Assembly (NCBI GenBank): GCA_013298995.1
Contig: JAAFJW010000014.1
Location: forward strand, 1 to 37,689
DNA length: 37,689 nucleotides
Source of the DNA: Sphingobacteriales bacterium
GTDB lineage: Bacteria; Bacteroidota; Bacteroidia; Sphingobacteriales; Sphingobacteriaceae
Direction of reading: 5' to 3'
Shown: positions 1 through 37,689 of the stretch, piece by piece
Layout of the letters: each line of letters starts with the position of its first letter
Numbering within the stretch: position 1 is the first letter of the stretch
Translations under genes and position numbers: made by a program
Notes under the pieces: generated by a model
What the model saw: the letters and a program-made list of their open reading frames with translations, nothing else
The model's database searches: none
What the model was told of the DNA's origin: nothing

Positions 1-148
1 CTGTTCAAACTCAGATAGAAGAAAACAAAAAGGGGAAAATCCTGCCTGACAGCATTGATATTATCATGCTAAGATGCGGCTATGTTTACCCTTTTCGGTG
101 TTGTATTAAATTATACCAAAATTGTATTTTTTTTGATAGGGTAAAGAT

Positions 149-916
149 ATGAGGTATCCGCTGCCTGCCTGCGCAGGCAGGAGTAGTATGTATAAAATTA
201 CAGTTGCAAATTGGAGAGTTGATACAACGGGGCCAATGCAGGTAATTTCGGGTGCAATGGGCAAAGAAAAAGTTCATTTTCAAGCACCTGATTCGCAAAA
301 TATTCCAAGTGAGATGCAGCAATTTATTGATTGGTATAATAATACTGATAATCATATTGATTTGGTTTTAAAAGCGGCAATTGCTCACTTATGGTTTGTT
401 ACCATTCACCCTTTTGATGATGGGAATGGACGTATAACAAGAGCATTAACAGATATGATGCTTGCGAGGTCGGACAAAAGTACACAACGATTTTATAGTA
501 TGTCGGCACAAATAAGGATTGAGCGAAAAACTTATTACCAGGTACTCGAAAGTACCCAAAAAGGTGATATTGATATTAGCAATTGGTTAATTTGGTTTTT
601 AGATTGTTTAACAAATGCTTTAAAGTCATCAGAAACCGCTTTATCTAAAGTTTTAAATAAAGCTGAGTTTTGGAAAAAACATATTTTAACTGTATTTAAC
701 GAACGGCAGTTATTATTGATAAACAAATTACTTGATGGATTTGATGGAAAATTAACATCGTCAAAATGGGCGAAAATCTCAAAATGCTCATCTGATACTG
801 CACTAAGGGATATTCAAGATTTGATTAACAAAGATGTTTTGCAAAAAGAGCAAGCAAGTGGGCGAAGTACAAATTACGAACTAAAACAAATACAAAAAAG
901 GGGGTACAAAATATAA
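149..916 (+). pseudogene. Fic family protein, 5'-truncated
   Basis: Fic proteins transfer AMP or another phosphate-containing group to target hydroxyls. The catalytic motif HPFDDGNGRITR (residues 87-98) is intact. It is preceded by the stretch PMQVISGAMGKEKVHFQAP that is typical of the longer DUF4172/Fic proteins and followed by a C-terminal winged-helix-like region. Family members are usually about 350-380 aa. Here roughly the first 100-120 residues are missing, including the first Fic helix and the N-terminal region that carries the inhibitory (S/T)xxxE(G/N) motif in class II Fics. Bases 1-148 do not encode the missing part in any frame. The break coincides with a palindromic repeat at 164-181. 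Two in-frame ATGs exist, at 149 and 188. The second has AGGAG four bases upstream, contributed by the repeat, so a short product from 188 is possible. Fic identity is secure; whether the gene is expressed or dead is uncertain. Confidence 0.72.
164..181. repeat. GCAGGC palindrome, copy 1
   Basis: This is a perfect 18-bp palindrome, CCTGCCTGCGCAGGCAGG. Its core TGCCTGCGCAGGCA recurs at 9748-9767 and 9886-9903. It is far more GC-rich than the surrounding DNA. Here it lies exactly at the truncated 5' end of the Fic gene and supplies the purine-rich AGGAG before the ATG at 188. Confidence 0.85.
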
Positions 917-931
917 CCTCTAGGCTCTGCC

Positions 932-2032
932 CTAATTATACACCTTAATCATAAAAATAAAATTCTCCATTTTTTTGATTTGTTGGGTACGAGATAAGCC
1001 TGCAATATTGTTTTGCTTGGTAATATTAAGTTTGTTTTTTAGCGAATCTTGCGGTATGTTTTCTATTGATTGTAATATGTAGTTAGATTTTATGGCAAAT
1101 GCAGCACCATCGGTTTGGGTTTGTTTGCCTTTTATTAAGCCTATAATATTGCCTCGGTTATCTAATAATGGGCCGCCCGAGTTACCTGGGTTTACAGGTA
1201 TTGATACTTGGTAAGCTGTACTATCGCCATTATAACCCGTTGCCGAACTTAGGTAGCCTTTGCCATATACTACCTCATCGCGTGGGTAGCCAATGGTATA
1301 AACTTCTTCGCCTAAATCAGAAACTGATTTTTTAAAGGTATAAGGTAATGTAGGTAAATTAGTAAAAGTGGTATCGGCTATGCCTAAAATGGCAATATCA
1401 TAACTAGGGTCGATGTATATAATGTTTACTTTAAACGATTGGCCTTTGTTGTTTTGGATATACACCGAATCAGCTCCTTCTACCACATGGTAATTGGTTA
1501 CAAAATAGCCATTATTGGTAAGTGCAAAGCCACTTCCACCGTATTTACCTTGGTTGCTGTTGATGTTGTTTTCTGGTGTAGCATCGTATCCTCTTATTAA
1601 AGCATTTTGCGATTTTTTGATATTTTCCATATCACGCTTTAGTGCACTGTAATTGGTGTTGCTGTTTTTAGCCGAAAATTGCCCTGTGCCAAGTAGGGTT
1701 GCCAAGGTTGTAATAATGGCAACAGTAGCAGCAATGGCAAAGTTTTTTTTGTTTTTATTCCAAAAAATTATAATTGATGATGAGGTTTCGGTAACGCTAT
1801 GTTTAATTTCGTTGATATCTAGGGATTGGTGAATGCTGTCCATTTGGGACTGTAATTTCTTTTTTTCGCCATAGGCCTCAATCGTTTTTAGAAACGCAAG
1901 GTGTTCTACCACTTTGCTATCCAAAATAGGGTTTATATTTCTTTGGTGATCAAAGTCGGCTCTTTCTTTTTCGTTAAGTTCTTGAAAAAGGTAGGCTTCA
2001 ATTTTTTTAATTAATTCTATTTCACTTTCCAT
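932..2032 (-). CDS. membrane-anchored HtrA/trypsin-like serine protease with anti-sigma-like N-terminus
   Basis: This 366-aa protein has three parts. Residues 1-75 are a charged helical cytoplasmic segment resembling the N-terminus of Bacteroidota anti-sigma factors (IEAYLFQELNEKERADF). Residues 97-116 form one membrane helix. Residues 165-320 form a periplasmic trypsin/HtrA-type (S1C) domain with GSGFALTNNGYFVTNYHVV (His182), SYDIAIL (Asp212) and NPGNSGGPLL (Ser285), so the catalytic triad looks complete. No PDZ domain is visible. The start codon lies 1 bp after the stop of the ECF sigma factor gene, so the two are translationally coupled. The arrangement sigma factor then membrane protein is that of a sigma/anti-sigma pair. 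By inference, the N-terminus holds the sigma factor and the protease domain senses or processes envelope damage. The protease assignment is firm; the anti-sigma role is inferred from position and a weak N-terminal resemblance. Confidence 0.85.
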   Translation of the reverse strand: MESEIELIKKIEAYLFQELNEKERADFDHQRNINPILDSKVVEHLAFLKTIEAYGEKKKLQSQMDSIHQSLDINEIKHSVTETSSSIIIFWNKNKKNFAIAATVAIITTLATLLGTGQFSAKNSNTNYSALKRDMENIKKSQNALIRGYDATPENNINSNQGKYGGSGFALTNNGYFVTNYHVVEGADSVYIQNNKGQSFKVNIIYIDPSYDIAILGIADTTFTNLPTLPYTFKKSVSDLGEEVYTIGYPRDEVVYGKGYLSSATGYNGDSTAYQVSIPVNPGNSGGPLLDNRGNIIGLIKGKQTQTDGAAFAIKSNYILQSIENIPQDSLKNKLNITKQNNIAGLSRTQQIKKMENFIFMIKVYN

Positions 2033-2033
2033 T

Positions 2034-2606
2034 TTATGGGTTGTTAGTAAAAAATATTTTTTTTAAGCGTTGCAAGCACTTATATTTTTGTGTTTTGGCA
2101 TTATCGGCATTGGTATAGCCAAATTTTTCGGATATATCTTGCATGGATAATCCTTTGATATAAAAATCTTCGATAATGGTTTTACAGGGTTCGCCTAATC
2201 CTGCTAAGGAAACATTCATTAGGTTAAACTGTTTGTCTTTTTCTTCGTGTAATTCAATATCTGTTTCTACGGCTACATAATCTTCGTAATCATTTATATC
2301 GCCAAAAAAACGGGCTTTTTGGCTCAATTTTTTTAACCACAAGCGCCTACTTACCGAGTATATAAAGGTTTTGAGTTTGCTATTTAGCTCAAAATCGCCA
2401 CGTTTTATTTTATCGTGAAGCACAATTATTGTTTCTTGATAAATATCTTTTGCATCGTCATCGTTTCCGCTGTTATTGATAATTAATTGCAATATCATCG
2501 GAAAATGTAACTTATAAAGATAGGTTAACGTAGAAGAAGAGTTGTTAAGAATACCCAAAACAATCTCATTATCATTTAGTTTTATATGCTTAAAGTTTTT
2601 ATTCAT
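2034..2606 (-). CDS. RNA polymerase ECF sigma factor (sigma-70 family)
   Basis: This 190-aa protein has the two-domain layout of extracytoplasmic-function sigma factors. Region 2 (about residues 25-95) contains DDDAKDIYQETIIVLHDKI and the -10-recognition helix LKTFIYSVSRRLWLKKL. Region 4 (about residues 130-187) contains a helix-turn-helix (IKGLSMQDISEKFGYTNADN) for -35 binding. Sigma factors of this kind direct RNA polymerase to a small regulon and are usually held inactive by a membrane anti-sigma factor encoded next in the operon. Here the following gene is a membrane protease 1 bp downstream. A small lipoprotein gene diverges from the same 140-bp intergenic region and is a plausible target, although no shared promoter motif could be shown. 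Confidence 0.9.
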   Translation of the reverse strand: MNKNFKHIKLNDNEIVLGILNNSSSTLTYLYKLHFPMILQLIINNSGNDDDAKDIYQETIIVLHDKIKRGDFELNSKLKTFIYSVSRRLWLKKLSQKARFFGDINDYEDYVAVETDIELHEEKDKQFNLMNVSLAGLGEPCKTIIEDFYIKGLSMQDISEKFGYTNADNAKTQKYKCLQRLKKIFFTNNP

Positions 2607-2694
2607 TATTTAATACGATTTGCGCTAAATTGTAACCCTTATTCGATAAAAAAAATTTTTTTGCATTTTTTTATTTTTTTGGGTTACCTTTTTA

Positions 2695-2702
2695 TATATT
2701 TG
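2695..2702 (+). promoter_or_regulatory. -7 element TATATTTG for the small lipoprotein gene
   Basis: The site matches the Bacteroidota -7 consensus TAnnTTTG exactly and lies about 46 bp before the ATG. The nearest TTTG upstream (2678-2681) leaves a spacer of only 13 bp, shorter than the usual 17-23, so the -33 half is not convincing. Confidence 0.4.
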
Positions 2703-2748
2703 ATATTAATAAACGATATTAAGTACTAAATCATTAAAAAAAACAAAA

Positions 2749-2943
2749 ATGAAAAATTTCTTCAAACTTAGCTTTTTAGCTTTAACTATTTCTTTATCAG
2801 TAGCTGCTTGTTCTTCTAACAAACCTGCTGAAACTGCAACTGATTCGGTAGCTGTTGATTCTGCTGCTGTTGATACTGCAATGGTTGATACTGCTGCTGT
2901 TGTAGCTGATTCTGCCGCTGTTGACACTGCTGCAAAAAAATAA
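2749..2943 (+). CDS. small repetitive lipoprotein
   Basis: This 64-aa protein begins with a lipoprotein signal peptide, MKNFFKLSFLALTISLSVAAC, in which Cys21 is the lipidated residue (SVAA|C). The mature part is only about 43 residues and almost entirely made of Ala/Val/Asp/Thr/Ser repeats of the type VDSAAVDTA, ending in KK. There is no enzymatic domain. Similar short, acidic, repetitive lipoproteins are common in this part of the Bacteroidota and have no assigned role. The gene stands alone between its own promoter-like element and a strong terminator, divergent from the ECF sigma factor operon. It is probably anchored in the inner or outer membrane and abundant; function is unknown. The opposite-strand ORF over the same bases is a shadow caused by the repetitive codons. 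Confidence 0.8.
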   Translation: MKNFFKLSFLALTISLSVAACSSNKPAETATDSVAVDSAAVDTAMVDTAAVVADSAAVDTAAKK

Positions 2944-2963
2944 TTAGTTTTTTTAACTGATTT

Positions 2964-2999
2964 AAAAACCGCTTTAATAAAAATTAAAGCGGTTTTTTT
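2964..2999. terminator. bidirectional intrinsic terminator
   Basis: A 15-bp perfect stem (AAAAACCGCTTTAAT with ATTAAAGCGGTTTTT) encloses a 4-base loop and ends in seven T residues on the plus strand, with the matching A-tract for the minus strand. It separates the plus-strand lipoprotein gene from the minus-strand glycosyltransferase gene that ends at 3026, and should stop transcription from both sides. Confidence 0.9.
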
Positions 3000-3025
3000 A
3001 TGCTTAATTTTTTATTTCTCCATGG

Positions 3026-3769
3026 TTAAAACCGTGGGCTGGTGGTGGGATATTTTTTAAACCAGCTTCTTACCTTTAATTCTATTACACCTAAAAAGGC
3101 TTCTCTAAATATTTTGGTTGACATTTTAGATGCACCTTCGGTTCTATCGGTAAATATAATGGGTACTTCTACTACGTTAAAACCGTGTTTTATGGCGGTA
3201 AATTTCATTTCTATTTGAAAAGCGTAACCTACAAAGCGTATTTTATCTAGTTTAATGGTTTGTAAAACTTTTTTTCGGTAACATTTAAAACCTGCGGTGG
3301 CATCGTGTATTTTTATACCTGTGATAAACCGTACATAAACGGATGCAAAATAGGACATTAAAACGCGGCTCATTGGCCAATTAACTACATTTACACCCGT
3401 TACATACCTGGAACCTATGGCTACATCGGCACCATTTACACAGGCTTGCCTTAGCTTAATTAAGTCATCGGGATTGTGCGAAAAATCGGCATCCATCTCA
3501 AAAATATACTCGTAACCTCGGCTTAGTGCCCATTTAAAACCGTGTATATAAGCGGTGCCTAAGCCTAGTTTTCCGCCACGCTCTTCTATAAAAAGATTAT
3601 CGCTAAATGCTTGTTGTAGGTTTTTTACAATTTGAGCTGTGCCATCGGGCGAACCATCGTCGATAATTAGGATATTAAAATTGTGGTTTAACGAAAAAAC
3701 TTTACGAATAATTTTTTCGATGTTTTCTTTTTCGTTGTACGTGGGGATTATTACTAAACTGTCGGACAA
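3026..3769 (-). CDS. family 2 glycosyltransferase, polyprenol-phosphate mannosyltransferase (Dpm1) type
   Basis: The 247-aa protein is a GT-A glycosyltransferase that should transfer a sugar, classically mannose from GDP-mannose, to a polyprenyl phosphate at the cytoplasmic face of the membrane. Visible motifs are the N-terminal nucleotide-binding stretch VIIPTYNEKENI, LIIDDGSPDGT, the metal-binding DAD at residues 93-95 (FEMDADFSHNP), GSRYVTG and the DATAGFKCYRKK segment typical of bacterial Dpm1-like enzymes. The length matches the short form without C-terminal membrane helices. The gene appears to be its own unit: a TAnnTTTG element lies upstream and a terminator downstream. Sugar specificity cannot be read from the sequence. 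Confidence 0.88.
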   Translation of the reverse strand: MSDSLVIIPTYNEKENIEKIIRKVFSLNHNFNILIIDDGSPDGTAQIVKNLQQAFSDNLFIEERGGKLGLGTAYIHGFKWALSRGYEYIFEMDADFSHNPDDLIKLRQACVNGADVAIGSRYVTGVNVVNWPMSRVLMSYFASVYVRFITGIKIHDATAGFKCYRKKVLQTIKLDKIRFVGYAFQIEMKFTAIKHGFNVVEVPIIFTDRTEGASKMSTKIFREAFLGVIELKVRSWFKKYPTTSPRF

Positions 3770-3804
3770 TTTTTTAGGGTTTTGGGGTTATTTTAAATGT
3801 TAAA

Positions 3805-3812
3805 CAAATGTA
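3805..3812 (-). promoter_or_regulatory. -7 element TACATTTG before the Dpm1-like gene
   Basis: On the minus strand the sequence reads TACATTTG, a match to TAnnTTTG, about 36 bp before the ATG. No TTG was found at 17-23 bp upstream, so only half of the promoter is supported. Confidence 0.4.
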
Positions 3813-3865
3813 CAAAAATTAGTACCATTAGGTTTCTAAAAACAAAACCTTGGTTCAAAAAGCTA

Positions 3866-5275
3866 TCAGTCGTTTATGTAGTTGCTTTCTTTTAGCCTTG
3901 GCGATACAAAAAGGTAAATAACAATAAAAACCGAAATTAAGGCTACAAAAAACCAGTAATAATTTGCGCCTTTTAGCTGGGCAAAAAAACCATTATTGGC
4001 AATGCTGTTGTTTACCATACTTACAAATAGGTTTCCTATGGTTACGGTTAATAATAACAAGGCGTTCATGGTGCTTTTCATTGATTTTGGAGATTGTGTA
4101 TAGGAATATTCTAAGCAGGTAAGGTACACTAAAACTTCGCCAGTGGATAAAACGGCATAAGCTAGTATTTGCCACCATACGCTGGGTTGGTTGCCGGCAT
4201 CAATAGCGGTTTGTATTAAGGCAATAATTACAAACGATAGGGCGGTTAAAATTAAACCTGCTCCTATTTTACGTAAGGGAGTAAAATTGATACCTATTTT
4301 TTTGCAAAAGGGATAAACGAAATAGCTAAAAATAGGGATAAATGAAAGTAAGAAAAACGGGTTTACGGTTTGTATTTGCTCGGGTAAAAAGTTTATTCCG
4401 AAAATATGGCGGTCTAATTTGGTGGCTTGCAACACCCATTCGGATAGGCATTGGTCCCATAGTGCCCAAAAAACGGGAATAAAAGCAAAAACTGCTATTA
4501 CCCGCCAAACTGATTTTATGGCTTCTACCTTTTCGGGATTAAACTTTTGCTTGGCAACATCTAACAAGGCTTGGTCTTTTTTCTTTTTGCTAATGTTTAT
4601 AAGTGCATATAATGAGATATAAATAAAGTTGTCTTTTTTGATGCCAAAAGGTGGTATTTTAATATATTTTTTACGCCCCGAAAAAAATATTACCGTTGCA
4701 ATAGTCATTAAAATACCTGGAACGCCAAAGGCCCATTTTGCGCCATATTGTGCATATATATAGGGTATAGCCATGGTAGATAGTACCGAGCCTGCATTGA
4801 TACTAAAATAAAACCAGCTGTATGCTTTGGTCATCAAATGTTGGTTATGTGCGGTAAACTGGTCGCCTACATTGGCCGTTGTGCAAGATTTTATACCCCC
4901 AGCCCCCATGGCTATTAGCAATAAACCTATTTTAAAATAGTCTAATTGGGTATCGAAAACGGATAGTACCAAATGCCCAATACAATAAATTATAGATACA
5001 TACAGTATTACTTTGTATTTTCCAAAAAACCAATCGGCTAGGATGGCACCTAATACAGGCATTGCATAGGCTAATGAAATAAAAAGATGGGTACTTTCGT
5101 TGGCTTGCGCTTCGGCAACGGTTTGTAAGGCTGGGTTTAAAGTTGGGTTAAAAAACTGTACTACCAAAAAAGTAGGCAGTATGCTACGCATACCATAATA
5201 GCTAAAGCGTTCGGCGGCTTCGTTGCCTATAATGTAGGGGATGCTGGTGGGGAATTTGGTTTTGTTATCGGGCAT
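3866..5275 (-). CDS. POT/PTR2 family proton-coupled peptide transporter
   Basis: This 469-aa integral membrane protein belongs to the proton-dependent oligopeptide transporter group of the major facilitator superfamily, which imports di- and tripeptides. The signature ExxERFxYYG is present at residues 19-28 (EAAERFSYYG), and the second signature region GAGGIKSCTTANVGDQF follows near residue 130. Many hydrophobic segments are spread over the whole length, consistent with 12-14 helices. The start is placed at MPDNKTKFPTSIPYIIGNEA because the ExxER helix normally lies 15-25 residues from the N-terminus. The gene ends about 100 bp before the Dpm1-like gene and has its own upstream region. No partner gene suggests a special substrate. 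Confidence 0.92.
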   Translation of the reverse strand: MPDNKTKFPTSIPYIIGNEAAERFSYYGMRSILPTFLVVQFFNPTLNPALQTVAEAQANESTHLFISLAYAMPVLGAILADWFFGKYKVILYVSIIYCIGHLVLSVFDTQLDYFKIGLLLIAMGAGGIKSCTTANVGDQFTAHNQHLMTKAYSWFYFSINAGSVLSTMAIPYIYAQYGAKWAFGVPGILMTIATVIFFSGRKKYIKIPPFGIKKDNFIYISLYALINISKKKKDQALLDVAKQKFNPEKVEAIKSVWRVIAVFAFIPVFWALWDQCLSEWVLQATKLDRHIFGINFLPEQIQTVNPFFLLSFIPIFSYFVYPFCKKIGINFTPLRKIGAGLILTALSFVIIALIQTAIDAGNQPSVWWQILAYAVLSTGEVLVYLTCLEYSYTQSPKSMKSTMNALLLLTVTIGNLFVSMVNNSIANNGFFAQLKGANYYWFFVALISVFIVIYLFVSPRLKESNYIND

Positions 5276-5311
5276 TGGGAGGTTTGTAATATTTGTTTAA
5301 AGTTAAAATAA

Positions 5312-5428
5312 TTATTTGTTTAAGGCTTTTATGAAATAAAAGCTACGTTTTAAGGGGGCATCGGCTTTTAACATTTTTGACTTGGCGAAAGTGGGCGGGT
5401 AGCGATAAACTTCAATAGCATTGTTCAT
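5312..5428 (-). CDS. possible 38-aa small protein
   Basis: A short open frame, MNNAIEVYRYPPTFAKSKML then KADAPLKRSFYFIKALNK, lies in the 262-bp gap between the zeta-like operon and the POT transporter gene, on the same strand. Its codon choice looks ordinary for the window, but there is no Shine-Dalgarno sequence and no recognised family. It could be a leader peptide, a translated repeat or chance. Confidence 0.2.
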   Translation of the reverse strand: MNNAIEVYRYPPTFAKSKMLKADAPLKRSFYFIKALNK

Positions 5429-5537
5429 GTTTGTTTTAGCACAAAAGTTTATTAGAAACCTTTTAAGCCCCCCGCTTTTGGCAATATGTTGTATGCCGTT
5501 TTTTTTTCTATCTCACTACCTTTTCCCAACAGCTTAT

Positions 5538-6272
5538 TTAAGCTGGGTGTATATATTTTGCTAACCAATTAGGTACATCATTAGGTTTATTAATTACCAC
5601 TAAAGTACCATCAGTAATTTCTGCAACTAACCTTGCCTGTTTTTGCGAATTATCAAAAATATATGCTCTGTTGCTAGCTTTAACAGCAGGTAATAAATGC
5701 TCTAAACTTTTATAATATCTATTTTTTATAATTTCAGGATTTACCGAATGCCCATCTTGAGCTATTCTAACTTTTACACGGTTTATGTTTATATCAGGGT
5801 CTTCGGTGGCTATGTAATATAAATAAACCCTAAATCCACTTTTAAGGGCTTGTAGCATAAAATCAATTTTCCCAATATGGCTCATAACCGTTTCATAAGT
5901 AAAAGAAATATTTCTATTTAACAATTGTTGCCTAATAAACGCTGCTAAGTCTGCTGCTAAATAAGAGTCTATCTTGGCATTGGTAATAAAAACATTGTTG
6001 CTAACATTTACTTTAAGCCACAAATCGGTTTCTTTTCTTTTGATTGGAGAAAAAGTGCTGAAACGAAAAAAATCTTTTACCTCTTCCTCTGTAATATGTA
6101 ATTGATAATGTGAAAAATGGATGCTATTTGTTTGTGAAAGTGTTTTTTCTATATCATCTGCATTTACAAATACGCCAAGCTGTACTTTGTTATCTTTTAG
6201 TATCCCCTTAAATATGGTGGTTTTTCCTGAGCCATTTGGACCTGCAAAAACCCTCATGCGTTTTACAGCCAT
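5538..6272 (-). CDS. zeta-toxin-like P-loop ATPase/kinase
   Basis: The 244-aa protein has a Walker A motif, AGPNGSGKTT, at residues 10-19. It then follows the layout of the predicted 'zeta toxin family' P-loop proteins (COG4185-like): VFVNADDIEKTL, then a region with YETVMSHIGKIDFMLQALKSGFRVYLYYIAT, then RVKVRIAQDGHSV and a conserved RYYKSLEHLLPAV segment. Zeta toxins phosphorylate UDP-N-acetylglucosamine and inhibit cell-wall synthesis; many relatives of this type have untested substrates. The start codon is 1 bp beyond the stop of a 98-aa gene, so the two form a coupled pair as in toxin-antitoxin loci. The long insert at residues 60-90 is less conserved. Toxicity is an inference from family and context only. 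Confidence 0.75.
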   Translation of the reverse strand: MAVKRMRVFAGPNGSGKTTIFKGILKDNKVQLGVFVNADDIEKTLSQTNSIHFSHYQLHITEEEVKDFFRFSTFSPIKRKETDLWLKVNVSNNVFITNAKIDSYLAADLAAFIRQQLLNRNISFTYETVMSHIGKIDFMLQALKSGFRVYLYYIATEDPDININRVKVRIAQDGHSVNPEIIKNRYYKSLEHLLPAVKASNRAYIFDNSQKQARLVAEITDGTLVVINKPNDVPNWLAKYIHPA

Positions 6273-6273
6273 C

Positions 6274-6570
6274 CTATTTTAAGTTAAATTGTTCGGGTAG
6301 ATTGATTAAAGACTTTTGTATGTTTTTTATAAACCTTTTATGCCCGTTGGGGCTTATAGCAAATAACATCCCATCTTCTTCTACATAAACTGGTACATTT
6401 GTTTGCTTTGCTGCCTCGTTGGCTTGGTGAGTAGCATTAACTACTGCACCTAAAATAGCACCTATTAAAGCTCCGTCTTCTTTGTCTTTTGAAAATAAGG
6501 CACCTAATGCTGCTCCTAATACACCTCCTTTAATAAGAGTTTCTATCAATTGGTTATCTTCTTTTTGCAT
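6274..6570 (-). CDS. small glycine-zipper protein, partner of the zeta-like ATPase
   Basis: This 98-aa protein is not from a family I recognise. Residues 12-46 contain two glycine-rich hydrophobic stretches (GGVLGAALGALF and GALIGAILGAVV) separated by a charged turn, the pattern of glycine-zipper hairpins that insert in or associate with membranes. Residues 55-98 form a soluble tail (NVPVYVEEDGMLFAISPNGH) that ends in a basic/amphipathic segment. It is the first gene of a two-gene unit; its stop codon is 1 bp before the start of the zeta-like ATPase. The place is that of an antitoxin, but it does not resemble epsilon or any DNA-binding antitoxin I know. A structural or membrane-targeting role for the pair is equally possible. 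Confidence 0.65.
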   Translation of the reverse strand: MQKEDNQLIETLIKGGVLGAALGALFSKDKEDGALIGAILGAVVNATHQANEAAKQTNVPVYVEEDGMLFAISPNGHKRFIKNIQKSLINLPEQFNLK

Positions 6571-6758
6571 GGTTCAAAGGTAATTAAATTACTTTTATTT
6601 CCCCACTCATCGACTTCGGCAATAAAGTATCTCGGGTGTGGGTTGAGGTGCGGGTTTGAATTTTTGGTTAGATTTGATTTTTTGAAAATATACCATCAAC
6701 AACGTTGTGAAGCTTTACATATAAACAAATTTAGTATCAATAAAAATAAATTAAATAT

Positions 6759-7667
6759 TTACTCCCCATTTTGTAAAACACCCACAGCTTTTTTAGGATT
6801 TACCAAAATATCGTCGTTTGCATCAGGAAGGTTTTTTACATCAACATTATCCTGAAAATGCCATTTGCCGTTTTTAAATTTATAGGCATCGTACGTTAAA
6901 TCGGGTCCCCAAAGCGAAGGCATATTTTTAACTTCGGCATTGGCTGGTGCCAAATGATCGAACACGATATTGCCTTTTTCTTTTACATATTTAAGCAACA
7001 TAGATGCCTCGCTGGTATAGCTAAAAATTATTCTTTTTCTGGTTTTATCATCGTTTTTATTGCCAATAAAAACGGGCAAACCAAAAGTAGGCTTCCCATT
7101 ATCAAACCATAATATATCAATTATTTTTTGGGTAGATTGGCGTGTGCTACCTTTCCAGCCCAATAAAGTATAATAAGGCACTTGCTTGTTGGTGCTATTT
7201 ATAGGGATAATGTTGTAATAAACAGCACCATACCATTTTTTTGGATTAAGTGTAGAGTCTTCGGGGCTTTCCATTTTGGCAAAATTATCGGTAAATGGGT
7301 ATAATTCTAAGTTTTTAGGATTGTTCATCTGCAATGCTCCGTAAAACCTAAATGTACCATCATCACTCATCAAAAACCAAGTAAAAATTCTGAATTTATT
7401 ATCATCAGGTTTTAAAATAGATACCGTAGTTGAAAGCGAATCGAAGGGGTACGAAAACGATTCTTTTTGTTTTAAAGTGTTTACCAATGTTTTAATAAAC
7501 CTATAATTTGCATTCACTCTATTTTGTTCTAAGGTATCGTTGGTAATTATTTTTCCGATTTTTTTTAGCGAATCTTCGAGCTCTCGAAACGGATTGTTAT
7601 CGGTTGTTTGGGCTTTAACAAAACCAGTACAAAGCATTAACACAAGCAATAAATTTTTTCTTATCAT
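6759..7667 (-). CDS. secreted protein of unknown function
   Basis: This 302-aa protein starts with a clear signal peptide (MIRKNLLLVLMLCTGFVKAQ, cleavage after about residue 20) and so should be periplasmic or surface exposed. The mature part is mixed alpha/beta with many aromatic residues (FRIFTWFLMSDDGTFRFYGAL, then WYGAVYYNII, YYTLLGWKG and DILWFDNGKPTFG). It has no catalytic signature I recognise. The repeated aromatic-rich beta segments suggest a beta-sheet fold. It resembles conserved hypothetical proteins of Bacteroidota that occur as single genes. It lies between the zeta-like operon and the divergent hscA gene and has a promoter-like element at 7703-7710. No function can be assigned. 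Confidence 0.75.
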   Translation of the reverse strand: MIRKNLLLVLMLCTGFVKAQTTDNNPFRELEDSLKKIGKIITNDTLEQNRVNANYRFIKTLVNTLKQKESFSYPFDSLSTTVSILKPDDNKFRIFTWFLMSDDGTFRFYGALQMNNPKNLELYPFTDNFAKMESPEDSTLNPKKWYGAVYYNIIPINSTNKQVPYYTLLGWKGSTRQSTQKIIDILWFDNGKPTFGLPVFIGNKNDDKTRKRIIFSYTSEASMLLKYVKEKGNIVFDHLAPANAEVKNMPSLWGPDLTYDAYKFKNGKWHFQDNVDVKNLPDANDDILVNPKKAVGVLQNGE

Positions 7668-7702
7668 TTTAAATATGTAAAAACCTAACGGGGTTTTGGG
7701 TG

Positions 7703-7710
7703 CAAAAATA
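7703..7710 (-). promoter_or_regulatory. -7 element TATTTTTG before the 302-aa secreted protein gene
   Basis: The minus strand reads TATTTTTG, a match to TAnnTTTG, 36 bp before the ATG at 7667. No suitable TTG was found upstream, so this is a half-site only. Confidence 0.35.
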
Positions 7711-7780
7711 TATTAAGCCATAATTATAGCATAAATATCTCTAAATTACAATTGCATAGCATAGCCTCACGCAAAACTGT

Positions 7781-7788
7781 TACATTTG
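7781..7788 (+). promoter_or_regulatory. -7 element TACATTTG before hscA
   Basis: TACATTTG matches TAnnTTTG and ends 14 bp before the ATG, which predicts a very short 5' leader. The nearest upstream TTG (7752-7754) leaves 26 bp, somewhat long for the -33 element. Confidence 0.45.
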
Positions 7789-7802
7789 CAAATTAAAAAA
7801 TT

Positions 7803-9677
7803 ATGGCAAAAATTTCTATAAACTTGGCAATGGGTTCTATCCAAAAACCCGATATTATTGTAGGTATTGATTTAGGTACCACCAATTCGCTGGTAGCTTT
7901 TATTAACCCCGATGGTAATGCGCAAGTTATAAACGATTTAGGCAAAGGTGTTTTGGTGCCTTCTATTATTTACTTTAAGGCAAATAGCGAAACTATTGTG
8001 GGTAACGAGGCAAAAGATTTTTTGGTTACCGAGCCACAAAATACCATATTTTCGGTTAAGCGATTGCTAGGCCGCTCGTACCAAGATATTGCAGCACATA
8101 AAGATTTTTTTGGCTACCAAATTATTGATGATGGTAACGAGGAAAGCCTAGTAAAAATTAAGGTGGGCGAAACTTTTTATTCGCCCATAGATTTATCGGC
8201 TATGATACTAACCGAGCTTAAAAACCGAGCCGAACACGCTTTAAAAACTCCTGTAAAAAAAGCCGTTATTACCGTACCCGCTTACTTTAACGATAGCCAA
8301 CGCCAAGCCACCCGCGATGCTGGTAAACTAGCAGGTTTAGATGTTTTGCGTATTGTAAACGAGCCTACTGCAGCAGCTTTGGCTTACGGTATTGGCTTGC
8401 AGCCCGATGATTTAAGCCATGGCGAGGAAGGTAAAACCATTGCTGTTTATGATTTGGGTGGCGGTACTTTTGATGTATCAATCCTAAAAATAAACAATGG
8501 TATTTTTGAGGTTTTGGCCACCAATGGCGATACTTTTTTGGGTGGTGATGATTTTGACCGAGCCATTATTGATTATTGGATTACCGAAAACAAACTGGAT
8601 AAACAATTATTAACCAACAACAAAGAACTTACACAAAGCATTAGACTTAAAGCCGAAGAGGCAAAAAAAGCATTATCAACCCAAAATTTGTTTAACCAAA
8701 AACTGGGCGATATTTTTTGTACTATTGATAAACAAACTTTTGAAAACCTAATATTACCCAAAGTAGCGCAAACTATTGTAGCTTGCCAAAATGCGTTAAA
8801 CGATGCTGGTTTGGCTGTGGCCGATATTAACGAAATAATTATGGTAGGCGGCAGCACCCGAACTCCGTTAGTAAAACAAAAGGTAACTGCATTTTTTGGC
8901 AAAGCGGTTAACGATAGCATAAACCCCGATGAAGTGGTGGCCCTTGGTGCAGCCATACAAGCCGATGTGCTATCGGGTAATCGTAAAGATATTTTACTGT
9001 TAGATGTTACGCCACTATCGCTTGGGATAGAAACCATGGGTGGCCTAATGGATGTAATTATCCCTCGAAATAATAAAGTACCCACCAAAGCGGGTAGGCA
9101 ATACACCACTTCGGTAGATGGGCAAGTAAACTTAAAAATTGCCGTTTACCAAGGCGAACGAGATTTGGTAAAAGAAAACCGCAAACTGGCCGAATTTGAT
9201 TTAAAAGGCATACCCGCTATGCCTGCTGGTTTCCCAAAAATAGATATTAATTTTTTGCTTAACGCTGATGGTATATTAACGGTACAGGCCATAGAGCTAC
9301 GGTCGGGCGTAAAACAACAGGTTGATGTAAAGCCTATTTATGGCCTAAAAGACGAAGAGGTAGAGCGTATGTTGCTAGATTCGGTTACCCACGCCCAGGC
9401 TGATGTGCAGCAGCGCATGGTTATTGAAGCCCAAACCGAAGCCCAGCAAATGATTTATACCTGCGAACGCTTTATCCAAAAACACGAGGCCTTACTTAGC
9501 CCGCCCGAAATTGCACAAACACAAATTTATATTTCGGATTTAAAACTGGTGGCCAACACCCATGCCAAAGACGATATTTTGAACAAAATAGAGGCCTTAA
9601 ACAACTACACCCGCCCATTTGCCGAACGGGTAATGGATACCGCCATTGCTACCGCTATGAAAGGGAAAAGCATCTAA
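7803..9677 (+). CDS. hscA: Fe-S cluster assembly chaperone HscA (Hsp70 family)
   Basis: This 624-aa Hsp70 should bind the scaffold IscU and use ATP to drive transfer of iron-sulfur clusters to target proteins in the cytoplasm. The ATPase domain is complete: phosphate 1 loop [14 protein letters not shown] (about residues 20-33), RRLG-like segment [29 protein letters not shown], phosphate 2 [14 protein letters not shown] and the adenosine motif [13 protein letters not shown]. The substrate-binding domain (from about residue 395) has [20 protein letters not shown]. HscA rather than DnaK is favoured by the N-terminal extension [12 protein letters not shown], the short C-terminus without the acidic DnaK tail, and the Hsp70 lid sequence. 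No isc genes or co-chaperone hscB lie next to it, so it stands alone. A DnaK paralogue with another role is the alternative. Confidence 0.85.
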
Positions 9678-9747
9678 TAAGTTGACCTGTTGTGTTCTAA
9701 TTTATTATTAATCAGCGTTATGTTGTGGTGCGTTAACGATTGCAACG

Positions 9748-9767
9748 GCCTGCCTGCGCAGGCAGGC
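9748..9767. repeat. GCAGGC palindrome, copy 2
   Basis: This perfect 20-bp palindrome, GCCTGCCTGCGCAGGCAGGC, contains the core found at 164-181. It lies 70 bp after the hscA stop codon and immediately before the C/G-rich inverted repeat. Confidence 0.85.
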
Positions 9768-9770
9768 ATC

Positions 9771-9843
9771 CTTTTTTTTCCCTAGCCCCCGAAGGGGAAC
9801 ACGGTTTAAATCCCCCCCCCTCGGGGGCTAGGGGGAAAAAAAG
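9771..9843. repeat. C/G-rich long inverted repeat (CCCTAGCCCCCGA type)
   Basis: A T-tract followed by CCCTAGCCCCCGA is mirrored by TCGGGGGCTAGGG followed by an A-tract. The perfect 13-bp core is extended by the T/A tracts and encloses about 28 bases, within which AGGGG and the run of C can also pair. The T-tract lies on the outside 5' of the stem and the A-tract 3', so it is the reverse of an intrinsic terminator on either strand. CCCTAGCCCCCGAAGGGG-like sequences recur in many Bacteroidota genomes, so this is probably a dispersed repeat and not a gene-specific signal. Confidence 0.85.
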
Positions 9844-9885
9844 ATATAGTCCTTCCTATGTCAGGATAAATTCCAAGCGTGTTAC

Positions 9886-9903
9886 CTTGCCTGCGCAGGC
9901 AGG
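9886..9903. repeat. GCAGGC palindrome, copy 3
   Basis: The third copy reads CTTGCCTGCGCAGGCAGG, with a perfect 14-bp core and one mismatch near the end. It lies 40 bp from the recB stop codon, so the inverted repeat at 9771-9843 is bracketed by copies 2 and 3. Confidence 0.8.
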
Positions 9904-9944
9904 AAACGCCCAAATTATTATAAAACAAAACTTATACATCGTAT

Positions 9945-12900
9945 TTAGGATAGTATTTCATCTAGCAGTTGTATTTTTTTTGCGCTGGGTTGGGCTATAA
10001 ATACGCCTGTTTGCTGGCTGGTGCGTAATCCTCTTACAAACAAATAAATAACGCCGCCAAATTGGGTTTGGTAATTAAAATTGGGCAACCTGCTTTCTAA
10101 ATATTTTTTGGTGGCAAGGGTGTAAATAAGGTATTGTAAGTGGTAGTTGCTGTGGTTCATGGCTTGGGTTAAGCCATCGTTATTATAGTTTTCTATATGG
10201 TTGCCTAGGTAGTTGGATTTCCAATCTAGTACATAATACTTGCCTTGGTGTTCGAAAAATAAATCGATTTTACCGTTCATTACACCTTCTAGGTTATTGC
10301 CTGGGCTTAGGTTTATCTGGGTATTTGCATCTTCTAAGGCTTTTAATTGTGAGATTTTAAACGGCGAAACGGTAAAATCAAACTCAAATTCGTTAATACA
10401 TTTTTTGGCATCAACTGCCGAAAGTGTAAAACTTTGCCCCGCAATATTTAAGGTTGTATTTAGGCTATGTTGCACCAGTTCTAAAAGGTTTGTTTTGTAA
10501 TTATCGGTTTGGTTGGTGGTAAAATTTTTAAGGGTGTTATTGATTGCTTGTGGCCAAGTTTTAGGATTATTGAGCTGTATGTTTTCGAAAATATGGTGCA
10601 GCATATTGCCTGTTTTTGCACCTTTTGCTAAATCGTTAAATATAAAATTATCGTAAGGGTTTGGTTTTTGGTTGCTTTTAATAGTGGGATAATTTACATA
10701 AGGTGCTTTTAAAAACGAGTAACTTAATTTGTGCCAATTTTTTTCGAGCAATTGGAAGTTTACTGGCGAGGGGGAAGTAGGTAGTGGTAAGGGGTTAGTG
10801 GTTAGTGGTGAGTGGTTAGTAGTTAGTGGGTAATTTGAAGTTTGGGTTATTAAATTTGGGTTTGGATTTTGTAGTTCTTTTGTAAAATGGGTTAATGCCG
10901 AAGTTTTATAGTGCGTATTGCGGTAAATAAAGCATTTATATACCGCCCTTGTAATGGCTACATAAATTAATCGGCTATTTTCTTGGTCTTCTTGTTGGGT
11001 TAAAATTTCTTTTTGTGTATCGGTTAAATCAGCTTTAGCTAAAGTTACATATTGGCCTGTTTGGGGTTCTCTAAAACTACAAAAAACATGTTTGGTACTC
11101 GGTACAAAATCTAAATAAGGTGCAAACACGATATTATACTCCAAACCTTTGCTGCTGTGTATGGTAACAATTTTTACGGCTTCGTTGTCGCTTTCTATTC
11201 GTTTTTGGTATTCGTCGCCTTCGTTTTCTTGACCGTTAATGCCTCGGTTTAGCCAGTTTATTATATCTAAATCGCTTAGTTTTTTGCTGGTTTGTGTTTT
11301 GTGTAACAGTTCGGTTATATGTTGTAGGTTGGTAAGGGTTTGATGTGCGTTTTGTTGGCTAAGTTGGCTAACGGTTTGGTAATCGGCCATAAAGGTTTTT
11401 ATGGTGGTAAATATGCCATCGCTTTGCCAAAGGGCTTTATATTTTCTAAATAATTGGGTGGTTTGCTGCATATCTAAAGCCAAAATTTGGGTTTTGCCAT
11501 ATCCTGTAAAAGGCGATAGTAATGCTCTGTTTATGTTGGAACGCTTGGTATCGGCAACAGCCGTTAAAAAATATAAGATGTGTTGCGCTTCGGCGGATTG
11601 TAATATTTTGGCTTCGGTATTGGTGGTTGATTGTATGCCGAGTTTGGTGAGCTGGGCTTGAATTTTTTGTCCATCACCTTTTGTTCGTACCAAAATACCA
11701 ATGTCCGATGGTTTTATTGGCATTTTGGTTTTATCTGCAATGTGAATAAAAAATAGAGAATTAGGTTTTAATAATTCCGAAATTTGGTTGGCAACCGCCT
11801 CGGCAATAAAGTCTTTATTGTTTAAAGAGGTTAGCGTTATAGGTGTTTCTATTTGGTTTGCATTTAATAAATTTCCTTTTGTATTTGGGTTTGGTGAATC
11901 TACTTTTATGTAGTCTATTTTTTGTTCAAAATCTTTAAAATAAAAGGCATCAAATTGCGGGTTTGGTTCAAAAAAAGCATTCATTGCATGGATATAGCTG
12001 GCTGATGACCTAAAATTATGGTTCATGCTATAACAATTATCGGCGGCTTTTTGGGCTTCGAAATAGGTGAAAATATCGGCTTTGCGCCAAGCGTAAATAG
12101 ATTGTTTTGGGTCGCCAATATAAAAAACTACGGTATTGGTATTAAAAGCGGTATCAAATATTTGGTATTGCAGGCGGTCGGTATCCTGAAACTCGTCAAT
12201 AAAAACGGCTTTATATTTGCTTTGTAATCCTTCTATTAATTTGCTGTTATTGGGTTTTAAAATAGCTTTGTTAAGGTTGTAAATTAAATCATCATAACTT
12301 AGCTGATTGTTGCGCTGCTTGTAAGCGTTAATTCCATTGCCTACCTGGGTTATGGCGTTGCAGGTTATTTTGTTGATGATTTGTTTGATAAATTTTGTTG
12401 GTGCTTGCTCTTCGATTTTACGGATGGCTAATTTTTCTAAAATATCAGGGTATAACGCTTTAGGATATTTAGTATTAGGGTTTGAAATTAATCTGAGCCA
12501 ATCATCAACATCATTCTCAACACATAATTTCAGTATTGAGTTTTTAGCATCTTTTACTTGACTAATAGCCCATAAACGCTCTTTATTATCTTCAATAAAT
12601 TGATAAAACTCGATTTTCAATCTTTCATTTTCCTCCTCTAAAACTTTAATATTTGCCAAAATATCGGCTTCGTTTAAAGTAAATTCCACATCATCCTCAT
12701 AAACAAAAAACTTTTTCCCGCTTAAATGTTGTTCTACCGCTTTAAAAATATTATCTCGTTTAAAGCCATTTTCTATTAACATTGATAGCAATTGGGTATC
12801 AATAGTGGTTACTTTTTGTCGCCAAAACTGGTTTACTTCATCTTGCAAAACGGTACTGGTATCTTGCACAAGCTCGGCACCAAAAAGTTGCTGGGTTTCA

Positions 12901-13310
12901 AAGGCAAATTCGTTTAGCGTAAGCTGGCAAAAACTATGTATGGTTAATACCGAAGTTTCATCCAAAAAAAGTACGGCGTTTTTTATTAAATCAGTTATAT
13001 TTTGGTGAGATGATTGCTGGATAGCTGATGCCAAAAGTTCACCAATATCATCAGATTGTAATTGTTTGTTTTGCAGCTGTTTATAGGCGTTGCGCACAAA
13101 TAAGCGTATGCGCTCTTCGAGTTCGGCAACGGCGGCTTTGGTAAAAGTTACCATTAAAATTTCCTTTACAGGGATTTTTTTTTCGATAATTAAACGCAAC
13201 ACCAATAGCGCAATAGAGTACGTTTTACCTGTACCAGCACTAGCTTCTATTAGGTTTATGCCTGCTAGGTTTACCGTTTTTGCATTAAAGGGTTTAAAGG
13301 TTATGGGCAT
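9945..13310 (-). CDS. recB: exodeoxyribonuclease V beta subunit (RecB), helicase-nuclease
   Basis: This 1121-aa protein is the 3'-5' helicase and nuclease of RecBCD, which resects double-strand DNA ends for recombination and degrades linear foreign DNA. The superfamily 1 helicase motifs are complete: Walker A ASAGTGKT (residues 23-30), VTFTKAAVAELEERI, Walker B AVFIDEFQDTD, YIGDPKQSIYAWR, VKIVTIHSSKGLEYNIVFAP and motif VI RLIYVAITRAVYKC. The C-terminal PD-(D/E)xK nuclease has Asp1016 (GKIDLFF), Asp1029 and Lys1031 (LDWK), with the same 13- and 2-residue spacing as the E. coli catalytic triad. An in-frame low-complexity insert, rich in Thr, Pro and Leu (residues about 827-850), lies between helicase and nuclease and derives from a simple DNA repeat. 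It is the last RecBCD gene in the cluster, after the DUF2147 gene. Confidence 0.93.
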   Translation of the reverse strand: MPITFKPFNAKTVNLAGINLIEASAGTGKTYSIALLVLRLIIEKKIPVKEILMVTFTKAAVAELEERIRLFVRNAYKQLQNKQLQSDDIGELLASAIQQSSHQNITDLIKNAVLFLDETSVLTIHSFCQLTLNEFAFETQQLFGAELVQDTSTVLQDEVNQFWRQKVTTIDTQLLSMLIENGFKRDNIFKAVEQHLSGKKFFVYEDDVEFTLNEADILANIKVLEEENERLKIEFYQFIEDNKERLWAISQVKDAKNSILKLCVENDVDDWLRLISNPNTKYPKALYPDILEKLAIRKIEEQAPTKFIKQIINKITCNAITQVGNGINAYKQRNNQLSYDDLIYNLNKAILKPNNSKLIEGLQSKYKAVFIDEFQDTDRLQYQIFDTAFNTNTVVFYIGDPKQSIYAWRKADIFTYFEAQKAADNCYSMNHNFRSSASYIHAMNAFFEPNPQFDAFYFKDFEQKIDYIKVDSPNPNTKGNLLNANQIETPITLTSLNNKDFIAEAVANQISELLKPNSLFFIHIADKTKMPIKPSDIGILVRTKGDGQKIQAQLTKLGIQSTTNTEAKILQSAEAQHILYFLTAVADTKRSNINRALLSPFTGYGKTQILALDMQQTTQLFRKYKALWQSDGIFTTIKTFMADYQTVSQLSQQNAHQTLTNLQHITELLHKTQTSKKLSDLDIINWLNRGINGQENEGDEYQKRIESDNEAVKIVTIHSSKGLEYNIVFAPYLDFVPSTKHVFCSFREPQTGQYVTLAKADLTDTQKEILTQQEDQENSRLIYVAITRAVYKCFIYRNTHYKTSALTHFTKELQNPNPNLITQTSNYPLTTNHSPLTTNPLPLPTSPSPVNFQLLEKNWHKLSYSFLKAPYVNYPTIKSNQKPNPYDNFIFNDLAKGAKTGNMLHHIFENIQLNNPKTWPQAINNTLKNFTTNQTDNYKTNLLELVQHSLNTTLNIAGQSFTLSAVDAKKCINEFEFDFTVSPFKISQLKALEDANTQINLSPGNNLEGVMNGKIDLFFEHQGKYYVLDWKSNYLGNHIENYNNDGLTQAMNHSNYHLQYLIYTLATKKYLESRLPNFNYQTQFGGVIYLFVRGLRTSQQTGVFIAQPSAKKIQLLDEILS
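10762..10832. repeat. in-frame ACTAACC-type simple repeat within recB
   Basis: The coding strand consists of degenerate repeats of CACTAAC/CACTAACC and close variants. It encodes a stretch such as PLTTNHSPLTTNPLPLP. Similar ACTAACCACT tracts are known as intergenic simple repeats in Bacteroidota. Here the tract keeps the recB frame open and forms an interdomain linker. Confidence 0.75.
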
Positions 13311-13351
13311 GGGTTTTGTTGAAACTGTGATTTTATTCGTTTACTAAAAGT

Positions 13352-13780
13352 TTATTTTATTCTTTCAAAAGTTTCGGTACGGCCCCAAAGCGAGATACCC
13401 AAATACCCTCTTACTTTTAAATTTTGATTTTGTAGCCACATATTGCAACTATACGTTTTGCCTGTTAATGGGTCGTAAATTTTACCGTCTTTATACTCAT
13501 TGTCTTGATACTTAAAATCTGTTAAAAAAACCATACCTATTACCTCTCTGGTTCTTAATTGTGGATTTGGGTTTTTGGTATCTTTACTTGGCTTATTGCC
13601 CCAAATAATTTTACCAAAATAATTATCGCCAAGCTTAAAAATCTCTATTTTCCCATCTTTTTTAGGCGACCAATATTGGCCTATAATTTTATCGGGCTTT
13701 TGGGCGTTTGCTGTTTTTATAGTAAATAAAAGTACTATTACAAGTATTTGAATGAGTTTTAGGATATTTTTAAGTATCAT
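13352..13780 (-). CDS. DUF2147 family secreted protein
   Basis: This 142-aa protein has an N-terminal signal peptide (hydrophobic residues 8-22, cleavage near TANAQ at about 26). A DUF2147-type domain follows: IIGQYWSPKKDGKIEIFK, GDNYFGKIIWG, then YKDGKIYDPLTGKTYSCNMWLQ and a final LKVRGYLGISLWGRTETF. These are the usual landmarks of the family, a lipocalin-like beta-barrel of unknown function in the periplasm. The gene sits between the kilA-N remnant and recB, 41 bp from the recB start. It has no obvious functional link with RecBCD and may just lie within its transcription unit. Confidence 0.85.
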   Translation of the reverse strand: MILKNILKLIQILVIVLLFTIKTANAQKPDKIIGQYWSPKKDGKIEIFKLGDNYFGKIIWGNKPSKDTKNPNPQLRTREVIGMVFLTDFKYQDNEYKDGKIYDPLTGKTYSCNMWLQNQNLKVRGYLGISLWGRTETFERIK

Positions 13781-13784
13781 TTTT

Positions 13785-14110
13785 TTATTTAAGTTTATGC
13801 ATACTTTTGCTATTTAACAACGATTTCATTTGTGTAATAGCCATTTTTTAGGTGTAAGCACAAAACTATTTAACCCAGCTTGCTTTCTAAACCCGTCGAA
13901 TTCGACGGGTTTAAAATCAGAATTATACATTAATTCCCAAAAACCTAAAAGTTCAAGAGTGTTTCTGTTCCTCAGCCAATTTTTAATAATATCATCCGTA
14001 TTATTCGCATCTTTATAACGAGCAATATCTGTAAGCGAAATATAATCGCTTTGTTCGCCTTGAAAAACAGTTATCTCTGTTCCCTTTACGTTTATAGTTT
14101 TTTTTGCCAT
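13785..14110 (-). pseudogene. KilA-N domain protein with internal deletion and frameshift
   Basis: From ATG 14110 the frame encodes the start of a KilA-N DNA-binding domain: MAKKTINVKGTEITVFQ, YISLTDIARYKDANNTDDII, NWLRNRNTLELLGFWE, FDGFRKQAGLNSFVLTPKKW. It then stops after LLHK at 13826 (94 aa). Full-length family members are about 250-280 aa. Directly at the break another frame reads AITQMKSLLNSKSMHKLK and stops at 13785. That matches the way the C-terminus of these proteins usually ends (an IAxxQM helix and a short basic tail). So about 150 residues were lost and the two ends joined out of frame. ORF extension upstream to 14260 would overlap recC and is not supported. KilA-N proteins are often phage-encoded or accessory, which suggests an old insertion between recC and recB that is decaying. 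Confidence 0.75.
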
Positions 14111-14214
14111 TGTGCTGTTTTTGATTGTACAAAATTTAGTATTTTTTTGAATTTCAATTCTAAATATGGCGATTTTGCCATAATTAAAAAAATGTTTCCT
14201 GTTTTTTACAAACT

Positions 14215-17200
14215 CTAATAATATCCTGCAAAAAATCCTGCCAAAGGTTTTAATAAGCATTCGGCATTAACTTTGTAACGCTTCAAAATATCTATTTCTT
14301 CAAAAAAACCAGCATTGTACTCATTTAAAACATAATCGTCGAGCGGATATTCTGTGTTATTTGCATTTTTATCAACTAGTTTAACAAATGCATCTCTATC
14401 TAAACCATCCACTTTATTGGGGTCAATACCAAAATCGGCATAAAAAACCAATATTTCTTGATGTCCTTTTTTATATAACTCTACCAATTGTGTAAGCCTC
14501 GTTATGGCTTCTTGCTGGGGTATTTTTTCGGCTTCAAAAACAGCGTTTTTGCTGGCACTTATAAAATGTAAACTCAAATTTAACCCCGCTGCCATAGCGG
14601 CAAGGTATTTAATATAAGCATCTAACAAATATTTTCTTTCGTTTTTGCTCCAGCAAATTACAACAAGTCTATCGTTATAAATATCCGTTATATTGCCTTT
14701 AATGGTGCTTGGGTTTAAGGTAATTTCTATGGTTTGGCTTTGTTCGATAGTGTTGCCTACACATTCAAAAAACAGCTTTTTTACATCTGCAACTTCTTTT
14801 TTTATAGCTTGTAAATTTACAGTTGCCATATTTTTTAAGGGCAATTGCCCTGTTTTTACCCATTTGTTTTGGGCGGCGTTTATTTGTGCATCGTCCATCA
14901 GTAGCAAATCGTTTTTAAAAGCCCATTTTTGTAAATTATCTAAATCAAAAAGCTCGGTTTCGGGTAATAAAACATCTTCGGTTTTATAATAAATGTTTAG
15001 CACATTGTTGTAATATCCTTTAAACGGATTTTTAAAAAAGCCTACCATTTTATCCAAATCAATGGTGCTAAAGTCGTATTCTTGGGTTGGTGTGGTGGTG
15101 TTTAAGGTTGGGCTTGTTTCGGTTTTTAAATCGTCTAAATAATTTCTTAACCCGAAATTTGCATCATCGTATTTTACACTAAAACTATGTAATGGGTGTT
15201 TTTTAACTAATTTTTTAGCCACATTATCGCTATCTATGCAGGCGGTTTGTATATAATCAAGCAGTTCATCTACCAGTGCCGATGGTGGTATGGCTGTATT
15301 GTCTTTTACACTTTGCCCCACATAGCTTATGTACAAATATTGCTGTGCCGATAGCAGGGTTTCTAAAAATAAATGTTTGTCGTTTTCTTTTACATTACGG
15401 TCGCCAGCTTGTTTTTTATCCATTAAATTAAAGCTGACGGGTTTTTCTTTTCGTGGAAACTTATCGAAATTTAAGCCCAGCAATGCCACCACTTTAAACG
15501 GAATACTACGCATAGGTATTAGCGAGCAAAAGGTAATGCCGCCCGTTACAAATGTACTGGTGCGGGTGGCGGTGCCTAAGTTTTTTAACAAGTTATGGGT
15601 AAATACATCATAGCTTAAAGCTTCGGTAACAATGCCATCAAGTTCTTTATATTTGGCTAATTGATTAATTAACAAGTCGTAATCTTCATCCGTTTCTTCG
15701 TTAGGTTCAAAAATTAAGTTTTGCAGCACATTTTCTATGTACAGTATCCACTGGTTTAAATCTCGGTTTTTATCTCGCTGGGTTATAGTTGTTATTAACA
15801 CTTGCACAAAATGGCAAAATCTAATGGCAGTTGTGGCATTGCTGTCTTCTACCAAATCTAAAGGGAAAATGCTGGGCTCGGTACCAAAATATTCATCGCC
15901 ACCGCTTATACATAAACCATAAATGATACGCTTTAACCCATATTGCCAGCTTATAAAAACGCTTTCGTTTTCCAAGTTTCCAGCAATGCCAAACCTAATA
16001 TTGGCTTGTTTAACTAAGTTTCGTACCAATTTTAAATCATAAATACCAAACCTATTTTTAATATAACTATGGTCCAGCAATTGTATTACTTCTTCGGCCT
16101 TAAAATTTTGGGCATTTAAGTTTAAAATCGCTTTTAATGCCCCTATAAGGCTATCATCGGAGGTTAAACTTTCATCGGCAATGGTAAACGGAAACTTATA
16201 AGGCGCATTACTAAACACCGCTTTTATGTAAGGCGCATAAGCATCAATATCACTTACCATTACCACTATTTGGCGGGCCGAAAACTGTTCATTGCTTTTA
16301 TTATCAATAAGTTGTACCAAATAATTATACAAAACTTCAACCTCGCGTACAGGCGTAAAGCAGTTATTTATAGTAATTGTACCATCTAAAATTTGGGCAA
16401 TATTTAAGGTATTTCTATCGCTTGCCACCGCATTGTTAAAAATATCTTGCTGTATGCTGCGCAATAAAGTATTGGGTAAAGGTTCTTCAATTCCAATAGT
16501 TTCGTAGGCATTTAAAAGTGCTTCGTTTTTAAACAGCAAGCCAAAAGTATCTTTAATAATACCGCCCCAATTGGTTAAAAGTGCATTTCCTTGGTTTTGT
16601 ATATCGTGGTTAAAACTTTTGTTTTTAAAAATGGCTAGTTGTTTTTCGCTTCTATCCTCAAACCAGTAAACCGCTGGGGCGGGATTGATGATGTAGAAGC
16701 AGATGTTAATATATTGCCCTATTTTATAAAATAAATCTAAATGGTAATCGGTAGTTATTGATAGGCCAAAAAGGTGTACAGCAGGCATATTTTGGTTTAG
16801 CTTACGCTGATTTTGTGGGTCAAATAAAGCGGTAGAAATAAAATCACTTACAAGGGTTTTATCTATCAATTGCCTGTTTGATAAGTTTTTAGTTTTTATC
16901 CAAAGGTATTTTTGCCAGTCGTAATTGTTTACTTCTGTTGTGCTGGCTTGGTTCCAGCCTTGTATCAATTGTGGCCTGTAAATTTGGTACTGGTCGAACA
17001 AATCGGCAACTTTTTCGGCCAAGGCCAAGCGTTTAATTTCCTTATCGCTGTGTTGTGTATTGTAATAATCGGATACGGTTTTGTAGCGTTTTATAAACTC
17101 CGTATCGGCCAATAATTTGTATAAAAGCCAAGTTTGGTTATGTGCCGATAGCGGTTTAGCATCGCCCCAAGGCAAAAATAAATGATATACTTGCTGTATT

Positions 17201-17403
17201 AAATCGTTGGGTTTTAAAAACTTATAGTTGGCCGCAATACCCATATTACTAGCCATTTGTAGTTTTAACCAATTGTTCATCCCATCGGTTTGGGTAACTA
17301 AACAATGTGGTGTAAAAACCGAATTTTGTTGTTGCTGCAAATTTTGGCACAGGTTTTTTGCCAGTTGCGTTAACGAATTAGAAACCTGTAAGTTTATGGG
17401 CAT
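14215..17403 (-). CDS. recC: exodeoxyribonuclease V gamma subunit (RecC)
   Basis: This protein of 1062 aa is the RecC scaffold of the RecBCD complex, which splits the DNA strands and, in E. coli, recognises Chi. Identifying features are the N-terminal VTQTDGMNNWLKLQMASNMG and GIAANYKFLKPNDLI, the 'ITTDYHLDLFYKIGQYI' region and the conserved FCSLIPMRSIPFKVVALLG segment of the inactive helicase-like fold. They are followed by a degenerate nuclease-like C-terminus. I place the start at 17403 (MPINLQVSNSLTQLA), because the 17 residues before it in the longer frame are not family-like. Length agrees with E. coli RecC (1122 aa). The gene lies between the DUF1016 nuclease gene, about 196 bp upstream, and the kilA-N remnant. 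Confidence 0.9.
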   Translation of the reverse strand: MPINLQVSNSLTQLAKNLCQNLQQQQNSVFTPHCLVTQTDGMNNWLKLQMASNMGIAANYKFLKPNDLIQQVYHLFLPWGDAKPLSAHNQTWLLYKLLADTEFIKRYKTVSDYYNTQHSDKEIKRLALAEKVADLFDQYQIYRPQLIQGWNQASTTEVNNYDWQKYLWIKTKNLSNRQLIDKTLVSDFISTALFDPQNQRKLNQNMPAVHLFGLSITTDYHLDLFYKIGQYINICFYIINPAPAVYWFEDRSEKQLAIFKNKSFNHDIQNQGNALLTNWGGIIKDTFGLLFKNEALLNAYETIGIEEPLPNTLLRSIQQDIFNNAVASDRNTLNIAQILDGTITINNCFTPVREVEVLYNYLVQLIDNKSNEQFSARQIVVMVSDIDAYAPYIKAVFSNAPYKFPFTIADESLTSDDSLIGALKAILNLNAQNFKAEEVIQLLDHSYIKNRFGIYDLKLVRNLVKQANIRFGIAGNLENESVFISWQYGLKRIIYGLCISGGDEYFGTEPSIFPLDLVEDSNATTAIRFCHFVQVLITTITQRDKNRDLNQWILYIENVLQNLIFEPNEETDEDYDLLINQLAKYKELDGIVTEALSYDVFTHNLLKNLGTATRTSTFVTGGITFCSLIPMRSIPFKVVALLGLNFDKFPRKEKPVSFNLMDKKQAGDRNVKENDKHLFLETLLSAQQYLYISYVGQSVKDNTAIPPSALVDELLDYIQTACIDSDNVAKKLVKKHPLHSFSVKYDDANFGLRNYLDDLKTETSPTLNTTTPTQEYDFSTIDLDKMVGFFKNPFKGYYNNVLNIYYKTEDVLLPETELFDLDNLQKWAFKNDLLLMDDAQINAAQNKWVKTGQLPLKNMATVNLQAIKKEVADVKKLFFECVGNTIEQSQTIEITLNPSTIKGNITDIYNDRLVVICWSKNERKYLLDAYIKYLAAMAAGLNLSLHFISASKNAVFEAEKIPQQEAITRLTQLVELYKKGHQEILVFYADFGIDPNKVDGLDRDAFVKLVDKNANNTEYPLDDYVLNEYNAGFFEEIDILKRYKVNAECLLKPLAGFFAGYY

Positions 17404-17599
17404 TTTAAGTTTTTTTGTTATAAAAGTTTTGAGATTTGGTATTCTCTTAGCCAATTTCTATTTTATCAATATCATTCATCAACCTATCTGGTTTCTGATA
17501 GTGCGTAAGGTGTTTACATTCTTAGATTCAAAAAATCATATTTAAAATCTTATTTGCCTTGTAGGTCGGTAATGAAATACTTGGGCTTTTTTATCGTCT

Positions 17600-18610
17600 T
17601 TAAATATGGTTAAGTTTTAATAAATGTTTTTGCTTTTCTATTTCGTTTACCAGTTCTTGTTCTGTAGGCAGGTAATCTATATACTTACTGGCAAACACTT
17701 GTTTATTATCGGCCAGTACCGAATATTGTGCTATGGTTTTATCGGTTTCGGTGCATAGCAATATGCCAATGGTAGGGTTGTCTTCTTTTGGTTTTTTTAG
17801 GTCGTTATACATGCGTACATACATATCTAATTGCCCTATATGTTGGTGCGTAATTTTGGTGGTTTTTAGTTCTATAATTACAAAGCATTTCAAATAATAA
17901 TTATAAAACACCAAATCAATATAAAAATCTGTAGTTTCGGTTTTTATGTGTTGCTGCCTTGCCACAAATGCAAAGCCTTTGCCGAGTTCTAAAATAAACT
18001 TTTGCAGGTTATCTATTAATGCTTTCTCTAGTTGTGCTTCGGTATAGCTATAATTTGTTGGCAAATTTAAAAACTCTAAAACAGTAGGATTTTTTATAAA
18101 CTCAAAAGCATCAAGCTGCAAATGTTGGGTATTGTTATGCATTTCGTTTTCAACAATATCTTTAGCTTGCGAAGCCAAAAGCCTGTTGTAATAAAGTGTA
18201 GAAATATTCCTATCTAAAGTGCGTACGCTCCAGCCTTGCTGGGCTGCTTCGGTTAAATAATATTGTCTTGCATCTTTATTAGAAATACTCATTACCAGCT
18301 GAAAATGAGACCAACTCAATTTGGCAGACACTGTCTGCCAAATCTCTATTTCTGGAAATGCTAGAAAAAATTGTCTCATATTTCTTAGGTTCCTTTCCGA
18401 AAATCCTTTTCCAAAATCTTGTGAAAGTGCAATAGACAATTCTTTTAAAATAGCTTGACCATAAGCAGCCCTATCTTTTCCATTTTGCTCTTCCAGCACT
18501 ATTTTTTCGCCTATTTTCCAATACGCTTCTGTCATAGCAGCATTAATAGCCGTGTAGGCTTTTTGCCTTGCTTGGGCTAATATTTGTTTTATGTCGTGTA
18601 TGTATTGCAT
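17600..18610 (-). CDS. DUF1016/YhcG family PD-(D/E)xK nuclease
   Basis: The 336-aa protein matches the YhcG/DUF1016 layout. The helical N-terminal domain (about residues 1-170) contains AYWKIGEKIVLEEQNGKDRA, GFSERNLRNMRQFF and SWSHFQLVMSI, and is thought to bind DNA or partners. The C-terminal nuclease-like domain (about 180-330) has FYIDLVFYNYYLKCFVIIELK, giving the D...ExK triad of PD-(D/E)xK nucleases, and IGILLCTETDK. Relatives are scattered among bacteria by transfer and are often near restriction or toxin-antitoxin genes; a defence or DNA-repair role is suspected but not established. Here the gene lies between recD and recC in the same orientation, an unusual place that could make it co-transcribed with them. 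Confidence 0.88.
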   Translation of the reverse strand: MQYIHDIKQILAQARQKAYTAINAAMTEAYWKIGEKIVLEEQNGKDRAAYGQAILKELSIALSQDFGKGFSERNLRNMRQFFLAFPEIEIWQTVSAKLSWSHFQLVMSISNKDARQYYLTEAAQQGWSVRTLDRNISTLYYNRLLASQAKDIVENEMHNNTQHLQLDAFEFIKNPTVLEFLNLPTNYSYTEAQLEKALIDNLQKFILELGKGFAFVARQQHIKTETTDFYIDLVFYNYYLKCFVIIELKTTKITHQHIGQLDMYVRMYNDLKKPKEDNPTIGILLCTETDKTIAQYSVLADNKQVFASKYIDYLPTEQELVNEIEKQKHLLKLNHI

Positions 18611-18671
18611 GTTTTTTTTCGTTAAAAAATATTGATGCTTATGTGTAAAGTTTAAACGTTGTAGATGGCAT

Positions 18672-20474
18672 TTACAGCTCCTCTAAAAACCGTTGCCCAA
18701 TACCCGATGTACGTTTCACCTGCCCTTGTGCAGCTTGTAAAATTACGGCTTGACTTGCTTGTAAAAAAACTTTATTTTTTGCTCTTGTTATGCCCGTGTA
18801 AAGCAACTCGCGGGTTAAAATGGCAATGTTTTGTTGTTGGGGTAAAACCACTAAAACTTGCTCAAACTCGCTGCCTTGGCATTTATGAATGGTCATGACG
18901 TAAACGGTTTCGGCTTGGTTAATTAAGCTTGGCAAAACTGATTTTAGTTCGCCAGCAGCATCTTCAAACCAAACTTTTAAATTTCCATCAACATCGGGTC
19001 TAACAATGCCAATATCGCCATTAAATAAATCCAAATCGTAGTTATTGCTGGTAATAATTATGGGGCGGTGCTTATAAAATTCGGTTCGGGTATCAATTAA
19101 ATTTTTGTGGCTTAGGTATTTTTCTATGTTTTTGTTTAGGGTGTATAAACCTTGTTCGCCTTGGCGTATCGCACATAAAACACGTAGTTTATTAAATTTT
19201 TTTAGTGCCATTTTTATATCACTTTCGTGGATATATGCCTCGTAGCCTGCAATAAAATCATCAAAAAAAACGGCGTTACATTGGGTATCTATGGCCACTT
19301 GGGCATCGGTATTGGCGGTAATAAAATCAATAATTTGGGCTTGGTTATTTTGTATAATAGCCTTGCTAAACAAGCCTATACCTTCGTTATTTTTAAACCT
19401 GTGGCTAAATTGAAGTTCTATAATATGTTGAAATAATGTATGTTGCAAGGTGTTTTTACTCACATTATCAGCTTCAATATGTTGCGATTCATCTTCAAAA
19501 AAACTATTTATAAAATTGGCCGTTGGTACATTAAACAAATTTAGTTTTGCTTGGGCTTGGCACAAATCGCCAAATATACTCCCCGCTTGTACCGATGCCA
19601 GTTGGTTTTTATCGCCCAGTAAAATAAGGCGAGTTTGCGGGCCAATGGCGTTTAAAAGTTTGGCAAACTGTGCAACATCAATCATTGATGCTTCGTCCAC
19701 AATTACTACATCGTAATTTAACGGATTAGTTTCGTTATGCTTAAAATACAGCGAGTTAGTAATAAAACCCAATAACCTATGAATAGTTAAAGGTTGCAAA
19801 AGCGCAAAATTAGCTTTAATATTTTCGGGGATATTTGATGTTGTATTTGTAATGGTAGTTTTTAAACTTTCGGCCATACGGCTTGCTGCCTTGCCCGTAG
19901 GTGCAGCCAAAGCCACTTTTAAATTAGGATTTATTGCATATAAAATAGCCAAAATTTTAGCTACCGTAGTGGTTTTGCCTGTACCTGGGCCACCTGTAAT
20001 AATGGTAAAATTATTTAATACGCCGCTAATGGCTGCCACTAGTTGCCAATTGGTTTGGTTAGATTTAAAAGTAGTATCAAATAGCTTTTTAATTAATTGG
20101 TTGTGTGTTTTTAGCGCATCCATTCGGCTATTTATCACGCCCAACTCGGCATTACACATTTTAATAATGCTACTTAAAATTTGGCTTTCGTAATTGAAAT
20201 AGCGTTGCAAATACAGGCGGTTATTATGCAATATAAAAGGCTGTTTGGGGCTATTTTCTGTTGCCACCAAAGGCTCGTTTGCTAGGGCTGTATGGTTAAT
20301 TATAGTTTTTTTATAATAATTAGGTAAGTTTTCTATTTCGTTATCAAGTGCTTGTACATCAAAACAAATATTACCCTCGCTTAATTTTTTTGAAACCAAA
20401 TAGGCAAAGGGTTGCAAGGTTTTACTTTCGAAAAACGAAGCAAATTGCTGATGGGTATCGGTTAGGGTTTGCAT
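18672..20474 (-). CDS. recD: exodeoxyribonuclease V alpha subunit (RecD), 5'-3' helicase
   Basis: This 600-aa protein is the fast 5'-3' helicase of RecBCD. Visible SF1B motifs are Walker A GGPGTGKTTT (residues 161-170), the conserved ALAAPTGKAASRMAES, Walker B VVIVDEASMID, motif III LILLGDKNQLASVQAGS, and the C-terminal VMTIHKCQGSEFEQVLVV and LLYTGITRAKNKV. The length matches E. coli RecD (608 aa), and the short N-terminal domain (residues 1-130) is of RecD type and not the longer RecD2 type. It is the first of the RecBCD genes in transcription order and is separated from recC by the DUF1016 gene. The ATG at 20474 gives a normal N-terminus. Confidence 0.92.
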   Translation of the reverse strand: MQTLTDTHQQFASFFESKTLQPFAYLVSKKLSEGNICFDVQALDNEIENLPNYYKKTIINHTALANEPLVATENSPKQPFILHNNRLYLQRYFNYESQILSSIIKMCNAELGVINSRMDALKTHNQLIKKLFDTTFKSNQTNWQLVAAISGVLNNFTIITGGPGTGKTTTVAKILAILYAINPNLKVALAAPTGKAASRMAESLKTTITNTTSNIPENIKANFALLQPLTIHRLLGFITNSLYFKHNETNPLNYDVVIVDEASMIDVAQFAKLLNAIGPQTRLILLGDKNQLASVQAGSIFGDLCQAQAKLNLFNVPTANFINSFFEDESQHIEADNVSKNTLQHTLFQHIIELQFSHRFKNNEGIGLFSKAIIQNNQAQIIDFITANTDAQVAIDTQCNAVFFDDFIAGYEAYIHESDIKMALKKFNKLRVLCAIRQGEQGLYTLNKNIEKYLSHKNLIDTRTEFYKHRPIIITSNNYDLDLFNGDIGIVRPDVDGNLKVWFEDAAGELKSVLPSLINQAETVYVMTIHKCQGSEFEQVLVVLPQQQNIAILTRELLYTGITRAKNKVFLQASQAVILQAAQGQVKRTSGIGQRFLEEL

Positions 20475-20514
20475 AGGGAGGTTTACGGTTTAATTGTGTG
20501 CTTGGTTGTAAATA

Positions 20515-20895
20515 TTAAATGCTTAATAATATTTTGAAAATTTTATCGATTAGAATTTTATTTGTTACCCAAAGTAAACCACCAAGTATTAAAACACCAA
20601 TTCTGATATTTTCTCCCAAATAAATAAAACTATTATGAAAATTATTTTCAATTATTACTTGCTCAAATATCCAAAAAACAAAATTTAAAATAAAGCTCAA
20701 TACTGTCCATCTGAAATTATGTTTTGTTGTAAAATAGTAAAATGTTACCTGTAATGCGAATATTGTAATATACATAACTGATAGGAAATGCCACCCAACG
20801 TCTGGTAGCAATAAAAGAGTACCTTCAACAACAGGTATTGTCAAAAGAGCCAATCCAATCCCAATTAAATATTGTATGGTTATTTCTTTTTGCAC
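20515..20895 (-). CDS. small integral membrane protein, unknown function
   Basis: This 126-aa protein has four likely membrane helices, at about residues 8-29, 36-56, 62-80 and 95-115, joined by short loops. It has no conserved polar motif or family that I recognise. The hydrophobic pattern is regular, which supports a real gene. It lies on the same strand as recD and ends 41 bp upstream of it, so it could be co-transcribed. No function is assigned. Confidence 0.55.
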   Translation of the reverse strand: MQKEITIQYLIGIGLALLTIPVVEGTLLLLPDVGWHFLSVMYITIFALQVTFYYFTTKHNFRWTVLSFILNFVFWIFEQVIIENNFHNSFIYLGENIRIGVLILGGLLWVTNKILIDKIFKILLSI

Positions 20896-20898
20896 TGG

Positions 20899-21174
20899 TT
20901 AAATTAAAAAAATTATAAAAACCTTAATCCCCACCGCTTTGCTTGGTACTAAAAATTTATCTAAAATTTGTATTTTTAAGCATATCATTGGCTTTTGCAA
21001 GTTTCTTAGGAAAAGCACAATTTTATCGTATTTATTTAAAGCTGTATCAATTCTTACAGCGGGTAATTTGTATCGTTTAATTCTAAGATTGATTTCATAA
21101 CTCAAATTTAGTATTTTTTTCTTGGTGGTTGATAACGCACCATACCACTTATATTTTTTACTCAGTTTACTCAA
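20899..21174 (-). CDS. doubtful 91-aa ORF
   Basis: This open frame ends 4 bp before the start of the four-helix membrane protein. The protein is rich in Lys, Ile and Leu (KKYKWYGALSTTKKKILNL, KAVGIKVFIIFLI) with no recognisable domain. Its composition is what AT-rich non-coding DNA would give. It may be real, a decayed gene or chance; it is listed because nothing else occupies this stretch. Confidence 0.22.
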   Translation of the reverse strand: MSKLSKKYKWYGALSTTKKKILNLSYEINLRIKRYKLPAVRIDTALNKYDKIVLFLRNLQKPMICLKIQILDKFLVPSKAVGIKVFIIFLI

Positions 21175-21206
21175 CTAAATAAAAATAAAACATTATTTCA
21201 CCTAAA

Positions 21207-22538
21207 TTAGCCTACGTACTCTCCCTCCAAAAATAAATTCATAACCGCATAAAGTGGGTATATTTTTACTTTTTCTATCTCAGCAAAATTTTCTAAAGAT
21301 AAACGAATACCGAACTCGCATTTTTTTTCTTCTAAAAACAGGTATAAACTTTGCATTGCACCTTTGGTACCCGATTTTACCTCTATGGGTATAATTTTAT
21401 GTTGTTTTTGAAACACAAAATCAACCTCGGCTTGGCTATTTTTGGCTTCACGGTGCCAGTAAAACAAATCGGTTTTTTGATAACAGGATGCGTTTTTGAG
21501 TAATTCTAAACCTACAAAAAGTTCGGCAATGTTACCTTTGTTAATAATTTTAAAATCGTTTTCGATTAATAAATCTGCAATATTTAAGCCCAATATTCTT
21601 TGAAAAATACCCGTATCAAAAAGTAAAATTTTTCGTTTTTTGATGTTAATTTCGGCACTTAAAGGGATGCCATTGCTAGCCGTATGCGTAACCGTGTGTA
21701 ATAAACCTGCCATTTGTAACAGTACCAAGGCTTCTTTAATTTGCGCATTGCTAAGTGTGGCGTTTGGGTAAGTATAACTAAATTTTTGCCCAACTTGCTG
21801 TACCACAGCATTAAACACTTGGCTAATATTTATAACTGTAACTCGGGGTTTATATTTTACAAAATCGGCTTGTATGGTTAGTATTAAATCATCTAAAACT
21901 TGTTGAACTTTTAACATACTGCCACTGGCAAGGTAAGCTGCCACAGCTTCGGGCATGCCTCCAATAATTAAAAATTTTTTTAGGTATTGATTTAATTTTT
22001 GATGTACTGCTTCGATAAGCGGTTTTTGGGTATTGGCTTTCTTTAAAATATGTACTAAACCAGTTTCTTTATTGGCCAATAAAAACTCTTCGAACGAAAA
22101 CGGGTAGATAAACATAAACCTTACACGGCCTACGCCAAATGAGGGTATTTCGGCCAATGCAAATTCTAATAACGAGCCTGCAGCAATAAGGTGCAATTGT
22201 GGCATTTTTTCGTAAAAATACCTTAACGATGATATGGCGGGTATGCAGGTTTGTATTTCATCAAAAAACAAAAGTGTTTCGCCCGCAATTATTGGTGTGT
22301 TGGTTAATACCGAAAGTTGTTCGCAAATTTGGGCAACATTTAAACCGTTTTCGAAAGCTGATGCGTAATTAGAATTTTCATCAAAATTAACCTCTATAAA
22401 ATACTTAAACCGAGCAGCTAAATGTTTAACTGTGGTTGATTTACCTACTTGCCTTGCACCCCTTAAAACCAAAGGCTTACGAGTTGTTTCGTTTTTCCAA
22501 AGCAATAATTCTTTGTCTATTTTACGTTCTAAATACAT
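21207..22538 (-). CDS. AAA ATPase with DUF4143 (AAA_14 family)
   Basis: The 443-aa protein begins with an AAA_14 ATPase domain: Walker A GARQVGKSTT (about residues 27-36), FIEVNFDENS, Walker B LLFFDEIQ and LIAAGSLLEFAL, a stretch that is almost diagnostic for the family. The C-terminal DUF4143 domain includes YFYEKMPQ, VNFDENS-linked segments and a PD-(D/E)xK-like strand pair EVDFVFQKQ and IIPIEVKSG. Such ATPases are abundant in Bacteroidota and archaea, often variable in copy number. Their role is unknown; DNA-related or toxin-like roles have been suggested. It is preceded on its own strand by three 33-bp direct repeats (22548-22646), which lie where its promoter or operator should be. It is not obviously in an operon with porU upstream. 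Confidence 0.9.
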   Translation of the reverse strand: MYLERKIDKELLLWKNETTRKPLVLRGARQVGKSTTVKHLAARFKYFIEVNFDENSNYASAFENGLNVAQICEQLSVLTNTPIIAGETLLFFDEIQTCIPAISSLRYFYEKMPQLHLIAAGSLLEFALAEIPSFGVGRVRFMFIYPFSFEEFLLANKETGLVHILKKANTQKPLIEAVHQKLNQYLKKFLIIGGMPEAVAAYLASGSMLKVQQVLDDLILTIQADFVKYKPRVTVINISQVFNAVVQQVGQKFSYTYPNATLSNAQIKEALVLLQMAGLLHTVTHTASNGIPLSAEINIKKRKILLFDTGIFQRILGLNIADLLIENDFKIINKGNIAELFVGLELLKNASCYQKTDLFYWHREAKNSQAEVDFVFQKQHKIIPIEVKSGTKGAMQSLYLFLEEKKCEFGIRLSLENFAEIEKVKIYPLYAVMNLFLEGEYVG

Positions 22539-22547
22539 TTTTTATAA

Positions 22548-22646
22548 AAAAACCAAACCAATAATAGGGTTTATTTTATAAAAAACAAAACCAATAAATG
22601 TTATAATTTGATAAAAATCCAAATCAATAATAAAATATTTTATATT
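22548..22646. repeat. three 33-bp tandem direct repeats upstream of the AAA/DUF4143 gene
   Basis: Three imperfect copies begin at 22548, 22581 and 22614. The best conserved part is AAA(A)CCAATAA (second copy CAAAACCAATAA, third CCAAATCAATAA), and the CCAATAA blocks recur at exactly 33 bp. The distance is close to three helical turns, so the copies would face about the same side of the DNA. They occupy most of the gap between the porU stop and the ATPase start. Confidence 0.7.
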
Positions 22647-22683
22647 AGTTACTAAAACTTAGAGCTGCAAACAGAGCCACTAT

Positions 22684-25600
22684 TTACCTTAACAAATAAA
22701 TTTTTCCGATATTTTTATTAAACATGGCATCGCCTTCTGTTTTGCGGCGACCCATTTGTGCATCGTCGTAATTTTTTATGCTTACTTTATAAAAGTAAAC
22801 GCCATTGGCTAGCCTATCGCCATATTGGTCGGTACCATCCCATGTAAAATCGGATATATTATTACCGCATCTGATATTACCGAGTTCGTTTTTAAATACT
22901 TCGCGTATTACCTTGCCTGTGGCGGTAAATATGGTAACCTTTATATCGTCGGGTATTCTCATCCCGGTAAGGGTAAACACAAAACGCATACTATTGGTAC
23001 AGGGGTTGGGGTAAGGGTAAAAGTTTGATATTTCTGATTTGTTAATACACTCAAAGTTTATGGTATAATCGTTGGTGGTATTGTAGTTTCCGCTGGCATC
23101 TTTGCTACGCACTTTTAGGGTGTAAATACCATCTTCAAAAGGGCTTGCGTTAATGTATTGTACGGTTAATTTGTTTACACCTGTACTTGTAGAGGCTTTT
23201 ATTTTTAGCTGATTACTTGCGTAATATATGCGGTTATATTTGCTATCGTCTTGTTTTTTAATATAAACTTCTACTAGCGAGGTATCGGCATTGCCTAATA
23301 GCAAAAACTTATTATCATCAATAGTGGTAATGCTAATGGTAGGCTGTGGCGATACAATTTCGCCATTAATAATATTTTTACCATCAAACACTACGTTTAC
23401 CAAGGGCTCTTTTAAATCTTTATCAACGGTATATTCTTTGGTAAGGATATTGTTAAAGGGGTATAATTCTAGCTCGTTACGGGTTTGTAATTGTAGTTTT
23501 AAATTATTTTTACCGCCCAATCCTTTGGTGGTATAGGCAAGTTTTATGGTGGTGCTGGTATTAGGTGCAAGTTTGGGCAGGCTAATAAGGGGTTTGGTTA
23601 GCATCGTTTTATCGGCTTTAAGTATTGTAGGTACAATATTCATCGCTTCTGTTTCGTAAGCCGATAGGTTGCTTATGCCAATTTCCCAATGGGTGCTATC
23701 GCCCTCTTGCACTGTTAAGGATTTAAAAATATCTTTAAATTCGGGGTTAAATGTTAGCTCGGGAACGGGCTGATATATGATGCGCCAATATTTTAAATCG
23801 GGAATATCTAAATCCACTTTATCTAAAATATCGGCTTTAATTTTTATGTAAGGATAAATTGCTGCGTTTATGTTTGATATATCTACTAGGGTATTGTTTA
23901 TATTTTTTGATAAAGTGGTTTCTTTTCCATCGGCAGCTACGCCTATAATGCTGTATGTTACCACATCGGCTCCTTTTTTATAAAAATCGAAACCTGCTGT
24001 TTTCCATACTTTTGCGGGGCCTATTTTTTCGGATACAATAAAGCCATTGTTAAAATTATAAGTGTAGGCTTTGGTAAACCTAATTAATTGAGAGCGGGCT
24101 GGTACGGCCGAGGCATAATCGGCGGTAACCTCTTCGGCCGAACCTGGTGCAGCTCCTTTTGCGCCCCAAAACATGTAGGGTTCGCCATTATTTACTAAAT
24201 CAAACTTATTTAGCCCAATAGAGCGAAGTGCATTTTTGGCATAAGCAGGTAACTGATTTATGGTAATATTTAAACCATTTATTCCCATTACATAATAGCC
24301 ATTGGGTATTTGGTTAATATAAGCAACCATCGAATCTACTTGTATAGGGTCGTTAATATCCCAAAAAAACTGCCCCGAGTAGCCATTTACTGGATAAAGC
24401 CCCGCTTTAAAATTATAAGGACTTGGGTAACTAAAAATATTATCAAAAATTTTGTTGTCGTAAGCAGCGATAGAAAAACCCAAAAAATCAGGGTTATTAT
24501 AAGCTATTGCATCCTGCCCACGTACCCTTAACCGCCTTTCGTTTGCATTAGAGGCATCATCGCCACGGGTTTGGATGGTGGTAAAAAACAAATTGGTAAA
24601 AAAGCTAAATTTACCTGTATTGCTATCAAAATTAATGTTTTTTAAATCCATGTTTTGCAGCTGTGCGCTATGCGAAATATTTATCCCATCGGCTGTATTG
24701 GGCAAATAGGTAAACGATGCTGTGGACCAAGCGCCGCCTTTATCAAGTGGTGCATTAATACGAGCCCGCCAAAAATATACCTTACCTGCTTCGAAAGCTA
24801 TATTAGGCATCCATTTGGGTAATAAACCCGTAGCAATAATGGGCGATTTTTTTACAAAGTTGCTATTAAACGATGGTAAAGTATCTATCTCGAAAAAATA
24901 CTCGGCATTTTTGGTATATAAATCATCGGGTTCGGCTTCTAACGAAACGGTACTTGTTGCCACAATCCCCTTGTTTATGGGGTATATTAAATTGATACCA
25001 TTGCCAGGCAAAAATATATCTAGCGAGGCTTGGTTATTGTTTTCATTGAGTTCGTTTATTTTGTTATCGGGGTCTAGTTGTACGGTAATTTTATTGTTTC
25101 CTGTGGCTACTATACCCTCGTTGCTTAATGTTATGGATACCGTATCGGTATTGTAAACGGGTTTAACCTTAAAATTAGGTATTTGCACAACCGAGTTATC
25201 GGCTAATGTGCGGGTAACTTTAACAACCACACTATCACGTATTGCCTTGCCTGGGTTTTCGATTTTTAGTTTTAATGATAGTGTAGCTAAGCTCGAATTT
25301 TGATTATTAGTGGTAGCAAATAAAAAAGCGTTTTTGGTTTCATAATCGGGCTTGGTGGGGCTATAAAATGTTACGGCTGGGTCGCCCACAAAAATATATT
25401 GGCGTGTATGCGCCTCGTTTAAAGCGTTACCTACATTTTGGTACGCTTTTAAACCTTTTTTAAAGCCCGAACTTATTGATTCGCCATAACTATCTTTAAA
25501 CCAATTTTTATAAAATAAAGAAGTAGCCCCATATAATTCGCTACCAACGCCTTCGCTGGTTGTTGCTATCCAAGCAATGCCACCATAATCTTTTTGCATA

Positions 25601-27606
25601 ATAAACTGCTCGGCCATTGAGTTCGAAAAATCAAAAATATCGCCTGTGCTACACCCATTTACTATATAAACACTTGGTTTGTTTTTGTTATCGTAGTTTT
25701 TGGCTAGGCCAAATGATATTTCGGTACCTGTAGATGCACCATGCCCGAAATAAGAAATTAAAGCAAGCCCTCTGTTGGTTTCGCGTATTACCCTTTCGGT
25801 TTGGTTTTCGGTAATGGGTGTATTTATATTTTTTTTGATGTTGGATAGCTTAGCACCAAAGTTTTCGGCTTTCGCATTATCAAAAAAACGGCTTTGATAT
25901 AATGCAAAATCTTCATTTTCGCTTATGGTTTTTCCGCCCGATATATGTAAAATATTTTTACGCCATAACGAATCGGGAAGCTGGTTGTAAATTTTTAATT
26001 TGCTTAAGTAATTGTCTATATCTTGGTTGTTAATAGCGGGTATTCGGCCTGTAATTAGCCCAGGCTCTAGTACCGATCCATTTAAGCCCGATGTTAACAT
26101 ATTATCTGATGGTGGGTAACCAATGGTAGGCACATAATCTGTCGCCATACTTTTTTTGGAATACTCGGCACCATTACCTAGTAATAACAAATAAACAGGT
26201 TTTGTGGCACCTTTATCTAAACCCCACTTAACAAAATTTCTGATAGCCAATGGATGGTGAAATCCATAATAAAATTCGTTATATAAATCATCGGTATAGG
26301 CCAATACGGTGGCTAAGTTTCGGGTTTCGTTATACGTTTTATAAGCCTCCGCCCCAGCGCTAAAATTTTTATTAGATACAATTAAAAATGGTTTTACATC
26401 ATTAATGCTAAAGTTTTTAAATGTAACAGGCTCGGTTATAACGGGGTTGCTGGTGTTTAAATCGGCTAAAATATATTTTACATCCACTTTTGCATCCAAC
26501 ACAAATTCGGCGTTTCCATTGTTTTTGGTTTCGGTATAAATGGTATTATTGCTATTGTCTAAAATAATGGCATTGGCAATATTGCTGTTGGTAAATTTTA
26601 AATAGCTATTTATTTGGGTGGGATTTAAGCCGAACGTTAAACCACTTATCCCACTTATATCCAATAAACGGGGGTAGCTAATATCAATATAAGCAGGTAC
26701 TTGAAAATCGGTAAAGTTTACACTTGTAGTTAAATCATCCACCGACGAAAAATTAATACTGCTTATAGCTGGTAAATTACCTAAAGCTACTTTTTTTTGC
26801 TGTTTTACAATATTATAGTTCCTAAAAACCGAATCGCAAATGGTTACATTATTAGCTGTAATTTTTAAATGATGGTTTCCTCTGATATTGCCCGAGTTAG
26901 AACTAGAACGCCCTGCAACATAAAATGATACATTAGTTTCTAAATTTGTATTGGCAGCGTAGCTTGGTGTGTTCAAATTGTAACTTGCTGTTTGCCCACG
27001 GCCATAAGTTTCGCCCAAATATCCTTCACCAGCTATATAATCCGAGTACGTAATTACATCAAAAATATAAGCACCAGGGTAGTATTTGTTCGAAAAATTT
27101 AGCCTGCTATTGGCTATTACATAACCCTCGGGAGTTAAACCACTGTTGCTTATCGTTTTATTTTGATACCTTAAACCGTTTTCGGTTTCGCTATACGTTA
27201 AAAAATAATAGTTAACATCTTCAAATAAACTTACCTCATCATTAGGTAAATCGTTAGGGTTTTTATATAATATTTTATCTAAGCTAGCATCGTTGGCTTG
27301 GCCGTAAAAAATAATATTATCGGTATTGCTAAAAGTAGTTTGATTGCCGCTCACCATAATTGCCACCTGTTTACCTTTATTAAATAGCTGTAATTTTTTA
27401 GGGTCGATGGTATTTAGCGTTAAGCCCGCTTGTACTATTTGGTTGTAGGTAATGTTATACAAGCCATCGGCACTTATTTTAATTTTCACATATTTTTGCG
27501 ATGGTTTTATCCACTCGTTACCTAGCTGGGCATGGGCGGTATAATGCGTAATTACACTAAAAACAAACAGTAGTGCAAGGCACTTTTTAATTGTACGATG
27601 AATCAT
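22684..27606 (-). CDS. C25-family cysteine peptidase, type IX secretion sortase PorU/PorU2-like
   Basis: This 1640-aa protein has a signal peptide (about residues 1-26, cleavage near AHAQ), a gingipain-type C25 catalytic domain and C-terminal beta-sandwich domains. The catalytic dyad is visible as His622 (ISYFGHGAS) and Cys652 (YIVNGCSTGDIF), spaced about 30 residues apart as in gingipains. The last ~100 residues are a FlgD-like Ig fold (VTIFTATGKVI, FTWDGTDQYGDRLANGVYFYKV) ending in IGKIYLLR, a sorting-domain-like tail. PorU at the cell surface removes C-terminal sorting signals from type IX cargo and attaches them to lipopolysaccharide. Classical PorU is about 1100-1300 aa; this one is longer because of CARDB/Ig-like insertions (about residues 770-1480), as in the proteins called PorU2. 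No PorV gene is next to it. Whether it is the sortase or a paralogue is open. Confidence 0.85.
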   Translation of the reverse strand: MIHRTIKKCLALLFVFSVITHYTAHAQLGNEWIKPSQKYVKIKISADGLYNITYNQIVQAGLTLNTIDPKKLQLFNKGKQVAIMVSGNQTTFSNTDNIIFYGQANDASLDKILYKNPNDLPNDEVSLFEDVNYYFLTYSETENGLRYQNKTISNSGLTPEGYVIANSRLNFSNKYYPGAYIFDVITYSDYIAGEGYLGETYGRGQTASYNLNTPSYAANTNLETNVSFYVAGRSSSNSGNIRGNHHLKITANNVTICDSVFRNYNIVKQQKKVALGNLPAISSINFSSVDDLTTSVNFTDFQVPAYIDISYPRLLDISGISGLTFGLNPTQINSYLKFTNSNIANAIILDNSNNTIYTETKNNGNAEFVLDAKVDVKYILADLNTSNPVITEPVTFKNFSINDVKPFLIVSNKNFSAGAEAYKTYNETRNLATVLAYTDDLYNEFYYGFHHPLAIRNFVKWGLDKGATKPVYLLLLGNGAEYSKKSMATDYVPTIGYPPSDNMLTSGLNGSVLEPGLITGRIPAINNQDIDNYLSKLKIYNQLPDSLWRKNILHISGGKTISENEDFALYQSRFFDNAKAENFGAKLSNIKKNINTPITENQTERVIRETNRGLALISYFGHGASTGTEISFGLAKNYDNKNKPSVYIVNGCSTGDIFDFSNSMAEQFIMQKDYGGIAWIATTSEGVGSELYGATSLFYKNWFKDSYGESISSGFKKGLKAYQNVGNALNEAHTRQYIFVGDPAVTFYSPTKPDYETKNAFLFATTNNQNSSLATLSLKLKIENPGKAIRDSVVVKVTRTLADNSVVQIPNFKVKPVYNTDTVSITLSNEGIVATGNNKITVQLDPDNKINELNENNNQASLDIFLPGNGINLIYPINKGIVATSTVSLEAEPDDLYTKNAEYFFEIDTLPSFNSNFVKKSPIIATGLLPKWMPNIAFEAGKVYFWRARINAPLDKGGAWSTASFTYLPNTADGINISHSAQLQNMDLKNINFDSNTGKFSFFTNLFFTTIQTRGDDASNANERRLRVRGQDAIAYNNPDFLGFSIAAYDNKIFDNIFSYPSPYNFKAGLYPVNGYSGQFFWDINDPIQVDSMVAYINQIPNGYYVMGINGLNITINQLPAYAKNALRSIGLNKFDLVNNGEPYMFWGAKGAAPGSAEEVTADYASAVPARSQLIRFTKAYTYNFNNGFIVSEKIGPAKVWKTAGFDFYKKGADVVTYSIIGVAADGKETTLSKNINNTLVDISNINAAIYPYIKIKADILDKVDLDIPDLKYWRIIYQPVPELTFNPEFKDIFKSLTVQEGDSTHWEIGISNLSAYETEAMNIVPTILKADKTMLTKPLISLPKLAPNTSTTIKLAYTTKGLGGKNNLKLQLQTRNELELYPFNNILTKEYTVDKDLKEPLVNVVFDGKNIINGEIVSPQPTISITTIDDNKFLLLGNADTSLVEVYIKKQDDSKYNRIYYASNQLKIKASTSTGVNKLTVQYINASPFEDGIYTLKVRSKDASGNYNTTNDYTINFECINKSEISNFYPYPNPCTNSMRFVFTLTGMRIPDDIKVTIFTATGKVIREVFKNELGNIRCGNNISDFTWDGTDQYGDRLANGVYFYKVSIKNYDDAQMGRRKTEGDAMFNKNIGKIYLLR

Positions 27607-27698
27607 TTTTCAAATATATGCAACAAGTTTGGAATTGATTTTCACAAACTCGACCTTATTTATACCTTTATAGCTTAAAATCAAATATACTAATAGCA

Positions 27699-29921
27699 TT
27701 GGAAACTCAAACCCTTACCACCCTACAAACTGCAAAAGATTTAGGTTTACTTGAAATTGAATACGTTAAAATTATAGAAATATTGGGTAGAGTCCCAAAT
27801 TTTACCGAACTATCTATTTTTTCGGTCATGTGGAGCGAACATTGCTCGTACAAAAACTCTATTGTATGGCTAAAAACTTTACCCAAAGATGGGCCACGTA
27901 TGCTTGCCAAAGCTGGCGAAGAAAACGCTGGCATGGTTGATTTGGGCGACGGTATTGGCTGTGTTTTTAAAATCGAATCGCACAATCACCCATCGGCTTT
28001 AGAGCCTTACCAAGGTGCTGCCACTGGGGTGGGAGGTATAAACCGCGATATATTTACCATGGGCGCAAGGCCAATAGCACAATTAAATTCTTTACGTTTT
28101 GGCAACCCAAATCACCCAAAAACACAATGGTTAATTAAAGGCGTGGTAAAAGGCATTGGCGATTATGGCAACGCATTTGGCATACCAACCGTGGGTGGCG
28201 AAGTTTTCTTCGACGATTGTTACCACGTAAATCCGTTGGTAAACGCCATGTCGGCAGGTATCGTAAAAGCGGGCGAAACCGTTTCGGCAACCTCGTATGG
28301 TGTGGGCAATCCAGTATATATTGTAGGCTCGGCAACGGGTAAAGATGGCATACACGGTGCAGCATTTGCTTCAAAAAACATAAGTGCCGATAGCATAAAC
28401 GATTTGCCAGCCGTACAAGTAGGCGACCCTTTTCAAGAAAAATTATTGTTAGAAGCCACACTCGAAGTGATAAAAACAGGTGCCGTAATTGGTATGCAAG
28501 ATATGGGTGCGGCAGGTATTATCTGCTCTAACTCCGAAATGAGTGCCAAAGGCGAACACGGAATGCGCATACATTTAGACAAAGTACCAACCCGACAAGC
28601 CAATATGCAACCTTTCGAGATTTTACTTTCCGAGTCGCAAGAACGGATGCTAATTGTAGTTGAAAAAGGCCGAGAAAAAGATGTAGAAGCCGTTTTTGAA
28701 AAATGGGATTTAAACTGTGCCATTATTGGCGAAGTTACCGATACCAAACGTTTAGAATATTTTGTAGATGGCGTTTTAGTAGCCGATGTACCCGCACACG
28801 ATTTAGTTTTAGGCGGCGGCGCACCAGTTTATCACCGCGAGTATAAAGAACCTGCTTATTTCCAAGAGTTTAAAAAATTTAAAATTGAGGATGTTGCCCA
28901 GCCCGAAGATTTAACTTTGGTAGCCCAACACTTAATATCGCACCCAAATATTGCCTCAAAAAATTGGGTAACCAGCCAATACGATAGCATGGTAGGTACC
29001 GCAACCGTTACCACCAATAAACCCAGCGATGCCGCCATTGTAGCCGTAAAAGATACCGAGAAAGCCATTGTGCTAACCGTAGATTGTAACTCACGCTATG
29101 TAAACGCCGACCCTGAAACAGGTTGTGCCATAGCCGTTGCCGAAGCTGCCCGCAACATTACCTGTGCCGGTGGCGAACCTGTGGCAATAACGAATTGTTT
29201 AAATTTTGGCAACCCAAATGTACCCGAAGTTTTTTGGCAGTTTGTAAGTGCCATTAAAGGGATGAGTACCGCTTGTACAAAATTTGAAACTCCAGTAACG
29301 GGTGGTAATGTATCGTTTTACAACCAATCGAGCGATGAAGGCCCTGTTTTCCCAACACCAACTATTGGTATGCTAGGCGTAATGGATACCTTAGATAATA
29401 TAATGACGCTGGATTTTAAAGCCGAAGGCGATTTAATTTACCTAGTAGGGCAATCCGTTAATTGTATAGCTTCGTCGCAATATTTGGCTTCGTACCATAA
29501 TATTTCAAAATCTCCAGCTCCTTATTTTGATTTGGATAAGGAGTATGCTATGCACCAAGTTATCAAGCAATTAATTAATCAAAAATTAATACAATCGGCA
29601 CACGATGTAGCCGATGGTGGTTTATATATTGCTTTGCTAGAATCGGCTATGCCAAACCATTTAGGCTTTAGTATAGATACCGATGACGAAATACGCAAAG
29701 ATGCTTTCTTATTTGGCGAAGCACAAGGCCGTGTAGTGGTAAGTATTAAACCAGCAAACCAAGAGGCTTTTATAGAGTTAATGGCAACATCCGATACCGA
29801 ATTTAGCTTATTGGGTACCGTAACCAATGGCGATTTATTGGTTGATGCACAAAACTTTGGCAATGTGCTAACAAGTAAAAATGTTTATAATAATGTATTG
29901 GGCAACATAATGAATAATTAA
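27699..29921 (+). CDS. purL: phosphoribosylformylglycinamidine synthase subunit PurL (TTG start)
   Basis: This 740-aa protein is the small-type PurL, the ATP-dependent synthase that converts FGAR to FGAM in step 4 of purine synthesis, working in the cytoplasm with PurQ and PurS. Landmarks include [22 protein letters not shown] near the N-terminus, the conserved [33 protein letters not shown], and [23 protein letters not shown] and HDVADGGL in the second half. The only start that gives the family N-terminus ([21 protein letters not shown]) is TTG at 27699. The frame has no ATG between there and MWSEHC and is open back to a TGA at 27636, and no Shine-Dalgarno sequence is seen. It is monocistronic: porU diverges on one side, and a terminator follows at 30064. 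Confidence 0.95.
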
Positions 29922-30063
29922 TTGAGCATTTTGCGGGTTTAAGTTTTAACTAATTATATGTAACATTTTGTTATAGATAATTTTTTATAATTTAAAAAAC
30001 AGGAAACATCTTGCTATCGTCATCACTTTGTTGCCCCCAAAAAAGCCATTTTTTAAACTTTTA

Positions 30064-30098
30064 AACTTGCCAAATTTTTAAACTTGGCAAGTTTTTTA
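30064..30098 (+). terminator. terminator after purL
   Basis: A 10-bp stem, AACTTGCCAA with TTGGCAAGTT, encloses 10 bases and is followed by six T residues on the plus strand. It ends just before the stop codon of the convergent DinB-like gene at 30103. It should stop purL transcription; the minus-strand tail is less T-rich, so action in that direction is weaker. Confidence 0.8.
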
Positions 30099-30102
30099 AA
30101 AA

Positions 30103-30618
30103 CTACTTTTTCAAATACTTTTCTTTAATGGTATTTATGTGATGGTCGGCATGGCCAGCAATAATATATAGCAAAGCACCCACCGAAACCGTATGCCCAT
30201 TGGCTATACCTTTCTTTTTGCAGTCGGCATCTTTTAGTGATTTAAAAAAAAAGAGGTGCGCTTGGCGTAAAATCAAAAATTCATCTACCAAATCGTCGTA
30301 ACTTAGGGCATCAATATTGGTATTGGCTACGTAAGCATCATGGTCGAAACCTTCGAGTTCGGTGCTATCGTTTTTAGAAAAACGCATAGCTCTGTAAACC
30401 ATTACTCTTTCGGTATCAATTAAATGTGCTAATATTTGTTTTATTGTCCATTTGCCTTCTGCGTAAGCAAATTCTCTTTTTTCGTGGGGTATATCTACAA
30501 AAAAATCGTCGATGGTATTTATTTGATTTTTTAATTTTCTTTGGATATCCATGTTACCTACCAATGAAATGTAGGGTTGGTAAAAAGGTGCGTACTCGTT
30601 AGTTGATGGTTGATACAT
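30103..30618 (-). CDS. DinB family protein (putative metal-dependent hydrolase fold)
   Basis: The 171-aa protein has the four-helix bundle pattern of the DinB/YfiT family, with the three metal-binding histidines in the expected places: His65 in ILAHLIDTERVMVYRA, His156 and His160 (or 159) in AGHADHHINTIKE. The region GKWTIKQILAHLID is typical. Family members are thiol- or metal-dependent enzymes of uncertain substrate; several are thiol transferases in other groups. The start codon overlaps the end of the histidine kinase gene by 20 bp, so the two are co-expressed. A substrate cannot be predicted. Confidence 0.87.
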   Translation of the reverse strand: MYQPSTNEYAPFYQPYISLVGNMDIQRKLKNQINTIDDFFVDIPHEKREFAYAEGKWTIKQILAHLIDTERVMVYRAMRFSKNDSTELEGFDHDAYVANTNIDALSYDDLVDEFLILRQAHLFFFKSLKDADCKKKGIANGHTVSVGALLYIIAGHADHHINTIKEKYLKK

Positions 30619-31804
30619 ATTTTAAACTGCTTTTTAATATTATTCTAAATGTGGTTCCTTTGCCAAGGTCTGATTCTTTTACAAATATATGCCCATTGTG
30701 GTAATTTTCGATAATTCTTTTTGCTAAAGATAAGCCTAAGCCCCAGCCCCGTTTTCGGGTGGTAAAGCCAGGTTCAAATACGGTTTCGAATTTTGATTTT
30801 GGTATTCCTTTTCCATTATCGCTAATATCAATATACACTTGTTCTTTTACCATGTTTTCTTGGATATTGATAGTAATTTTTCCTTTTCCATCAATGGCAT
30901 TTACAGCATTTTTAAGGATGTTTTCTATCACCCAATCAAACAGTTGTAGGTTTAAAAGTGCTTCGATATCTTGTTGGCCTCGTATCTCAAAAATTATTTT
31001 ATCCGATACCCGAACTTTAAAATAGGCTACATAATCATCAATAAGGGTATAAGCACTTTGGCTGCTAAGTTTAGGTATCGACCCGATTTTGGAAAACCTA
31101 TCGGCCACAATTTCCAATCGTTTTACATCGTTTTCCATTTGTAAAATTAATGGGTCGTGTTCGGCATCATATTTTTCTTTTAATAACTCGGTCCATGCCA
31201 TTAGTGATGATATGGGTGTGCCCAATTGATGTGCGGTTTCTTTAGCTAGGCCTACCCATACTTGGTTTTGCTCGTTACGCCTTGCCGAGTTAAAAACATA
31301 ATAGGCTAGGCTTAAAAAAACAGCAATCAATAACAATTGGATATAAGGAAAAATACGTAATTGGGTTAATAGTGCGCTATCTTTAAAGTAAACATGGTTT
31401 TTAATTCCCGAAAACTGTAAAGGTATAGGTGGATGCTGGGCTTTCATTTCCTTAAGTTCACGCTCAAAATAGGCGGGATCGTATTTTTTAAAACTGCTTT
31501 CGTTTTTATAATAGGTTTTGGTGCTATCCATGCCTTGGTAGGTAATAATCGAATCTTTTTCGGAGGTTACAATAGCGGGTACTTGCAGGCTATCACGCAC
31601 TAGGGAAAGAAAATTCATGGTTTCGTCGTTATCGGTTACAAACATATTTTTGATGCTTTGCGCCCACACTACGGCCCTTATACGCTCGGCTTTAGCAATA
31701 TTTTTAACCAAAAAATTAGTATATAAAAGTGATGATGCAGCAATAATTACTGCAAAAAAAAGCAATATATATTTCCAACTTTTCTTTTTTTGGTAAGGGT
31801 TCAT
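30599..31804 (-). CDS. sensor histidine kinase (orphan)
   Basis: This 401-aa protein has two membrane helices (about residues 12-33 and 152-171) enclosing a periplasmic sensor domain of about 120 residues. A kinase core without a clear HAMP domain follows. The H-box is KETAHQLGTPISS with phospho-acceptor His192; the N-box is VIENILKNAVNAI; the ATP lid has DISDNGKGIP and RGWGLGLSLAKRI. The sensor domain has no family I recognise. No response regulator gene is adjacent; the next gene is DinB-like and overlaps it. The kinase is therefore an orphan whose partner lies elsewhere in the genome, and the signal is unknown. Confidence 0.92.
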   Translation of the reverse strand: MNPYQKKKSWKYILLFFAVIIAASSLLYTNFLVKNIAKAERIRAVVWAQSIKNMFVTDNDETMNFLSLVRDSLQVPAIVTSEKDSIITYQGMDSTKTYYKNESSFKKYDPAYFERELKEMKAQHPPIPLQFSGIKNHVYFKDSALLTQLRIFPYIQLLLIAVFLSLAYYVFNSARRNEQNQVWVGLAKETAHQLGTPISSLMAWTELLKEKYDAEHDPLILQMENDVKRLEIVADRFSKIGSIPKLSSQSAYTLIDDYVAYFKVRVSDKIIFEIRGQQDIEALLNLQLFDWVIENILKNAVNAIDGKGKITINIQENMVKEQVYIDISDNGKGIPKSKFETVFEPGFTTRKRGWGLGLSLAKRIIENYHNGHIFVKESDLGKGTTFRIILKSSLKYVSTIN

Positions 31805-31881
31805 GTTTAAAAAAAAGATGGTTTAACAGGTAAAATACTTAGGCTTTTTGTTTACAAAGTTTAAGTTAAAATGCCTTGGCA

Positions 31882-32790
31882 CTAGTTCCCATTAATCATT
31901 ACTGGCGTACCCTTGGTATTGCCCATAATAATTACTTTAGCATTGGGCGATGTAGCAATTTCTTTTTGTGCCTTTATCATCTCGTACTGTAATTGTTTAT
32001 CAGATAGGCCAGTAGATAATATGCGCTGATAATCGGCAATACCTTGCGCTTCTACCCGTTTACGTTCGGCTTCTTGTTTTTCTTTTTGGAGTACAAAAGT
32101 CATTTTTTGGGCATCTTGCTCGGCGTTTATTTTAGATTCGATGGTGGTTTTCACCGATGCTGGCAGGGTGATGTTACGCACCAGCAGTTGTTCTAATTGT
32201 AGGCCTCGGCTGGTAAAGCTTTTATCAATATATTTATAAATTCGGTTTTGAAACTCATCTCGTTTGGTGGAGTATAATGCCACAGCATCGTAATATACCG
32301 CATTATCTCTGATGGCAGTACGGGCTATTGGGCGTACAATTTTATCTACATAATCAACGCCTATTTGCTGTAAAATACTGGGGGCTTGTGTTGCTTGCAC
32401 CCTAAAAAGTACCGATAAATCTATAACTACTTCGAGCCCATCGGCCGATAATATACGGATAGCATCATCGCCAGCTTTGGTACCTTCATCATGTATGCCC
32501 GACATGGTATAGTTTTGTGTTTTAACATCGAATGTGGTAATTTCTACCAGTGGGTTTACAAAGTTTAAACCACTGGATAGTATATCTTTATCTACTTTAC
32601 CAAATAAGGATTTTACACCTACTTCTCCTGCCTCAATTACTTTAAAGCATGATGTGAGCACACCTATAATTAATAAAACTGGGCCAACTAAAGTAAGTAC
32701 TTTCCCGATTTTGTAGGCGGGGTCTTGCCTTTGCAGTTTCATAAAAAAACCAATTATAAATATGATTACTCCCAAAAAAATGACTACCAT
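31882..32790 (-). CDS. prohibitin-family SPFH-domain membrane protein
   Basis: The 302-aa protein has one or two N-terminal membrane segments (residues 2-17 and 32-50), then a prohibitin/SPFH domain. Characteristic stretches are VIEAGEVGVKSLFGKV, SGLNFVNPLVEITTFDVKTQNYTM, LEVVIDLSVLFRV, and VRPIARTAIRDNAVYYDAVALYST. A long charged helix follows (about residues 215-290, with QKEKQEAERKRVEAQGIADYQRI), the oligomerisation coiled coil. SPFH proteins form large ring assemblies in membranes and often modulate the FtsH protease; no ftsH gene is nearby. Single-gene transcription is likely. Confidence 0.9.
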   Translation of the reverse strand: MVVIFLGVIIFIIGFFMKLQRQDPAYKIGKVLTLVGPVLLIIGVLTSCFKVIEAGEVGVKSLFGKVDKDILSSGLNFVNPLVEITTFDVKTQNYTMSGIHDEGTKAGDDAIRILSADGLEVVIDLSVLFRVQATQAPSILQQIGVDYVDKIVRPIARTAIRDNAVYYDAVALYSTKRDEFQNRIYKYIDKSFTSRGLQLEQLLVRNITLPASVKTTIESKINAEQDAQKMTFVLQKEKQEAERKRVEAQGIADYQRILSTGLSDKQLQYEMIKAQKEIATSPNAKVIIMGNTKGTPVMINGN

Positions 32791-32855
32791 GATATTTAAT
32801 TTTAAGTTTAATTTTTACAGATTATGGCTTACAATATAGCAAGATTTAATTTGTT

Positions 32856-33083
32856 TTATTTTATATTTTTTGAAGCCTGCTTGCTACGTTCGATTGCTTT
32901 GGCTTTCATGTCTTCTTTTATTTGTTTTATCAGCTTTAGCTTATAAAAAACAGTTAAGCCAAATGCAGCTAGGCAAACTATGGGTACTAAATAGTTTGCC
33001 CTTTTAAAAAAATATACTCCCACCACTACCGAAATAATAATGATAAGGTTAAGCATGATATTAAAAATTATTTTTTTACCCAC
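32856..33083 (-). CDS. small two-helix membrane protein, unknown function
   Basis: This 75-aa protein has two hydrophobic helices (about residues 6-25 and 31-48) and then a basic tail with KLKLIKQIKEDMKAKAIERS. The pattern resembles small uncharacterised membrane proteins of Sphingobacteriaceae, but I cannot name the family with confidence. It is preceded by a tract of short tandem repeats at 33110-33154. The compact topology and positive inside tail support a real gene. Confidence 0.6.
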   Translation of the reverse strand: MGKKIIFNIMLNLIIIISVVVGVYFFKRANYLVPIVCLAAFGLTVFYKLKLIKQIKEDMKAKAIERSKQASKNIK

Positions 33084-33109
33084 AAGAATTTGATTTTTGA
33101 TTGTTTGCT

Positions 33110-33154
33110 CACAGATGACACAGATGACACAGATGACACAGATTTACACAGATG
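33110..33154. repeat. 9-bp tandem repeat (CACAGATGA)
   Basis: Three exact copies of CACAGATGA (33110-33136) are followed by a degenerate fourth, CACAGATTTA, and the start of a fifth, CACAGATG. Tracts of this ACAGAT type are frequent in Bacteroidota intergenic regions. It lies 27 bp upstream of the 75-aa gene. Confidence 0.85.
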
Positions 33155-33187
33155 GTATATTTATGATAATATAAAACTATTTTTTAT

Positions 33188-33231
33188 AGCCCGTTGCCCG
33201 AAAGCCCGTTGCTGGAAGCCCGTTGCCCGAA
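33188..33231. repeat. 15-bp tandem repeat (AGCCCGTTGCCCGAA), three copies
   Basis: The copies are at 33188-33202, 33203-33216 (AGCCCGTTGCTGGA, 14 bp) and 33217-33231. They are GC-rich compared with the surroundings and lie 4 bp from the stop codon of the rhodanese gene. This looks like a dispersed simple repeat and not a gene signal. Confidence 0.85.
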
Positions 33232-33234
33232 ACT

Positions 33235-33549
33235 CTAATAAACCCTCATCTCTGGATCAATTTGCGCAGCCCAAGCTAAAATACCTCCTTTTAGGTTAAC
33301 TACATTGGTATAACCTAATTGTTCTAGCTGCAATAGGGCGGCGGCACTTCGGGCTCCGCTACGGCATTGCATTACCACAGGTTTATCGCTTGCTATTTTA
33401 TCGGCTTCTATCACAATCCCTGCCAAGGGTATATTTAAGCCTTCGAGGTTGCTCATTTCGTATTCGAAAGGCTCACGTACATCAATTAATTGAAAATCTT
33501 TGCCTTCTTCTATCCATTGGGCAAGCTCGGTTACGGTTATTTCGTTCAT
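33235..33549 (-). CDS. rhodanese-like domain protein (single domain)
   Basis: This 104-aa protein is one rhodanese domain, which carries sulfane sulfur on a catalytic cysteine. The family landmarks are QLIDVREPFEYEMSNLEGLNIPL, the active-site loop QCRSGARS with Cys62, and LKGGILAWAAQIDPEM. The loop of six residues after Cys is typical of single-domain sulfurtransferases of the GlpE type. There is no signal peptide, so it is cytoplasmic. It is probably its own unit: a TAnnTTTG element lies at 33570-33577, and the gene upstream ends in a terminator. Confidence 0.93.
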   Translation of the reverse strand: MNEITVTELAQWIEEGKDFQLIDVREPFEYEMSNLEGLNIPLAGIVIEADKIASDKPVVMQCRSGARSAAALLQLEQLGYTNVVNLKGGILAWAAQIDPEMRVY

Positions 33550-33569
33550 TTTAATTAAATTTAATTTAG

Positions 33570-33577
33570 CAAATGTA
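33570..33577 (-). promoter_or_regulatory. -7 element TACATTTG before the rhodanese gene
   Basis: The minus strand reads TACATTTG, matching TAnnTTTG, about 21 bp before the ATG. No TTG was found at a suitable distance upstream because the terminator of the next gene occupies that position. Confidence 0.45.
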
Positions 33578-33587
33578 CATTTTTAAA

Positions 33588-33620
33588 TAAAAAAAACGGT
33601 TACAGATTTCTCTGTAACCG
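33588..33620 (-). terminator. terminator after the 611-aa secreted protein gene
   Basis: A 10-bp perfect stem, CGGTTACAGA with TCTGTAACCG, has a 4-base loop and is followed on the minus strand by a run of T residues (A-tract at 33588-33596 on the plus strand). It ends transcription of the gene whose stop codon is at 33677. Confidence 0.9.
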
Positions 33621-33676
33621 TACCACAAACAATTACTATAAGCTCAGATATAGTAAGTGCTTGTTTATTGTTTTTT

Positions 33677-35512
33677 TTAGTTGGCTAAATCTAACCTCGA
33701 TATTAAAACCTTATCGCCACGCTCGGTTTCGCTAAACATAAAGGTGTAGTTGCCCATTTTTGCGGTATTGGCTTTTTTAAATAAATAAAATTTTCTTCTT
33801 TCGCTTTCGCCGAGGGTTTTAAAATCAGAGAGTGTGCCATCTTTAAGGTTTATGGCTCCGTATTCCATATTGTAAAGTGGCTCCCAAGTGGTGGTGGTGG
33901 TGCTTGAGTTGTAACCGTAGGTGGTGTGGCTTTCTTCGTGGATTGATTTTGCCATACGCATTAACCAGTAAATATTTTTTTTATCGCCCGATTCTTGGAT
34001 GTAGCTGGTTGCGGGTATCATATCGGAGGTTAATGGCGAGCGGTTAAAAAAGCCCGATGTTTTGCTTTGGTCTAAAAACACGCCGTAGTTATGTTTTAAG
34101 TTGCCAGCTTGGTCGAACTGAAACATATAAGTACCTTTATATATACGTTTGCCAGCATTTTTACCTGATTTTGTGGTTTTAAAATCTTGTCCATTAATTA
34201 AGATATCGCCTGCGCTTGAGAAAGATATGCCACTAATTACAAATTTTTTACCATCAAATACAACAAACTTTTTTTGGTCGGCAGGTTTTACTTGCACTTT
34301 TTCGAAATCTTCGATACTTGCCGAGTTTACAAAATCAAGTTTTCCGTTGCTAATTTTTCCGATTTGGAAATTGGTATATTTCAGCTCATCCAAAACGTTA
34401 TCAATCGCACCTTGTGTCATCCCCATATCGGCAGTGCCAGATAATAGGGATAAGCCTGCGCTTAAGCCTCCAAAACCCTTTGATGCCGATTCGTCTTTTT
34501 CTTCGGCATCGGCCGATGTGGTAGCCACTATATTCATTTTATATATTTGGTTGATGTATTTGGATTCGGGGTCTTTGGTAGTTGCCGAGCCGTAAGTAAA
34601 CACCGAGCCATTTTTTTCGTAAGCACCCAAAACTCTCCAACCATTAGATGGAGAATTAAAATTAAATTTTTCTATCAGTTGGCCTTGCGCATTTAGGCGT
34701 ACATAAGTATAATTTGTAGGTTTAGGGTCGGCAGCTTTGTTTAAGCCTGGCCCGCCTTGAGGGGCAAAAATCAATATCCAATCTCTAGGGAAATCATCGT
34801 TACTAAGCTCTTCTACATCATCTTCCAATGGTCCCGAATAAATGGGCGCATTTGGGTAAGCAAAATCTATGTTCCCTACGGTTTTAATATTTACTTGATT
34901 ATCGCAGCTTAATATATCATAGTGCATCATTGAGCCTAAATAATCGCCTTTGGAGGCTTGCTTACCCGCAATAACCAAAATGGTACTATCGCTTTCTACC
35001 TCGTAGGCACCGCCTCTAAAGAAATATTTTTCGGCATTATCGGTAGTAGGTTTTACCTTTTCGAGTTGCTTTACAGTTTTGTTGTAACTGCCGTTTAACC
35101 ATAAGTATTTCCAGGTTATTTGTTTTTTGCGGAAAACTAATTTACCCGTTAAGTTGGCCGATGCGTTTAAACTGTTAGAAACATAGCTATCGCCTTTAAA
35201 GTTAAACCATTTGTATTTTTTCTTCATCTTTTCTATCTCTTCTTCTTCCTTTACCGTGTTTAACAGGTTTAAGTTTTTATCAAACGTATAAACCTCTTTT
35301 TTTACTTTGCGCTTGGTAGATGATTTTAAAACAAAAACCATATCAATGGTTTGTTTATCGTTATTTACATCAATACCACCAAGGTATCCGTTTTTGGATT
35401 TTCTTGAAATATCAAAGTCTTTTTCGATAATGGGTACTTGTGCCGAAGCTAGTTGGGCTGTAAAAAGTAGCATGCTAGCTACCTTTGCTGTTTGTGAAAT
35501 TATTTTTATCAT
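33677..35512 (-). CDS. large secreted protein of unknown function
   Basis: This 611-aa protein starts with a signal peptide (cleavage near ASAQ, about residue 25), so it is periplasmic or surface located. The mature protein is mostly beta-structured with frequent repeated strands (for example VFVLKSSTKRKVKKEVYTFD, DFPRDWILIFAPQGGPG, RIYKGTYMFQFDQAGNLKHNYG). It resembles a conserved hypothetical family of Bacteroidota; I could not fix the family number. A short low-complexity acidic/Gly-Ser stretch lies near the middle (ADAEEKDESASKGFGG). It has its own promoter (35536-35566) and terminator (33588-33620), so it is a single-gene unit. The last residues (KVLISRLDLAN) are not a clear type IX sorting signal. 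Confidence 0.8.
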   Translation of the reverse strand: MIKIISQTAKVASMLLFTAQLASAQVPIIEKDFDISRKSKNGYLGGIDVNNDKQTIDMVFVLKSSTKRKVKKEVYTFDKNLNLLNTVKEEEEIEKMKKKYKWFNFKGDSYVSNSLNASANLTGKLVFRKKQITWKYLWLNGSYNKTVKQLEKVKPTTDNAEKYFFRGGAYEVESDSTILVIAGKQASKGDYLGSMMHYDILSCDNQVNIKTVGNIDFAYPNAPIYSGPLEDDVEELSNDDFPRDWILIFAPQGGPGLNKAADPKPTNYTYVRLNAQGQLIEKFNFNSPSNGWRVLGAYEKNGSVFTYGSATTKDPESKYINQIYKMNIVATTSADAEEKDESASKGFGGLSAGLSLLSGTADMGMTQGAIDNVLDELKYTNFQIGKISNGKLDFVNSASIEDFEKVQVKPADQKKFVVFDGKKFVISGISFSSAGDILINGQDFKTTKSGKNAGKRIYKGTYMFQFDQAGNLKHNYGVFLDQSKTSGFFNRSPLTSDMIPATSYIQESGDKKNIYWLMRMAKSIHEESHTTYGYNSSTTTTTWEPLYNMEYGAINLKDGTLSDFKTLGESERRKFYLFKKANTAKMGNYTFMFSETERGDKVLISRLDLAN

Positions 35513-35535
35513 GATTTATAAATTGTTTGTAAAGC

Positions 35536-35566
35536 CAAACTTATATATATCTACGATAAGCCACAA
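35536..35566 (-). promoter_or_regulatory. promoter of the 611-aa secreted protein gene (TTG-N20-TAAGTTTG)
   Basis: On the minus strand TTG (35564-35566) is followed after 20 bases by TAAGTTTG (35536-35543), an exact match to the Bacteroidota -33/-7 pattern, TTG-N17-23-TAnnTTTG. It predicts a start near 35528 and a leader of about 16 bases before the ATG at 35512. Confidence 0.65.
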
Positions 35567-35697
35567 TACCGTCTTCAGGGTATATTTACAACAATTTAAC
35601 CTTATGATAATTTTTAAGTAGAGATTTTTTTTTGATAAATTTTTAAATATAAAAGCATACTAACAGATTTAAAAACATGTATTTATGTTTTTTTTTT

Positions 35698-36186
35698 TTA
35701 CGCTAATTGCTTGTGCATTACATAATCGTTAAGTATAAAATTATGGTAAGCAATGTTTACACTATCAAAAATTTTATAGCCCATGTTAAGGTAAAAGTGC
35801 AGGGCTTTATTTTCTCTTACATTTAGTTGTATTGCTGTTGCACCTAATGCTTTTACCTCGTTTTCGATACTGTGTATAAGTGCTTTACCTAAACCCAAGC
35901 CTTGATAGTTTTGGTGTATATATAATTTATGGATTTTAAAAAGCCCTATTTTACTTGTTTTACAATAGCTAGCAAAACCGCAAAAATTGTTTTCGAAACT
36001 AATTAATTTAAACCTATGCCCTTGTTGCAACTGGGTTTGCAATGATGCTGGGCTATACATATCGTTTAGCATAAACGTAATTTGCTCCGTAGAAATAAAA
36101 TCACCGTAGGTATGCCACCAAATTTGATGCGCTAAGCGGTTTATAACACATACGTTACTTAAACTGGCCGTGGTAATTTGTATCAT
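35698..36186 (-). CDS. GNAT family N-acetyltransferase
   Basis: The 162-aa protein has the acetyl-CoA-binding signature of the GNAT fold, LYIHQNYQGLGLGKALI (residues 88-104), and the C-terminal substrate/CoA segment LNVRENKALHFYLNMGYK (residues 121-138). The substrate is not evident. Its ATG overlaps the stop codon of the TPK-like gene (ATGA), so the two are translated together and it is the third gene of the thiE-like operon. Its coupling to two thiamine-fold proteins is notable, since the trio probably works on one problem. Confidence 0.88.
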   Translation of the reverse strand: MIQITTASLSNVCVINRLAHQIWWHTYGDFISTEQITFMLNDMYSPASLQTQLQQGHRFKLISFENNFCGFASYCKTSKIGLFKIHKLYIHQNYQGLGLGKALIHSIENEVKALGATAIQLNVRENKALHFYLNMGYKIFDSVNIAYHNFILNDYVMHKQLA

Positions 36187-36752
36187 AAACTTTGGGCAAT
36201 AAACAAATAATTTTGCTCGAAACTAAAACCGAAGAAACCATCGGATATGGTAATATAAGTATGCTCGGCAATTTTTTTGGTACCATAATGGCCAGTAATA
36301 TTACCAAAAACGTATATCATCGTATTGCTTACTTCCCATTTGCTAAAACCATTTTTTATAGGATAATGCTTTTTATTATTGGCAAATACCACCACATCTA
36401 ACAATGGTAAGTACGCCTCAAAATCATTTACTGCAAATGCGTTGCTAATAATATTTACGGCAGGGTAGGCCTGTGTAACTATAAAATCCATAGCTGCTTG
36501 CAAAGTAGTTTGCCTTTTTTGGGTATAAATAAAACGGCTACTTTCCTGAAAATATATTTCGTTTTTTTCGGTACAAATAATGGCATCAATTTTTATCCCC
36601 ATCGAGGCTATTTTTTCGTAAACACTTTGGGCAAGCAGCACCATGGGCGACCACTCTAGCAACTGCCCCAACTGCTCGTCATCAAAATTATCGAAACCCA
36701 AAATTAAAAGTGCAGGTTCCTGCCCCTCGCGTACAATATGGTGGCTACTCAT
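36183..36752 (-). CDS. thiamine pyrophosphokinase-like protein lacking the catalytic aspartates
   Basis: The 189-aa protein begins MSSHHIVREGQEPALLIL and continues with LGQLLEWSPMVLL, both very like the N-terminus of Bacteroidota thiamine pyrophosphokinases, which phosphorylate thiamine at the expense of ATP. In those enzymes a GDFDS-type motif binds the metal and pyrophosphate. Here the equivalent stretch, after the strand GIKIDAIIC (to residue 60), reads CTEKNEI and has no aspartate pair. The following T-D-LEKA-type helix is also altered (QTTLQAAMDFIV, residues 81-92). The C-terminal beta domain is much shortened. The fold is probably kept, but it should not be an active kinase of the usual kind. 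It lies 12 bp after the ThiE-like gene and overlaps the GNAT gene. Confidence 0.7.
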   Translation of the reverse strand: MSSHHIVREGQEPALLILGFDNFDDEQLGQLLEWSPMVLLAQSVYEKIASMGIKIDAIICTEKNEIYFQESSRFIYTQKRQTTLQAAMDFIVTQAYPAVNIISNAFAVNDFEAYLPLLDVVVFANNKKHYPIKNGFSKWEVSNTMIYVFGNITGHYGTKKIAEHTYITISDGFFGFSFEQNYLFIAQSL

Positions 36753-36764
36753 GCAATAAAAATA

Positions 36765-37397
36765 TTAATAAATAGCCCTGTAAAAATCTTTAAAAGCCTG
36801 TTTAGGTTCCAAGGCTTTATTTACCGCCGCCGATACCGCCACACCGTGAATACCCGTGTGCAATAAAGCCTCCACATCATTTAACCCAATACCACCTGCA
36901 GCTATTAAAGGAATGCTTATCCCTATTTCGTGTAATTGTGCAATAGCATTTTTATAACCTTGCAAGCCCCAGTGCGCTAAATTATTAGGCTTAGTATCGG
37001 TATGTGCAAACGGGCCACAACCTACATAATCGGCACCATTTTTTTGCTGCCATATAATTTGCTCAACGCTACTGGCCGATGCCCCTAAAGTTTTATCATT
37101 GCCAATAAAGTTGCGTATCCATTGTAAATCAACACCCTCGTTTTCAATATGTACACCCTGTATATCGCCGTATTGTAACAAATTATAATGCTCGGTTACT
37201 ATTAATGTAGTTCCCCAATCATCGCATATCGCAATAATCTCGTTTAAATCTTTCATCATTTCGTCATCAGCCTTGCTAAAACAGCGGTATTGTATCCAAT
37301 TTGCACCAGCCTCGCAAGCCATGCGGGCTTGGCTAGCATGTGTACGTTTGGGTAAATCCTGCGTGAGGTAATGAAACTTGCCTATAAATTTTTTCAT
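36765..37397 (-). CDS. ThiE-like (thiamine phosphate synthase fold) protein with altered active site
   Basis: The 210-aa protein is a TIM barrel of the ThiE family, which joins HMP-PP and thiazole phosphate to give thiamine phosphate. The phosphate-binding C-terminal half is conserved: DYVGCGPFAHTDTKPNN (residues 123-139), PLIAAGGIGLNDVEALL and GVAVSAAVN. The N-terminal half is not. Where active enzymes have an NDR/NDN metal-binding loop this one has IVTEHYNLL (residues 66-74); the QLR-K segment is IQYRCFSK; and the GVHLGQED loop is GVHIENEGVD. So the metal and HMP-PP side of the active site looks changed. It may be a paralogue with another substrate or a binding protein. It has its own promoter (37434-37462) and leads the operon. 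Confidence 0.72.
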   Translation of the reverse strand: MKKFIGKFHYLTQDLPKRTHASQARMACEAGANWIQYRCFSKADDEMMKDLNEIIAICDDWGTTLIVTEHYNLLQYGDIQGVHIENEGVDLQWIRNFIGNDKTLGASASSVEQIIWQQKNGADYVGCGPFAHTDTKPNNLAHWGLQGYKNAIAQLHEIGISIPLIAAGGIGLNDVEALLHTGIHGVAVSAAVNKALEPKQAFKDFYRAIY

Positions 37398-37433
37398 CCA
37401 AATAGTTTTAATATTTTTTTAGAAACATGGCTT

Positions 37434-37462
37434 CAAATATACGTCTATTTTGCAGCCACAAA
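37434..37462 (-). promoter_or_regulatory. promoter of the thiE-like operon (TTTG-N17-TATATTTG)
   Basis: On the minus strand TTTG (37459-37462) is followed after 17 bases by TATATTTG (37434-37441), matching the Bacteroidota consensus in both halves. It lies about 37 bp before the ATG at 37397. No TPP riboswitch signature (CTGAGA element or the second conserved stem) was found between it and the start. Confidence 0.6.
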
Positions 37463-37689
37463 TGCGCAGGTAAAAATCATATCACGTAAATTTTTGACGA
37501 TAATAAATATCTTAAAAGAGGTAAAATAAATTTAATACCATTTTTTAATCCTTAGATTCAAATAATAAATGCAACTTTTCAAATTTGGGAAGTCAAGTAT
37601 AAAAGAATAATATTTTTCAGAAAGAAGAGAAAGAAAATAAATTCTCTCCCCGCTTTGCTGAATGGTAAAATTTGTCTTACTTGCTCCTC
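37463..37689. other. AT-rich end of window without identified gene
   Basis: No open frame with coding character, no RNA gene and no repeat was seen here. It is the upstream region of the thiE-like operon and, presumably, of a gene that begins beyond the window. Confidence 0.5.

Follow-up and report, generated by a model that had tools for sequence, protein, structure and literature searches.

A protein that is homologous over its whole length with thiamine pyrophosphokinase (TPK), and in which four motif patterns for the ATP/Mg and thiamine sites of that enzyme find no match, is retained in the GTDB family to which the window belongs (f1) and in a second family (f15). In the window, and in many loci of the first family, its gene directly follows that of a thiamine phosphate synthase (ThiE) homologue, itself altered at residues needed for its reaction. 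We put the chances at about even that these two are clade-wide pseudo-enzymes, derived from TPK and ThiE, which persist without catalysis as accessory components of thiamine uptake; their residues and genomic setting would fit an accessory or regulatory role in that process. A vitamin enzyme would then have been kept across a bacterial family after its chemistry was lost, and vitamin needs would be wrongly predicted wherever such genes were labelled ‘thiamine phosphate synthase’ or ‘thiamine pyrophosphokinase’.

The window is the whole stretch of DNA analysed, 37,689 nt of contig JAAFJW010000014.1 (assembly GCA_013298995.1, here G000, 98.24% complete). Three genes lie close together on its minus strand, all with open reading frames. 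The gene for the ThiE-like protein (36765..37397, 210 aa) is followed, after a gap of 12 bp, by that for the TPK-like protein (36183..36752, 189 aa), the stop of which overlaps by 4 bp the start of a GNAT-family acetyltransferase gene (35698..36186, 162 aa). The GNAT protein matches 19 NCBIfam models, each below its curated cut-off.

Neither a Pfam scan nor a PDB sequence search returned a match for the 189-aa protein, and searching the PDB sequences with a profile of 56 rows was of no help either, so its assignment to the TPK family in the sequence-only reading was not trivial and needed proof. This came from a profile of 56 relatives, which aligned over its full length (187 columns) with three catalytic TPKs from elsewhere in the Bacteroidota at an hhalign E value of 2e-42. 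The best Foldseek match of a low-confidence AlphaFold model (made from three sequences, pLDDT 59) was the Bacteroides thetaiotaomicron TPK, 2omk (E 7.2e-5), and the top matches were all TPKs. The protein is thus homologous with TPK from end to end. Homologues were found in 59 of the 73 f1 genomes, spanning 19 genera with one match per genome, and the search found none in the other 14; 56 of the 59 were aligned, leaving out those of G008 and G013 and a fragment in G058.

Compared with TPK itself (PF04263/PF04265; 2omk and B. subtilis 3lm8), the protein shares the fold and the full-length homology but is shorter (∼190 versus 220 aa), matches no Pfam model and lacks GDFDS, DQxxTD, ATGxRxDH and the SSN loop. 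The window protein reads CTEKN (residues 60-64; 36561..36575, minus strand) where the catalytic GDFDS would be. Each of the patterns GD[x][D/E], DQ..TD, [AT]TGxRxDH and SSN is absent from all 56 f1 sequences, the window's included, and likewise from the f15 proteins (0/8 for all four). The old ATP, Mg and thiamine segments are not conserved among the 56 relatives, and no new acidic pair at the former active site is found among the residues that are invariant in them. The SSN loop is presumably the thiamine side of the site; because it too is gone, sensing or binding of thiamine through the old TPK pocket, one of the functions suggested in the sequence-only reading, is unlikely.

The same picture was obtained across the class. 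A profile search gave matches in 92 of 395 genomes, and the 86 read (all except G093, G128, G150, G183, G358 and G361) were divided by the absence or presence of the GD[x][D/E] pattern, which defines the groups, into 23 TPK-like proteins (15 from f1, 8 from f15) and 63 canonical TPKs. Among the 63 canonical proteins, the three patterns independent of this split were present in 56, 55 and 52, respectively; they were present in none of the 23, in which F62, Q86, K93, R115, D117, H118, S195 and N196, conserved in the canonical TPKs with an SSHH start, were 0% kept. A tree computed without the motif columns, by a quick method and with long-branch warnings, set 55 canonical rows and the 23 TPK-like rows on opposite sides of one branch (SH-aLRT 99). 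As the TPK-like proteins form one group in the tree, a single change suffices, perhaps one loss, and the idea that f1 and f15 lost the motifs separately is unsupported. Loss confined to a single genome was ruled out by the family-wide alignments and by the pattern check of all 56 f1 sequences.

Whilst the active site has gone, the invariant N-terminal end of the TPK-like protein probably does some other job, judging by its pattern of conservation. The start codon and N-terminal block, MSSHHIVREGQEP (36714..36752, minus strand), include S2, S3, H4, H5, Q11, E12 and P13, all invariant in 56/56 f1 sequences. This non-catalytic block (SSHH...QEP plus LLEW.P) is shared with the catalytic SSHH-type TPKs of other Bacteroidota. 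A set of 55 canonical SSHH-type TPKs has 54 positions with conservation of 90% or more, and retention was scored at these, with the 15 f1 and the 8 f15 proteins taken as separate groups. The seven residues above, the helix residues L31, E33, W34 and P36, together with D56 and the late G202, were 100% kept in both groups. Mean retention in the two groups was 0.76/0.72 over residues 1-40 and 0.23/0.24 beyond, and A18, N19, G20 and C23 of the canonical TPKs were mostly lost, though near the N-terminus.

SSHH stands directly after the start codon in 120/120 distinct block-bearing proteins (113 ATG, 5 GTG and 2 TTG starts), as counted with a search pattern that demands SSHH and QE and so passes over members lacking either. 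The codons for the block residues vary synonymously, which rules out an RNA-level constraint on the MSSHH codons. Since the block is invariant at the start codon whilst its codons vary, it is constrained as protein, at the extreme N-terminus and independently of catalysis. By the same kind of pattern it is missing from 8 of the 63 canonical TPKs, the more distant ones, and the Bacteroides 2omk has neither SSHH nor QEP in the alignment.

Such conservation points to an unrecognised second function, and the TPK-like protein may survive because its N-terminal block carries this second, older role. If the start Met is removed, the mature N-terminus would be Ser-Ser-His-His, followed by the QEP stretch and the LLEW.P helix. 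The block would most likely dock to or regulate a partner in uptake or phosphorylation, the GNAT protein and the pair of PnuT and its neighbouring kinase (see below) being the first candidates.

The ThiE-like protein, with residues numbered by B. subtilis ThiE, presents a different balance of losses and retentions. It resembles ThiE (PF02581; B. subtilis 1g4t/2tps) in its Pfam TMP-TENI match of 133.5 bits against a cut-off of 27, and in keeping Q57, R59, S130, T156, T158, K159 and G188, of which T156, T158, K159 and G188 are presumably the thiazole-phosphate and pyrophosphate residues. It differs in scoring below the curated equivalog cut-offs of NCBIfam for thiE (TIGR00693, 124 versus 145.1; NF000736, 160.5 versus 227), and in having F, T, E and G at K61, N92, D93 and D112, which we take to be the HMP-PP/Mg residues. 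On the minus strand, the altered QLRxK segment reads QYRCFSK (residues 36-42, 37272..37292), with F at the K61 position, and T-E-H replaces N-D-x (residues 68-70, 37188..37196).

Among 25 core-type sequences, the window's included, K61 is replaced by L, F or M and N92 by T in every case, and D93 and D112 persist as D in only 6/25 and 8/25, respectively. In contrast, all 27 canonical ThiE proteins, a set picked by N92, D93 and R59, keep K61 and D112. Q57, R59, S130, T158, K159 and G188 are invariant in the 25, position T156 carries T in 22 sequences and S in the other three, and the first T and last H of the T-E-H triplet occur in 25/25. The group also has an invariant set of its own (24/24): C39, K42, C58, D59, W61, G62, T68, H70, E85 and D90. 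With its thiazole-phosphate pocket kept, the ThiE-like protein would be a ligand-binding partner. Other relatives have lost different residues: a related group of four from genus g5 keeps K61 and D112 and has lost N92, D93 and K159, and a ThiE relative in G040 keeps N92, D93 and D112 and has lost K61.

The proposal that both partners had lost catalytic residues therefore holds well beyond the window, in all 56 f1 TPK-like proteins and, for K61 and N92, in all 25 ThiE-like proteins. The residues might have lain at shifted positions, a possibility raised with that proposal; they were sought in the 56 f1 and 23 class-wide TPK-like sequences and in the 25 ThiE-like ones, and none was found there.

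Lost catalytic residues are also what decaying remnants would show, but that explanation is contradicted by several results and we give it hardly any credence. No internal stop occurs in any of 63 matches, dN/dS for the three genes is 0.15-0.25 (NG86 and YN00, for the single pair of the window's genome and its sister G015), and the invariant blocks extend across f1 genera, 19 of which have a match to the TPK-like protein. The earlier view that the genes are retained and not decaying is thus borne out by the open frames, by dN/dS in this one genome pair and by the lack of frameshifts seen, there being no stops in the 63 matches.

The three-gene order, whose conservation in relatives had been proposed as a check, recurs in part of the family: the ThiE-like, TPK-like and GNAT genes are consecutive in 20 of 56 f1 loci. 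GNAT directly follows the TPK-like gene in 43/56 (45 anywhere in the locus, not nearby in 11), and the ThiE-like gene directly precedes it in 26/56 (30 anywhere, absent from 26). Upstream on the same strand, a TonB receptor gene is found in 24/56 loci (none within the stretch fetched in 32/56), a phosphodiesterase/phosphatase-type gene (PF01663) in 23/56 and a PF04973 (PnuC/PnuT) gene in 9/56 (none within the stretch fetched in 47/56). None of the gene links to the TPK-like protein is universal. A rhodanese-like gene lies at 33235-33549 of the window, and its cluster recurs near the TPK-like gene in 19 loci.

The sequence-only reading had noted that no TPP riboswitch precedes the operon. This stands for the window, where only 292 bases of contig remain upstream of the operon and absence therefore says little, and for G015, with none before its ThiE-like gene; none was found in G000. 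It does not stand for the family. Whilst an Rfam scan of 11 loci at the gathering level returned nothing, matches to RF00059 under the gathering score were present just upstream of the TonB gene at 49.5 (L098), 45 (L085), 39.8 (L113) and 39.5 bits (L083), and such a match leads the operon's TonB gene in 9/9 f1 loci checked. Twenty further riboswitch places in f1 genomes were chosen for variety; nine stand before a TonB gene, one stands before a PnuT gene, and the remainder precede genes of thiamine biosynthesis (G043), other genes, genes on the opposite strand, or a contig end. Matches with E up to 0.001 occur in 113/120 genomes and exceed the Rfam gathering score in only 68, perhaps because a Bacteroidota variant of the riboswitch is missed by the curated cut-off.

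Given the TonB receptor, phosphatase-type gene and TPP riboswitch upstream in relatives, we read the setting as thiamine uptake. L113 and L096 are among the loci of relatives that unite the riboswitch, TonB receptor, a PnuT-family gene and the TPK homologue; this combination was not seen in the window or in G015. In G015 the ThiE-like and TPK-like genes do not adjoin TonB or PnuT genes; in the sub-lineage of G000 and G015 they are apparently no longer part of the large operon. A SAM-II riboswitch match (55.9 bits) was also recorded in G015 (L074, 4520-4580), on the opposite strand upstream of the ThiE-like gene.

If the TPK-like protein is not a kinase, TPP would have to be made by other means. 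The window's genome has no PF04263 TPK and no ThiC, and its best ThiG match, 20.8 bits, is under the cut-off; it is therefore not an evident thiamine prototroph, and the case that had been set against loss of activity, of two genes that are the sole ThiE and TPK homologues of such an organism, does not apply. Among 120 relatives, PF04263 TPKs were found in seven, none of them f1. ThiL scores 307.7 bits in the window's genome and is present in 117/120 relatives, including 71/73 of f1 (missing in G009 and G026, both <80% complete). A P-loop kinase of the NadR/NRK-like type (PF13521) occurs in 92/120 genomes and in none of the seven with TPK; within f1 it is found in 72/73, weakly in G025 (3.4e-9) and not in G026. 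NadR/NRK-like kinases classically serve nicotinamide riboside. Here, a PnuT gene stands immediately before the kinase gene in 7 of 10 loci examined, as it also does in the window's genome (contig C181). At least 10 genomes have the kinase gene no more than 2 kb from a TPP riboswitch match, and in 8 of 10 close cases it comes before the riboswitch and not behind it.

In the class sample, the kinase is present in 23/23 genomes with the TPK-like protein versus 6/69 other TPK-positive genomes (Fisher p 1.7e-16, a value which overstates independence, as the TPK-like sample consists of two clades). These six are four f54 genomes, in which at least three of the matches fall within open frames of 736-800 aa, and two f68 genomes with weak matches (1.8e-19 and 1.6e-17); the kinase also occurs in 176/303 genomes without a TPK-family match. 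Our model is that imported thiamine would be phosphorylated to TMP by the NadR/NRK-like kinase, often encoded beside PnuT, and TMP converted to TPP by ThiL, a route that would have freed TPK from catalysis. Against this model weigh the classical substrate of such kinases, the restriction of the TPK-like sample to two clades, the many genomes that have the kinase and no TPK-family match, and the position of its gene before the riboswitch in most of the close cases. On these co-occurrence patterns the NadR-like kinase may have replaced TPK in f1, and a thiamine kinase of this kind would explain the use of imported thiamine in Bacteroidota with ThiL and without TPK. A search of titles and abstracts in open-licence PMC found neither a description of the TPK-like or ThiE-like proteins nor one of a NadR-like kinase for thiamine. 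A fuller version of the model is more tentative, and we regard it as possible but doubtful: many Bacteroidota TPKs would have a second function in the Ser-Ser-His-His block, as an ATCUN-like metal-binding end, a docking site or a site of acetylation (perhaps by the coupled GNAT in f1), which was kept when catalysis was lost after the PnuT-linked kinase and ThiL took over, leaving the TPK-like, ThiE-like and GNAT proteins as a regulatory module of uptake.

The proteins might instead still be enzymes acting on another substrate, the ThiE-like one through its thiazole-phosphate pocket together with T68, H70, E85 and D90, with GNAT modifying the product. The invariant set of the ThiE-like protein exceeds the apparent needs of a mere scaffold, and Q57, R59, T158 and K159 are kept in 25/25, but the TPK-like protein shows no new invariant catalytic-type residues in its old active-site segments, and the recurring neighbours are thiamine-uptake genes; on balance we find such neofunctionalisation somewhat unlikely. 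It is less probable again that the ThiE-like protein, despite its altered residues, still makes TMP from HMP and thiazole by salvage and so supplies ThiL. The window's genome does have ThiL without ThiC, it contains no other strong PF02581 protein (133 bits for this one, versus 47.7 for one on contig C88), and the thiazole-phosphate residues and K159 are kept. However, K61 and N92 are gone from all 25 sequences and D93 and D112 from most, against the 27/27 canonical proteins with K61 and D112. Moreover, G018, G019 and G022 have ThiL yet no PF02581 match at E 0.001, and hence ThiL does not need the ThiE-like protein.

If the TPK-like protein had rebuilt its active site and remained a thiamine kinase, this would account for its being the only TPK homologue found in f1, whose genomes must turn imported thiamine into TPP. 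We consider such a kinase very improbable, given that the ATP, Mg and thiamine motifs have disappeared, that the corresponding segments are unconserved among 56 relatives, and that 14 of 73 f1 genomes lack the protein whilst 72 of 73 have the NRK-like kinase. Fainter still is the prospect that the ThiE-like protein is a thiazole tautomerase of the TenI type. TenI likewise has the ThiE fold and keeps the thiazole-phosphate site without ThiE chemistry, and in this the two are alike. The ThiE-like protein differs in that its genome lacks, over the cut-off, the ThiG that would be the source of the substrate, and in scoring 56.1 bits against a cut-off of 251 for the TenI model NF005819. Strong ThiG matches (>300 bits) occur in 45/120 genomes, including all 43 with ThiC, and most genomes with the ThiE-like protein have neither, as judged by eye. 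The TenI identity was rejected for want of ThiG.

For the preferred reading of non-catalytic accessory parts of thiamine uptake, the nearest known counterpart is the Bacteroides OMthi-pnuT-tnr3 thiamine transport operon, which carries a TPP riboswitch (PMC5613172). The Bacteroides operon and some of those of f1 are alike in bringing together a TPP riboswitch, TonB receptor, PnuT-family transporter and TPK homologue. Those of f1 differ in that the TPK homologue is non-catalytic by sequence, in the added phosphatase-type, ThiE-like and GNAT genes, and in the position of PnuT, which is upstream in only the 9/56 loci and elsewhere is often beside an NRK-like kinase.

Several further arrangements were observed around these genes. 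On contig C88 of the window's genome (L284, 584-2328), the other ThiE/TenI-like gene, a weak match at 47.7 bits, stands ahead of genes for a PnuT homologue and a further NRK-like kinase. Another family (G109, L286) has this gene order together with a TPP riboswitch and a TonB receptor gene, so that C88 may be either a contaminant contig or an additional system. An acyl-CoA-dehydrogenase-like protein (PF08028 in L094) is encoded after the PnuT gene in loci L094, L096 and L230, and in L230 the TPP riboswitch match is directly followed by the PnuT gene. In G026 (L228, 1363-6581), a TPP riboswitch match leads genes for a TonB receptor, a phosphatase-type protein, a START-domain protein and GNAT, in an arrangement without the ThiE-like and TPK-like genes.
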